A stretch of DNA of 64,000 nt from Sphingomonas sp. H160509 (GTDB lineage Bacteria; Pseudomonadota; Alphaproteobacteria; Sphingomonadales; Sphingomonadaceae). The notes beneath the pieces were generated by a model that saw only the letters and a list, made by a program, of their open reading frames with translations, made no database searches and was not told the origin of the DNA. A program made the position numbers and the translations under genes. This document shows, one piece after another, positions 1 through 64,000 of the stretch. The stretch is taken from NCBI RefSeq assembly GCF_024124765.2, contig NZ_JAMXSR020000002.1:705001-769000 (forward strand), given 5' to 3'. Within the stretch, counting starts at the first letter, position 1. Every line of letters begins with the position of its first letter.

Positions 1-1
1 C

Positions 2-584
2 AACACCGCGCGCGACTGGGTCGAGTTCCCGTCGCAGTTCAACGAGCATTGGGCGCTCGATCCCAAGGTTTTCGCGAACTATGCCAAGGATTACCGCACC
101 GGTGCGGTAATGCCGCAGGCGCTCGTCACGAAGATCAAGAATGCGGCGAAGTTCAACCAGGGGGTATGAGCTTGGCGAGCTGGTCGCGGCGGCGACGCTG
201 GATCAGGACTGGCATTCGCTGCCGGCGTCAGCCGGGCCGCAGGACGTCGACGCGTTCGAGACCAAGGCGCTGAATTCGATGGGGCTGGACACGAAGGACG
301 TGCCGCCGCGCTATCGCACCAGCTATTTCGCGCACATCTGGGCGGGTGGCTATGCGGCCGGCTACTATGCGTATCTGTGGACCCAGATGCTCGATAACGA
401 CGCGTATGCGTGGTTCATGGCGCATGGTGGGCTGACGCGCGCGAACGGCCAGCGCTTCCGCGACATGATCCTGTCGAAGGGCCATACCGAGGATTACGGT
501 CCGATGTTCAAGGCGTTCTACGGCAAGGACCCGGATATCGGCCCGATGCTCGAGGACCGCGGCCTGACGGCGACCGCGAAGTAA
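2..584 (+). CDS. M3 family peptidase (peptidyl-dipeptidase Dcp-like), C-terminal part, frameshifted
   Basis: Cut by the window's left edge; only about 193 C-terminal residues are visible. M3 peptidases are zinc metallo-oligopeptidases that cut short peptides. The stretch reading WVEFPSQFNEHW, then KFNQG, then LDQDWHSL and a Y-rich segment (SYFAHIWAGGYAAGYYAYLW) is typical of the Dcp/thimet oligopeptidase C-terminal helical domain; the HExxH zinc site lies upstream, outside the window. The frame breaks at a five-G run (160-164): dropping one G joins FNQG to YELGELVAAATLDQ. The stop codon at 582-584 is already part of a long hairpin. Family assignment is firm; the Dcp subtype is inferred. Confidence 0.8.
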
Positions 585-631
585 TATGGTGCGGTGCAGC
601 GGCCTTTGGGACCGCTGCACCGCACCATATT
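583..631 (+). terminator. Long perfect hairpin at the end of the M3 peptidase gene
   Basis: A perfect 20-bp stem (583-602 paired with 612-631) closes a 9-base loop. The left arm starts inside the TAA stop codon. Only a weak AT-rich stretch follows instead of a strong U tract, so it may act as a terminator or as a 3' end stabiliser. Confidence 0.7.
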
Positions 632-727
632 AAATCTGTAGCGTAACGGTCATCCGACTGTCTCGTCGTGCCAATAGGCGCAGCCCCGGGAGTGACGATC
701 GATCGATCTCGCTAGGGGTTTTCAAGA

Positions 728-3134
728 ATGACGATGTTTAATCGTACGGCCGCGCGGCTGTTGTGCGGCGCTATCGGTTTTGTCGTGGTCGGCGTGCCAG
801 TCACCGCAACGGCGCAGTCGCTGGTTTCCAAGGACGTGGAGCCGGGTTCGCCTGCTCCGGTGGCCGATCCAGCCACCCCGCCCGCCGGGCAGGATGACAC
901 GATCGTCGTCACCGGCGCGAACACGCGATCGGTGACGCAGGTCAGTGGCGTCGACATGCAGAAGATCCTTCCCGGCGTCAGCCCGTTGAAGGCGCTCCAG
1001 ACGCTCCCCCGGCGTTACCTTCCTTACTGCCGATCCTTGGGGCAACAACGAGCAGAACATCTCGCTGTTCGTCCACGGCTTCAACGCGCAGCAACTCGGC
1101 TACACGCTCGACGGACTGCCACTGGGCGACCAGAATTACGGCAACTACAATGGCTTGTCGCCACAACGTGCGATCATCTCGGAGAACATCTCGCGCGTCA
1201 CGCTGGCCAGCGGCGCGGGCGATCTCGGTACCGCATCGACCAGCAATCTGGGCGGTACGATCGATACCTTCTCGAGCGATCCACGAAAGGACATGGGCGT
1301 CCAGGTCGACCAGACGCTCGGCAGCCATTCTACCTCGCGACTGTTCGCGCGGATCGACAGCGGCGATCTGGGCAACGGCAACGCGTTCTACATCTCGGGC
1401 TCGCGCCAGAAAGCGAAGGCGTGGGATTTCAATGGTATCCAGGGCGGCTATCAGGCCAATGCCAAGTTCGTTCATGACGACAGCAATGGCAAGCTGACGC
1501 TCTACGGCGCGTTTTCGGACAAGACCGAACCGAACGAGGATGCGACCGTCGTCACGACGGCGACGCAAGGCACCGCGCCGTATGTCCGCCCGTTCGTCTA
1601 TCCCAATTTCAACGAGATGCTGACCTATCTCAACTCCGGCGCGTACAAGGCGGACGGGTCGAACTACCGCAATTACTACGGCGTCGCGGCCCGCACCGAC
1701 TATCTCGGCTACGTCAAATACGACTGGAACGTCAGCGACCGCGTGACCTTCTCGAACCAGGCCTATTATCATCACAACGACGGTGTCGGTGTCATCGGCG
1801 GTCCAATTGACGTCGCCGGCCTGCCCAAGCTGTTCTCGTTCTATTATCCCGGCCAGAACCTCACCCAGGTGTTCGGTGGCTCAGGGCTCGCGACGCGCAC
1901 GACAGAATATCGCATCGACCGCGGTGGCCTCGTCTCCACCGTCGCGCTCGATCTCGACGCGCATCATGTCGAGTTCGGCGCCTGGTACGAGCATCAGAGC
2001 TCGTCCGCGTATCGTCGCTGGTATCCGTTCCCGGTCAACAATCCGAGCACGCCGTACCAGCGCCCGCGTGAGGAACTGACACCGCTGATTACGCAATATC
2101 ATAGCGAAGTTCGCGTCGACGAATACCAGGCGCACATCCAGGACAGCTGGAAGGTCCTGCCAACGCTGACCATCCAGGGCGGCGTCAAGAGCACGTTCCA
2201 GAACGCGTCGCAGCGCGTGCCGACGCAGCCTATCCCGGGCTCGTTCACCGGCTCGGTTGCGCTGCCGGTCGGCAAGATCGACACGCACAAATACTTCCTG
2301 CCGCAGCTTGGTGCGCTATGGGATGCGACCGACAACGAGCAGGTGTTCGTCAACGTCCAGAAGAACATTCGCCAGTTCCAGACCAGCGCAGCCGCCGGCC
2401 TGTCGCCGTTCGCGCTCGGCAGCCAGGCGGCGTTCGACCTGTTCAAGCAGGACGTCGAGCCCGAGACGAGCTGGACCTATGAGGCGGGTTTGCGTTCGCA
2501 CCACGCCCTGAACCTTGGCCCGCTGACCGGCTTCGATGGCCAGATCAGCGTCTATCACGTCGACTTCAGCGACCGCCTGCTCGGGATCAGCCCGAACCCG
2601 GTTGTGACTGCGGTCGTCAGCGGCGCGGCGATCCTGCAGAACGTCGGTGCGGTGAAGACCGACGGGTTCGATGTCGCGGGCACGTTCCGGTTCGGCTCGC
2701 ACTTCTCGTTCTACGATGCGCTGTCGTACAACAACTCGCGCTACGAGGAGAACTACATCAGCGGGACGAGCACCGTCGCGACCGCAGGCAAGAAGGTGCC
2801 GGGGAGCCCCGACTGGCTCAACAAGTTCACCGCCTCGGCCAATTACGACATCTTCGACGTGCAATTCGTCGGCGACTATATCGGCAAGCGGTTCGCAACC
2901 TATACCAACGACCTGTCGGTGCCGTCCTACTTCACGCTGTCCGGCCGCATCGCCGCGCACGTACCGCTGTCGGAAGGGCAGGTCGTCAAGACGGCGACGG
3001 TCAGCCTCAACGTTACCAACATCACGAATAAGCGCGCCGCCTCGACGCTCAGCATCGGCGCGGCGAGCGGGACGTTCAACCAGTTCCCGGTCGCACCGCG
3101 CCAGATGTTCGGGACGATCAGCGTTGGCTTCTGA
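728..3134 (+). CDS. TonB-dependent outer-membrane receptor, frameshifted
   Basis: About 801 residues after correction. It has an N-terminal signal peptide (basic start, hydrophobic core, cleavage near VTATAQ) and a TonB-box-like DDTIVVTG near residue 58. A plug domain follows, then a long beta-barrel with many aromatic strand ends, finishing in the terminal phenylalanine expected of outer-membrane barrels (TISVGF). The reading breaks at a five-C run (1006-1010); removing one C joins LQTLPG to VTFLTADPWGNN. The receptor imports a ligand with TonB-ExbB-ExbD energy. The substrate cannot be read from the sequence and no partner transport gene sits beside it. The gene ends facing the GST gene on the other strand. 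Confidence 0.85.
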
Positions 3135-3169
3135 CGCGGGCAGGGGGGCCTCGGTCTTGCCGGGGTCTC

Positions 3170-3805
3170 CTACTGTGCGTCCGTCGTCGGGAATATGATC
3201 GGAGGATCGCCCGGTTGCCAAGGCGCCGGGCGTATCATGACCCGAGCGAACAACGCCGACGCGAGGTGCCCCGCTAGCCATGCTTGCAGTCGCTCAAACG
3301 GCAGGCCGTCGAAATAAGATCGATCGGTTAGCGCGAACTGGCGGACGAACGGCATGATCGCGAGATCGGTCATCGACTGGGGACTGCTGCCAAGACTGCC
3401 GGTAGCACGCAGCCGCTCGTCCAGATCGCGAAGCAAAACGGTCGCTGCATCACGGTGCTCGACCGGATCGACATCGTAGCGATCGGCATATTTGTAGCGG
3501 TCGAGATGGTGTTTGAAGGCGCCGTCGTTCGTCGCAATCAATGCGGCGTCGTTATCGGTTGGCCAATCGACGTCGGGCGTACGCGCGCAGGCCCAGCGCA
3601 TTATGTCGAGGCTCTGGTCGATCACCGTCCCGTCCGGCAGCACGAGCACCGGCACGGTTCCCTTGGGCGACGCGTCGAGCATTGCCACCGGCTTGTCCCG
3701 CAAGACGATCTCACGCAGTTCGACCTGACGATCGGCCGCCGCGATCGCGAGACGCGCGCGCATCGCGTACGGGCACCGTCGGAAGCTGTAGAGGATCGGC
3801 ATCAT
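3170..3805 (-). CDS. Glutathione S-transferase family protein
   Basis: About 211 residues from the chosen start (MMPILYSF). An upstream in-frame ATG at 3835 would add ten residues unlike the family N-terminus. The thioredoxin-fold start carries CPYAMRAR after the first beta strand, as in bacterial GSTs and glutaredoxin-2-like proteins. A cis-proline region follows (KGTVPVLVLPDG), then the ESxxI-equivalent DQSLDIMRW, then the all-helical C-terminal domain. Expected role is glutathione conjugation or disulfide chemistry in the cytoplasm; the substrate is unknown. The gene is intact and follows the siderophore receptor on the same strand after about 100 bases. Confidence 0.8.
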   Translation of the reverse strand: MMPILYSFRRCPYAMRARLAIAAADRQVELREIVLRDKPVAMLDASPKGTVPVLVLPDGTVIDQSLDIMRWACARTPDVDWPTDNDAALIATNDGAFKHHLDRYKYADRYDVDPVEHRDAATVLLRDLDERLRATGSLGSSPQSMTDLAIMPFVRQFALTDRSYFDGLPFERLQAWLAGHLASALFARVMIRPAPWQPGDPPIIFPTTDAQ

Positions 3806-3913
3806 CGGACCTGCATAATGCGAGCGAGCGCTCACGTCGCCTGATCCTGAAAACAGCCGGTGCGACCGCGATCGATACCGTGGAGCGGCATCGATCGCGG
3901 CAAGGCCGTCAAC

Positions 3914-6056
3914 TCAGAAACGATAGCCGATCATCGCCTGCACGGTCCGGCGGTTGCCGTACCAGCACCAGTTATAGTTGGCGAAGCACGACGTCAGATA
4001 CTTCTTGTCGAGGATGTTGGCACCGTTGACGGCGAGGCTGAGGCCCCGCAGCGATGGCGCGAACTTTTCGAGGTCGTAGCGGATCAGCGCATCATAAACG
4101 GTGTAAGACGGGCTGTTGCGGCCCGCGGTCTCGCCCGGCGTTACTCCCGCATAAACTTGGTCGACGTGACGCACCGCGCCGCCGATCGTCAGCCCTTCGA
4201 GGCCACCACTGCGTGGCGCCCAGTCGAGATAGGCTGACGTCCCGCCACGTCCGACGGTTTCCAGCCCACGACCGACACGCGCCGGCGCGTCGGCATCGCT
4301 GGTAACCTTGACGCGCTGCCGGCTGAACGCGACGCGCGCGTTGAAGCCGTAGGGCAGGGGGGGCACTCCCCTCAAATTCGACACCCTGCGAACGAACGCC
4401 GCCGGTCTGCCGAGATACGCTGAAATTGGGCGTCGATGTCAGGACGTTGGTCTGGTCGATACGGAACCATGCACCGGACAGCAGGATCTGCGTTCCCGGA
4501 ATGCTGAACTTCGCACCGGCCTCGATCTGCTTGCCGAGCGATGGGTCTGCCAGCCCGGGCTGGCCGTTGCTCTGCGTGATCGGATTCGCTTGCTGTTCGA
4601 ACGACGTCGAATAGCTGACGTACGGCGCCAGACCGAACGGCAGCGTATAGAGGGCGGCCGCACGATACGTGAATTTCTTGTCGTGTTTGACACGCCCGTC
4701 CTGTTGCGCGCGCGCCCAATCCTGCCGCCCGCTCAAGACTACGCGAAGGTCGCCGAGCGCCATCTGGTCCTGTGCGTAGATGCCCTGCTGACGCTGCTGT
4801 ACGTTGATCGAAAACTGGCCGCCGATCTGCTCCGGCGTCGTCGGAACCGGCACCGTACCGTAGACCGGGGCAAAGCCGTTAAGGGGAGGCGCGACGCCGA
4901 ACGCGGCAAGCTCGCGCGAGTGCGCGACCTGGCGATCTACGCCGAACAGGAGTGTGTGCTTGATCGGGCCGGTCTGGACGGTGCCGGAAAGCTGGTTGTC
5001 GAACGTCCAATTGTTGAGCTGCTCGCGGGTCGCATAGGATGCGCGGCTGAAAGTCTGCTGCGTCGGGTCGGTCGTGTTGAGGCCGCCTGCGGTATAGATG
5101 AGCCCGAGCGCCGACTTCACATATTGATAGCGACCCGACGAGCGGAATGCCCAGCCACCACCGAAATCATGACGGAAGATGTAGGTGAGTGCCGCCTGCT
5201 CCCGGCTGAAGCGGTTGCCCGCCTCGCCGCCGTCGAAGCTGGTCGGCAACTTGCCGTTGGGGTTGGCAAGCAACGTGCCGCTCGCGGGGAACACGCCGTA
5301 GTCGCCGTTGTACGGATCATGCGAATAGGCCCCGAGCAGCGTGAAGCTGGTCGAGCTGCCCGCGCCCGCCGTTACTGCACCCGAGATCGTCTGGCGCTCG
5401 CGCTTGCCGAACTTCTGCTGCGTGTCGGCACCGTTCGCACTGCCGTTGATCCGCCACAGGACGCCTTCGCCGGCTCGGCCACCGATGTCGGCATCGACGC
5501 GGTAGAGATCGTAGTTGCCATAAGTGCCGCTGATCGCCCCGTATAGCGCCTGGTCGAGCGGGAGCTTACTCGATTCCGCGACAAGGCCGCCGGGGCTCGA
5601 CTGGCCGTACAATACCGATGCGGGGCCCTTGATGACTTCGATCCGGTCGAGCCGGGAGACGTCGACCTGCGGCACCGCGTAGCCGGACGGGCTGCCGAAC
5701 TGCTTCAACCCGTCGAGATAGACCGGGGCATCGAAGCCACGCAGCTTGAACTGATCATAGACCTCGCCGCTCGACCCACGCGTTTCGGGGGTCACGCCGG
5801 CGACGAACCGGAGCGCCTGGTTGAGGTTCTGCAAACTGCGTCCGGCAATGTCGTCGGCGGTGATGACGGTGATCGACTGCGGCGTCTCGGCGAGTGGCGT
5901 ATCGGTCTTGGTCCCGGAGGATGCCTGGTCTCGCGGATGCTGTCCGGTCACGACGATCACGTCCGAGGCGTCCTCGTGCAAAGTCTGTGCATAGCCCGGC
6001 GCGACGGCGAAAGCCGCGGAGCCCAGCAAGATGGCGATGCCAAGACGACGTGTCAT
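3914..6056 (-). CDS. TonB-dependent siderophore receptor, frameshifted
   Basis: About 713 residues. Signal peptide ends near GYAQ; the TonB box region reads DVIVVTGQ; the plug contains TPQSITVITADDI and the ferric-siderophore signature region RIEVIKGPASVLYGQSSPGG. The barrel ends in MIGYRF with a terminal Phe. This plug pattern is that of the FhuA/FpvA/FcuA siderophore class. The frame breaks in a seven-G run on the plus strand (4357-4363); dropping one base gives EFEGSAPLPYGFNARV. A palindromic Fur-type box lies about 40 bases upstream of the start, so iron-repressed expression is likely. The siderophore itself is not identifiable here. Confidence 0.88.
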
Positions 6057-6094
6057 ATGATTCCCTTTACGTTATCGCGCCCCGCTAATGTTTT

Positions 6095-6109
6095 TGATAA
6101 CTATTATCA
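6095..6109. promoter_or_regulatory. Fur-type iron box
   Basis: The sequence TGATAACTATTATCA is a 6-3-6 palindrome close to the core of the Fur consensus (GATAAT repeats). It sits between the siderophore receptor (start 6056, minus strand) and a small unknown gene (start 6200, plus strand), so it may control both. Confidence 0.7.
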
Positions 6110-6199
6110 ATAGCCGCGTTCCGACCGAGCCAGATAGCGCTTGCCTCTGCGGCAATATGGCAACACCAGCCACGGAACGTAACGTGATGGACGACAGAC

Positions 6200-6541
6200 A
6201 TGAGCGGCAAGATACTAGCGGTCGAGATTGCGACGGCGGGGGACGCATCCTGGTTCGAGAAGCATCCCGATCGCCGGCTACGGATCCGCAACATGGTGAT
6301 GGGCGAGTTCGGCGACGTGAGCGGCGAGCCTCCGGTCGGGATGGCGTGGCGAACGATCGTCCTGGAAGCTCAGCCCGGCGCGCGTAGCCGCCAAGCGATC
6401 GCACTCCCGATCGGCACGGATGTCGACTCGTTCGACGACGACGATCTCTTCGATCTATTCCGGCGCGTGGCTCCGTCCGGCGCACGGAAAATGATTGCAG
6501 CATTGCGCCAAGTTAAGTTGCCTGGCACACCCAAAACCTGA
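6200..6541 (+). CDS. Hypothetical small protein
   Basis: 113 residues, intact, with no signal peptide or membrane segment. It has an acidic stretch (DVDSFDDDDLFDLF) near residues 75-88 and a basic C-terminus. I do not recognise the family. It is divergent from the siderophore receptor and shares the upstream region holding the Fur-type box, so an iron-linked role is possible but unproven. A start a few codons upstream cannot be excluded. Confidence 0.55.
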   Translation: MSGKILAVEIATAGDASWFEKHPDRRLRIRNMVMGEFGDVSGEPPVGMAWRTIVLEAQPGARSRQAIALPIGTDVDSFDDDDLFDLFRRVAPSGARKMIAALRQVKLPGTPKT

Positions 6542-6687
6542 GTCCGTCTCGCGCAGTTCAACAACATGATTATTGGAACAAATATCGGGCAAAGCGAGGC
6601 TTTCCCGTGATGGACTGCGCTTCTAACTTCGCCGCCGCCTGCTAGCTTGAGTGACAGTGACGCGCTGCCGAAAGGCGCTGCGTCCTC

Positions 6688-6735
6688 GGTGCCCCTGCCC
6701 GGATACGAGAGTGTCGCACGGACGGGCGGGGCACC
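6688..6735. repeat. G/C-rich inverted repeat
   Basis: GGTGCCCCTGCCCG pairs with CGGGCGGGGCACC with a single bulged base. It is one of two adjacent hairpins in the roughly 320-base gap between the small unknown gene and the antiporter gene. No convincing coding frame is seen in this gap. Confidence 0.6.
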
Positions 6736-6807
6736 TCGTTCATTTCTAATTCACCTTCGAACGGCATATCGCGAAGTAGAGGCATCGCCCAAGTAACGCG
6801 TACCTTC

Positions 6808-6848
6808 AGCGCCCCGTCGGTTTCAGTCACACGGACGGACGGGGCGCT
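6808..6848 (-). terminator. Hairpin downstream of the antiporter gene
   Basis: A perfect 11-bp stem (AGCGCCCCGTC at 6808-6818 with its complement at 6838-6848) encloses a 19-base loop, 13 bases after the nhaP stop on the minus strand. There is no strong U tract. Confidence 0.6.
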
Positions 6849-6860
6849 ATTTCGCTCCGG

Positions 6861-8549
6861 TTAAGCCAAGCCCTGCCGCGACAACCGCGCATCGATCAGG
6901 TCGAGCTCGCGCCCGAGTTGCTCCGCCAGTTCCACCCCGATCTCCCGGCGCCTTGCAAGGTCGAAGATCGCGTTGCGCTCAGCACGTACCGCCGCAAGCC
7001 GCATGTCCCGTTCGATCTTGACGTCGCCTTGCCGCGCGCGGTCCTCCGGCCGCGACGACAGGCTGTCGATGCGTTCGCGGTACTGGTCCATCAATCGCGC
7101 CGCGACATCGGTGAAGCGATCGGGATCGTCGCGCCCCCTCGGCCATCCGGTGTTGAACACGGTCGAGTTCGGCGATCGCCGCATTGGCCGCAACAAGCCG
7201 AGCCTGATCGCGTGCGGCACCGATGCCGGTTTCGGGCGGCAGGCTGAGGCCCCGCAGCAGCAATGGCAGCGCGACGGCGGCAATGATTAGCGACGACAGG
7301 ATGACGCCCGACGCAAGGAAGATAACGAGATCGCGCGCCGGGAAGGGCGTACCGTCGGCGAGGCTCAACGGAAGCGTGAGCGCGCCTGCCAAGGTGATGG
7401 CACCACGCGCGCCCGCGCACGACATCGCCGCGATGATACGCCGTGGTGGGCTTTCGCCCGCGGTCGTATCGTTGCGCCGCCGTGCGCGAAGAAGCGTGAA
7501 CTGGAGCGAAACCCAGACCCAGCCGTAGCGAAGGATCGCCAACCCGGCGACGACGGCAATGACATAGACGGCCAACCACCACGGGCTGACGTGCCCGGTC
7601 GACGTCACGGTGTCGCGGGCGCGAACGAACACCTCGGGCAGTTGCTCGCCGAGCAGCACGAAGATCACGCCGTTCAGGGTGAACTGGAGCATGTCCCACA
7701 CCGCGCGCCTGCGGATGCGCGTACCGGCGGCGACCGCCGTGGTCGCGTCGGTAAAGGTCATCGCAATACCCGCGGCGGCGGCAGCGAGAACGCCAGACGC
7801 GTGGATGTGTTCGGCCAGTAGATAGGCGGCGAACGGGATCAACAAGCTGACGAGGATGTTCGAGCCGGCCTCGTCACCGAACCGTCGTGCGAAGGCGCTC
7901 TTGGTCGCGACGATACCGAGCGCGACACCGACGCCGATCGCAACCCCGGCGACCGCCATCCACGCGAACGTCGCCGCGGCATCGGCGAACGAGAAGGTGC
8001 CGGTCAGTACGGCGGCGATCGCAAAGCGGACGCAGACCAGGCCGGACGCGTCGTTCAGCAACGCCTCGCCTTCGAGGATATGCATCATCCGCTTCGGGAT
8101 CGGCGCGTTCTGGGCGACCGCGGAGACGGCAATAGGATCGGTCGGCGACACCACGGCCGCGAGCGCGAACGCGACCCCCAGCGGCATCGCCGGGATCAGC
8201 CAATGGACGAAGAGGCCCATGCCAAGGACGGTGAGGAAAACGAGGCCGAGCGCGAGCCCCAACACGGCGCCACTATCGCGAAAGAGTTCGTCCTTGGGAA
8301 TGCGCCAGCCGTCGAGGAACAGGAGCGGCGGCACGAGCAGAGAAGGAAGAAGAGTTCGGGATCGAGTTCGACCCGGACATGCGCGACCATGCCGATGAGT
8401 GCGCCGAGCGCGATCTGTACGAGCGGACGTGGCAGCGCCGACGGCAGCATGCGCGACGCGATGCCGCTCACCACGACGGCGAGCAACAGGAACAGGCACA
8501 AGGTCACAATCTGCAAACCGGACTCCCCAAGGTTTTGGACGCGCAGCAA
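6861..8549 (-). CDS. NhaP-type Na+/H+ antiporter (CPA1 family), frameshifted twice
   Basis: About 562 residues after correction. It is an inner-membrane cation/proton antiporter with a run of hydrophobic helices. Family motifs include LLVPPLLFLDGWRIPKDE, the SPTDPIAV helix with its ion-site Asp, EGEALLNDASGL, and GARGAITLAGAL. A hydrophilic tail of about 110 residues follows. The N-terminal part (from MLRVQNLG) shifts frame near 8340-8350, where one missing base explains the break (ELFF then LLVPPLL). A second break is the five-C run at 7134-7138 (MAEG then RDDPDRF). Likely role is Na+ and pH homeostasis. It appears monocistronic. Confidence 0.85.
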
Positions 8550-8591
8550 GCACGCAGGCGCGCGATCAACAGGACCGGCAGGTAGTCTCGA

Positions 8592-9271
8592 TCAGATAGC
8601 AGTAAATCGGAAATTTCGGAAGCGTGCGCTACCTCTTCCCGCAGCGTTTACCCCGGCCGGAGCATCACGAAGCCGCCGCGGACGTCGTAGTGGTAAACCC
8701 GAAACCTCGATCCGCCGATCGAACCGGCGCCAAGTCCGGTCGCCATCTCCGCTCATGGCGTACGTGACGATGTGGCGGTTGTTGGTCACGCGGATCAACA
8801 TCGAACGGCCATGCGGGTTGGCGGGGCGGCCGCGCTGGGCGCCACATTGATGCGTGACGAAACGATCCCCGTCGAGGCCAAGACCGCAATAAAGCTTGTC
8901 GTCGTAGAACAGGAGGAGCCCAGCAGTGGTGCCGGGAGTCGCAGTCGAAGCGGTATCGCGTATCCCCGGCGATCAGCTACAGCGGAGATGAGTTCACGGG
9001 CGCGGAGCCGTTAGCGGCGAGGGTCAGCGTGTTGCCGGTGATCGATGGGCGCTTTGCCTCGTTTGGACGTGGGCGAAAAAACTCCATCTCGTGCCAAGCG
9101 CGAGCTTCTCAAAATTGTCGGATTCGCTTGGCCGTGCGAGACTGCGGCGCCACCCTTTGGCTTGGTGAGCGGCGTCCAGAGGTCGCCGCCCTTCATGCTG
9201 AACCAGCCGTATGCGGTCCTTTCGGGGCCCTCGGATGAGAAGCCGTCGACGATCCAGTCTTCTGGGTAGCC
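8592..9271 (-). pseudogene. Decayed GH43-family glycosidase (beta-xylosidase-like), C-terminal remnant
   Basis: Reading several frames of the minus strand gives a series typical of the C-terminal domain of GH43 beta-xylosidases/arabinofuranosidases: AYGWFSMKGGDL, ALGTRWSFFA, NTLTLAANGSAPVNSSPL, AGLLLFYDDKLYCGLGLDG, RFVTHQCG, RPANPHGRSM, VTNNRHIVTYAMSGDG, FDRRIEVSG, YHYDVRGGFVMLRPG, and finally ARFRNFRFTAI. At least four frame changes and an in-frame TAG (after NSSPL) separate these pieces. The N-terminal five-bladed catalytic propeller is absent, so this is real decay and not only a miscall. The remaining bases up to the kinase start (9272-9542) hold no gene I can support; they include a run of seven T. 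Confidence 0.7.
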
Positions 9272-9542
9272 CAAGGATCATTGATTTTTTTGACAGAGCC
9301 GACCGTCGAAAGGCCGTCGGCCGCAAGGCGGATACGATCGCCGCCCGAGAGGAAAAGCCACATCCTCGCCGTCGATGGCGGCTGGCTCGCTCGGTGACGT
9401 TCGTCCCGGCACGGAAGCGGGGGGCCAGTCTCACGCTAACGGGAAGGGGCTTCCGCTGGCGTATCCATCGTGGCACGCACGCTTCACCACGACCAAGCAA
9501 GGCCGTCCTCCCCGTGCTGGGCGGATCAGACGAAGGGGCAAT

Positions 9543-10551
9543 ATGACGAAATTCCTGGCGTTCGGCGAGATCATGTTACGGCTTTCCCCGCCGGGTCGCG
9601 AGTTGCTGTTGCAGACGCCGAAGCTCGACGTTTGGGTCGCAGGCGCAGAGGCGAACGTCGTGACGCAGCTTGCACGGCTCGGTCACGACGTCGGGATGGC
9701 AACGATGGTCCCCGACAACGATCTCGGCCGCGCGGCGATAACGACGTTGCGTGGTCATGGTGTCGACACGTCGACGATCACACTGGGCGGCGACCGGATG
9801 GGGCTGTATTTCGTGACGTCGGGCGCAGGCCTTCGCGCCACCGAAGTCATCTACGACCGGGCCTGGTCGTCGTTCGCGGAGGCACCTGCTGACACCTGGG
9901 ACTGGACTTCGCTGCTCGACGGCGTCGATCGCCTGCATCTGTCCGGCATCACCCCGGCGCTCGGCCCGGTCCCGGCGGAAGCGGCGCTGACCGCGGTTCG
10001 TGCCGCGACCGAACGCGGAATTGCGGTCTCGTTCGACGGCAATTGGCGCGGCAAGCTGTGGGAACGGTGGGACTCGAACCCGCGCGCGATCCTGACGCAA
10101 CTCGTCGAGCATGCGGACCTGATGTTCGGCAATCACCGCGACATCGCCCTGCTGCTCGATCGCGACTTCTCCGGCGAGGCCGAAGATCGCCGCCGCGAAG
10201 CGACGGAGGCGGCGTTCGCCGCGTTCCCTCGCTTGCAGACGATCGCATCCACCGCGCGTCATGTCGAACACGTCGATCTCCACCGCCTTTCCGCGAGGAT
10301 CGATACGCGCGACGCTAGCGTTCAGACCGACGAGGTCGTGCTGGCCGGTATCGTCGATCGGATCGGCGGCGGCGACGCGTTCGCGGCGGGTATCCTGCAT
10401 GGCCTGCGGTCGGGCAAGGGCATCGCCGAAACCGCGCGCGTCGGCTTGGCCCCTCGCGGCGCTGAAACATTCGTTGCCGGGCGATGCGAGCCTGTTCCGC
10501 CAAGCTGATATCGACGCATATCTCGCCGGCGGCCTCGATGTCCGGCGATGA
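9543..10551 (+). CDS. kdgK: PfkB-family sugar kinase, probable 2-keto-3-deoxygluconate kinase, frameshifted near the end
   Basis: About 335 residues. It starts MTKFLAFGEIMLRLSPPG, as in KDG kinases, with the PfkB N-terminal region GAEANVVTQLARLGHDVG. The C-terminal PfkB signature DRIGGGDAFAAGILHG contains the catalytic Asp. Expected reaction: ATP-dependent phosphorylation of 2-keto-3-deoxygluconate in uronate/pectin breakdown. The frame breaks at a four-C run (10450-10453); removing one C gives GLALAALKHSLPGDASL and a normal C-terminus to 10551. GGGGC-type ribosome-binding bases precede the ATG. Flanking GH43 and TonB-receptor remnants suggest a former polysaccharide-use locus. The exact sugar is inferred from similarity. 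Confidence 0.75.
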
Positions 10552-10599
10552 CTGGACGCCTAGGGCGGCGATAGGTGCCGGTGCCGAACTGGTCCTGGC

Positions 10600-10800
10600 C
10601 AGTGGCGCCAGGGCGAATGCGTCGTGCTCGGTGCGTTGCCGAACACGACGCGCACGGCAACGCTCTACGGCCTGTCGAAGCGCGCGTAGAACGGTACGCT
10701 CTATTACGACGACAAGAAGTTCAGCGCGCGCGGGTCCGTCAGCTATCGCGGCCCATACATCGACGGCAGTTCAGCGACGGGCAACGTCGGTTTAGTCTGG
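10600..10800 (+). pseudogene. TonB-dependent receptor remnant (barrel fragment)
   Basis: Downstream of kdgK the plus strand reads NGTLYYDDKKFSARGSVSYR and then GPYIDGSSATGNV, characteristic of late barrel strands of Caulobacter/Sphingomonas-type TonB receptors. A TAG directly before this (10685-10687, where a Trp is expected) and a frame change show decay. No plug or N-terminal part is present, and the sequence runs out before the barrel end. Confidence 0.65.
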
Positions 10801-10813
10801 ATCCGAAAGCGAC

Positions 10814-10848
10814 CCGGTGGCGCACTCCTGGCCAGAGTGCGCCACCGG
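10814..10848 (-). terminator. Hairpin terminator after astB
   Basis: A perfect 14-bp stem (10814-10827 with 10835-10848) and 7-base loop lies directly against the astB stop codon on the minus strand. Confidence 0.75.
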
Positions 10849-12138
10849 TCAGATCTCGTCAGGGCTGAAACCGAGCGCTGCGGTCAAGGCCGAGTGGCCA
10901 CGGAGGCACTGCTCCCAAAGTCGGGGATTGCCCAGATCATCGGGCGCAATCGCTTCGGGCCATTCGCGCGCAATGACCGCTTCGATTCGGTTGCAGGCCG
11001 CATCATCGAGCAGGAAGCGGCGATCGATCGCAGCAAACGCTTCCGCATCGACCTGAACGCGAAGCCGGAGACACGCGGGACCGCCGCCGTTGCGCATAGA
11101 TTCGCGGACGTCGACGATCTCCAGTCGGGTGATCGGCCCCCCGGTTGCGATCAATTCCGACAGCCAAGTCCAGACATCGGCGTGCTCGCGTGCTTCGGCA
11201 GGCAGGACAAGGGTCATTCCCCCATCCGGCATCGTGACCAGTTGGGAATTGAACAGATACGTCCGGATCGCTGTGTCGAGGCTCACCTGATCTGCCGGAA
11301 CCTCGACGATCACCGCGTCGGGGACGAGCGCCGCCACCGCATCGTACAGCGCGCAAGGATCGGCGAACGCCTGCTCATGCGCGAACAGGACGTGACCGTT
11401 GGCCACCGCAACCACGTCATTATGGAAAGCACCGGCCGCGATCGCCGCCTCGCTTTGCCGAACCATCAGCGTATGGCGCGTATCGAGGCCGTGGCGGCGT
11501 GCGACCGCCTCGCTCGCGCTGCGGTGCTGACGCGAGGGGAAGCCACCCGCCTGCCCCTCGCCATAGACGAACATCTCTACCGCGGCGGCGCCTGCGGGCG
11601 AGACCAGCCGCATGAAATTGGCGGCGCCTTCATCCCCGAACGCGGCGGGCAGGGGGGGATGCACTCGGAAATACCGCGCGTCCGAAAACGCAAGGCGGAG
11701 TTGTCGTTCGGTCTGCACGGCCTCGATCGCCCGGTGCGGCATCGTCGACAGGTTCGCGACCGAGATATGGCAAAGGCCGTCATCCGTGTCGGTCGCCGGG
11801 GAAACCGTGCCTGCATTCGCGGTCCACATCGACGACGCCGACATCGCGTTGGCGACCAGCGCACGATCAGTTGTCCACGCCGCCGACAGGACTTCCGCAT
11901 CGGAACCCGCGAAACCGAGCGTCCTCAGCCAAGCGACCTGCGGCCTGACGTGCGGCAGGAGGACGCCTTGCTTCAGGCCCATGGCCATCAGGCGACGCAT
12001 CTTGCCCATACCCTGAAGCGCGGCCAAGCGCGGCGCGGACACCGCACCGGCGTTGGCGGACGACGCACGGTTGCCGATCGAGAGCCCTGCATAATTGTGC
12101 GTCGGACCGACGATTCCATCGAAATTGACCTCGATCAC
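10849..12138 (-). CDS. astB: N-succinylarginine dihydrolase
   Basis: About 429 residues. It hydrolyses N2-succinylarginine to succinylornithine, ammonia and CO2 in the AST arginine catabolic pathway. Seen: the family start VIEVNFDGIVGPTHNYAGLS, AANAMSASSMW-like and DEGAANFMRL segments (catalytic Glu), the FHNDVVAVAN segment (catalytic His) and GGGPACLRLRV (nucleophile Cys). Start choice: the GTG at 12138 has a perfect GAGGAG seven bases upstream and gives the usual N-terminus; a GTG at 12177 would add 13 atypical residues. No astA, astC, astD or astE is next to it. A hairpin follows the stop. Confidence 0.92.
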   Translation of the reverse strand: MIEVNFDGIVGPTHNYAGLSIGNRASSANAGAVSAPRLAALQGMGKMRRLMAMGLKQGVLLPHVRPQVAWLRTLGFAGSDAEVLSAAWTTDRALVANAMSASSMWTANAGTVSPATDTDDGLCHISVANLSTMPHRAIEAVQTERQLRLAFSDARYFRVHPPLPAAFGDEGAANFMRLVSPAGAAAVEMFVYGEGQAGGFPSRQHRSASEAVARRHGLDTRHTLMVRQSEAAIAAGAFHNDVVAVANGHVLFAHEQAFADPCALYDAVAALVPDAVIVEVPADQVSLDTAIRTYLFNSQLVTMPDGGMTLVLPAEAREHADVWTWLSELIATGGPITRLEIVDVRESMRNGGGPACLRLRVQVDAEAFAAIDRRFLLDDAACNRIEAVIAREWPEAIAPDDLGNPRLWEQCLRGHSALTAALGFSPDEI

Positions 12139-12330
12139 GGCATCACTCCTCGTTCCGTCGGTCTCGGTGTTTGCCACCGCCGTCCCGCGAATGGCAGGCC
12201 GATAGCCGGAATTGCCGACAGGGTAAAAGGTGCCGTGCCCGATGAAGGATAGCTATCACGCAGCGCCAACGGTCTCGAGCGACGGGGCGGGTTAGCGCGA
12301 TAGGCTTCCGCTCAGCGCCACCAAGCGCCT

Positions 12331-13443
12331 GTGCGTGGCAACCGTGCGACGGTGCGAGGTTCCGATCCGCTGGTGTCTGTGGCACATCCTTCGGCATGGG
12401 TGGGGGTAACACGAGCAGCGACTTGGCTGCGCAACGGCGCTTTCGGCGCGATCGCAATGCTGTCCTTCGGCGGACCGGCAGCGGCGCAGGACGACGCAGG
12501 GTTTCAGTCGTACATGCGCGAACTGCGTCAGCAGGCGCTGGCCGATGGTGTCAGCGCGCGTACGGCGGATGCGGTCTTTCCGACGCTGACGCTCAACCCT
12601 CGCGTGATCGAACTCGACCGGGCACAGCCGGGCGCAACGAACTCCAGCGCGATACCCGCCTTCGCGCCGTATCGAACGCAGCATGTCGACGCCGCGAGGA
12701 TCGCGCGCGGTCGCCAGACCTATCAGGCGCAGCGCTATCGGCTGCAGCGGATCGAGCAGCAGACCGGCGTTCCCGAATCGGTCATGGTCGCGATCTGGGG
12801 CCATGAGACGAACTACGGCAGCTACACCGGCGACTTCGATCTCCTGCGATCGCTCGCGAGCCTCGCCTATGAAGGCCGGCGGAGGTCGCTGTTCGCGGGC
12901 GAGTTCATCGCCGGGTTGAAGATGCTCGATCGCGGCGTGACGCGGTCGCAATTGAAGGGAAGCTGGGCAGGGGCCATGGGCAACCCGCAGTTCCTGCCGT
13001 CCATCTACCTGCGGATCGCGCGAGACGGCGATGGGGATGGCCGCGCGGATATATGGAACAGCCCCGCCGACACGCTCGCGTCGATCGGCAACTACTTTGT
13101 CGATGCCGGCTGGCGGGCTGGTCAGCCCTGGGGGGTCGCAGTCAACGTGCCCGCCGGGTTCGACCGATCGCAGGTCCGCAACCGCCTCGTCTCGCCGCGC
13201 TGCCCGCGCGTGTTCGAACGGCATAGCGGCTGGCGGACGATCGCCGAGTGGCGCGCCCTGGGTGTCAGCCCGCAAAGCGGTAGATCGCTGGACGGTTCGG
13301 TGATGGCGACGTTGCTCGAACCGGATGGCCCGGGCGCGACCGCGTATCTGCTGACCAGCAACTACCGCGTGATCCTCGATTACAATTGTTCGAATTTCTA
13401 TGCGCTGTCGGTCGGATTGCTGGCCGATGCGGTCGAGCGCTAG
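12331..13443 (+). CDS. Lytic murein transglycosylase (MltB/SLT_2 type)
   Basis: At most 370 residues; a signal-peptide-like stretch ([22 protein letters not shown]) begins around residue 32, so a GTG start near 12400 is more likely than the far upstream GTG. The SLT_2 catalytic domain contains [12 protein letters not shown] with the catalytic Glu, and [26 protein letters not shown] follows, then a C-terminal peptidoglycan-binding-like part ([13 protein letters not shown]). It cleaves peptidoglycan glycan strands to 1,6-anhydroMurNAc ends in the periplasm. Its end overlaps the start of rlpA by 17 bases, so the two wall genes are probably co-transcribed. Intact. Confidence 0.88.
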
Positions 13444-14158
13444 GGCCCTGAGCCTGGCGTTCGCGCTCGCCGCCTGTGGTCACGCGCGCGAAAGCGGTGG
13501 CGCGATACTGTCGGCTGGCGGCGGACTGTACGGCAGCTATCAGGATACCGGCACGGCAAGCTGGTACGGCGACGAATTGTCGGGCAACCGCACGGCATCG
13601 GGCGAGGCGTTCGATCCGGATGCGATGACCGCGGCGCATCGCACACTGCCGCTCGGGTCTTTCGTCGAAGTCACCTCGATCGAGACCGGCCGGTCGATTC
13701 TGGTCCGCATCAACGATCGCGGCCCCGGTCGTCGTGACCGGATGATCGACTTGTCCCGCGCCGCAGCGCACATGCTCGGCACCGACCGCCATCAGGTGGC
13801 AACCGTCCGCATCCGCGCGATCGTGCCGTCGATGCGGGACGCTTCACTGCTGAGGGCGGGTAAGGCTGTCGCTCTGCAACCCGCCACCTATACCCGCGCG
13901 ATGAGCACCGACACCTTGCCGTCTCGTGCACCGGTGACGCTGATACCCGGCCGTCGGTATCTGTTGCAGGTCGCGACCTTCTCGAACGAAGCGCGCGCGA
14001 CCGCCTTGGCCAAGCGCCTCGATGCGGACGTGGTCGAAGGCGGTGGCCTGTACCGCGTCCGCATCGGCCCGTTCAAAGATGCTATCAGCCTGCAACGCGC
14101 GCGTGACGCGGTCGCCGAGCGCGGCTATGGCGATGCCCAGGTCCTGCCCACGGATTGA
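13427..14158 (+). CDS. rlpA: Septal ring lytic transglycosylase RlpA with SPOR domain (lipoprotein)
   Basis: About 243 residues. The start at 13427 ([17 protein letters not shown]) gives a lipoprotein signal with lipobox LAAC. The double-psi beta-barrel RlpA domain contains [19 protein letters not shown], and [15 protein letters not shown] with its catalytic-type His/Asp region. A C-terminal SPOR domain ([21 protein letters not shown] to the end) binds denuded septal glycan. Role: cell separation and peptidoglycan processing at the septum. It lies between the MltB-like gene (overlapping) and dacC. Confidence 0.9.
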
Positions 14159-14184
14159 GTTCCCTTTTGCTCACGGAATACCCC

Positions 14185-15348
14185 ATGAAGAAGCTGATCG
14201 TCGCACCGCTTGCCGCCCTCGCGCTGGCGCATCCGTCCATCGCTGCTGCGCCGCAGTTCCAGACCGCCGCGCCGATCGCGTACATGGAGGATCTGTCCTC
14301 AGGCGCAGTGTTGTTCTCGCGTGATGCCGACCGCCGCATGCCGCCGGCGTCGCTCGCCAAGATGATGACGGTCTATGTCGCGTTCGACATGGTCAAGAAG
14401 GGCGAGTTGAAGCTCGACCAGATGATGACCGTGCGTCCCGAGACCTGGGCGAAATGGCATGGCCCGACCGCGGGTTCGACGATGTTCCTGTCGTCCGGCG
14501 AGAACGTCAGCGTCGCCAACCTGCTTTACGGTATTGTCACGCTATCGGGTAACGACGCGTGCATCGTGCTTGCCGAAGGGATCTCCGGTTCGGAGCAGGC
14601 CTTCACCGAGCGGATGAACCGCAAGGCAGCCGAACTCGGCCTCAAGGACAGCCATTTCGGTACCGCGAACGGTTGGCCCGACAACGGCGTCACCTACGTC
14701 ACCGCACATGACCTTGCCGAACTCGCAGCCGCGACGATCAACAACTATCCAGACCTCTACAAGCAGTTCTACTCGAAGCGCGACTTCACCTGGGGCAAGA
14801 CGATGGGCGGCAGCGCCATCACCCAGGCAAACCGCGATCCGATCCTCGGGCGCGTCGCCGGTGCCGATGGCCTGAAGACCGGGCATACCGAGGAGGCGGG
14901 CTACGGCTTCACCGGCTCGGCCGTGCAAAACGGGCGCCGCCTGGTCATGGTCGTCGCCGGCCTGACGAGCGCGGGGCAGCGCGCGGAAGAATCAGTGCGT
15001 TTCATGGAGTGGGGCTTTCGCGCATGGCAGTCGAAGCCGATCGTCGCCAAGGGCAAGAAGGTCGAGACCGCAGCGGTCCAGCTCGGCGATGCCTCGTCGG
15101 TCGGTCTCGTCGCGCCCAAGGCACTGACCGTGACTTTGCCCGCCGGTACCTCGCCGAACCTTACTGCCAAGGTCGTGTACGAGGGCCCGATCAAGGCGCC
15201 GATCAAGGCTGGCCAGCACATTGCGGATCTCGTCGTAACGACGTCGGACGGCCTGCAGCAGCGCATGCCGCTCGTCGCAGACAAGGATGTCGCCGTAGCC
15301 GGCTTCTTCGGTCGTGCCTGGGCAGGCCTGACCGGGTTCTTCGGATGA
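14185..15348 (+). CDS. dacC: D-alanyl-D-alanine carboxypeptidase (penicillin-binding protein 5/6 type)
   Basis: 387 residues from the ATG at 14185 (MKKLIVAPLAALALAHPSIAAA, signal peptide). The three penicillin-binding motifs are seen in order: SLAK (SxxK nucleophile), SGND (SxN) and KTGHTEEAGYG (KTG). A C-terminal beta-rich PBP5-C-like domain and a short amphipathic tail (FFGRAWAGLTGFFG) follow, as in membrane-anchored DD-carboxypeptidases. It trims the terminal D-Ala of peptidoglycan stem peptides in the periplasm. Intact. dacC is the family name used here; the paralogue letter is not resolvable. Confidence 0.92.
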   Translation: MKKLIVAPLAALALAHPSIAAAPQFQTAAPIAYMEDLSSGAVLFSRDADRRMPPASLAKMMTVYVAFDMVKKGELKLDQMMTVRPETWAKWHGPTAGSTMFLSSGENVSVANLLYGIVTLSGNDACIVLAEGISGSEQAFTERMNRKAAELGLKDSHFGTANGWPDNGVTYVTAHDLAELAAATINNYPDLYKQFYSKRDFTWGKTMGGSAITQANRDPILGRVAGADGLKTGHTEEAGYGFTGSAVQNGRRLVMVVAGLTSAGQRAEESVRFMEWGFRAWQSKPIVAKGKKVETAAVQLGDASSVGLVAPKALTVTLPAGTSPNLTAKVVYEGPIKAPIKAGQHIADLVVTTSDGLQQRMPLVADKDVAVAGFFGRAWAGLTGFFG

Positions 15349-15376
15349 CGATGCATGTCCCGGACGCGCGACGGGC

Positions 15377-16354
15377 ATGACTGAGATATTCGGCAACGCC
15401 GCCGCGCAGTCCGCTTTCCTTGCGGCGATGCGTGGCGGCGCGCTGCATCACGCCTGGCTGCTGACCGGACCGCAAGGTGTCGGCAAGGCGAGTTTCGCGC
15501 GGCTGGCGGCGATGCGGATGCTGGCTGACGGCGCCAATCCCGATGCCACTCCGGCTGGGTTCGACGTGCCGCAGGGCGACCGCACGCGGTCATTAATCGA
15601 GGCGGGGTCTCACCCGGACTACCGTGTGCTCGCGCGTCTTCCAAAGGATCCGGAGAAACCCGACCAGGACCTGGCGCGAAGCATCACCATCGCGCAGGTC
15701 CGCACGCTCCAGCCGCTGTTCGCGACGACGCCATCGATGAGTCCGCGCCGCGTGGTGGTGATCGATGCGATTGACGATCTCGAACGCGGCGGTGCCAATG
15801 CGTTGCTCAAGAACCTCGAGGAGCCGCCCGCTGGAACGATCTTCCTGCTCGTCAGCCACGCACCCGGGCGACTGCTGCCGACGATCCGGTCGCGGTGTCG
15901 ATTGCTGCGGTTCGAAGCACTGGGCCAAGACGAGGTGACGAAGGCGATCCGCGTACTCCGCCCCGAAGCGGATGACGAAGAGGTCGCCGCGCTCGTCCGT
16001 GCCAGCGACGGGGCACCGGGCAGGGCGCTACGCTATGCCGGCCTGGATATCGCCGGCATCGACAGCGCGCTTGCCGAGATCGCGCGCGACGGTGACCGTG
16101 ATAATGGCCGGCGACTGAAATTGGCAAAAGCGCTTGGGAGCAAGACGTCGCAACCGCGATACGAGGCGTTCCTGGACCGCGCGCAAGCCTTTGTTGCGGA
16201 CCAGGCGCGCACGCGATCCGGACCTGCTTTGCGTACCGCGCTCGATGCCCATGCGGCTGCGCGCGATCTCGCCGGCGCGGCGGTTGGACTTTCGCTGGAT
16301 GCCCAGGCGACCGTCTTCGAAATGGCCGGGATCGTCGCGTCGCTGCGCCAGTAA
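15377..16354 (+). CDS. holB: DNA polymerase III subunit delta'
   Basis: 325 residues, intact. The clamp-loader AAA+ fold is visible: HHAWLLTGPQGVGKASFARL (P-loop type), NALLKNLEEPPAGTIFLLVSH (sensor region) and LPTIRSRCRLLRFEAL (SRC arginine-finger motif). It is part of the clamp loader that places the beta clamp on DNA. It begins only 28 bases after dacC; the tmk gene often found between these two in alphaproteobacteria is not here. Confidence 0.93.
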   Translation: MTEIFGNAAAQSAFLAAMRGGALHHAWLLTGPQGVGKASFARLAAMRMLADGANPDATPAGFDVPQGDRTRSLIEAGSHPDYRVLARLPKDPEKPDQDLARSITIAQVRTLQPLFATTPSMSPRRVVVIDAIDDLERGGANALLKNLEEPPAGTIFLLVSHAPGRLLPTIRSRCRLLRFEALGQDEVTKAIRVLRPEADDEEVAALVRASDGAPGRALRYAGLDIAGIDSALAEIARDGDRDNGRRLKLAKALGSKTSQPRYEAFLDRAQAFVADQARTRSGPALRTALDAHAAARDLAGAAVGLSLDAQATVFEMAGIVASLRQ

Positions 16355-16433
16355 GCAGCGGAATCGTCCGAGCATTCCGGCGGGGTCATAGCGCGGGCTT
16401 CACCTGATCGGACCGATGCTCTAGGAGCGCGCC

Positions 16434-17982
16434 ATGGCCGACCCCTTTTATATCACCACCGCGATCCACTATCCCAATGGCCGTCCGCATATCGGCCATG
16501 CCTATGAGATGATCGCCGCCGACGCGATCGCCCGGTTCCAGCGTCAAGCGGGACGCGACGTGCTGTTCCAGACCGGTACCGACGAGCATGGTTTGAAGAT
16601 GGCGCAGGCCGCGCGCGACAGGGGCATTCCGGTGCGCGCGTTCGCAGACGAGATGTCGTCGCATTTCAGCGTGATGGCGGATCGTCTTGGCATCTCCTAT
16701 GACCGTTTCATTCGTACCGTGGACACGGATCACTACGCCGCCAGCCGTGCCATCTGGCAAGCTATGGCGGACTCGGGCGATCTGTATCTCGATCGCTACG
16801 AGGGCTGGTATTCGGTTCGCGACGAGGCGTTCTACGATGAATCGGAACTGACAGGGGGAGGGCGACGATCGCCGTTCGCCGCAAGGTACGCCGGTCGAAT
16901 GGACCGCCGAGGAAACGTGGTTCTTTCGCCTGTCGAAATACCAGCAGCCGCTGCTCGATCTCTACGCCGCCAACCCGGACTTTATCCGCCCCGAAAGCCG
17001 CCGCAACGAGGTGATGCGTTTCGTCGAGGGTGGTCTGAAGGATCTGTCAGTGTCGCGTACCAGCTTCGACTGGGGCGTGCCGGTGCCCGACAGCCCCGGC
17101 CACGTCATGTATGTGTGGGTCGACGCGCTGACGAACTATCTGACCGGCATCGGCTATCCCGACATGACGGGCGACAAGGCGAAGTTCTGGCCCGCCGATA
17201 TCCATCTGATCGGCAAGGATATCGTCCGGTTCCACGCGGTCTACTGGCCCGCGTTCCTGTTGTCCGCGAACATTCCGTTGCCGAAAAGCGTGTTCGGTCA
17301 CGGCTTCCTGCTCACACGCGGCGAAAAGATGTCCAAGTCGGTCGGCAACGTCGTCGACCCGATGGCGTTGGCGGATGCGTTCGGCGTCGACGCCCTGCGG
17401 TATTTCTTCTTGCGGGAGGTCAGCTTCGGTCAGGACGGGAGCTATTCTCCCGAGGCGATCGTGACCCGTGTGAACGCCGAACTGGCGAACAGCTTCGGCA
17501 ATCTGGCGCAGCGGACTTTGTCGTTCATCGCCAAGAACTTGGAAGGCGTGTTTCCCTCCGCGGGTACGGTCCACGAGGCGGATGGCGTTTTAATCGAGGA
17601 GGTCATCGTCGCGTGTGCCGGCTTCAAGGCAGGCTTTACGGATCTGGCCTTGTCGCAGGGTATCGAGGCCTGGATGCGCGGTGTGTTCGCCTGCAACCAG
17701 TATATCGACGCGCAGGCGCCCTGGGCACTGCGCAAGACCGATCCCGACCGGATGCACGCCGTCTTGCGCACGCTGGTGCGCGCGATCCGCATGCTGGCGA
17801 TCGCGATCCTGCCGGTCGTGCCGGACTCCGCCGGTAAGGTGCTCGATCAGATCGGCGCGGTCGAGCGCGATCATGCGGCGATCGACGATGATCGCTGGTA
17901 CGACCGGGTAGCTGCGTCCGACTTCCGGATTACGCCACCATCCCCCGTCTTCCCCCGTCTCGAACTGCCCGCGGAGGCCTGA
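16434..17982 (+). CDS. metG: Methionyl-tRNA synthetase, frameshifted
   Basis: About 515 residues. Class I synthetase: the HIGH motif appears as [13 protein letters not shown] and the KMSKS motif as [14 protein letters not shown]. It lacks the C-terminal tRNA-binding domain of longer forms. The frame breaks in a five-G run (16854-16858); removing one G gives [19 protein letters not shown] and rejoins [14 protein letters not shown]. As an essential gene it cannot truly be broken unless a second copy exists, so the shift is probably a sequence error. The stop overlaps the tatD start (TGATG). Confidence 0.93.
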
Positions 17983-18758
17983 TGCTCGCCGACAGCCATT
18001 GCCACCTCAACTACAAGGGGCTCGTCGAGCATCAGCAAGCCGTACTTGCACGGGCGCGAGCGCGGGGCGTGACGGCGATGCTGAACATTTCGACCCGCGA
18101 GAGCGAGTGGGATGATATCGTCGCGACCGCAGAGCGCGAGCCCGACGTCTGGGCAACGATTGGCATCCATCCGAACGAGGCGGACACCTATCCCGACGTC
18201 GATGCCGCCAAGCTGATCGAACGGGCACGTCATCCTCGCGTGGTGGGGCTGGGCGAAAGTGGCCTGGATTATTTTCGCGACACGTCCGATCGCGCCCGCC
18301 AGCAAGCGAGCTTTCGCGCGCACATAACGGCATCGCGCGAGACCGGGTTGCCGATCGTCGTCCACACACGCGATGCCGAGGACGATACCGCCGCGATCAT
18401 GGCCGAGGAAATGGGGAAGGGGGCCTATCCCGGCGTCATCCATTGCTTCACCGCGAGCGGAGCTTTCGCCGATAAGGCGTTGGACATGGGCCTTTTTATC
18501 TCGATATCGGGTATCGTCACCTTCAAGAACGCACGTGATCTGCAAGAGACGGCCGCGCGTTTGCCCATCGAGAGGCTTCTGATCGAGACCGACGCACCGT
18601 TTCTCGCGCCGGTCCCGCATCGTGGCAAGACGGGAGAGCCCGGCTTCGTCGCCGACACGGCAAAATTCCTGGCCGACTTGCGCGGTGAGGATGTCGAGGA
18701 ATTATCGCGCCGTACGGCCGAGAATTTCCACACGCTGTTCGGCAAGACGCGCGCATGA
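17982..18758 (+). CDS. tatD: TatD-family hydrolase (metal-dependent DNase)
   Basis: 258 residues, intact. TIM-barrel amidohydrolase-like fold with metal ligands visible: DSHCHLNY at the start, GLGESGLDYF (Glu), VVHTRDAE (His), VIHCFTAS (His) and LIETDAPFLAP (Asp). Family members are Mg2+-dependent 3'-5' exonucleases/DNases. Overlaps metG at its start and the metallohydrolase gene at its end (ATGA), so it is part of the holB-metG-tatD-MBL operon. Confidence 0.9.
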   Translation: MLADSHCHLNYKGLVEHQQAVLARARARGVTAMLNISTRESEWDDIVATAEREPDVWATIGIHPNEADTYPDVDAAKLIERARHPRVVGLGESGLDYFRDTSDRARQQASFRAHITASRETGLPIVVHTRDAEDDTAAIMAEEMGKGAYPGVIHCFTASGAFADKALDMGLFISISGIVTFKNARDLQETAARLPIERLLIETDAPFLAPVPHRGKTGEPGFVADTAKFLADLRGEDVEELSRRTAENFHTLFGKTRA

Positions 18759-19519
18759 GGATCACGATTCTCGGATCGGGCACGTCGTCCGGCGTCCCGC
18801 GGATCGGTAACGACTGGGGCGACTGCGACCCTGCCGAACCACGCAACCGCCGCACGCGCGCGTCCGCGCTGATCGAGCATGATGGTACGCGCATCCTGAT
18901 CGACACTAGCCCGGACATGCGCGAGCAACTTCTCGCGGCCGACGTCGACCGGGTCGACGCCGTTATCTGGACGCACGATCACGCGGATCACTGCCACGGT
19001 ATCGACGATCTGCGCCAGCTCTACCACGCCGCAGGAACGCCGGTACGCGGCTATGCGCGACCCGCCACGCTAGCGGCGCTGGACTCGCGTTTCACCTATG
19101 CATTCCACGGCCGAGCGGGCTACCCGCCGACGATTGCGGCACAAACGCTACCCGATCGGCTGACGATAGGCGGGATCGAAATTCGTGTTACCGATCAACC
19201 TCACGGTAACATCCACGCGGCTGGACTGCGGTTCGAAGCAGGCGGCGTTTCGATCGGATATGCTACCGATTTCAATATCATGACCGACGATATGGCCAAG
19301 CTTTACGAAGACCTCGACGTCTGGGTCGTCGATGCGTTGCGGCGACGACCGCATCCGACGCATATGGAGTTGCCCGCCGTGCTTGGATGGGTCGACCGAC
19401 TGCGGCCGGGGCGAACCGCGCTCGTCCACATGGACCACAGCATGGATTATGCGAGCTTGATCGCCGAACTTCCGAAGGGTGTCGAGCCTGGTTATGACGG
19501 GCTCGTACTCGACGCATGA
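18755..19519 (+). CDS. MBL-fold metallohydrolase, PhnP-like phosphodiesterase
   Basis: 254 residues, intact. The metallo-beta-lactamase signature THDHADHCHGIDDL gives the HxHxDH zinc site. Further ligands appear in DQPHGNIHAAG, GYATDFN and LVHMDHSM. The N-terminal GSGTSSGVPRIGNDWGDCD resembles PhnP, which opens cyclic ribose phosphates. Overlaps tatD and is followed by the protease gene with an ATGA overlap. Confidence 0.85.
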   Translation: MRITILGSGTSSGVPRIGNDWGDCDPAEPRNRRTRASALIEHDGTRILIDTSPDMREQLLAADVDRVDAVIWTHDHADHCHGIDDLRQLYHAAGTPVRGYARPATLAALDSRFTYAFHGRAGYPPTIAAQTLPDRLTIGGIEIRVTDQPHGNIHAAGLRFEAGGVSIGYATDFNIMTDDMAKLYEDLDVWVVDALRRRPHPTHMELPAVLGWVDRLRPGRTALVHMDHSMDYASLIAELPKGVEPGYDGLVLDA

Positions 19520-20104
19520 CCGCAGACCGTGCAGCCCAGTTCGCGCTGTACGCCGTGATGCTGATCCTGCCGCTGTCGGCGCTGGTTGCTAGGCGAAGCG
19601 CCGTCAAGCCGATGCTCAAGATGGCGCTGGCATGGGTAGGCATCTTCGCCGTCGGTCTCCCTGATTGCGAGCCAACGCGATCGACTGTCCGATGTCATTG
19701 CGATGTTCGACGACCAACAGGTCAGCGGAACGGAAACCCGCATACGCATGGCTGACGACGGTCATTTCTGGGCGAACGTGGAGATCAACGGGGTCGGTCG
19801 ACGCATGCTGATCGATAGCGGCGCCACAACGACCGCATTGTCGACGCAGACCGCAAAGGCGGCCGGCCTGGACCTGAGCGAAAGTCCGTTTCCCGTAATT
19901 CTTTCAACTGCCAACGGCCAGGTCACGGCACAGTCGGCGACCGCGAAACGCGTAGCCGTCGGAAATATCGTCATGACCGACCTGGGAATCGTGACGTCGC
20001 CGGCCTTCGAAGAGACGGACATCCTCGGCATGAATTTTCTGTCGCGGCTGAGTTCATGGCGGGTCGTCGAAAAGACGCTGATCCTCTCGCCATCACCATC
20101 TTGA
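19516..20104 (+). CDS. Retropepsin-like aspartic protease, membrane-anchored, frameshifted
   Basis: About 195 residues. The N-terminus has two hydrophobic segments (FALYAVMLILPLSALVA; MLKMALAWVGIFAVG). The C-terminal half is a clan AA single-lobe aspartic protease with the active-site motif MLIDSGATTTALS and a flap-like NGQVTAQSA. It should act as a dimer outside the inner membrane (TIGR02281-type). The frame breaks at a CCC run (19659-19661); removing one C reads GLLIASQRDRLSDVIAMFDD. It is the last gene before the IS30 element. Substrate unknown. Confidence 0.78.
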
Positions 20105-20149
20105 ATTTAACATAATGTATATTATCGATCTTATATTGTGTGGAGCGGC

Positions 20150-20169
20150 GGATTCTAATTTGAAGTGCG
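20150..20169. repeat. Left terminal inverted repeat of the IS30 element
   Basis: GGATTCTAATTTGAAGTGCG lies 44 bases upstream of the transposase start; its complement resembles the sequence at 21584-21603. Confidence 0.55.
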
Positions 20170-20213
20170 AAAAGTCAGCTTATACGCGGGTTCTACCCGC
20201 TTAGAGGTCGCAC

Positions 20214-21226
20214 ATGGGTAACTACCAGCATCTCGATCTGGAAGAACGTCGCAAGCTATACCGGCTTATCACCAGCGGCAGAAGCCCGCGGCAAGCGGCA
20301 ATCGAGCTCGGGCGGCATGCTTCGACAATCTATCGTGAGCTGAAACGGAACCAGCATTTCGACAACGAGCCAATGTTCCGCGGATATTTCCCAGTTACAG
20401 CGCAGGACAAAGCTGCCGCTCGACGAACTAAGGGTAGTAAAATCAGCAAAAATGCTGAACTGGCTTCGTATGTCATCGAACGGCTGATAGAAGCCTGGTC
20501 TCCAGAACAAATTGCCGGTTACCTTCGGCACAGGCACGAAGATAGCCTCCAGATTAGCCACGAGACGATTTATCAGTTCGTCTATAGCCCCATGGGCCGC
20601 AACATGGAGTTAGCGCGCCTCCTACCGACCGGCCGAAAAAAACGCCGGCGCCGTTATGCTCGTCGGCCCCGCGGAGTGAACATTCCACTAGCTAACACAA
20701 TTGCAGCGCGACCAGCGGAGGTAGCAAGTCGCTTGGACTTCGGCCACTGGGAAGGCGATCTCATCGCCTTCAAATTGCAGCATGGCACAGCGAACCTTAC
20801 TTCCCTCATCGAGCGGCGTAGCCGCTTCACGGTCCTGACGTCGAACCCCAGCCGCCACTCTGCCGGAGTCATAGGGGGCATAGAGCGACGCCTCCATCAT
20901 CTCCCCCTTCCCTCCGGCGCACCATCACGTTCGACCGAGGCACCGAGTTCGCGGCGTACGCTCGATTGCGAGATACGCTTGGAATGACCGCGTACTTTTG
21001 TCAGCCGTCAGCACCTTGGCAAAAGGGTAGCGTTGAAAATAGTAATGGCCGGGTAAGGCGCTTCTTGCCATTGGACACCGACATCGCTCGCATCCCAGAA
21101 GCTGACATCGACCGGTTAGTCGCTCGGCTCAATAATACTCCACGCAAATGCCTCGGCTACCGTACGCCCCGCGAGATACTTGCCGAACAGATTGCATTAT
21201 CGGCAGCAGTTACTATTGGCGGTTAG
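20214..21226 (+). CDS. IS30-family transposase, frameshifted
   Basis: About 337 residues after correction. It has an N-terminal helix-turn-helix (LDLEERRKLYRLITSGRSPR, then AIELGRHASTIYRELKRN) and a DDE catalytic core: first Asp in RLDFGHWEGDLI, second in ITFDRGTEF, Glu in WQKGSVENSNGRVRRFLP. The C-terminus reads NNTPRKCLGYRTPREIL. The frame breaks in a C run (20903-20907), where one extra C would restore HHLPPSLRRTITFDRG. IS30 transposases normally use a single frame, so this copy is either inactivated or misread. RBS AGAGG precedes the ATG. Confidence 0.88.
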
Positions 21227-21796
21227 TAATCGGGTACAACGACAAAGAAAGCAGACACACTGACTTAGCAGGGGCCCCACATTTTTAGTCACAGTCTGAT
21301 GTCTCCTTGCTTGCGACAGGCTGGTCAGATATCCAATGAGGCACTTGATCTTGCGCACATTATCCAGAAGCAGCTGAACCAGCTTAGATAACTGTTGGGT
21401 GGTTACACCTGAACGTTCGACCAGGCTGCGCGCAAGCCGTCACCCGCGCTGTGAGTGAGCCCGCTTCTTGCGCAGCGGGTCCAAGGTCGCAGGAGCCGCG
21501 AGACTATCGCATCAGCAGGGGCACCGTTGCGCTGTTGGGATGGCTACACGCTGCCCCTGCTGCTACCCGGCGGTATGTCGTGTCGCACTTCAACTTGAAA
21601 CCTCAAGCATATCGGTTGATTCCGAGGTGCTCCTAGGCATCTCGGTAGCCAAGCAGCTTACGTATAATGACGACGCTCTGCTCGTCATGAGCGCTCATCC
21701 CTGGCTCAGCGTATGCGGTTCAACGGTGAACGCTGCCAATGATGGCGCCACCGATTCGGCACGATACCGTATCGAAGGTATCGTCCGGCGTATGAA
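21227..21796. other. Non-coding stretch including the right end of the IS element
   Basis: About 570 bases with no coding frame I can support. It contains the probable right repeat at 21584-21603. Beyond it, a small 8-bp inverted repeat (ACGATACC / GGTATCGT) lies around 21760-21783. Reading both strands gives only short frames without recognisable motifs. Confidence 0.5.
21584..21603. repeat. Candidate right terminal inverted repeat of the IS30 element
   Basis: CGCACTTCAACTTGAAACCT matches the complement of 20150-20169 at 15 of 20 positions, with the first ten identical. Confidence 0.5.
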
Positions 21797-21834
21797 GAGG
21801 CTGAGGCAGCGCCATGTCGCGCTGCCTCAGCCTC
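21797..21834 (-). terminator. Hairpin terminator after the M1 aminopeptidase gene
   Basis: A perfect 16-bp stem (21797-21812 with 21819-21834) around a 6-base loop lies 12 bases beyond the aminopeptidase stop on the minus strand. Confidence 0.75.
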
Positions 21835-21846
21835 CCTCCTTGCGCG

Positions 21847-24522
21847 CTACTTCGCGTTGGCAAGCGCTGTGTCGATCTCCGCGGACTTCGCCTGCCGCAA
21901 TACACCGCAGTGGCGAATACTCTCCAGCGTGCGCTGATAATTTAGCAACCCGACGTTAGCCTTGCGGATCGAGGCGCCGACCTTTGCATCGATCCGGTCC
22001 GCCTGATCGGCACCGCACTGGACCGCGAGCGCCTGCGGCAGGCGGCTGGTGATGAAGATGCCGTCGCCACCGGCGAGAAGCTTGTCGTAGTTCGCCAGGA
22101 TCCAGTCGATGCCGAGATCGCGCGTTCCCGCATTGCCGGCGACGCCGAAGATCAGCCCGATCCTGTCATAGCTCCGCATCCGCTTGTCTTCGAGCGACAG
22201 GAGATAATTGGCGGCGTCGGGCCGCCCACTGGACGCAGCGGCGCCGAGAGCAGCCTGGCGGAAGCCCGGGTCCTCGCTCGATAACGCCTTGTCGACCAGC
22301 ATCTTCGCAGCAGGCAGACCGCCCCTCCTCTGCCACCACGGTCAGCGCAGCTCCGAGAAAGCCGGAGTCGAGCGCCGCGGTGTCGCCCGCCAGGTATTTT
22401 TCCCCCGCTGACTTCAGTTTGTTGCGGACGGCGGGATCGCGCGCATCGTCCGCGACGAGATTGACCAGTTCGTGGCGCAGGTTCTGCCGACCTGGATCAT
22501 CCTTTGCATAGGCGCCGGCTGCCGGGTTGAACCCCAGCGCGGTCAGGCGCGGTGTGTAGATCGAGGCTAACAGCGCGCGGTAGGCGGGCAGTGAAGCGGC
22601 CGAGATCAGCCCGCGCGAGCGCAACCCGGCAATTCGCCGGCCGCCGTCGATGCTGGCAGTCGAGTCCGGATTTGCCGCGACTGCACGCGCTTCCGCGAAC
22701 AGCCATGCAGCCGGTGCCTTGCCAGCGCGGAACGCGGCCCACAGGCTATCGGTGGTGGCGAGCGCCTCGCCCGGGGACAACGTGCCCGAAGCCGCGATCA
22801 ACGCCTGCCAATCCGCCGGTGCCATGTCGAAACGGTAATAGCCCGCACCACCGACGTTCGGCATGATCACCCCCTGAAGCGGGCGCGGCGATCGACGTCG
22901 TGGTCTTGTCGAGCAGCGTGCATTGCTTCGCCGCGCCGACCCGAACGCAGAACGGGATCGTCCAGCTCAATGGCGGCGGAGACGATCCCAGGAAGGCATA
23001 GCGCGACTGGGACGCGACGATGCCGTTACCCTGCCGCCGGACGTCGATGACCGGAACGCCCTGCTGATCGACGAACGATTTCAGCGCGGACAGCACGCGC
23101 GGATCCTTCGCCGCATCCGAGATCGACTGAAAGAACTGCTCGGATGTCGCGTTGCCATACGCGTGACGCTTGAGGTGAAGGCGGACCCCCGCCTTAAACT
23201 TCTCGTCGCCGAGATAGGCGGCGATCATCGCGACCACCTGCCCGCCCTTTCCGTAGGTTATGCCGTCGAACGCGGAATCGATCTGGCCGTTGTCGGTGAT
23301 CGGCTGGTGGATTGGGCGTCCGACCTCCAGCGCATCGGTGTTCATCGTGCCGAAGCCCTCATCCAGCGCGCCGACGCCGATGTTGAGCTCGGGCCGCCAT
23401 GCGTTGCCGATGCGATAGCCCATCCAGTTGGCGAAGCTTTCGTTCAGCCAGATGTCGTCCCACCACGCGGGCGTGACGAGGTCGCCGAACCATTGGTGCG
23501 ATAGCTCGTGCGCGACGATCATCCCGAACGCCTGCTTGTCGGACGTCGTCGCGCCGGGCGAGAGGAAGATGATGCCGTCGCCATAGGTGTCCGCGCCCGC
23601 GTTTTCCATCGCGCCCGGCATGATCGGCGTGCCGATCTGGTCGAGCTTGGGGAACGGGAACGGCTCTCCGAAATATTGCTCGAGCAGGGACACGATGCGT
23701 GGCGTCTCCGCCATCACATAGCCCATCTTGTCCTTCTGCGCGTGCGTCGCGACGGCGCCATACGGCATCGGCGTTGACCGTTCGGGGGTCGCCGGGATCG
23801 TCCCGGCCTGGTGAACGAACGGCCCCGTATCGAACGCAACGAGATACGTGGGCAATGGCTTGGTAACCGCGAGCTGATGCTTCTCCATTCCCCCGGCGAC
23901 CTTCGTGACGGACACCTTCGGCGCGTTGCCGATCACGACCAGACCTGGATGCGTCGTGACGGACACGGTGAACGGCGTCTTGAAGCCAGGCTCGTCGAAC
24001 CCCGGAAACGCAGCGCGTGCATCGATGCTTTCGAACTGCGTCCAGCTGTACCAGGCATCGCCGACCTTGACGTGGAACAGCCCTGAAGCGCTGTCTCCGA
24101 AACTGCCCGTATAATCGAATGCCAGCGTGGCCGCGCCGGCAGGCAGGACATTCGCGAAGTCCAGCCGCGCCGTGCCACTCTGATCGACCTGCGTGAAGAT
24201 CGCCGGGGTAGCCTTGCCACCTACCATCGCGACCGCCTTGCCAATCTTCAGGTCGCGCCCGTGGACATACAGAGATTTTGTCGCAGCCTTCAGCGTGACG
24301 TCGATCTCGTCATGTCCCGAAAACCGGTCATCCTCGGGCAAAATGGTGAAGTCGAGGCGATACGCCTTGGGTATCGCCGCATCGGACAGACGCCCGTTCG
24401 GTGCGTTCGCATCGGGTACGATCGCCGCCTTGGCGGGCGCTTCCGTCATCGCCTTCGGACTTGCATGCGCGGTCGACGACAGCAGGAGAGCGGTGAAACC
24501 AATGAGGCATGAGGCGCGCATG
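21847..24522 (-). CDS. Secreted M1 family zinc aminopeptidase (aminopeptidase N-like), frameshifted twice
   Basis: About 891 residues. The signal peptide is MRASCLIGFTALLLSSTAHA. The catalytic domain shows GAMENAG (substrate N-terminus recognition), HELSHQWFGDL (zinc HExxH) and NESFANW 18-19 residues later (third ligand Glu). A C-terminal ERAP1-like helical domain follows. It removes N-terminal amino acids from peptides, here probably in the periplasm. Frames break at a five-C run (22870-22874; PASG joins VIMPNVGGAGYY) and a four-C run (22322-22325; VAEEGG joins LPAAKMLVD). It is divergent from the NRPS gene with 166 bases between the starts. In poly-lysine producers a Zn aminopeptidase can degrade the polymer, so the pairing may be meaningful. 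Confidence 0.88.
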
Positions 24523-24688
24523 TGAAGATTCCCGACGAAGGTGTAGTAGGGGTGTAAGTCAGCACCGAAGGCGCTGCAAGCCTTGTCTGGCCATGCCCTC
24601 GATCCGCGCCGGGCGGAAAATTTCGAAGGTTTTCCTGCACGCCGATGACGAGTAGCAAATGGCGTTCGACATCGTCTAAGGCTTGAGT

Positions 24689-27600
24689 ATGCAGCAAGAC
24701 CCGCCGGTAAGCCCTTCCGATACCGCCATTTTAGCAAGGACGCCTTACCCGTCGATCGCCCCCGCCCCTGCGTTGCGGGCCGCAGAGCCCTACGCCCGTG
24801 ATGAACTGCTGCACGAGATCTTCGACGCCACGCGCGCGCTGCATCCCGACGGGATCGCGCTGCGGCTGATCGGCGCAGACGAGGAATACGACCGCAAGAC
24901 CACCTGGAGCTATACCGACCTCGCCACGCGCAGCTTAGCTCTCGCGCACCGCCTGCGCGCGATGGGGATCGGCCGCGGCGATCGTGTCGTGCTGTGCCTG
25001 CCGCGCGGGCTCGACCAGTATATGGCGATCCTCGGCGTGCTGCGCGCGGGTGCCGCCTATGTGCCGGTCGACTGGGGCTACCCGCAGGACCGCATCGACT
25101 TCATCGTCGAGGACAGCGAAGCCGCGCTGACGATCACCGTCGCCAGCCGCGTCGCCAACCTGAAGGGGAAAACGCTCGCGCTCGACGCCGCGCTGGGCGA
25201 TCTCGCGGCCGAGCCGTCCGAACCGATCGGCCGCGACGTCACGCAGGCAACGCCGCAGGACCTCGCCTACATCATCTACACCTCGGGCACGACCGGCCGG
25301 CCCAAGGGCGTGATGATCTCGCACGGCAATGCCTGCCACCTGGTCCGCTCGGAAAGCGCGATCCTCGACCTCACCCCCTGCCGACGTGGTGTTCGGCGGC
25401 TTCAGCCTCGCGTTCGACATGTCGGTCGAGACGATGTGGAGCGCGTTCTTCGTCGGTGCGGTCGTGCTGGTCGCGACCGAGGCACTGGCGACCAGCGGGC
25501 CCGACGTTGCGATCGCGTTGGCCGAGGCGAACACGACGATCTGGCACGTCGTCCCCTCGCTGATCGCGCTGGTCGAGCATCCGGTGCCGACGCTACGCCT
25601 GCTCAACATGGGCGGCGAAGCGTGCCCGGCGGACCTGCCACGCCGGCTTGCGCGACCGGGCCTTCGTCTGCTCAACACCTACGGCCCGACCGAGACGTCG
25701 GTCACCGCGACCTGGACCGAGGTGTTCCCCGGCCAGCGCATCACGATCGGCAAGCCCCCTCCCCCGGCTACACCGCCTGGGTGGTCGACGAGCACATCCA
25801 GCCGGTCCCCGACGGCCAGGAAGGTGAACTCGTGATCGGCGGGCCGGGCGTCGGCGTCGGCTACGTCAACCGCCCCGATCTGACCGCCGAGAAGTTCATC
25901 ATGACGCCGTTCGACGGCCCGTCGGGTGCGCCGGAGCGGATCTACCGGTCGGGCGACCTAGTGAAGCTCGACGCGGCGGGCGACATCGATTTCGTCGGCC
26001 GGATCGACACGCAGGTCAAGATCCGCGGCTTCCGCGTCGAACTCGCCGAGATCGAAGCGGTGATCGGCGAATGGCCCGGCGTCGCGCAGACCGTCGTCCA
26101 GCTCTTCACCGACGACGACGGCTCCGAATTCCTCGCCGCGTTCCTGATCGCGCGTCCGGCCGAGGAGATCGACATGGTCGGCCTCAAGGCCCGCGTCGCC
26201 GAGCGGCTCCCCCAATTACATGCGCCCTGCGGGCTACCAGTTGCTGTCGCACATGCCGACGCTGCCCGCCTCGGGAAAGGTCGACCGCAAGGCGCTGGTC
26301 AAGCCCGAGATCACCGTGACGTCGGACCGCGAGATTGTCGCGCCCGCCACGCCGATGGAGGAAAGCCTGCACCGCGTCTGGGCCGAGGCGTTCGCACCGC
26401 AGCCCGTCTCGGTGCTCGACGACCTGTTCGAGGATCTTGGCGGCCATTCGCTGAAGGCCGCTCGGTTGGTTTCGGCAGCGCGAAAAGTGCGCGGCCTCGA
26501 AGGGCTGTCGCTCGAGGACGTCTACGCCGCGCCGACGATCCGCGCGCTGGCGTTACGGATCGGTGGCACCACGCCCGTCGCGATCCTCGACGAGAGCAGC
26601 TTCCACCATATCGCGCCGTGGAAGCGGCGCCTGTGCGTCGCCGCGCAGACGCTCGCGCTGCTGCCGATCTACACGCTGGCGGGGCTGCAGTGGTTCTCAC
26701 CCTATCTCGCCTACACGCATCTCGCCGGCGACATGCCGCGGGTCGATGCGCTGATCCTCAGCGGGCTGTTCTTCACGGTCGTCCCGATCGCGTCGATGGC
26801 CCTGTCGATCGCGCTGAAATGGCTGATCGTCGGGCGCTTCAAGGCGGGCGATTACCCGCTCTGGGGCAGCTATTATTTCCGCTGGTGGCTGGTCCGCCGG
26901 ATCATCGGCGTGACCGCGACGCCGTATCTCGCGGGCACGCCGATGATCCGCGGCTATTACCGGATGATGGGCGCGAAGATCGGCGAGCACGTCCATATCG
27001 GTACCGGGATCATCGATACCGCCGACCTGCTCCACGCGGACGACGATGCGATCATCAGCGACCAGTCGGTGCTCTCGACCAGCTCGGTCGAGCGCGGATT
27101 GCTCCGCCTCGGCACGGTAAAGCTCGGCAAGGGCGCGTTCGTCGGGTCGATGGCGGTGGTAGGCCGCAACGCCGCGCTCGGCGACGACGCGATGCTCGAC
27201 GACCTGTCCGCGCTGCCCGCCGACACGACGATCCCCGCCGGCCAGCGCTGGGCAGGCTCGCCCGCTGCGCACGACGGCGATGCACACCCGCCGCCCGGCC
27301 ACCGCAGCCTCGCGCAACGCCGGCCCGGCGATCGGTCTGTTCCTGTGCGCGCTGATCCTGCCGCTGGTCGCGATCCTGCCGATCGCGCCCGGCCTGATCG
27401 CGCTGATCGAGCTCGACTGGGCGACCAGCGGCTATGCCTATGTCGCGGTCGCGCCGCTGCTCGCGGTCACCTATGTCGTGATGATGTGCGTGCTGACGGT
27501 GGCGGCCAAGCGCCTGATCCTCGGTCGCGTCGCGCCCGCGGTGTATGCGCTGAACAGCGGGTTCTACGTCCGCTACTGGTTCGTGCAGCAGATCAACGAC

Positions 27601-28719
27601 CTCGCGCTCCGCCTGCTCCACCCGATCTTCGCGACGCTGTACGTGGTGCCGTGGTACCGCGCGCTCGGCGTGAAGGTCGGCCGGCGTGCGGAAATCTCGA
27701 CCGCCAGCGCGATCGTGCCCGACCTGGTCGAAATCGGCGAGGAGAGTTTCATCGCGGACTCGGTGATCTTCGGCGCGGCGCGGATCGGCCACGGCACGAT
27801 CGAACTGGCGCACACGAAGATCGGCCGCCGCAGCTTCATCGGCAATTCCGCGCTGCTGCCGAGCGGGACGCAGATCGGCGACGAGGTGCTCGTCGGCGTG
27901 CTCTCGAAGCCGCCGAGCGACCCCGCGCTCGCCACCGAGGCGGGTAGCACCTGGTTCGGCTCGCCCGCGATCAAGCTGCCGGTGCGCCAGGTCAACACGA
28001 TGTTCGACGAGGGCGCGCGGTTCAATCCGTCGCGCGCGCTGATCGCCACGCGCCTGTCGATCGAGGCGGTCCGCACCACGCTGTCGCTGACCGCGTTCCT
28101 GGTGTTCTTCAGCTTGCTGCTGTCGGTGGTCGGCGACCTCGACGATCTCGACAACGGTGCGCTGGTCGTAGCGGCGACCTTCCCCTTTCTGTACGTCGGC
28201 TTCTGCCTCGCCTGTGGGATCTTCGTCCTCGCGCTCAAATGGCTCGTCGTTGGCCGCTATAAGGTCACCACCGCGCCGCTCTGGAGCACGTTCGTCTGGC
28301 GCACCGAACTGGTGACCGCGACCTACGAGAATCTGGCGGTCGCCAACCTGCTCGAACCACTCCGGGGCACGCCGTGGATCGCGCTCTATCTCCGGCTGAT
28401 GGGCGCGCGGATCGGCAAGCGCTGCTACATCGACACCACCGACCTGACCGAGCACGACCTCGTCGATATCGGCGACGACGTCGCGCTGAACGATTTTGCC
28501 GGCTTGCAGACGCATCTGTTCGAGGACCGCGTGATGAAGGTCGGCGCGATCCGCGTCGGCGACCGCGCGACGATCGGTTCGCTCGCGATCGTGCTGTACG
28601 ACGCGGAGATCGGCGCCGACGCGCAGCTCGGCGACCTGTCGGTGGTGATGAAGGGCGAGACGCTCCCCGACGGCACGAGCTGGGACGGAAGCCCCGCACG
28701 GATCGCCGTCGCGACGTGA
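24689..28719 (+). CDS. Pls/PosA-family membrane non-ribosomal peptide synthetase, five single-base frameshifts
   Basis: About 1341 residues after correction. The adenylation domain (roughly 40-520) contains YIIYTSGTTGRPKG, FDMSVETMW, NTYGPTETS, YRSGDLV, VGRIDTQVKIRGFRVELAEIE and SGKVDRKAL. A carrier domain follows with the phosphopantetheine Ser in LGGHSLKAA. Then come three repeats of two hydrophobic helices plus a hexapeptide-repeat (left-handed beta-helix) domain. This A-T-6TM-3-domain plan is that of epsilon-poly-lysine synthetase-like proteins; there is no classical condensation or thioesterase domain. Frame breaks: C5 runs at 25374-25378, 25755-25759, 25761-25765 and 26209-26213, and an extra base near 27264-27268. 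Start ATG at 24689. Its stop overlaps the PPTase start. The product is not known. Confidence 0.85.
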
Positions 28720-29316
28720 CGCCGATCTGGCACGACGGTCCGCTCGACGCGCTCGTCTGGGACGGTCAGTCGCCAGTCGCATGGAGTGTTGCCGAGACCG
28801 GACCGTATGCCGCCGGCCTACAAGGCGATGCGCGCGCGATCCGGCGGGGCCTGGCCTCCGCGCTGATCCGCAAACTGGTCGACGACTCCGTCGATGTCCG
28901 CCTCACACGCAGCCCGGCCGGCGCGCCGATCGTTTCCGCTCCCGGCGGTTGGTATCTCAGCCTCTCCAGCCGCGGCGCGCACGCCCTGATCGGCGTTGCA
29001 CGCGCGCCGATCGCGGTCGACCGCGAGGTCATCGACGACCACGCTCCGCTATGGGACATGCTGACCCCGATCGAAGTCGACGCGCTTCGCCGCCTACCCG
29101 CCCCTCGCTCAGTCCCAAGCCTGGCTGCGACGCTGGACGATCAAGGAAGCGCACGCGAAGCTCATCGGCGAACCGCGTCGTATCCTCCCCGAGTCGATCG
29201 AAACCGTCGTGACCGATCCAATCCGCGCGACCGCGACGTTCGAAGGCACTTCGCGCTGCTGGAGCCGTTCCACCGCCGACGCGATCGAAACCATCGCGCA
29301 GTGGAGCCAGCCATGA
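28716..29316 (+). CDS. 4'-phosphopantetheinyl transferase superfamily protein, frameshifted
   Basis: About 199 residues. It starts at a GTG overlapping the NRPS stop (GTGA), showing translational coupling. The PPTase signature appears as APIAVDREVID (Mg-binding Asp/Glu region) and WTIKEAHAKL (W-x-x-KEA-x-x-K). The frame breaks among C runs at 29098-29105; removing one C gives RRLPPLAQSQAWLRRW before the KEA motif. It should attach the CoA phosphopantetheine arm to the carrier Ser of the preceding NRPS. It is shorter than Sfp, nearer the compact PPTases. It overlaps the GNAT gene by ATGA. Confidence 0.82.
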
Positions 29317-29833
29317 CCAGAATCCTGACCCGCCGCTACGAGGAGAAGGACCGCGCCGCCGTCCTCGCAATCTTCGACTCGAACCTCCCCCGAGTATTTC
29401 GGCGCGGGCGACCGCGAATGGCTGGAGGAAACGCTTGACGACCCTGATGGCCCGGCGTTCGTCGTTGACGTCAACGGCATCCCCGGCGCGTTCGGGGGCT
29501 ACGAGATCTGGGAGCATTACAACAAGGCGCTGCTCTTCTGGGGGCATGGCCGCGCGCGCGCATCACGGATCGGGTCTCGGCAAGCTGCTGCTGTTCGAAC
29601 GCCTGCTGCACGTCGCCACCAGCGCCGAGCCACGAACGCGCTACGTCACCGTCGACACCTCGCCGCAGGTCTCGCCGTTCTTCCAGCATTGCGGCTTCGA
29701 ACTGACCAGCGTCTGGCCCGGCGGCTACCGGTCCGGCATGGACATGCACGAACTCCGCTTCGATATTGCGGGGGTGTCGCTCGAAAACCTAACGCGCAGA
29801 CGCGATGCTGCTTTTGCGCGATGTACGGCCTGA
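29313..29833 (+). CDS. GNAT family N-acetyltransferase, frameshifted twice
   Basis: About 172 residues. The acetyl-CoA loop appears as ARAHHGSGLGKLLLFERLL, followed by YVTVDTSPQVSPFFQHCGFELT, the usual GNAT C-terminal pattern (FFxxxGF). Frames break at a five-C run (29387-29391; NLP joins EYFGAGDREWLEE) and a five-G run (29540-29544; LLFWG joins MAARAHH). Third gene of the NRPS-PPTase-GNAT unit, overlapping the PPTase stop. It may modify the peptide product or give self-protection by N-acetylation; that is inference. Confidence 0.78.
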
Positions 29834-29916
29834 TACGGTCCAGTGTTAATGTACCGCGCCCTCGATGTTTCGGCGTACGTTCCGGATCCAAAAACCCCGT
29901 TCTATAAGGCTTCTCT

Positions 29917-30651
29917 ATGATCGAACGTCTCGTCGCCATCATGGCCCGGTTGCGCGATCCCGTCGAAGGTTGCGACTGGGACCGTGTGCAGACCTGGTCG
30001 ACGATCGCACCCTACACGATCGAGGAAGCCTATGAGGTCGCCGACGCGATCGAACGGAACGATCCCGGGGACCTGAAGGACGAACTGGGCGACCTGCTGC
30101 TTCAGGTCGTGTTCCATAGCCGCATTGCCGAGGAAGCCGGCGCCTTCACGCTGGCCGACGTCGTGACCTCGATTGCCGACAAGATGGAACGGCGTCATCC
30201 GCATATATTCGGGGACGTGGAACAGTCGCCCGGATGGGAAGCGATCAAGGCGCAGGAGCGTTCGGCCAAATCGGATAGCAGCGCACTGGCGGGGGTCGCC
30301 CTTGGCCTTCCGGCACTGTCTCGGGCCGACAAGTTGCAGAAACGCGCAGGGCGTGTGGGCTTCGACTGGCCGGATGCGAGCGGGCCGCTCGCGAAAGTCC
30401 ACGAGGAAATCGAGGAGGTTCGCGAAGCTCCTCCCGAGAAGCTTGCAGAGGAAGTTGGCGACCTGCTGTTCGCGGTTACCAACTGGGCGCGGCATCTCGG
30501 AGTAGACGCGGAAAGCGCGTTACGCGATGGCAATCTGAAGTTCGAGGCGCGGTTCCGGGCGATCGAAGATCTCGGCGGCGATGCGTTCGCCGGCATGACC
30601 CTCGATCAGAAGGAGGAACTATGGCAGGTGGTCAAACGTCGCGGCGGGTGA
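29917..30651 (+). CDS. mazG: Nucleoside triphosphate pyrophosphohydrolase MazG
   Basis: 244 residues, intact. Two MazG domains: the first with TIEEAYEVADAIE and LKDELGDLLLQVVFHS, the second with VHEEIEEVREA and KLAEEVGDLLFAVTNWARH. These EExxE/ExxD helices bind Mg2+. It hydrolyses (d)NTPs to monophosphates plus pyrophosphate, for nucleotide-pool cleaning and ppGpp balance. Its 3' end overlaps the convergent hflX gene by 20 bases. Confidence 0.92.
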   Translation: MIERLVAIMARLRDPVEGCDWDRVQTWSTIAPYTIEEAYEVADAIERNDPGDLKDELGDLLLQVVFHSRIAEEAGAFTLADVVTSIADKMERRHPHIFGDVEQSPGWEAIKAQERSAKSDSSALAGVALGLPALSRADKLQKRAGRVGFDWPDASGPLAKVHEEIEEVREAPPEKLAEEVGDLLFAVTNWARHLGVDAESALRDGNLKFEARFRAIEDLGGDAFAGMTLDQKEELWQVVKRRGG

Positions 30652-31924
30652 ACCGGTCGTAATCCGCATCGGACAGTCGCACGTCATATGTCGTCTCGAG
30701 CTCGTCATCGACACTCCCGAACACTTCGCCATGCGCATGCAGCCAAGCAGCGCCCGCGCCATCGCTGGCATCGAGCGTGATCCGATAGCGCCGATGCGCC
30801 CCCGTCAGCTTTGCCGCGATCTGCTCGATCAGATGCGGCACCCCTTCCCCGCTTAGCGCCGATATCGCCACGACGTCGTCGCGCCGCGCCGCTTCGCCGG
30901 CAATCTCGTCGTGCGCGTCGGGGTCAAGCAAGTCGAGCTTGTTCCAGACCTCGAACCGCGGCGTATTATCGTCGACGCCGATCTCGGCCAGCACAGTCTC
31001 GACATCGGCACGCTGCGCCTCTGAGTCCGGGTGGGCGATATCACGGACATGGACCAGTAGATCGGCGGACACGACCTCTTCCAGAGTCGCTTTGAACGCC
31101 GCGACCAACTGGGTCGGCAGGTCAGAAACGAAGCCGACAGTGTCCGACAGGATCGCCTTGTCGAGCCCGGGCAGCTGAATTTGACGTAGCGTCGGATCTA
31201 GCGTTGCGAACAACAGATCCTCCGCCATCACATCGGCACCAGTCACGCGATTGAACAATGTCGATTTACCCGCATTGGTGTAGCCGACCAGCGCGATTAC
31301 CGGCCACGGCGCACGCTGGCGCCGTTCGCGGTGCAGTCCGCGCGTGCGGCTGACCTGCTCGAGCTCACGCTTCAATCGCGCCATCCGGTCGCGGATCAAA
31401 CGACGATCCGCTTCGATCTGGGTCTCGCCCGGACCGCCAAGGAAGCCGAAACCGCCGCGCTGACGTTCGAGATGCGTCCAACTCCGCACGAGCCGGCCAG
31501 CCTGGTAATCGAGATGCGCGAGTTCGACCTGCAAGCGCCCCTCGGCGGTCGCGGCACGTTCGCCGAAGATCTCTAGGATCAGTCCGGTGCGATCGATGAC
31601 CTTCACCTCGAGCGCTTTCTCCAGATTGCGCTGCTGGATCGGAGTCAGGCTCGCATCGAAAACGACGAGTCCCGCCTCTTCCATCCGAACTTGGGTGGCC
31701 AACAATTCGACCTGCCCGCTTCCGATCAGCGTTGCGGGCTTTGGCTGGCGGACGCGGTAAGCAATCCGGTCGACCACCTCGACACCGATCGCAGCAGCCA
31801 AGCCCGCGGTTTCCTCTAGCCGAGCGTCTACGTCGCGCGCGACGTCGCCCTGGTCGGGGAGAACGACGATCGCTCGTGTTCCACGGGTGAACTCGTCCCG
31901 ATCGCGTTCGAAACCACTACTCAA
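30632..31924 (-). CDS. hflX: Ribosome-associated GTPase HflX
   Basis: 430 residues, intact. N-terminal HflX domain with [12 protein letters not shown] and [14 protein letters not shown], then the linker [15 protein letters not shown]. The GTPase domain has G1 [13 protein letters not shown]3 [10 protein letters not shown] and G4 NKLDLLD. HflX splits or rescues stalled ribosomes, mainly under stress. It starts with TTG overlapping the hfq stop (TTGA), so it is translated from the hfq transcript; its 3' end overlaps mazG from the other strand. Confidence 0.93.
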
Positions 31925-32463
31925 TCGTCATCGTCCGTTTCATCCGTGTCAGTGGGCTCTTCGGCAAGGTTCAGCGGGCGCGCCGGCTGGATCGTCGAGA
32001 CAGCGTGCTTGTAGACGAGTTGTGCCATGCCTTCGCGCTGGAGCAGCATGCAAAACAGATCGAAGCCTGCGATCTGGCCCTGCAGCATGACGCCATTGAT
32101 CAGGAACATCGTCACGCTGTCTTCGGATTTGCGCACGGCGTTGAGGAAGATATCCTGCAAAAGCGGGTGCTTCTTCTGGTTTTCTCCCACCGCATCGACG
32201 ATCGCCGACACGTCCATGGGCCCAGCAGGCATGATCGTCGAGATCGCATGCTTGTAGATCAGTTGCGACTGGCCATCGCGGCGCAGCAGGACGGAAAAAT
32301 TATCGAACCATGTAACGATGCCCTGGAGCTTTACGCCCTTGACGAGGAACATGGTGACCGGCGTCTTAGAGCGCCGGAGTGCGTTCAGGAACAGATCCTG
32401 AAGCGAGCCTGGTTTATCGGCCAATGGGATAACTCTTTGTTTTTGGCGGGACTTTGCCCGCAA
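31921..32463 (-). CDS. hfq: Double-domain Hfq RNA chaperone
   Basis: 180 residues with two Sm-fold Hfq domains in one chain. Domain 1 (about 20-80) has [29 protein letters not shown] and YKHAIST. Domain 2 (about 101-161) has [30 protein letters not shown] and YKHAVST. Both keep YKH (proximal RNA site) and the N-terminal Gln. Domain 2 has Met where E. coli K31 is and Leu where Q41 is; domain 1 keeps the Lys and has Asn for Q41. The C-terminus is acidic (DTDETDDDD). The real start is probably the TTG at 32424 ([10 protein letters not shown]), preceded by AAAGAG. Tandem Hfq is known in Zymomonas and relatives. It lies between ntrX and hflX. Confidence 0.93.
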
Positions 32464-32564
32464 GGCGCCGTTTCCCGGCGTCGGAGATGCACCCGGTTAC
32501 CGGGCGCGGTACTGATCTATGATCGCCGCCCTGCTATATCCAGAGGGCGGCGAAATTACGGCGT

Positions 32565-33941
32565 CTATTCCTCGCGGGTTTCGGTGATGCCGAGCAGCTT
32601 CAATTTTCGATGAAGCGCGGAACGCTCCATGCCGATGAAGCTGGCCGTCCGTGAGATATTTCCCGAGAAACGTCGGATCTGCACCCGGAGATATTCCCGC
32701 TCGAACGTCTCGCGCGCTTCCCGCAAAGGCGAGCCCATGATCGCGGTCGATCCGGCTGATCCGATATCGCCCTGGTCCCCGAGAACTTCGGCCGGCAACA
32801 GGTCGAGATCGATCCGCCCGATCCGGTTTCCCGGCGCCAGAATGATCGTACGCTCGACGACATTGCGCAACTGCCGGACATTTCCCGGCCAATCGTAGGA
32901 TTGCAACGCAACCATCGCGTCCGGCGCAATTTCCGGCGTCGGCACGCGGCGCTCGGATGCGTAGTGCGCGATGAAATGCTGGACCAGCGCGGGGATGTCC
33001 TCGCGACGATCGGACAGCGGCGGGATCATCACCGGCACGACGTTGAGCCGGTAATACAGATCCTCGCGGAACCGTCCTTCGGCGATTTCGAACACCAGGT
33101 CGCGGGCGGTTGCCGAGACGACGCGGACGTCGACCTTGACGACCCGCGTACCGCCTACTCGCGTAAAGCTCTGGTCGGTGAGTGCGCGGAGGATGCGCGC
33201 CTGAGTCGCGATCGGCATGTCGGCGATCTCGTCGAGGAACAGCGTGCCACCATGCGCCTGTTCGAACAGACCGGGACGGACGAGATCGCCCGCTTCCTCG
33301 ACGCCGAACAGCTCCTCGTCCATGCGCTCGGGCGTCATCCGCGCGGCACTGACGATGATGAACGGCGCGTCGGTCCTCAGGCTCCAGCCGTGTAGCAGGC
33401 GGGCGGCGACTTCCTTGCCGACCCCCGCCGCGCCCATGATAAGGACCCGGCTGCCGGTTGCCGCGACCCGCTTCAAGGTCGCGCGAACGCCGTTGATCGA
33501 GCCCGAACTGCCGGTCAGGTCGGTTTCGCGGCCGACCGTAGCCCGCAGTGTCGCCACCTCGCGACGGAGCCGTTCGGTCTCGGTCGCGCGAGCGACCATC
33601 AACAGCAGTCGTTCGGCCTCGAACGGCTTTTCGATAAAATCGGACGCCCCGCGGCGGATTGCGGCGACGGCGGTATCCAAATTGCCGTGCCCCGAAATCA
33701 CCAGCACCGGGATCGACGGATCGCGCCGCTTGATCTCGTCGAGCAGTTCGAGGCCGTCGAGACGCGAACCTTGCAGCCACACATCGAGCAGCACCAGTGA
33801 AGGACGCCGCGCTGCGATTGCTTCCAAGGCGGAATCGCTGTCGCCAGCGTCGCGCGTCTCATAGCCTTCGTCCTCCAGGACGCCGGCCACGAGTTCGCGA
33901 ATGTCACGTTCGTCGTCCACGACGAGAATATCGAGCGCCAT
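32565..33941 (-). CDS. ntrX: Sigma-54-type response regulator NtrX
   Basis: 458 residues, intact. Receiver domain with phospho-acceptor Asp in LVLLDVWLQG, then an AAA+ domain with GAAGVGKEVAARLL and [15 protein letters not shown] Fis-type HTH ends the protein (NISRTASFIGMERSALHRKLKLLG). The GAFTGA loop of true sigma-54 activators is replaced (ELFGVEEAGDLVRPGLFEQA), as is common in alphaproteobacterial NtrX, so it likely acts without sigma-54 contact. Partner kinase is NtrY, four bases upstream. Confidence 0.92.
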   Translation of the reverse strand: MALDILVVDDERDIRELVAGVLEDEGYETRDAGDSDSALEAIAARRPSLVLLDVWLQGSRLDGLELLDEIKRRDPSIPVLVISGHGNLDTAVAAIRRGASDFIEKPFEAERLLLMVARATETERLRREVATLRATVGRETDLTGSSGSINGVRATLKRVAATGSRVLIMGAAGVGKEVAARLLHGWSLRTDAPFIIVSAARMTPERMDEELFGVEEAGDLVRPGLFEQAHGGTLFLDEIADMPIATQARILRALTDQSFTRVGGTRVVKVDVRVVSATARDLVFEIAEGRFREDLYYRLNVVPVMIPPLSDRREDIPALVQHFIAHYASERRVPTPEIAPDAMVALQSYDWPGNVRQLRNVVERTIILAPGNRIGRIDLDLLPAEVLGDQGDIGSAGSTAIMGSPLREARETFEREYLRVQIRRFSGNISRTASFIGMERSALHRKLKLLGITETREE

Positions 33942-33945
33942 TAAA

Positions 33946-36183
33946 TCATGTCCGGTTGCGGGTCATCGTGTCGAGTCGGCCCTCCCCAGCCAACTCGGAT
34001 GCGGATGCCCCTTGGTCGAGCGCGGCCAGCGCCTTGGCGTCGAAGGTCATGGTGACGAGTGTACCGCCCCCCGGCCGATCGGAAAAGCCGATCGTGCCGC
34101 AATGCTCCTCAATGATCTTCTTGACGATGGCAAGGCCGAGGCCTGTACCACGGGCACGGGTCGTTACATAAGGTTCGACAATCCGGTCCCGCTCCGCGGG
34201 TAGCCCGATGCCGGTGTCCGCCACTGCGATGCCGACCGTGTTGGCATCGCTCGTCAAAGTCATCGTAACCGAACCGCCGGGTTCACCGCGCGTCTCAATG
34301 GCTTCCACCGCGTTCTTGACGATGTTTGTGAGCGCCTGACCGATCTGGCGGCGGTCGCAAACCAACGTGAGGCCCGGATCGTCCTGCACCAGTTGGAAGC
34401 TGATCGCGGGATGCGCAACCTCATGCAGGAACAGCGCCTGGCGCGCGGCATCGACTAGCGATTCCTCGCGGAACACCGGCTTCGGCATCCGCGCGAACGA
34501 GGAGAACTCGTCGACCATGCGACGAAGATCGCCGACCTGGCGGATGATCGTGTCGGTCAATCGCGAGAACGTGCCGTCCTGCGCCTCGATCTTGCCACCA
34601 TAGCGGCGTTGAAGCCGCTCGGCCGCAAGCTGGATCGGTGTCAGGGGGTTCTTGATCTCATGTGCGATCCGGCGAGCGACGTCGGACCATGCCGCGCGGC
34701 GTTGATCGAGCAGCTGCTGCGTGATGTCGTCGAACGTCAGGATCGGGCCAGTAGCCGGCCGGGCGATCCGCACGGCGAGTGTACGGACCTCGCTCCCCTG
34801 CCCGACTTCGACGATCGCCTCGCGGTCGCCGCCATCGAGCATCGCGTCGAGCTCGGGCGCGACATCGACTAGGCGCCGTCCGACCAGCCCGCCAGTATCG
34901 GTGCCTAGCAACGTCGTCGCCGAATCGTTCGCAATTGTGATCGTCCGCTCGCGTCCGGTTGCGACGACGCCTGCGGAGACCCCCGCCATCACCGCCTCGA
35001 TCAGTGCGCGACGGCTTTCGAGCTGGCCGTTGGCAGTGACGAGTTCGGTGTTCTGCGCCTCCAGCTGCCCGGTCATCTGGTTGAACGCGTTGGCGAGCGT
35101 GCCGACCTCGTCGCGGCTGCGCGGATCGGGAACGCGCGCGGTCAGGTCGCCGGCTGCCACCCGGCGCGCGGCGTCGACGAGCTCGCCAACCGGCCGGACG
35201 AGACGATCCGCAACCGCCAGCGCGATCCACACGGCAATCCCCACGATCAGCAACGAAATCAACAACAGTGCCGCATTGAACTGCAACTGAAGACTGCGCG
35301 CCCTGGCCAGAAGCGATCGATAACTTTTCAATACGTCGTTGGCGCGCGTGGTCTGTTCGGAGAGGGATTTCGTATCCTCGACGCGGCCCGCATAGAGGAA
35401 CAGCTCGTCAGATCCGGGCAGCATCGTGATCGTCTGAATACGATCGCCGGTGACCGAAAGGACCGCACTTTTACCCGACCGTAGCTCCGCGATCGCCGCG
35501 GGCGTGACGCGGCGCGTGAAGTCGATCTCGTACGGGTTGACGATCGCTAGCGTCTGAATTCCCCGTTGAGGGGACAGCTTGAACAAAGCGGCCTCGGAGA
35601 GGCTGCGATAATAGACTTGCTGAAGGAACCAGCCCGAAAAATCCGGGCTTTGAAGCGAACGTTCGCGAAGATATGCAGACATGTCGCTGGCCATCGTCAC
35701 GGTGGCTTCCTGCCATCGGTTGAGCTGGCGTCCGTAGGATGATTGAGCAAGCCCGGTTGCGTTTTCGAGCATACCGCGCGCCTGATCGGAATACCAGAAT
35801 TGCACGCCATATTGGAACAGCAGGGACGCGAAGATCGTCACGAGCAGCATCGGCACAGCGGCGACGATCGAGAACAAAGCGACGAGGCGAACGTGGAGGC
35901 GACCGCCACCGCCGATCGGCGAACGCGCTGCACGGCGCATGGCCACACGTCGCCCTAGCAACATGAGGAGCGCGATGCCGGGCACGAGGTTCGCGACCAG
36001 CAGCAGCGCTACCAGGGGTGGCGGGATCAGGCGCTGCGGTGCGTCGCTGCCGGTAATGATAAAGTAGCTCGTGACGGCGATCGCGATCGCCACGCCGAGC
36101 ACGACCGCCTCTACGGCAGGCGTCACGGCAAACCGGTGTGCAGGCCCGTCATCGTCCATCGGTAGCGTCGCGGAAGCGATCAT
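33946..36183 (-). CDS. ntrY: Membrane sensor histidine kinase NtrY
   Basis: 745 residues, intact. Three N-terminal transmembrane helices, a periplasmic segment and a fourth helix (about 310-330) precede a HAMP domain, a PAS domain (LESRRALIEAVMAGVSAGVV) and the kinase core: H-box [19 protein letters not shown]-box QALTNIVKNAVEAI, G boxes DTGIGLP and GTGLGLAIVKK. It phosphorylates NtrX in response to nitrogen or redox signals. It ends just before ntrX and begins 52 bases after ntrC, so it is part of the ntrBCYX run. Confidence 0.92.
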   Translation of the reverse strand: MIASATLPMDDDGPAHRFAVTPAVEAVVLGVAIAIAVTSYFIITGSDAPQRLIPPPLVALLLVANLVPGIALLMLLGRRVAMRRAARSPIGGGGRLHVRLVALFSIVAAVPMLLVTIFASLLFQYGVQFWYSDQARGMLENATGLAQSSYGRQLNRWQEATVTMASDMSAYLRERSLQSPDFSGWFLQQVYYRSLSEAALFKLSPQRGIQTLAIVNPYEIDFTRRVTPAAIAELRSGKSAVLSVTGDRIQTITMLPGSDELFLYAGRVEDTKSLSEQTTRANDVLKSYRSLLARARSLQLQFNAALLLISLLIVGIAVWIALAVADRLVRPVGELVDAARRVAAGDLTARVPDPRSRDEVGTLANAFNQMTGQLEAQNTELVTANGQLESRRALIEAVMAGVSAGVVATGRERTITIANDSATTLLGTDTGGLVGRRLVDVAPELDAMLDGGDREAIVEVGQGSEVRTLAVRIARPATGPILTFDDITQQLLDQRRAAWSDVARRIAHEIKNPLTPIQLAAERLQRRYGGKIEAQDGTFSRLTDTIIRQVGDLRRMVDEFSSFARMPKPVFREESLVDAARQALFLHEVAHPAISFQLVQDDPGLTLVCDRRQIGQALTNIVKNAVEAIETRGEPGGSVTMTLTSDANTVGIAVADTGIGLPAERDRIVEPYVTTRARGTGLGLAIVKKIIEEHCGTIGFSDRPGGGTLVTMTFDAKALAALDQGASASELAGEGRLDTMTRNRT

Positions 36184-36235
36184 CGTTGCCCCGATACAAC
36201 GTCAACCGTTGCCGTGAAACCACATAATGACAGAA

Positions 36236-37690
<1,455 letters not shown>

Positions 37691-37694
<4 letters not shown>

Positions 37695-38755
37695 GATGCC
37701 GCTCTCGGGAGCAGGAGGCGAAGGACGGTCATCTCGGGGTTTCCTTCGCGGTCGTATTGGACGATGCCGCCCATGTCTCTGGTCAGCTTGTCGACGAGCG
37801 CGAGACCAAGCCCCTGCCCTTCGCGCCGACCCGATACGAACGGGTCGAACAGGTGATCGGCGATGTCGGCGGGGGCGCCGGGACCGTTGTCAAAGATACA
37901 GATCTCGATCGGCAGCGGCAGGCGCGGCTTGCCGGGTGCCGAACTCACGGTGATGCCGTGCCGGTAAGCGGTAGTCATCACGATCCGCGGTTCGCGTTCG
38001 TTTCGAACGGCTTCGCGGGCATTCTTCAGCAGGTTTATGACGATCTGCAGCAGCGCATCCCGGTTGATCTGCGCGGGCGGGAGCGACGGATCGAAGCGCT
38101 CCTCGATCGTTATGCCGCGCGCGAAACCGGCGAGTGCAAGTCGGCGGGCGTGACCGAGCAGCGGATAGATATTCTCGCTGGCGAGCGGCAAGGGCCGGGT
38201 GTCGCTGAAGTCCTGCATGCGGTCGATCAATGCGGCGATGCGATCGACCTCGGTTACGATCAACGTGGTGAGTTCGCCCGCACCGAGCAGTTGCGCCGCG
38301 CCGCGGATACCAGACAGCGGATTCTTGATTTCGTGCGCGAGCATCGCGGCGGCGCCGACCGCAGCCCTGGCTCCAGCCGCGCGATCCGCGGAGTGTCCGA
38401 GCCGCCGTGAGGTGGCGGATGCGTGCAAGGTGATCGCGCGCCAGCCCGGATAGTCGGCGATCTGCGTCTCGGCGAAGTCCGCACGGATCTTGACACCGCG
38501 CGCGGTCGAGATTTCGGTGTCGTAGACGGCGAGAGCGTGTCCGTCACGATTTCGCGGGTCGTCGGGCGGCGGGATGATCGCATCAAGCGGTTGTCCGATC
38601 ATCAACCGTTCGGACAGGTTCAGCAGTTGCTCGGCGAGCGCATTGGCATGTGCGACCTTGTGGTCGGGATCGACGACCACCACAGCCACCGGCAGCGCGG
38701 CGAAGAGTTCCGCGAACCCCGGCCGATTCCGCGATGGCGTATCAGGCCGCTTCAA
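37691..38755 (-). CDS. ntrB: Nitrogen sensor histidine kinase NtrB
   Basis: 354 residues, intact, soluble. PAS domain ([21 protein letters not shown]), H-box [21 protein letters not shown]-box [11 protein letters not shown] and ATP-lid [11 protein letters not shown]. Cytoplasmic kinase/phosphatase for NtrC, normally controlled by PII. The start is a TTG inside the end of dusB (14-base overlap), giving MKRPDTPSR; no ATG fits nearby. Confidence 0.92.
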
Positions 38756-39740
38756 GGTCGCGCCAGGGAGCGTAGAACTCGGCCAGCATCGCCTTGACTT
38801 GCTTGGGGTCGGGCACTTGGTTCACCTTGTTGCGGAACTCGGCCGAACCGGGGAGGCCCTTGGTGTACCAGCCGATATGTTTCCGGGCCATATTCACGCC
38901 GGTCTCAATCCCGTAATGTTCGAGCATCGCCTCGTAATGACCTGCGATCGCGTCATATTGCTCGGTGATCGACGGATCCTCGATGCGCCGGCCGGTGGCG
39001 AACCACTCCATCACCTGGCCGAGTACCCACGGGCGACCATAGGACCCGCGACCGATCATCAGACCGTCCGCGCCGGACTGGTCCATTGCGGCTTTGGCAT
39101 CTTCGATGGTGCAGATGTCGCCGTTGACGATCACCGGGACTGTGACCGCGTCCTTGACCTTGCGGACGAAGCCCCAGTCGGCGCTGCCCTTGTACATCTG
39201 GTTGCGTGTGCGACCGTGAACGGTGATCAGCTTGATGCCGAGGTCTTCCGCGATCCGCGCGAGATCGGGTGCATTGAGGCTGTCGTGGCACCAGCCCATC
39301 CGCATTTTCAGCGTCACGGGCACGTCGACGGCTTTGACGGTAGCCTCAATGATCGCGCTGGCGAGCTTTGTATCGCGCATTAGCGCCGAGCCAGCATCGC
39401 CATTGACGACTTTGCGCACCGGGCAGCCCATGTTGATGTCGATGATCGCCGCGCCGCGATCCTGGCTGAGCTTGGCCGCCTCGCCCATCTCGTACGGGGT
39501 GCAGCCGATCAGCTGCATCGACACCGGTTCCTCCAGCCGATCCCATGCCGCCTTCTGCAACGACTGGCGCGTCTCGCGGATCGCAGCCTGGCTGGCGACC
39601 ATCTCTGTGACGTTGAGGCCCGAGCCATAGCGTCGCACCAGCGTGCGGAACGGCATGTCGGTGACGCCGGTCATCGGCGCGAGCACGACGGGGCTTTCGA
39701 TCCGGACGGGACCGATCTGGATAGGGGCAAGATTACGCAT
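38742..39740 (-). CDS. dusB: tRNA-dihydrouridine synthase DusB (NifR3)
   Basis: 332 residues, intact. FMN TIM barrel: start [17 protein letters not shown], the catalytic Cys in [35 protein letters not shown] and [16 protein letters not shown]. Reduces uridines in tRNA D-loops with NADPH. First gene of the dusB-ntrBC operon, as in other alphaproteobacteria; divergent from ispDF with 91 bases between starts. Confidence 0.93.
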
Positions 39741-39831
39741 GGATGTGCCTGAAAAAGAGGCATCGCCCTACCCCGTCTGATGGTTTTTCGCAAGACTGGC
39801 GAGCGTCGGAGCGAACCGCTAGATCGCGAGG

Positions 39832-40980
39832 ATGGCACAGGCACAGCGTATCGTCGCGATCATCGTCGCGGCCGGAACCGGCGTGCGCGCCGGGGGATCG
39901 GTTCCCAAGCAGTTCGCGCCGATCGCCGGTCGGCCGATGATCGCCTATTCCTACGACGCTTTCGCGACGCATCCGGCGATCGCCGAAACGATCGTCGTCG
40001 TTGCAGATGGCCAGCAGGGCTTGGCGACCACAGCATTGGGGGACGCGATGATCCTGGTTGGCGGACCGACGCGGCGCGAGTCGGTCACCAACGGTCTCGC
40101 GGCGGTCGGCGACGCGACGCACGTGCTGATCCACGACGCCGCCCGTCCCTTCCTGTCGCACGCGGTCATCGATTCGCTCGTCGCCACCTTGAAGACCAGG
40201 GACGCGGCCATTCCCGTCCTCCCGGTGACCGATACGCTCGCCCGCGGCAGCGTCCTGCTCGGCGACATCGTCCCGCGCGCGGACCTCAACCGGGTGCAGA
40301 CACCGCAGGCGTTCGCCGTGGAGGCTTTGCGTGCCGCGCATGCGGTCTGGCCTGCGGGTGAAGAGGCGACCGACGACGCGCAGATGGTGCGACGGCTTGG
40401 CGTCGGCGTCGCGTTGGTGCAGGGCTCGGCGATGCTCGAGAAAGTCACGCACCCAGAAGATTTCGCGGCCGCCGAAGCGCGTGTCGCGTACGAAACCCGT
40501 ACCGCGATGGGGTTCGACGTCCACCGTCTCGAAACCGGCGAGGAGCTGTGGCTCGGCGGCGTCCTGATCCCGCACGACAAGGGTTTGTCGGGGCATAGCG
40601 ACGCCGACGTCGCGCTCCACGCGCTGACCGATGCGCTGCTAGGCACGATCGCAGCAGGCGATATCGGCACGCATTTCCCGCCGAGCGATCCGCAGTGGAA
40701 GGGCGCCGACTCCGCTCAGTTCCTCCAGCATGCCGCCAAGCTGATCGCCGACAAGCGCGGTCGCATCGATTTCGTCGACCTGACGATCATGTGCGAGGCG
40801 CCGAAGATCGGCCCGCACCGCGCGGCGATGACCGCGCGGATCGCCGACCTGCTCGAGCTGACGCTCGACCGGGTCAGCGTCAAGGCGACCACGACCGAGC
40901 GGCTCGGCTTCACCGGGCGCGGTGAGGGTATCGCCGCGCAGGCGGTCGCAACTATCCGCCTGCCCGGATCGCCGCTTTGA
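39832..40980 (+). CDS. ispDF: Bifunctional IspD/IspF enzyme of the MEP isoprenoid pathway
   Basis: 382 residues, intact. The N-terminal IspD half (to about 220) has IIVAAGTGVRAGGSVPKQF and VLIHDAARPFL (CTP:MEP cytidylyltransferase). The C-terminal IspF half has GFDVHRLETGEELWLGG and GHSDADVALHALTDALLG (metal site), ending GFTGRGEGIAAQAVATI (MECDP synthase). Fusion is usual in alphaproteobacteria. Its stop overlaps the next start (TTGA). Confidence 0.94.
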   Translation: MAQAQRIVAIIVAAGTGVRAGGSVPKQFAPIAGRPMIAYSYDAFATHPAIAETIVVVADGQQGLATTALGDAMILVGGPTRRESVTNGLAAVGDATHVLIHDAARPFLSHAVIDSLVATLKTRDAAIPVLPVTDTLARGSVLLGDIVPRADLNRVQTPQAFAVEALRAAHAVWPAGEEATDDAQMVRRLGVGVALVQGSAMLEKVTHPEDFAAAEARVAYETRTAMGFDVHRLETGEELWLGGVLIPHDKGLSGHSDADVALHALTDALLGTIAAGDIGTHFPPSDPQWKGADSAQFLQHAAKLIADKRGRIDFVDLTIMCEAPKIGPHRAAMTARIADLLELTLDRVSVKATTTERLGFTGRGEGIAAQAVATIRLPGSPL

Positions 40981-41502
40981 AGATCGCTGCCGCGTTTGCC
41001 GCGATCGCGCTCCTTGCCAGCCCGGCGGTCGCCCAACAGCGTTGCATCACCGGGCCCGAGGCCAGAATCGCTGACGCTTGTCGCGATGCCCGACATCCTG
41101 CGCGAAACCGGCCGTGTCTGCGCCGCGCAGCTTCCCGCTGCCAGCCTCATCCGGCGGCAGTCGAGTGCGCTGATCGATCGCTATCAGATCGAGTCCGACC
41201 GAGCCTGGCCGGCGGCGCGCGCGGCAATCGTCAAGCTCAGCGATCCCGCAGTCGACGCGATGCTCGATTCGGAGTTTGCGCGACCGTTACTGACGACGCT
41301 GCTGGTGCCGCAGATCGTCGGACGGATCGCGACGCGCGATTGCGGGACGATCGACCGGATGGTGACGCTGCTCCAGCCCTTGCCACCGCGCAACACCGCG
41401 GGCATCGTCGTCGAGACGTTGCGGTACCTCAAATCCCAGAAGTCGCGCAGCGGTGATATCGCCGCGGTGGCGATGCTGCTCTGCCCGGTGGAGACTCGCT
41501 GA
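40977..41502 (+). CDS. Hypothetical secreted protein, frameshifted
   Basis: About 174 residues. A TTG start overlaps the ispDF stop. Signal peptide MKIAAAFAAIALLASPAVAQQ, then a helical domain with Cys residues (RCITG, RVCAAQL, TRDCGTID, LLCPVE) that could form two disulfides. The frame breaks near 41063-41066; dropping an A reads ITGPEAESLTLVAMPDILRETGR. I do not recognise the family; the operon position between ispDF and cinA is its main context. Confidence 0.6.
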
Positions 41503-42017
41503 TGGATACGATCCTTCCCGCCGAACTCGTCGACGCCGCGCGCAAAGTGGTCGAGCAGAACCGCGCGATCGGCCGCCGGGTCGCGGTCGCCGAGAGCTGC
41601 ACTGGCGGACTCGTCGCGGCTGCCCTTACCGAGATCCCCGGCTCGTCAGACGTGTTCGAGGTCGGCTTCGTCACCTATTCAAACGCCGCCAAGCTCGGCG
41701 TGCTGAAGATCAGTTCGGACGTGCTGGAAACGTTCGGCGCGGTCTCGATCGCGGTTGCCTGGAGCATGGCGCAGGCCGCGCTCAAACAGTCGGGCGCTGA
41801 TATCGCCGTCGCGATAACCGGCGTGGCAGGCCCCGGTGGCGGATCGCTCAAGAAGCCGGTCGGCACGGTGGTGTTCGGTCGCGCCGAGAAGGGTCGTGAC
41901 CCGTCCGACGTCCACGCCGATCGCAAGGACTTTGGCGATCTCGGCCGCGGCGGGATACGGCTTCAGGCCGCGTTGTGCGCGCTCGAACTCTTGTTGCCGG
42001 ACGCGTCGGCCCCGTAA
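41502..42017 (+). CDS. CinA-family nicotinamide-nucleotide amidohydrolase (PncC domain only)
   Basis: 171 residues, intact. Single C-terminal CinA domain with VAVAESCTGGLVAAALTEIPG and AITGVAGPGGGSLKKPVGTV. It deamidates NMN to NaMN in NAD recycling. The N-terminal ADP-ribose pyrophosphatase domain of full CinA is absent. Its 3' end overlaps the opposite COQ10-like gene by 55 bases. Confidence 0.88.
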   Translation: MDTILPAELVDAARKVVEQNRAIGRRVAVAESCTGGLVAAALTEIPGSSDVFEVGFVTYSNAAKLGVLKISSDVLETFGAVSIAVAWSMAQAALKQSGADIAVAITGVAGPGGGSLKKPVGTVVFGRAEKGRDPSDVHADRKDFGDLGRGGIRLQAALCALELLLPDASAP

Positions 42018-42436
42018 AGCTCCGCGGCGCGCGTTTCGAACGCACCGATCATCTTCCGGAGTGCCACGCCGAACACCTGCCCGGCGATCATCTCGAACAT
42101 CCGGTTCTTGAACGCGAAGTCGACGGTGAAGTCGACCGCGCAGCCTTGCGGTTCAGGCCGAAAATGCCATTCGTTGCGCAGATACTTGAGCGGGCCATCG
42201 ACGTAATCGACGTTGAGTTCGCTCGGCCGGACCTTCTGCACGCGCGAGGTGAACGTCTCGCGCAGGCCCTTGAAGCCGACGATCATGTCTGCGAGCGTTT
42301 CCGTCTCGCTGTTCGAGCGCACGCGCATCGCGCTGACCCAGGGCAGGAACTCGGCATAGCGGCCGACATCGGCGACCAGGTCGAACATTTGCTCAGGCGT
42401 GTAGGGCAAATGGCGCGTTTCCGAATGCTTCGGCAT
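41963..42436 (-). CDS. COQ10/RatA-family START-like (SRPBCC) protein
   Basis: 157 residues, intact. Start [27 protein letters not shown] and PWVSAMRV, VGFKGLRETFTSRV, PLKYLRNEWHF are typical of the ubiquinone-binding COQ10 / YfjG family. Likely helps coenzyme Q function in respiration; the RatA toxin name from E. coli is not supported here. The start overlaps the lipA stop (ATGA) and the 3' end overlaps cinA on the other strand. Confidence 0.85.
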   Translation of the reverse strand: MPKHSETRHLPYTPEQMFDLVADVGRYAEFLPWVSAMRVRSNSETETLADMIVGFKGLRETFTSRVQKVRPSELNVDYVDGPLKYLRNEWHFRPEPQGCAVDFTVDFAFKNRMFEMIAGQVFGVALRKMIGAFETRAAELYGADASGNKSSSAHNAA

Positions 42437-43363
42437 CAGATGCGCGCGACGCCCAGCTTGGCGTCACGGTTAGCGCGCAACCGTTCGAAATCGTCACCCG
42501 CATGATAGCTCGACCGAGTCAGTGGCGACGATGCGACCAGCAGGAAGCCCTTCGCGCGGGCGATCGAGGCATAGGCGTCGAACGCCTTGGGCGGCACGAA
42601 CTCGGCAACCTTGGCATGGCGCGGCGTCGGCTGGAGATACTGGCCCATCGTCAGGAAATCGATGTCGGCGCAGCGCATGTCGTCCATCACCTGATGGATC
42701 TCCAGACGCTCCTCGCCGAGCCCGAGCATCACGCCCGACTTGGTGAAGATCGACGGATCGTGCTTCTTAACGCTCTCGAGCAGCCGCAAGGACGCATAGT
42801 AACGCGCACCCGGGCGGATCGTCGGATAGAGCCGCGGCACCGTCTCGAGGTTGTGGTTGTAGACGTCGGGTCGCGCCTCGACGATCGACTCGATCGCCGC
42901 CTGCGCCTTGTTGCGGAAGTCGGGCGTGAGGATCTCGATCGTCGTCGTCGGGTTCGACGCGCGAATTGCCTGGATCACCTTCACGAACTGCGACGCACCG
43001 CCATCGGGGAGGTCGTCGCGATCGACCGAGGTGATGACGATGTGGTTGAGCCCCATCTGCGCAGCCGCATCGGCGACGTTCTGCGGCTCCATCCGATCGA
43101 CTGCGCGCGGCATGCCGGTCTTGACGTTGCAGAACGCGCACGCCCGCGTGCAGGTGTCGCCTAGGATCATGACCGTGGCGTGCTTCTTCGACCAGCATTC
43201 GCCGATGTTCGGGCACGCCGCCTCTTCGCACACCGTCGTGAGGCTTTTTGGAGCGCATCAGCTCTCGCGTCTTTGCGAAGCCAGCGGAGGTCGGCGCCTT
43301 GACGCGGATCCAGTCGGGCTTGCGCGCACGGACCGGCGCAGCCATCGGGGTCATGTCGTTCAT
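42436..43363 (-). CDS. lipA: Lipoyl synthase, frameshifted
   Basis: About 308 residues. Radical SAM enzyme that inserts two sulfurs into octanoyl chains on lipoyl domains. The auxiliary cluster cysteines are in [13 protein letters not shown], the radical-SAM triad in [10 protein letters not shown], and the RSSYH-type end in [12 protein letters not shown]. The frame breaks in a five-T run on the plus strand (43245-43249); dropping one base reads [15 protein letters not shown]. Essential for aerobic 2-oxoacid dehydrogenases, so the break is probably a sequence error. Start [20 protein letters not shown]. Confidence 0.92.
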
Positions 43364-43516
43364 GCACGCCAGATAGCCCCGCCCTGCCGTTGAGACAATG
43401 GCGGCGGACGCCGTCGGCGGGTTGGAACCATCGGACGAACCGGATAAAATCATGGAACCAGTTTCAACATGACAAGTTTTTCATGTTGCATCGCAAACTG
43501 ATATGGAAGGCTAACC

Positions 43517-44180
43517 GTGCCAACTCACTTTCCGGAAATGATCGAAGGCTATCACCGCTTCAAGGACGGCCCCTGGGAAGCGCAGCGCGAGCGCTGGAAG
43601 GAACTGCAGGAAGGCCAGAGCCCGAAGGTGATGATCATCGCGTGTTCCGACAGCCGCGTCGAACCCGCGCAGATCTTCGACACGCTCCCCGGCGAGGTGT
43701 TCGTCGTCCGCAACGTCGCCAATCTGGTCCCGCCCTACGAGACCGGTGGCGGCCATCACGGCGTGTCGGCGGCCATCGAGTTCGCCGTTACGCAGCTGAA
43801 GGTCGAAGAGATCGTCGTGATGGGCCATGAGAAGTGCGGCGGCTGCAAGGCCGCGCTGACGCAGGCCTTTGCCGACGCGGACCATGGCGCTGGCGGCTTC
43901 GTGTCTGACTGGGTGAGCTTGCTCGACGGCGCGCGCGAGAAGGTCATCGCCAAGTATGGCGACAGCGACCAGGCGGGCCGTGAGATGGAACTCGAGTCCG
44001 TTCGAACCTCGATCGCCAATCTGCGCACCTTCCCGTTCGTCAGAAGGGCCGAGGCCGCCGGCACGCTGGCCGCTCCGCGGTGCCTATTTCGGCATCGACA
44101 AGGGCCAGATGCTGCTGCTCAACGCGGACGACGAGTTCATCCAGGCCGATGCACCAGAGGCCAAATCCGCGAAAGCCTGA
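43517..44180 (+). CDS. Beta-class carbonic anhydrase, frameshifted
   Basis: About 220 residues from a GTG with AAGG upstream. Zinc ligands appear as CSDSRVEP and GHEKCGGCKA (C-D-R and H-x-x-C). Converts CO2 and bicarbonate in the cytoplasm. The frame breaks near 44070-44075; dropping one C reads AGTLAVRGAYFGIDKG. Convergent with ppk2; intergenic distance is 4 bases. Confidence 0.9.
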
Positions 44181-44184
44181 CGCG

Positions 44185-44961
44185 TCAGCGAAGGCCTAAC
44201 GCCTTCTCCGCCACGCGCTTGACCTTCGGGTCGAGCGGTGGCGGCACCATCGAAACCCCCGCTTCGAGGCGGTCCGCGATCAGCGTCAGCGCGGCGATTC
44301 GGGCCGCCTTCTTGTCGTTGCCGTCGATGACGGTCCACGGCGCGGTCGCGGTGTCGGTGCGCGCGAACATCTCGGCCATCGCCTCCAGATACTCCTCGCG
44401 GCGCGACCGGTTGTGGAAATCGTCGAGCCCGGTCTTCCAGTGCTTCCACGGATCGTCGAGCCGCGCCCTCAGTCGCCGGTCCTGCTCCTTCTGCGTGGTG
44501 TGGATGAACAGCTTGATCAGCGTCGTGCCGCTCTCGACCTGCTGCGCCTCGAACGCGTTGATCTCGTCGTAACCGTGGCGCCATTCGGTCTCGCTGGCGA
44601 ACCCCTCGACGCGCTCGACCAGGACACGACCGTACCAGCTGCGGTCGAACACCGCGATGTTGCCATTCGCGGGCAGACGGTTCCAGAAGCGCCAGAGGAA
44701 ATGATGCGCCTTCTCGTCCGCGGTCGGCGCCGAGATCGGCCAGACCTTGTAGTTGCGCGGGTCCCATTCGGCGGAGAGGCGCTGGATGATCCCGCCCTTC
44801 CCCGCCGCGTCCCAGCCTTCGAACATCACGATCGCGCGCGTGCCACCGACGATGTGGGCGACCTGGATATGTTCGAGCCGCTTTTGCAGCGCAGCAAGGT
44901 CGTACTTGTACTTGCCGTCGTAGTCGTTGCCGTCTTCGTAGTCGGCCAGGTGTATCGTCAT
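44185..44961 (-). CDS. ppk2: Polyphosphate kinase 2 family protein
   Basis: 258 residues, intact, start MTIHLADYEDG. P-loop kinase with Walker A FEGWDAAGKGGIIQRL, Walker B-like VFDRSWYGRVLVERVEG and PWTVIDGNDKKAAR. Uses polyphosphate to phosphorylate nucleotides (ADP or GDP/AMP) or the reverse. Its start overlaps the permease stop (ATGA). The class (I, II or III) is not settled by inspection. Confidence 0.88.
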   Translation of the reverse strand: MTIHLADYEDGNDYDGKYKYDLAALQKRLEHIQVAHIVGGTRAIVMFEGWDAAGKGGIIQRLSAEWDPRNYKVWPISAPTADEKAHHFLWRFWNRLPANGNIAVFDRSWYGRVLVERVEGFASETEWRHGYDEINAFEAQQVESGTTLIKLFIHTTQKEQDRRLRARLDDPWKHWKTGLDDFHNRSRREEYLEAMAEMFARTDTATAPWTVIDGNDKKAARIAALTLIADRLEAGVSMVPPPLDPKVKRVAEKALGLR

Positions 44962-46359
44962 GTATCGCGCTCCGTCGCAAGGGTCGGGATCTGAACGTTC
45001 CAGGCGCCCCGTCGGCGCAGGATGAACCAATAGTAGGCGATCGACAGCAGGATCTGCGCGGCCGTCATGATCAGGCCAGGGCGCCCCCTCCTCCAGATCG
45101 GACCAGCTCGTCCAGCAAACATAGCCGAGTGCGAGAAGCGTCACGACGGGGGCGAGCGGGTAGAACGGCATCTGGTAGGGAGCGTGCGCAGTCTTGCCGG
45201 TGCGCCTGCCAACCATCGCCGCAACGCAGATCCCCGCGTAGATCGCGACGAGGCCGGTGCCGCTAAGCACGAGCAGCAACTGGAGCGGCAGGAAACACGC
45301 GACGATCCCGAACCCGCCGACCAGCAACGTGCCCACCCAGGGCGAGCCGAACATCGGGTGGACCTGCGTCATCCACTGATCGAGCGGGCGGCCCCAGCTT
45401 CCATCGCGCGCAGTGCCGTAGAAGAAGCGCGCGCAGGCGAGGATGCAGGCGATCACCGCGTTGACGATCGCGACGACTACGCCGATCGAGATCCAGTTTG
45501 CCGTCGTGGTGTCGCTGCGGAGGGTGACGAGAAGGCCGAACGGGTCGTTGGCGGTGAGGGTGGCGTGGAGATCCGGCGCGCCGATCAGGACCGCGACGAT
45601 CGGGATGCCTTCGAACAGCAGCGTCAGCGCGAGCGAGGCCATGATCGCGCGCGCGATCAGCCGGGGCGCGTCGAGCATCTCTTCGCCGAAGTACACCGCA
45701 GCGCCATAGCCGTTGAGTGCGAAGATCGCGATCGAGGTGGCGAGGCCGATCGAGGCGGCGGACGCGGGGACGAGATTGGCCCCTTGCGGCATCACCGGGT
45801 GGAGCAACAGGTCGCCAATCGGGCGAACGGTATCGGCGAACCCGAGCCAGACGACCGCGAGGATGGCGAGCATCTCGACGAGCAGGAAGAGCCCGGTGAG
45901 CCAGGCGTTCACCTTGATCTGGAGGATCGCGACCAGCGTCGATCCTGCGACCACGGCGATCGCGACGGGGATCTGCGGCAGGCCGGGAACCAGCGTTCCG
46001 AGCACGGCGCTGACGCCCAGCCCTGCAACCGGCGGGAAGAGCAGGTTGTTGAAGACGTTGACACCGAGCATGACGAACCCCGCCATCGGCCCGAGCGTAT
46101 GCGCGACCGCGACATACTCGCCGCCTGCGACCGGCCAGGCGGAGGAGAGTTCGGCATAGACGAACGCGGTCGCGACGCAGACGAAACCGGCGATCAGCGT
46201 TGCCCACACCGCGCCGGTGCCGGCGACCTGGAGCATGCCGGGGACGATCACGAACACTGACGATGCGGGAGTCGCGACGGAGAGGGTGAGGAACAGGACA
46301 CCCGTGACGCCGAGGCTGCGGACGAGGCTTGGCGCCGGTGTCATCTGATCGTCGCGCAT
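44958..46359 (-). CDS. APC-superfamily amino acid permease, frameshifted near the end
   Basis: About 466 residues with about 12 hydrophobic helices. The N-terminus LGVTGVLFLTLSVATPASSVF, SSAWPVAGGEYVAVAHTLGP and ALNGYGAAVYFGEEM are typical APC permease segments. The frame breaks in a five-C run (45084-45088); dropping one base replaces a run-on into PPK2 by a last helix (LIMTAAQILLSIAYYWFIL) and a stop overlapping ppk2. Substrate unknown. Start chosen at MRDDQMTPAPSL. Confidence 0.82.
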
Positions 46360-46423
46360 GCCAACCCCCTTATCGTGCAGGGGTATTTGCATGGTTGAGG
46401 GGGTTGAGGAAGCGTAGGTCGTC

Positions 46424-46571
46424 TTTCCCTCGCCCCTTCGGGGGGAGAGGGAGGGGCCCGCCCGCGCTTGCGGGTGGGAGGGTGAGGGGGAGTTAGCGCG
46501 CACCAACCTCCCCTCACCCCCCCCGTCGCCAAACGGCTCCTCCTTCCCTCTCCCCGTAGGGGCGAGGGAAA
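46424..46571. repeat. Palindromic G/C-rich intergenic repeat
   Basis: TTTCCCTCGCCCC (46424-46436) pairs perfectly with 46559-46571. Inside, GGGTGAGGGGGAGTT faces AACCTCCCCTCACCC near-symmetrically. It fills the 220-base gap between the permease and aspS, with no coding frame. Confidence 0.7.
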
Positions 46572-46579
46572 GGGAGACG

Positions 46580-48404
46580 TTACCCAGCGCTCGGCGCGAC
46601 CACCTTTGTCGCGTCCTTCGGGCCATCGACCGTCAGGCGGATGTTGAGTTCCTTCAGCTGCTTGGCGCTGACCGGGCTCGGTGCGCCCATCATCAGGTCC
46701 TCGGCCTTCTGGTTCATCGGGAACAGCACGACTTCGCGGATGTTCGGCTCGCCGGCGAGCAGCATCACCATCCGGTCGATCCCCGGCGCCGAGCCGCCAT
46801 GCGGCGGCGCGCCGACTTTGAACGCGTTGATCATGCCGGCGAAGTTCGTGTCAACGTCGGCTTGCGTATAGCCGGCGATCTCGAACGCCTTGTACATGAT
46901 CTCGGGCCGGTGGTTCCGGATCGCGCCCGACGACAGCTCGACGCCGTTGCAGACGATATCGTACTGATAGGCGAGGATATCGAGCGGATCCTTGGTCTCC
47001 AGCGCGTCCATCTCGCCCTGCGGCATCGAGAACGGGTTGTGGCTGAAGTCGACCTTCTTCGCGTCCTCGTCATATTCGAACATCGGGAAGTCGACGATCC
47101 AGCAGAACTCGAACCGGTTCTCGTCGATCAGGCCAAGGTCGGCACCGATCCGCGCCCGGGCAGCGCCCGCGAGCTTCCGAGGCGGGCAGTTCCTTGCCGG
47201 CGGCGAAGAAGATGCCGTCGTTCGGGCCAAGGCCCATCTCGGCGATCAGCTTCCGCGTCGCTTCCTCGCCATGGTTCTTGGCGATCGGACCGCCGAGTTC
47301 GCCGTTCTTCTGCGTGATGTAGCCGAGCCCGGCATGCCCCTCGGCGCGCGCCCAGTCGTTCATGTCGGTGAAGAATTTGCGGCTCTTGTCGGCGGTGTTC
47401 GGCGCGGGGATCGCGCGGACCACGTCACCGCCGGCGACGATCCCCGCGAACAGGCCGAAGCCCGAGTCGACGAAGTGGTGGCCGACGTCGTGGATCAGGA
47501 TCGGGTTGCGCAGGTCGGGCTTGTCGCTGCCGTACTTCAGCATCGATTCGCGGTACGGGATGCGCTTGAACGGCAATGCCGAGACCTGGCGACCCTTGCC
47601 CTGCCAGTCCGCGAACTCCTCGAACACGCCGTGCAACACAGGCTCGATCGCATTGAACACGTCGTCCTGCGTGACGAAGCTCATCTCGAAATCGAGTTGG
47701 TAGAATTCGCCGGGCGAACGATCAGCGCGTGCGTCCTCGTCGCGGAAGCACGGCGCGATCTGAAAATAGCGGTCGAAGCCCGCGACCATCAGCAGCTGCT
47801 TGAACATCTGCGGCGCCTGCGGGAGCGCATAGAACTTGCCCGGATGGACGCGGCTCGGGACCAGATAATCGCGGGCGCCCTCGGGCGACGATGCGGTCAG
47901 GATCGGCGTCTGGAATTCGGTGAACCCTTGCGAATTCATCCGGTTGCGCAGCGACGTTATCACCTGGCTGCGGAGCATGATGTTCGCGTGCAGCCGCTCG
48001 CGACGCAGATCGAGGTACCGATAGCGCAGGCGGATATCCTCGGGATATTCGGCCTCGCCCGCGACCGGCATCGGCAGTTCGCCGGCCATCGACTGGACGG
48101 TCGCGGCGTTCGCGCGGATCTCGATACCGCCGGTCGGCAGGTTCGGGTTCACGGCTTCCGGCGCCCTGGCCGTAACCTTGCCAGTGATCGTGACGACGCT
48201 CTCGCTCTTCAGGCCTTCGATGACCTTGAAGACCGGGCCCGACACGTCAGTGACGATCTGCGTGATGCCGTAGTGATCGCGCAGATCGATGAAGACGAGG
48301 TCGCCGTGATCGCGCTTCTTGTGGACCCAGCCGGAGACGCGGGCCTCTTCGCCGACCTGTTCGGGGCGGAGGGCGGCGCAGTTGTGGGTGCGATAGGCGT
48401 GCAT
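46580..48404 (-). CDS. aspS: Aspartyl-tRNA synthetase, frameshifted
   Basis: About 607 residues. N-terminal OB anticodon-binding domain ([21 protein letters not shown]), class II motif 2 [19 protein letters not shown], a GAD insert domain and motif 3 [18 protein letters not shown]. The frame breaks at 47175-47181; removing one base reads [19 protein letters not shown]. Essential, so likely a sequence error. Start [18 protein letters not shown]. Divergent from rnd. Confidence 0.94.
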
Positions 48405-48495
48405 GATGGGTCTTCTCGGACGATAAACAGGTGGTCCGCGCTTCCCTTCATCACCCGCCTTTGTCAACCTCGGCGACCCTCGCTATGGAAACCTC

Positions 48496-49672
48496 ATGCA
48501 TATCCACCCGCTTATCTCCGACAGTGCCACGCTCGCCAATCTGTGTGCGCGCATGGCCGACGCCGACTATGTGTGCGTCGACACCGAATTCATGCGCGAG
48601 AGCACCTATTACCCCGAACTCTGCCTGATCCAGATCGCCGACGACAAGGAGGCCGCCGCAATCGATCCGATGGCGCCGGGTATCGACCTCAAGCCGCTGC
48701 TCGATCTGCTCGTCGAGAATCACGACGTGCTGAAGGTGGTTCACGCCGGCGGGCAGGACATCGAGATCGTCTACAACCTGACCGGCAAGACGCCCTTCCC
48801 GCTGTTCGACACGCAGGTGGCGGCGATGGCGCTCGGCCAAGGCGAGCAGATCGGCTATTCGAACCTGGTCGACAGCTGGCTCGGGATCGCGGTCGACAAG
48901 GGCGCGCGGTTCACCGACTGGGCACGCCGGCCGCTTGACGCGCGGCAGATCGAATATGCGATCGGCGACGTCACGCATCTGTCGAAGATCTTCCCGAAGA
49001 TGTTGGAGCGGTTGCGGAAAACCGGGCGCGGCGTTTGGCTCGACCAGGAGATGGAGCGACTCGGCGATACCGCCAATTACGCGAACGATCCCGATCTGGC
49101 GTGGAAGCGCGTGCGGATCTCGGGGCGCAAGCCTGATGTCTTGGGCCGGTTGAAGGCACTCGCGCGGTGGCGGGAACTGGAGGCGCAGGCGAAGGATCTG
49201 CCGCGTGGGCGGATCGTCAAGGACGAGACTCTGGGCGACATGGCGGGGCATCCGCCGAAGAAGCAGGCGGACTTGGCACGCGTGCGTGGATTGTCGGCGA
49301 CTTGGGCCGGCAACGACATCGGTAGCCGCTTGATGGCGGCGATCGAGGGCTCGCAGCCGCTCGGCGACGACGAACTGCCGCCGCGCGACGATCGCAAGCC
49401 GGGGCTTGGCAAGGAGGGGCTCGCTGGTGGCGGATCTGCTCAAGCTGCTGCTGAAGATCCGCTCGCGAGACATTGATGTCGCGTCGAAATTGCTCGCACG
49501 CACCGATGAACTGGAGGCGCTGGCTGCGGGCGTGCGGACCGGGCTGCCGATGCTCGAAGGCTGGCGGTTCGATCAGTTCGGCCGCGATGCGCTCGATCTG
49601 GTCGAGGGGCGGCTGGCGTTCGCGGTCATCGGCGGGAAGCTCAAGATGACGCGTACGGAGGATGCCGCATGA
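48496..49672 (+). CDS. rnd: Ribonuclease D, frameshifted near the end
   Basis: About 391 residues. DEDD exonuclease motifs: ExoI VCVDTEFMRE, ExoII VVHAGGQDIEIV, ExoIII YAIGDVTHLSKI. Then an HRDC domain (ALARWRELEAQAKDLPRGRIVKD). 3'-5' exonuclease for tRNA and RNA maturation. The frame breaks in a four-G run (49416-49419); dropping one gives GKEGSLVADLLKLLLK and a normal C-terminus overlapping the next gene (ATGA). Confidence 0.9.
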
Positions 49673-49965
49673 GGATCGTTCTGGTCGCAGCCTTGCTGGC
49701 TTCGGCGGCGTGTACGCCAGTCGAGATGCGTGGCGAGACGCCTGCCGCTTCGCCAGTCGCAGCCGCCTGCAATGCCGACTCGCTCGGCGATCTGGTCGGC
49801 AAGCGGGCGAGCGATGCTCGGGCTGACGTCATGCAGACGCGGTCGGGCGCACGCACGCTCCGTTGGATCGCGCCGAACACGGCCGTGACGATGGATTTCC
49901 GTGCTGATCGTCTGAATGTCTATGTAGACGCCAAGGGCCGGATCGAACGCTTCACCTGCGCTTGA
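49669..49965 (+). CDS. I78-family peptidase-inhibitor-like lipoprotein
   Basis: 98 residues, intact. Lipobox LLASAAC at the start. The mature part (CNADSLGDLVGKR to the end, with LRWIAPNTAVTMDFRADRLNVYVD and FTC) matches the potato-inhibitor-I-like I78 family, which includes small periplasmic serine-protease inhibitors. Overlaps rnd by ATGA. The target is unknown. Confidence 0.78.
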   Translation: MRIVLVAALLASAACTPVEMRGETPAASPVAAACNADSLGDLVGKRASDARADVMQTRSGARTLRWIAPNTAVTMDFRADRLNVYVDAKGRIERFTCA

Positions 49966-49975
49966 ACCCTTTGAC

Positions 49976-49993
49976 CCTCCCCCTAAAAGGGGA
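49976..49993. terminator. Small hairpin between convergent genes
   Basis: CTCCCC and GGGGAG form a 6-bp stem around CTAAAA, followed by AATTTA, directly between the I78 gene and the phosphatase gene ending on the other strand; probably serves both. Confidence 0.5.
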
Positions 49994-49997
49994 GAAT

Positions 49998-51508
49998 TTA
50001 GGAAAGAGCCAGTACGGGTTTGCGTCCCAGGGCGGCGGCAAGCGCGTTATGGCGACGTTCCACCGCCTCGCCGTAGAGCCCACGATCATCAGGGCGCAGC
50101 GTCAGCGTAAGTGATACCCCGTCATCTGCGAGCCCTGATCGTTTCAAAGGTCCTGCTAAGCCACCACTCATTCGCTGGCCTAGTCGCATAGCGAGGCCCC
50201 AAGCAGTCGCGCTTTTCACCGCTGCCGGCGACGCGAGGAGACCAACTGTTTCACCGGCGGAGAGATCGCCACCAAGGCTCGTGTAAAGAGCTTGCGCCAA
50301 CATCCCCGGCCGGGCGCGTCAATCGCGACCCAATTGCCATGCAGCGCGACCTCGACGCCGCGTTCGGCGCGGAACTCGGGGTTGGCGCGCCAGCCTACGT
50401 CCGCAAGCAGGCATGCCGTGTGGCGGATGCGGGCCATTGCGGGCGGCTCGGTAGTGAAAAGTGGCGTGATCCAGCGGTCGAGGAGATCGCCGTGCTCGGG
50501 GAAGCGGCCGAGCAGGCGACCTTCTTCGCGTGCGGCGACGATCAGCGGATCGAGTGCGCGGTCTGCGGGTTTCAGGTCTTCGTAAAGAAGGCCTTCGCGC
50601 AGGCCATAGGCGGATACGATCGTCGTCCGGCTGCCAAGCTGGCGCATCAGCACGCCGAGCAATGCCGCGGCGTCGGAGAGCGTTGCCGTGCGGCCCGACG
50701 ACAGCCCCGGAATCGCCTTAAGGCGCTGCTTGGAAAGCTGTGGGATCGTCCGGCTGAGCCGGGTGATCGTCGCGGCAGTCATCGAATATTGGTGGATGAT
50801 CGGCAGCGGATAGTCAGACAGCTCCATGTCGAGCCGTGCCAGCGCGCGCCACGATCCGCCGACCAGATAGAGCGGAAGCCCCTGCCCCTTTGCCGTCCAG
50901 CCGGCTTCGCGCACCAGGCGTGCCACGTAGCGGGCGAGCACCTTGCCGCGCTTGGCCCGGATCGGGCCGATCCGCAGGACGCCGAGCGGGAACGAGACGC
51001 GGTCCTCGATCTTGCCGCGGCGAACGCGGACGAGTTCGAGACTGCCGCCGCCGAGATCGCCGACGATGCCGTCCGCATCGGGGATCGCGGACAAGACACC
51101 GTAACCCGCCGCGCTGGCTTCCTGTTCGCCCGACAATGTCTCGACGGTCAGGCCGAGTTGTTCAGCCGCGGCAATGAGTTCGCCACCGTTCTTCGCATCG
51201 CGTACCGCCGCCGTTGCGACCGTGCGGAGCGTCGAGCATTCCATTTCCTTCGCCACCGCCGCGAACCGCGCCAGCGCGACCCGTGCGGTCTTCAGCGCCG
51301 ACTTCTCGATCGCGCCGGTAGCAGCAAGCCCTCGCCCGAGCCCCGCCAACACCTTCTCATTGAACCGGATCGCGGGGAGCCGCGGCGGCCCCTGGTAGAC
51401 CACCAGACGGATCGAGTTCGAGCCGATGTCGATGATCCCGGTGCGCGGGTGATCGTCGGTCTCGGCCTTGGGCGGGGAATTGCCGAACAGGATATTCGTG
51501 ACGCTCAT
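49998..51508 (-). CDS. ppx: Exopolyphosphatase / GppA family phosphatase, frameshifted
   Basis: About 503 residues. ASKHA fold with [17 protein letters not shown], the catalytic region [14 protein letters not shown] and [12 protein letters not shown] (ATP-loop). A C-terminal helical domain follows. Releases phosphate from polyphosphate or pppGpp. The frame breaks at a four-C run (50304-50307) where one more base joins APGRG to [12 protein letters not shown]. The start overlaps the ppk1 stop (ATGA), so ppk1-ppx form a unit. Confidence 0.88.
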
Positions 51509-53672
51509 CGTTTTCGACGGAGCGACAGCGTCGGCACGGCATTGCTGGTCGCGAGCGAAGCGCCGCGGCCGGAGAGCGAGGGATTCGTCATGAAATACCG
51601 ATGCAGGTTGAACGGGCGGTCGCCGGGATCGACGCGGCTATATTCGCCGTCGGGGCCTAGCTCCCAACTCTGCTCGTTGTCGATCAGGTTCGCGACCATC
51701 ACCTGATCGAGGATCTGGTCGTGGACGGTCGGGTTGAGGATCGGCAGCATATATTCGACGCGGCGATCGAAATTGCGTGGCATCCAGTCGGCCGACGAGA
51801 TGAACAGCTTGGCACCGTCGTTGGGCAGCGCCTTGCCGTTGCCGAACGCCCAGATGCGGCTGTGCTCGAGGAACCGCCCGATCACCGATTTCACGCGGAT
51901 CGTCTCGGACAGGCCAGGCACGCCGGGGCGCAGGCAGCAGATGCCGCGGATGATGAGGTCGATCTCGACCCCTGCCCCGCTCGCCTCGTACAGCTTCTCG
52001 ATCACCGCCGGGTCGACCAGCGAGTTCATCTTTGCCCAGACACCGGCGGGCTTGCCGGCGCGCGCGTTGGCGATCTCGACGTCGATCAGGTTCATCAGGT
52101 TCTGCCGCAGGTCACGCGGCGACAGGCTGACGCGCGCCATGTCGGTCGGTTCGACGTAGCCGGTGATGTAGTTGAACATCTGCGCCGCATCGCGACCCAC
52201 TGCTGCATCGGCGGTGAAGAAGCTGAGGTCGGTGTAAATCTTGGCGGTGACCGGGTGATAATTGCCCGTGCCGAAATGGCAGTAGGTACGGAACGCCTGT
52301 CCCTCGCGGCGGACGACAAGCGAGACCTTCGCGTGCGTCTTCCAGTCGATGAAGCCGTAGACGACCTGCACGCCCGCGCGCTCCAGCGCGGGAGGCCCAG
52401 ACCATGTTCTGCTCTTCGTCAAACCGAGCCTTCAGCTCGACGACCGCGGTGACGGACTTGCCCGCCTCGGCCGCGGTGATCAGCGCGTTGATGACCGCTG
52501 GCTGCTTGCCGGCGCGGTAGAGCGTCTGCTTGATCGCAACGACGTCGGGGTCGTTCGCAGCCTGTTTCAGAAAGGCGAGCACCACTTCGAACGTCTCGTA
52601 CGGGTGATGGACGACGATGTCCTTGGCCTTGATCGCTGCGAAGCAGTCGCCGCCGAATTCGCGGATTCGCTCGGGGAAGCGCGGCGTGAAGGGCGGGAAT
52701 TTCAGGTCCGGGCGATCCTCGTCGACCAGCCCGTCGAGGTCGACGATGCCGAGCAGGTTGCCGCTCTCGGTGATGATCGCGTCGGCGCCGCCGAGTTCGT
52801 CCTTGAGGACCGCGGCGAGGACGTCGGGGATACCGGTTTCGAGTTCCAGACGGATCACGCGGCCGCGGCGACGACGCTTGATCGCGTTCGCGAAGTAGCG
52901 GACGAGGTCCTCGGCCTCCTCTTCGATCTCCATGTCGCTGTCGCGCAGGACGCGGAAGCTGGCGGCGGCGAGGACCTCGTAGCCTGGAAAGAGGACCGGC
53001 GCGAACCGCTTCAGGATCGACTCGATCGAGATGTAGCGCGCGGGCTCGCCGGGGGAGGCGGACGAAGCGTGTCATCGTATGCGGGAGCATGACCAGTTCG
53101 CGGACCGGCTCGTTATCCGAACGGCGGACGAGGTCGAAGATCACCGACAGGCCACGGTTCGGGATGAACGGGAACGGATGCGCTGGGTCTAGCGCCTGCG
53201 GGGTCAGAATCGGGAAGATCTGATCGCGGAAATGCGTTTCGAGCCACTCGTCGGCCTCGCCTTCGACGGCCTCGCGGCGCAGGACGAACAGCCCGGCTTC
53301 GTCGAGCAGCACGCGTAGGTCGCCCCATACCGCCTGCTGGCTCGCCATCAGTTCGTCCGCCTCGCGGACGATCGCGGTCAGCTGCTGGCCCGCAGTCAGT
53401 CCGTCTGCCGAGCGTCGATCGACGTCTTGCGTCTGCTGGCCCTTCAACCCGGCGACGCGGACCATGAAGAATTCGTCGAGGTTCGACCCCGAGATCGACA
53501 GGAAGCGGAGCCGCTCGAGCAGCGGATGTGCGGGGTTGCATGCCTCCTCCAGCACACGCCGGTTGAACGCGAGCCAGGAGAGCTCGCGGTTGAAAAACCG
53601 GTCGTTCGGCTCTGCGCCGATGGGATCGTCGTCGTCTTCCGATTGGCGGACGATATGGGCTGGACGGTTCAT
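51505..53672 (-). CDS. ppk1: Polyphosphate kinase 1, frameshifted twice
   Basis: About 721 residues. N-domain [17 protein letters not shown] and [14 protein letters not shown], head domain, and PLD-like catalytic domains with [21 protein letters not shown] (catalytic His) and [15 protein letters not shown]. Makes polyphosphate from ATP at the membrane. Frames break in a five-G run (53051-53055; [15 protein letters not shown]) and a GGG run (52390-52392; [12 protein letters not shown]). Start [13 protein letters not shown]. Confidence 0.93.
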
Positions 53673-53689
53673 CGGGCCTCTTGGGGGGC

Positions 53690-54349
53690 TTATGGTGGCG
53701 TGAAGAGCGGGAGGTCGAGAGCGAGTTGCGGCCGGAGGATCAACCCGGCCTCGGTGAGTGTGGTTCGTGCAAGAGGAATGGACAAGCGCTTGCGACGTTC
53801 CATCGCCTCCTGATCCAGCGCATCGACGGTTCGCGTTACGGTAATATGACTGCGCTCGATTCTGGTCGCGAGCCAGTCGATCAGATCGGGCCGTGCATCG
53901 AGGCTGCGGCGCTCGAACAGATGCGCGAGCAACAGCCGCATGAGCTCGTCGTCGGGCGCGCCGATCGCCGCGATCGGGCTGGCGGCGAGACGCGAGCGGA
54001 GGTCGGGGAGCTTTACCTTCCATTCGGGCGGCGCGGCGTCGGCGACGATCAGGAGCGGCCTGTGCTCCTCCTGCGCGCGGTTCCAGGCGTGGAACAGCTG
54101 TGCCTCGGGCACTCGCTCGGCATCGTCGATGATCGTTCCGCCGCTCTTCGCCGCGAAGATCCGCGCGAGCAGGCTGCGACCCGATTTGCGCGGTCCAGTG
54201 AGGATGGCGGTCATGACGGGCCAGGTGGCGGTGTGCTCCAGCGTGTGGACGGCGCGCGGAGTGGAGGGGGTAACCAGGAAGGCGTCGTCGCGAGGGTCCG
54301 CCGGCCACCCGAGTGGCAGCGCAATTTGAGTCATCTTGGTCGCGCTCAC
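53690..54349 (-). CDS. hda: Hda-like DnaA regulator (AAA+ family)
   Basis: 219 residues, or 214 from MTQIALPLGW. The N-terminal QIALPL is the beta-clamp-binding motif. A degenerate AAA+ core follows: ILTGPRKSGRSLLARIFAAKS, TIIDDAERVPEAQLFHAWN, and a C-terminal lid. It should promote DnaA-ATP hydrolysis on the clamp after replication starts (RIDA). Position next to ppk1 and a DUF2066 gene near purM matches the conserved order. Intact. Confidence 0.85.
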   Translation of the reverse strand: MSATKMTQIALPLGWPADPRDDAFLVTPSTPRAVHTLEHTATWPVMTAILTGPRKSGRSLLARIFAAKSGGTIIDDAERVPEAQLFHAWNRAQEEHRPLLIVADAAPPEWKVKLPDLRSRLAASPIAAIGAPDDELMRLLLAHLFERRSLDARPDLIDWLATRIERSHITVTRTVDALDQEAMERRKRLSIPLARTTLTEAGLILRPQLALDLPLFTPP

Positions 54350-55590
54350 CCTGTCGTCGCATTGTCCGCGGGCAAGTCCGGCGGAAGAAGTTGGGCGACC
54401 CGGCGGATGCGGATCGTCTGGCCGGAGCCGAATACCTGATAGCCGCGAGCTTCTAGCGCGGTCTTCAGCGCGGCCGGATCGCCGTCATAGGCGACGCGCA
54501 TCAGCGAGACGCCGCCAAGCGCGAGGCTGGTCGTTGCCGCCGAGCGAACGCCGGGGATCGCGCGGAGTGCGGCTTCGGTCGAGGATACGTTTGCTGCGGC
54601 GGGCGTATCGAACTGGACGATGACCGAGATGCCCTCGCCGCCGGTCAGCACCGCTGTGTTAGCGTCGGCAGTCTCGTCGGTCGGCAGGTCCTCGATAACC
54701 GCGGCTTCGGGCGGCGGCGGTGGCGACAGGCTGTAGTCGACGCGGAGCGAGCCGTTGCGACGCGCTTGCTGGTACAGGTCGTCGATCCGCTTCACGCCGG
54801 TGTCGAGCAGTTGCGGCAGGCCGTCAGGCGTACCGACTCGCAGGGTGAAGCTCCCGATCAGCTCGTTGTCGGGGCCGTGGCGCGCTTCGAACACGCCGAT
54901 CACCGGGCCGCCGGGCCATTGGCGATACAGTTTCACGACCGGGGTGAGCACGTCGCTCGCGCCATATTGGTCGAGGATCGTCCGCCACCAGCCGCGGCCG
55001 GGGCGCTGCGTCTGGCCGACGTTGAGCAGCAGCGCGTCGGGCCCTGAGCCGGACGGCCGGACATAGTCGATGCTGCTGTTGCCGGTGCGATAGCGCGCCC
55101 AGGCCTGTTGCCACTGCGTGCTCTGCTCGAAGGCTTGGCCGACTCCGCCCGAATATTGGACGGGGATCACGAGCATCGGCGGCGAGCGATCGGCGTAGGT
55201 CGAGATGCCGAGGATCGATCCGGCGCGGCCGCGATCGAACAGCACGCCGAGCTTGGCGATGTAGCGTTGCGGGCCGATCTGCTCGTTTTCGACGACGATT
55301 CCCGAGACGAGCGAATCGAGTGTGCCATCTGAGACGAGGCCGCCACCACCGCCGAGCCGGTTCGACAATTGCACCCAAGCTTTTCGCTGGGCGAGCCGCC
55401 AGCCGCTATAGCGCGCGGCGTCGGCGGTCTTGCCGGCAACGTCGACGGTGACGCCGCTCACCTCATACGCGCTGCCGCTGTCGACCGGGGCTGCGCCTCG
55501 GCTGCCGCCCTCGATCTGCGCGAGCACGGCTCCACCGCTCAGCAGGAGAGCGGCGCCAGCAAGCGCGGTGGGAAGGGTACGGATACGCAT
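54346..55590 (-). CDS. DUF2066-like secreted protein
   Basis: 414 residues, intact. Start [25 protein letters not shown] (signal peptide). The [31 protein letters not shown] region and the purM-DUF2066-hda neighbourhood point to DUF2066. The last about 90 residues resemble a small HMA-like ferredoxin fold ([19 protein letters not shown]). No enzyme motif seen. It ends overlapping hda (ATGA) and starts 65 bases from divergent purM. Confidence 0.65.
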
Positions 55591-55654
55591 CAAGCGGGCC
55601 TTTTGGCGAAGCAGACGTGGAAATCCAAGCGCGATGTGGCTAGCAGCACCGATC

Positions 55655-56783
55655 ATGACCGATACGCCAGACTCCGCCACCCCGAATGCCGCGCCGAACA
55701 CGGGCTCCTACACCTACGCTCAAGCGGGCGTTTCCATCGCCGCGGGCAACGCGCTGGTGCGGGCGATCGCCCCGCTCGCGCGCTCGACGCGGCGGCCGGG
55801 CGCGGATGCCGATCTTGGCGGGTTCGGGGGGATGTTCGACCTCAAGGCGGCTGGGTTCGTCGATCCGTTGCTGGTGGCGGCGAACGACGGTGTCGGCACC
55901 AAGCTGAAGCTAGCGATCGAATGGGACCGGCATGAGGGCGTCGGCATCGATCTCGTCGCGATGTGCGTCAACGATCTGATCGTGCAGGGCGCCGAGCCGC
56001 TGTTTTTCCTCGATTATTATGCGAGCGGGAAGCTCGATGCGGCGGTCGCCGAGCGCGTCGTCGCGTCGATTGCGGAAGGCTGCAAGACCGCCGGCTGCGC
56101 GCTGATCGGGGGCGAGACCGCCGAGATGCCGGGCATGTATGCGGACGGCGATTACGACCTAGCGGGATTTTGCGTCGGGGCGGTCGAGCGGACCAACGTG
56201 CTGACGGGGCGCGAGATCGCGGCAGGCGACGTGATGCTCGGGCTCGCGTCGTCGGGGGTGCATTCGAATGGGTTCTCGCTGGTTCGGCGCCTTGCTGCCG
56301 ACCGCGGGTGGAAGCTCGATCGGCCTGCGTTGTTCGATCAGGACAAATTGCTGATCGATCATCTGATGGCGCCGACTCGCATCTACGTCGCCAGCCTGCT
56401 GCCGTTGCTGCGCGAGCGGCGGATCAAGGGACTGGCGCATATCACCGGTGGTGGCCTGCTCGAGAACATCCCGCGCGTGCTGCCTAAGGGCGTGCATGCG
56501 GTGGTCGATGCGGACGCGTGGGAGCAGTCGCGGTTGATGGCGTTCCTGCAGGCGCAGGGGCGCGATCGAGCCGGAGGAGATGGCGCGGACGTTCAACTGC
56601 GGGATCGGCATGGTCGTGATCGTGAGTGCCGACGAGGCCGAGGCCGTGACCGCGGCGCTGGAGGCGGCGGACGAAACGGTGTTCACGATCGGGCGGATCG
56701 AGACTGGCGCGCATGGCTGCACGGTGCGTGGGTCGGCGGGTACGTGGAGCGCGCGCGAGGACTGGACCGCGACGCATGGCTGA
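55655..56783 (+). CDS. purM: Phosphoribosylformylglycinamidine cyclo-ligase, frameshifted
   Basis: About 375 residues. AIR synthetase fold: [66 protein letters not shown] and [14 protein letters not shown]. Fifth step of purine synthesis. The frame breaks in a four-G run (56557-56560); dropping one G reads [21 protein letters not shown]. Start [11 protein letters not shown] chosen over an upstream ATG (MWLAAPIM). Overlaps purN. Confidence 0.93.
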
Positions 56784-57348
56784 GAAAACGCGCGTCGGCG
56801 TGCTGATCTCCGGGCGCGGATCGAACATGATGGCGCTGGTCGGTGCGTCGCGCGCTGCGGAGTGTCCGTACGAGATCGCGCTTGTCGCTTCGGACAAGCC
56901 GGACGCGGCGGGCCTCGAATGGGCTCGGTCGGAGGGCTTGGCGACGTTCGCGCTCTCGCCGAAAGGTTTGGGGAAGCCGGCGTATGAGGCGGCGATCGAT
57001 GCGGCGTTGCGCGGGGCTGGTGTCGAGGTCGTTGCCCTCGCCGGCTACATGCGGCTTCTGTCGGACGGGTTCGTCGCGGCGTGGCGGGACCGGATCGTAA
57101 ATATCCATCCGTCGCTGCTGCCCAAGTACAAGGGCCTCGATACGCACGCGCGGGCGATCGCGGCGGGCGATGCGGTCGGCGGCTGTTCGGTCCATGTCGT
57201 GACCGAGGAACTCGATGGCGGCGTGGTGCTGGGGCAGGCCGAGGTGCCGATCCTTCCCGGCGACGATGCGGATGCGCTTGCCGATCGCGTGCTGGTGGCG
57301 GAACATGCGTTGTACCCTAAGACCTTGGCGGAGTTCGTGACGCGATGA
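56776..57348 (+). CDS. purN: Phosphoribosylglycinamide formyltransferase
   Basis: 190 residues, intact. [16 protein letters not shown] at the start, active-site region [20 protein letters not shown] and [12 protein letters not shown]. Transfers formyl from 10-formyl-THF to GAR in purine synthesis. Begins inside the end of purM; its stop overlaps the next start (ATGA). Confidence 0.95.
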
Positions 57349-57709
57349 CCGATCTGTCCCCCTCGACCGCGTTCGCGCGGCGGCTTTGGCGCTGCCGGAG
57401 ACGGAGGAGAAGGTGTCACACGGTCAGCCGACCTTCTTCGTGGCCGACAGGCAGTTCGCGCAGTTCCGGGCGGATCTTCACGGCGATGGACTGATGGTGG
57501 TGTGTGTGAAGACCAGCGGTACCGATGAACAGACGACGCTGATCGAGGCGAACCCGGCAGTGTATTCGCGGCCGGCGTATCTCGGTGCGACTGGCTGGAT
57601 CGGTATGAACTTGGCGGGCGATCCCGACTGGCCGCTCGTCGAGGACCGGATCGCGCGGAGTTGGGAATTGGCGGCCCCTGCCCGTTTGCTGGAGGCTGGC
57701 GGACGATGA
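57345..57709 (+). CDS. MmcQ/YjbR-family protein, frameshifted
   Basis: About 121 residues. LALPETEEKVSHGQPTFFVADRQFAQF and the C-terminal YLGATGWIGMNLAGDPDW match the small YjbR/CyaY-like DNA-binding family. The frame breaks at 57358-57362 (C run) where one more C gives MTDLSPLDRVRAAALALPE. Part of the purMN operon by overlap. Role uncertain. Confidence 0.78.
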
Positions 57710-58311
57710 GCACCGAGACACCGACCGAACGCCGCGAGGCTGCGGCGACGCGGCGGCGTTGGGTGACGCTGGCCGAGGTCGTGGCGGTCGCGGGCGTGCT
57801 GATCGCGGCGCTGACGCTGTGGACCAACTGGTCGGATCATCGTGCGAACGAGGCCGACAAGATCGCCGCGCAGTCGAGTGCGGCGCGCGAGCGGACGAAG
57901 ATCGACCTGTCGGCGATCGTGCAGGATGGCGGCGGTACGCTGTTGTTGAAGGACGCGCGGCATGACCTTCAGGACGTGACGATCACCTTCCCGCGTGCGC
58001 TCGGGGTTTCAGCGCAGCGGCCGCCGGCTGAGCCGGTCATCGACGGGTCGTGGTTCTCGGCGCCGTTGTTGAAGCTTACCGATGGTGGCTCGGACGATCG
58101 TGCGGGGCGGCTGCCGGTGCTGGTCAGCGTGCAGTATTTCGACGGGGATACGACGCGGACCGCTAGCGGGATCTACGATGTGATCTGGAAGACCGAGGGG
58201 CGGATGCTGCGCGGTCGCGCGCTAAAGCTTGAGGGCTTACGGGTTCGTCAGCGTGGTGGCGATCAGGCGAAGCTTGATGCGATCTGGGCGAAAGAGAAGC
58301 CGGCGACATAA
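57706..58311 (+). CDS. Hypothetical single-pass membrane protein
   Basis: 201 residues from MSTETPTERREAAATRRRW. One transmembrane helix near residues 20-40 (LAEVVAVAGVLIAALTLWTNW), then an extracytoplasmic soluble domain. No motif recognised. Starts overlapping the YjbR-like gene (ATGA), so it ends the purMN run. Confidence 0.65.
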   Translation: MSTETPTERREAAATRRRWVTLAEVVAVAGVLIAALTLWTNWSDHRANEADKIAAQSSAARERTKIDLSAIVQDGGGTLLLKDARHDLQDVTITFPRALGVSAQRPPAEPVIDGSWFSAPLLKLTDGGSDDRAGRLPVLVSVQYFDGDTTRTASGIYDVIWKTEGRMLRGRALKLEGLRVRQRGGDQAKLDAIWAKEKPAT

Positions 58312-58335
58312 GCTGCACTTACTGGAAAAGTATAG

Positions 58336-58394
58336 CTTGTTCCCCCGCAAAGGCGGGGCCCAGTCTGGACCCCCGCCTTCGCGGGGGGAACAAG
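58336..58394. repeat. Palindromic G/C-rich intergenic repeat
   Basis: CTTGTTCCCCCGC and its complement end a 59-base near-perfect hairpin with inner arms GGCGGGG/CCCCGCC. This unit type (CCCCGC-AAGGCGGGG) is common in sphingomonad intergenic DNA; it may terminate both convergent genes. Confidence 0.75.
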
Positions 58395-58419
58395 GAGGCG
58401 GGGGCCCCCGTGGCCTAGC

Positions 58420-58938
58420 TCACACCGCTCGCGCGTAGACCGGGTCGTCGTGAAGGGTGGTGCCGACCATGAACTGGCGGGTGCCGATTACCTTGAAGCC
58501 TTGGCGTTCGTAGAAGGCTCGGGCGCGGGTGTTCTGGTCCCATACGCCTAGCAGGACGCGGGTTCGGCCTGCCGCCGTGGCGTCTTCAAGGGCGCGGGCC
58601 ATCAGGGCGGCGCCCAGGCCTGAGCCTTGGGCCTGCTTCATGAGATAGATGCGGCGGAGTTCGATGTCCGCGGGTCCGGGTTCGATCGGGAAGTCCGGCA
58701 CGGTCAGTACCGTGTAGCCGATCGGCGCTTGGCCGGGCTCGTACTCGGCCAGCGTCACGATCGTCGAGGGATCAGATAGCCACGTATCAAACGCGGCGAT
58801 GCTGTTGTTGCGCGTGCAGTGAGCGACGATATCCGCCCCGGACAGCACGGTCGCATAGGTATCGAGGAACGTGGCGGATGCGACGAGCGATAGCGCGGGC
58901 GCGTCGCCCGGCCCGGCCCGTCGCAGCCGCCAGGTCAT
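58420..58938 (-). CDS. GNAT family N-acetyltransferase
   Basis: 172 residues, intact. The acetyl-CoA loop is LMKQAQGSGLGAALMARALE, followed by LLGVWDQNTRARAFYERQGF, a classical GNAT end. Substrate unknown. The start overlaps the ndk stop (ATGA). Confidence 0.85.
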   Translation of the reverse strand: MTWRLRRAGPGDAPALSLVASATFLDTYATVLSGADIVAHCTRNNSIAAFDTWLSDPSTIVTLAEYEPGQAPIGYTVLTVPDFPIEPGPADIELRRIYLMKQAQGSGLGAALMARALEDATAAGRTRVLLGVWDQNTRARAFYERQGFKVIGTRQFMVGTTLHDDPVYARAV

Positions 58939-59360
58939 CAGCCGACGATTTCTTCGGGCTTGAAGAAGTACGCGATCTCGATCTCGGCGTTCTCGTCCGA
59001 GTCCGAACCGTGGACCGAGTTGGCTTCGATCGACTCGGCGAGTTCCTTGCGGATCGTGCCGGGCTCTGCGTTGGCGGGGTTGGTGGCGCCCATGATGTCG
59101 CGGTTGCGCTGCATCGCGTTCTCACCTTCGAGAACCTGGACGACGACCGGGCCCGAGATCATGAACGAGACGAGCTCGCCGAAGAACGGACGCTCCTTGT
59201 GCACCGCGTAGAAGCCCTCGGCCTGCTCGCGGGTCATCTGGATGCGCTTCGAGGCGACGACGCGCAGGCCGGCTTCCTCGAGCATCTTGGTGACCGCACC
59301 GGTCAGGTTGCGGCGGGTTGCGTCGGGCTTGATGATCGAAAAGGTACGGTTCGCGGCCAT
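58938..59360 (-). CDS. ndk: Nucleoside diphosphate kinase
   Basis: 140 residues from [18 protein letters not shown]; an in-frame ATG three codons upstream is less typical. The active-site His is in [23 protein letters not shown] ends the fold. Balances NTP pools. Intact. Confidence 0.95.
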
Positions 59361-59432
59361 GATGGTCACGGGCTCCTGTGTTGACGGTAGTTGGATGCGG
59401 GGCGCTTAGGCGGGAGACGCGGTTAAAGCAAC

Positions 59433-59879
59433 CTATGCGGCCTGTTCCCAGCGGCCGGAGTCGTTCTGTTTCCAGTAGCGGCGTTCGACGCCGTCGCGGT
59501 CGGCTAGCGCCTTCCATGCTAGACGCGCTTCCTGGATCGCTTCGTCGTCGAAGATGTGAAAGGCTCGGTCAAAGGTTAGGATAAGGTCACGCCAACGTCC
59601 GTCTACCACCGCGACGTTGCGGGCGGCGTTGGCAGGCGCGGTTTCCTGGATATCGTGAGCGATTAGAATGGGTTGGACGGTATCGTCGTTGCTGCCGGCC
59701 TGGGCGTGGGGGAGGAAGCTCTCGGGAGCGTAGGACCAGAGCAGGCGGTCGAGCGCGATGCGTTGGTCTTCGGGTTCGGCGACGATCAGGAGGCGGCCGC
59801 CGGTCTGGACGACGCGCTCGGCGATGCGTGGGAGGACGCGGTCGAGGGGGCTGGTTAGGTGGTAGAAGTCGACCTGCAT
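59433..59879 (-). CDS. holC: DNA polymerase III chi subunit
   Basis: 148 residues, intact. MQVDFYHLTSPLDRVLPRIAE start and LLIVAEPEDQRIALDRLLWSY, SFLPHA, NVAVVDGRW fit HolC, which links the clamp loader to SSB. Next to pepA, the usual holC neighbour. Confidence 0.9.
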   Translation of the reverse strand: MQVDFYHLTSPLDRVLPRIAERVVQTGGRLLIVAEPEDQRIALDRLLWSYAPESFLPHAQAGSNDDTVQPILIAHDIQETAPANAARNVAVVDGRWRDLILTFDRAFHIFDDEAIQEARLAWKALADRDGVERRYWKQNDSGRWEQAA

Positions 59880-59886
59880 GCTTACT

Positions 59887-59984
59887 CCCCTTCCGCTTGC
59901 GGGAGGGGTCGGGGGAGGGCTTTGCCTCGCTCGACGCCGCTCGCGGTTGGCCCCCTCCCTAACCCCTCCCGCAAGCGGGAGGGG
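59887..59984. repeat. Palindromic G/C-rich intergenic repeat
   Basis: CCCCTTCCGCTTGCGGGAGG (59887 on) and its near-complement ending at 59984 frame an almost complete 98-base palindrome with inner arms GGGGGAGGG/CCCCTCCC. Placed between holC and pepA. Confidence 0.75.
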
Positions 59985-59995
59985 AATTCATGGCC

Positions 59996-61471
59996 TTACC
60001 CCTCGAAATTGTCCGCTACGAACTGGTCGAGCAACCGCACGCCGTAGCCGGTCGCGCCCTTGTCGTGGTTCGTCCCCGGCTTGTCCGACCACACCATGCC
60101 GGCGATGTCGAGATGCGCCCACTTCACGCCCTCGTCGACGAAGCGCTTGATGAACTGCGCGGCGGTGATCGAGCCGGCGCCGCGGGGACCGACGTTCTTC
60201 ATGTCGGCGATCGGCGAGTCGATCAGCTTGTCGTAAGCCGGCGACAGCGGGAAGCGCCACAGCGTGTCGCCGGTCGTCTTGCCGGCCGCGATCAGCTGGT
60301 CGGCGAGCGCGTCGTCGTTGGCGAAGATGCCGCCATTCTCGGTGCCGAGCGCGACGATCATCGCACCCGTGAGCGTGGCGAGATCGACGATCGTGGTCGG
60401 CTTGTGCGCCTGCTGTACCCAGGTGACGCAATCGCACAGCACGAGGCGACCCTCGGCGTCGGTGTTGAGCACTTCGATCGTCTGGCCCGACATCGAGGTG
60501 ATGACGTCGCTCGGACGCAGCGCGGCGCCGTCGGGCATGTTCTCGACCAGGCCCATGACGCCGACGACGTTCGCCTTGGCCTTGCGGCTGGCCAGCGCCT
60601 TCATCGCGCCGGCGACGGCACCAGCGCCGCCCATGTCCCACTTCATGTCTTCCATGCCCGCGCCGGGCTTGATCGAGATGCCGCCCGAATCGAACGTCAC
60701 GCCCTTGCCGACGAACGCGAGCGTCGGCGCATCGGCCCCTGCGCCGTTCCACTTGAGCGCTAGGATGCGCGCTTCACGGCGCGAGCCCTGGCTGACGCCG
60801 AGCAGGGAGCCCATGCCGAGCTCGGTCATCTGCGCTTCGTCGAGCACGGTGATCTCGAGGCCGAGACCTTCCACGTCCTTCGTCACCTTCTCGACGAAGC
60901 TCTCAGGGTAGACGACGTTCGGCGGCGACGTGACCAGCCAGCGAGTCAGGTCGAGCCCGCCGGTGACAGCGGCCGCCTCGGCCCAAGCCGCATCGGTGCC
61001 GTCGGGCGCGCCGGCGATGGTGATCTCGGTCAGCGTCGGCTTCGATTTCTCGGCGAGCTTGGTGCGGTACGTGTCGTAACGCCATGCGCGCTGGGCGGCG
61101 GCAGCGGCGAAGTGTGCGGCGGCCTTGGCGGTCGGCGTAGTACCAGCCGAGAGGTCGGCGACGACCGAGGTTGCGCCGGAAGTCAGCAGGCGTGCGGTGA
61201 TCGCACCGCCGGCCTTCTCCCAATCGGCAGTCTCGCCAGCGCCCACTCCGACAAGCAGAACCTGGCGGACCGCGCCGTCGACGGGCACGAACAGCTCGAT
61301 CACCGATCCTGCTTCACCCGCAAAGCGTGCCGCAGCCGCTGCGCTGGTCGCCACCGCCTCGCCATCGCCGCCGATCGCGCTCCAATTTATCTGCGCCATG
61401 CCGTCCTTCGCGACGGGGACGGCGAGGATCGGGGCGTTGGCGGGAACGGTCGGGGCGAAGACGATCTGCAT
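59996..61471 (-). CDS. pepA: Leucyl aminopeptidase (M17)
   Basis: 491 residues, intact. The M17 signature NTDAEGRL and the metal/lysine site VGKGVTFDSGGISIKPG are present, with MKWDMGGAGAV between. Cytosolic two-metal aminopeptidase. Start MQIVFAPTVPANAPI. Divergent from lptD. Confidence 0.95.
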   Translation of the reverse strand: MQIVFAPTVPANAPILAVPVAKDGMAQINWSAIGGDGEAVATSAAAAARFAGEAGSVIELFVPVDGAVRQVLLVGVGAGETADWEKAGGAITARLLTSGATSVVADLSAGTTPTAKAAAHFAAAAAQRAWRYDTYRTKLAEKSKPTLTEITIAGAPDGTDAAWAEAAAVTGGLDLTRWLVTSPPNVVYPESFVEKVTKDVEGLGLEITVLDEAQMTELGMGSLLGVSQGSRREARILALKWNGAGADAPTLAFVGKGVTFDSGGISIKPGAGMEDMKWDMGGAGAVAGAMKALASRKAKANVVGVMGLVENMPDGAALRPSDVITSMSGQTIEVLNTDAEGRLVLCDCVTWVQQAHKPTTIVDLATLTGAMIVALGTENGGIFANDDALADQLIAAGKTTGDTLWRFPLSPAYDKLIDSPIADMKNVGPRGAGSITAAQFIKRFVDEGVKWAHLDIAGMVWSDKPGTNHDKGATGYGVRLLDQFVADNFEG

Positions 61472-61609
61472 GAAGAAACCTCGGGGAGCTTTTGAACGAT
61501 AGGATGGGCTTGGCTCTAAGTTGATGCCGCGGGCTTGGCAAAGCAAGGTGGCGGCCTGTCATCTCACGGCGATTGCAGCGAAGCGCCGGTGGTGCGATAG
61601 GCGGGCGAT

Positions 61610-63922
61610 ATGGCGGCAAACGGCTGCCCAGTGCCAAAGGGGTTGGTTCGGATCGTGTTGCGTATCGACCTTTTGACGGGTTGCGCCCTTTCGCTCGCGT
61701 TGGCGACCGGGATCGCGGCTGCGCCTGCCCAGGCCCAGGATTTCCAGAACCGCCCGGTAGCGCCTCCGGTGCAAGACCCGCCGGTCGCCAACGCGTCGAC
61801 AACGACGCCGGCCGAAGACCAGGTACAGTTCAGCTCGACCGCGCTGGAGTACAACACCAACACCGATATCGTCACCGCGACGGGTGAAGTCCGGATGTTC
61901 CGCCAGGGCAGCCGGCTGCGCGCCGACAAGGTCGTCTGGAACCGCAAGACCGGCAAGGTCGTCGCGACTGGCAACATCGCGGTCACCAATCCCGAAGGCG
62001 ATATCGCGTACGGCGACGAAATCAACCTGACCGATTCGCTGAAGGACGGCGTGGTCGACAACATGCTCGTTGTGCTCGAACAGGGCGGACGCCTTGCCGC
62101 CAAGCAGGGCACGCGCGACGCCGACGGCACGGTCAATTTGAAAACCGCCGCCTACACGCCGTGCAGCGTCACCAACACCGCCGGTTGTCCCAAGGAGCCG
62201 ACGTGGAAGATCACCGCGGTCCGCGTCACCTATCGCCCCGAGCGGAAACGCATCTTCTACAAGGGCGCGCGGCTGCACCTGTTCGGCCTGCCCAGCCTGC
62301 CGCTACCCGAGTTCTCGAACCCGGTCGGTGGCGGCAGCGACAGTGGCCTGCTCTCGCCCAACGGCGGCTATAGCCGCGTCAACGGCGTCGAAGTCAGCGT
62401 CCCCTATTACTGGAAGCTCGCCCCGAACCAAGGGCTGGTCATCACGCCGCACATCTACAGCAGCGTGCTGCCGATGGCGCAGGTCGATTATTCCGCGCTC
62501 AACTCGAAGGGCGCGTTCAAGGTACGCGCCTACGCGACCGAAAGCCGGCGCAGCGACGACCTGACGACCGCCACCCCGACCGACACGAGCATGGCGTTCC
62601 GCGGCTATATCGACGGCATGGCACGCTATCAGCTGACGCCGAACTGGACCGCGAGCGGGTCGCTCCGCCTGACGACCGACCGCACGTTCCTGCGCCGCTA
62701 CGACATTTCGCGCGACGACCGGTTGCGCACCACCGCGAGCCTGGAGCGGATCGACGACAGCAGCTATTTCTCGCTGAGCGGCTGGTACGCACAGACCCTG
62801 CGCGTCGCGGACAGCCAGGGGCAGCAGCCGATCGCGCTGCCCGAGATCGATTATCGCAAGCGGTTCGACGATGGCCTCGTCGGTGGCCGGTTCCAGCTCC
62901 AGCTGAACACGGTCGCGCTGACCCGCACCGATGGCCAGGACACGCAGCGCGCGTTCGCGAGCCTGCAATGGGATTTGCGCCGCTTCACGAACTGGGGTCA
63001 GGAGGTCACTTTCACCGCGTTCGCGCGCGGCGACCTGTACAATAGCAACGAGATCGATGCGACGATCAACCCGACCTATCGCGGGTTCGGCGGCTTCCGC
63101 CAGCGTGCCATCGGCGCGGCTGCGGTGGACGTAAAATGGCCGTTCATCGGTACGTTCCTGGGCGGTACGCAGCGCTTTACGCCGCAGGTGCAGTTCGTCG
63201 CGGCACCGAAGGTCGCCAATCTTTCGTTGCCGAACGAGGACTCGCGCGCCGTCGACCTGGACGACACCAACCTGTTCTCGCTCAACCGGTTCGCCGGCTA
63301 TGATCGGTTCGAGGATTCGTCGCGCGTCACCTATGGTGGCGAATGGGCGCTCGATTTGCCGGGGATCGCGTTCACCACCAACGTCGGCCAGAGCTATCGT
63401 GTCGACAAGCGGCCGACCATCTTGCCCGACGGCACCGGGCTCAGCGACCGGTTCTCCGATATCGTCGGGCGCAGCGAGCTCCGGTTCCGCGACTTCGTCT
63501 CGATCGTCCACCGCTACCGGCTCGACAAGGATGGCTTCGCGATCCGCCGCAACGAGCTCGACGCCACGATCGGCTCGCGCGCGACCTATGTGCTGGTCGG
63601 GTATCTCAAGCTCAACCGCAACATCGATGCATCGATCGAGGATCTGCGCGACCGCGAGGAAGTCCGCGTTGCGGGACGCGTGCAGTTCGCACGGTTCTGG
63701 TCGGCGTTCGGTTCGGGCGTGGTCGATCTGACCAACGCATCGGAAGATCCTCTGTCCCGCAGCGATGGCTTCACGCCGATCCGCCACCGGCTGGGCGTCC
63801 AGTATGAGGACGACTGCCTGCGTCTCGGCGGAACGTGGCGGCGGACGTACAACGACACCGGCGACGCGCGTAAGGGCAACAGCTTCCTGTTGACGCTGGC
63901 CTTCACCAACCTCGGCCGCTAA
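61610..63922 (+). CDS. lptD: LPS-assembly protein LptD
   Basis: At most 770 residues; a GTG at about 61658 with AAGGGG upstream would give the signal peptide LRIDLLTGCALSLALATG to AQAQ. The OstA/LptA-like N-domain (FSSTALEYNTNTDIVTATGE to LKDGVVDNM) is followed by a large barrel. Cys residues at TPCSVTNTAGC and EDDCLRL may form the inter-domain disulfides. Inserts LPS (here lipid-A-type glycolipid) into the outer membrane. Intact. Confidence 0.92.
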   Translation: MAANGCPVPKGLVRIVLRIDLLTGCALSLALATGIAAAPAQAQDFQNRPVAPPVQDPPVANASTTTPAEDQVQFSSTALEYNTNTDIVTATGEVRMFRQGSRLRADKVVWNRKTGKVVATGNIAVTNPEGDIAYGDEINLTDSLKDGVVDNMLVVLEQGGRLAAKQGTRDADGTVNLKTAAYTPCSVTNTAGCPKEPTWKITAVRVTYRPERKRIFYKGARLHLFGLPSLPLPEFSNPVGGGSDSGLLSPNGGYSRVNGVEVSVPYYWKLAPNQGLVITPHIYSSVLPMAQVDYSALNSKGAFKVRAYATESRRSDDLTTATPTDTSMAFRGYIDGMARYQLTPNWTASGSLRLTTDRTFLRRYDISRDDRLRTTASLERIDDSSYFSLSGWYAQTLRVADSQGQQPIALPEIDYRKRFDDGLVGGRFQLQLNTVALTRTDGQDTQRAFASLQWDLRRFTNWGQEVTFTAFARGDLYNSNEIDATINPTYRGFGGFRQRAIGAAAVDVKWPFIGTFLGGTQRFTPQVQFVAAPKVANLSLPNEDSRAVDLDDTNLFSLNRFAGYDRFEDSSRVTYGGEWALDLPGIAFTTNVGQSYRVDKRPTILPDGTGLSDRFSDIVGRSELRFRDFVSIVHRYRLDKDGFAIRRNELDATIGSRATYVLVGYLKLNRNIDASIEDLRDREEVRVAGRVQFARFWSAFGSGVVDLTNASEDPLSRSDGFTPIRHRLGVQYEDDCLRLGGTWRRTYNDTGDARKGNSFLLTLAFTNLGR

Positions 63923-63970
63923 GCCCGCGTTCAGCTACTTTGAGGCAAACGTCGCCGGATATGCGCCGTC

Positions 63971-64000
63971 ATGACAATGATGGTGCGGATTACGGCGTGC
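63971..64000 (+). CDS. Possible start of the next gene, perhaps surA (cut by window edge)
   Basis: Only about ten codons (MTMMVRITAC) are visible 48 bases after lptD. surA usually follows lptD in alphaproteobacteria; the short piece looks like a signal peptide start but cannot be identified by itself. Confidence 0.3.
   Translation, partial: MTMMVRITAC

Follow-up and report, generated by a model that had tools for sequence, protein, structure and literature searches.

The Hfq encoded in our window, by which we mean the whole 64-kb stretch of DNA that was analysed, carries two Sm domains in one chain, and the two halves differ in a set manner that nearly all relatives examined share: domain 1 has the residues of single-domain Hfq on all three faces, except for N28K, and domain 2 is reduced on each of them. 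These residue differences are real and have long been kept, so that the two halves are likely to be functionally unequal. The two-domain architecture was already known; what our analysis adds is the long-kept, family-wide asymmetry of the halves.

The available text of Yang et al. 2010 (PMC2877685) describes two Sm-like domains in the Hfq of Zymomonas and of six other Sphingomonadales species, in agreement with the initial annotation, which had mentioned the double Hfq of Zymomonas, and it already asks whether three chains form a ring; a residue-by-residue comparison of the domains and the placing of the fusion on a tree are added here. A word search of the accessible parts of two later Zymomonas papers (PMC9797736, PMC7546472) returned nothing on two domains or a ring. 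Our literature search, outside which subscription journals mostly fell, found no comparison of the two domains or of their consistency.

The gene, its domains and its neighbours

The open reading frame at 31921-32463 on the minus strand, as read from the sequence, encodes 180 aa, and the Pfam profile PF17209 matches two stretches of it with a total of 194.5 bits (gathering score 27), which bears out the initial annotation of two Sm domains in one chain. The window protein scores 289.3 bits against the NCBIfam equivalog NF010691 (176 positions; cut-off 270), aligning with model positions 9-174; this model, also known as PRK14091, presumably covers the Zymomonas protein, and the window Hfq has the same two-domain architecture as Zymomonas mobilis and its relatives. 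Sun and colleagues (2002) are said to have possibly noted a double Hfq in Novosphingobium. The gene span first given, 31921-32463, was right at the stop end and probably too long at the other: the most likely start is the TTG at 32424-32422, because a start codon lies 6-8 residues N-terminal of the domain match in 80 of 80 named relatives and an AAAGAG sits at 32438-32433, 8 bases ahead of this TTG. The gene would then occupy 31921..32424 (-) and encode 167 aa, and 32425-32463 is probably untranslated. The host, a soil bacterium, is a Sphingomonas near S. faeni; the five closest named relatives are from Sphingomonas strains, with 97-99% identity over the best segment. A profile search of the contigs of the same genome, whose assembly is 80.57% complete, found no second hfq.

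Domain 1 (32215..32403, minus strand, like the features that follow) is a complete Hfq Sm domain and domain 2 (31972..32160) a reduced one, both by PF17209 match and per-residue table. A 21-residue linker (32161..32223) joins them, its first residues overlapping the longer PF17209 match of domain 1, and an acidic C-terminal tail (31924..31980) follows the domain 2 match. The linker has 21 residues in 86 of 140 two-domain Hfq proteins and 19-21 in 124. Using residue numbers that we take to be those of E. coli Hfq, the codons of the residues most discussed below are, in domain 1, 32340-32338 (K28), 32331-32329 (K31), 32301-32299 (N41) and 32232-32230 (M63), and, in domain 2, 32097-32095 (N28), 32088-32086 (M31), 32058-32056 (L41) and 31989-31987 (Q63).

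A single-chain predicted model reached a mean pLDDT of 87.6 and a pTM of 0.82, which gives each domain a well-defined predicted position; of five models, two reach a mean pLDDT of 87 and the others 74, 59 and 50. The linker in the model forms one short helix (residues 72-78). The domains may pack side by side as ring neighbours do. A fold search returned Caulobacter Hfq as first match, with Z 10.0 and an rmsd of 0.9 across 71 domain 1 residues; the 50 fold matches listed mostly concern domain 1, with two (5uk7, 8bvh) aligning domain 2 and one unrelated fold (6jie) spanning 4-138. By sequence, too, no solved structure is closer to domain 1 than Caulobacter crescentus Hfq (6gwk; 112 bits), but that protein has a single domain, and its ring is made of six equal subunits with six tails. 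Escherichia coli Hfq (1hk9, 3gib) shares the Sm fold, and most of its base-pocket residues persist in both domains; it is a single-domain protein with a long tail, and arginines occupy rim positions 16, 17 and 19.

Downstream of hfq lies the GTPase gene hflX (30632..31924, minus strand), whose TTG start runs into the hfq stop (TTGA, 31921-31924), an overlap that may couple their translation. Many named relatives also have TTGA where hfq ends; that hflX starts there is an observation from the window only. Upstream lie a gene for a sigma-54 type response regulator (32565..33941, minus strand; profile match), which we presume to be ntrX from its position beside an NtrY-like kinase, and that kinase itself (NtrY_N match). 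No Rfam family reached its gathering score within the window. Between 30400 and 34000 there was one promoter-like site, with 0.9 in shuffles, and there were five terminator-like sites, with 2.8 in shuffles (sd 1.4). Autoregulation by way of A-R-N repeats was considered and set aside: the longest A-R-N run before the start measured 2.53 in two-domain genes vs 1.73 in shuffles (113 of the 140, those with the start near the domain) and 2.96 vs 2.48 in 49 single-domain genes; a Shine-Dalgarno sequence alone would raise either figure.

Differences between the two halves

We compared 131 regular two-domain proteins with 49 single-domain Hfq of the same order. The two-domain set holds 140 proteins from at least 47 genera, the remaining nine being eroded proteins of one genus (g12); three duplicates (L001, L002, L019) and a fragment (L125) were left out of the residue and linker counts. 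Position 28 is N in all 49 single-domain proteins, K in domain 1 of all 131 and N in domain 2 of all 131, and position 31 is K in the single-domain proteins (49/49) and in domain 1 (131/131) and M in domain 2 (131/131). At position 63, M is found in 49/49 single-domain proteins and in 127/131 of the first domains, and Q in every one of the 131 second domains. Position 41 is N in 47/49 and 128/131, respectively, and L in domain 2 of 123/131, and W38, kept in domain 1, is A or G in 122/131 second domains. When the set was thinned to 51 proteins, about one per genus, positions 28 and 31 and domain 2 Q63 held without exception, with N41 in 48 and L41 in 43. The proteins being related, these counts describe early-fixed states that were kept and not independent events.

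The initial annotation had named K31 in domain 1 with M31 in domain 2, N41 with L41, and a YKH motif in both domains. All of these are present in the window, and each of the 131 regular proteins likewise has YKH in its two halves; M31 and L41, recurring as often as they do, are not chance, and N41 is simply the ordinary state. Aligning the relatives domain by domain shows the half-to-half differences to be real and wider than first claimed, since K28 in domain 1, Q63 in domain 2 and a weaker basic rim in domain 2 are added to them. One element is not supported: the binding residues had been described as split, each half keeping part of them, and we find instead that domain 2 loses on all three faces what domain 1 keeps. 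We likewise rejected complementary faces, with one half distal and the other proximal; as domain 2 is reduced in distal, proximal and rim residues, there is no division of the faces between the two domains.

Much is nevertheless common to both halves. Across the 131 proteins neither domain varies at F25, G29, V30, L32, Q33, Q52, T61, Q8, Y55, K56 or H57, and F42 is kept in 131 (domain 1) and 130 (domain 2). If our assignment of conserved residues to base pockets is right, domain 2 may still bind bases, because base-pocket residues are invariant in both domains.

For the rim we used positions 16, 17, 19, the insert and 47, mapped by us from the residues that PMC6561178 names in Caulobacter. All five are basic in 49/49 single-domain proteins and in domain 1 of 131/131; domain 2 has a mean net count of 1.63, and in 32/131 proteins the count does not rise above zero. 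The window residues are RRKRR in domain 1 vs RKEQR in domain 2, and the losses in domain 2 vary from protein to protein. Core charge is +3.9 in single-domain Hfq and +4.9 in domain 1; for domain 2 it is negative, at -0.9. A symmetric ring of the single-domain type, with K31 and a basic rim everywhere, is not what we find, given M31 in 131/131 second domains and their weakened rim. At least three D/E occur among the last 8 residues of 118/130 regular two-domain proteins (a count without L117, whose frame lacks a near stop, and L094, whose gene runs off its contig), and single-domain Hfq has the acidic tail too, both outside the family (34/38) and inside it (10/10). This is the type of acidic tail and basic rim seen in Caulobacter Hfq, where, according to the portion of PMC6561178 available, the acidic tip of the tail binds positive rim residues on the adjacent protomer. 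For E. coli Hfq, the accessible text of PMC4337610 has the rim contacting RNA through N13, R16, R17 and F39, and that of PMC12262471 reports RNA chimeras nearly abolished by R16A and cut almost fourfold by K31A, with a mild effect of K31A on regulation; since that effect is mild, M31 alone may change little.

The two halves also evolve at different rates. When 48 proteins are compared pairwise, domain 1 shows a mean p-distance of 0.119 and domain 2 one of 0.244, the value for domain 2 being the larger in 1058/1128 pairs; median dN/dS is 0.102 and 0.208, respectively (4138 pairs with dS 0.1-1.2), both well under 1, with domain 2 higher in 3485; and mean agreement with the single-domain consensus is 0.94 for domain 1 vs 0.76 for domain 2. 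At the sequence level this shows purifying selection on both halves, weaker on domain 2.

How the ring may be built

We think it probable, though by no means assured, that the window Hfq forms a ring of three chains in which strong and weak subunits alternate; the chain is compatible with such a ring, which the initial annotation had proposed. Three chains would close one six-domain ring, domain 1 next to domain 2 throughout. The domain 1 subunits would provide a strong distal site (K28, K31), an intact proximal pocket and a full basic rim that drives annealing; the domain 2 subunits would hold the ring together and have weaker base pockets, lacking K31 and usually N41, and a weaker basic rim. 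The acidic tail, one per chain at the domain 2 end, would dock on the neighbouring domain 1 rim and limit annealing, as it does between Caulobacter protomers. A three-chain ring would have three tails, because the tail ends domain 2 and the linker takes its place in domain 1. The outcome would be three strong annealing patches, and strong distal sites that repeat per six bases rather than per three. Domain 1 thus reads as the working half and domain 2 as the ring-building half with residual pockets. Against a dead domain 2 subunit, many of its base-contact residues are invariant, R47 is present in 131/131 and R16 in 103/131 (N13 is found in 71/131). A further point against this reading is that nine proteins of one genus have R31 in domain 1 and a variable position 31 in domain 2.

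A three-chain ring might also have become asymmetric without any new function, its redundant sites having allowed domain 2 to drift to a floor. Domain 2 is indeed less like the single-domain consensus (0.76 vs 0.94), has the higher dN/dS in 3485/4138 pairs and has lost rim residues that differ among proteins. However, drift alone should scatter the states at positions 31 and 63 of domain 2 and 28 of domain 1 too, and M31, Q63 and domain 1 K28 are identical in 131/131 while domain 2 changes elsewhere; this counts against drift, which we consider rather unlikely. Less likely still is a distal face that is six-fold in practice, K28 of domain 1 lying near position 31 of the next domain 2 and supplying the lysine there. 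The gain of K28 and the loss of K31 do occur together in 131/131, two lysines per chain being kept at 28 and 31, and the distal pocket residues are invariant in both domains; but in simulations of P. aeruginosa Hfq residue 28 touches the N base by its backbone (PMC8121710), a contact that does not bear on the role of the side chain. Both of these accounts keep the three-chain ring, and the likelihoods given here do not sum to one.

Most improbable in our judgement is a double ring of six chains, with the first domains in one ring and the second domains in the other. The interface strands are conserved within each domain type, as homotypic rings would also need, but a linker of 19-21 residues (124/140) and the defined placement in the model allow the two domains to be neighbours, and position 63, in strand 5, is not the same in the two domains, a difference that a contact between unlike domains could require; none of this is decisive.

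Returning to the alternating three-chain ring, its lopsided design is kept by nearly all relatives examined and hints at an Hfq ring that naturally has three strong sites and not six. Tentatively, and with confidence well short of even, we extend this to a large part of the family, whose sRNA network would depend on an Hfq that is three-fold by necessity, a covalent alternating ring in which strong distal sites, annealing patches and regulatory tails each number three. Such an Hfq would prefer strong A-R-N triplets spaced by six bases rather than three, and each ring would hold fewer RNAs. Hfq is usually regarded as six equal subunits, in which one mutation alters all six sites, so that the number of sites required at the same time is difficult to study. 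By the sequence evidence, half of the sites of the fused chain are weakened, and in a fixed order; if the ring were confirmed, three sites could be altered at once by mutating one domain, which would open to study the number of distal sites, of annealing patches and of tails that such an sRNA chaperone requires.

Distribution, origin and variants

In an evenly sampled draw of 396 genomes of the order, 313 belong to the family of the window, taken from its named relatives to be Sphingomonadaceae; 300 of these have two Hfq matches and 13 have one. Among the other 83 genomes, 77 have a match (76 have one, and G001 one plus a partial second) and six have none. Fusion of the paired matches was confirmed on 59 loci, at least one for each of the 47 genera of the family with paired matches, and on 80 named loci. 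In a draw of 385 genomes of the class, at least five pass the NF010691 cut-off, all of this family among the matches listed, which fits the known occurrence of the architecture in Sphingomonadales. A draw of 398 genomes of the phylum (19 of the family), searched with a single-domain model, gave at most one match in 372 of the 379 genomes outside the family and two in the other seven; the three draws have genomes partly in common. We found no fused Hfq outside the family: these seven genomes carry their matches at separate places, and the eight non-family genomes in which two matches are whole or nearly so have them at separate sites. Such a cell also has two different Hfq domains, but in these eight genomes the genes are far apart and unfused. 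G701 has two Hfq fragments at contig ends, and G761 has one match with PF17209.

The partial second Hfq of G001 (contig C82, 5520-5633) lies at a contig end and is a fragment or a contamination, and this genome was counted by its single-domain locus only. Two named loci, titled Bacillus sp. 2B10 and Microvirga sp. SRT01 (L095, L075), have a Sphingomonas-type two-domain hfq with the same neighbours and are probably mislabelled or contaminated.

In a tree of HflX and NtrX (92 taxa; FastTree local supports), all 67 two-domain taxa used form one group (0.999) with zero single-domain taxa within it; the 14 outgroup taxa chosen are not one clade and do not fix the root, and the split of 67 vs 25 holds unless the root falls among these 67 taxa. 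A second tree, built from the domain sequences, has the 51 first domains as a complete group (0.972) and likewise the 51 second domains (1.0). Because each domain type is one complete group, the copies diverged once, before these genera radiated. The trees point to one fusion and zero reversals. Secondary loss of domain 2 was considered for the 13 single-domain genomes of the family and rejected: the 11 examined (G245 and G247 are not among them) have N28 and sit outside the two-domain group. The fusion would be a one-time, tree-placed case of a homomeric ring turned heteromeric. Eukaryotic Sm rings consist of paralogous subunits; here the likeness lies inside one chain.

Nine of the g12 loci (L126-L134), from genomes of 2.1-2.6 Mb, are eroded in both domains, and three others (L135-L137) are regular. 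The eroded proteins keep K28 in domain 1, with R31 in 9/9; in domain 2 they have F for Y55 in 8/9 and a shortened helix 1, and 0/9 have the acidic tail. Their dN/dS (6 pairs; medians 0.29 and 0.36) is still below 1.

A further variant is an N-terminal arm with a conserved TLSARP-like motif soon after the Met, often followed by a Pro/Ala/Lys-rich spacer, at 26 loci among L140-L181. These are 26 of the 27 members of one clade (support 1.0; L184 is without it), and the 114 two-domain proteins without the arm, L184 included, account for all those outside that clade, among them the window Hfq; a loose form of the pattern also matches 2/49 single-domain frames. The motif is possibly a docking motif.
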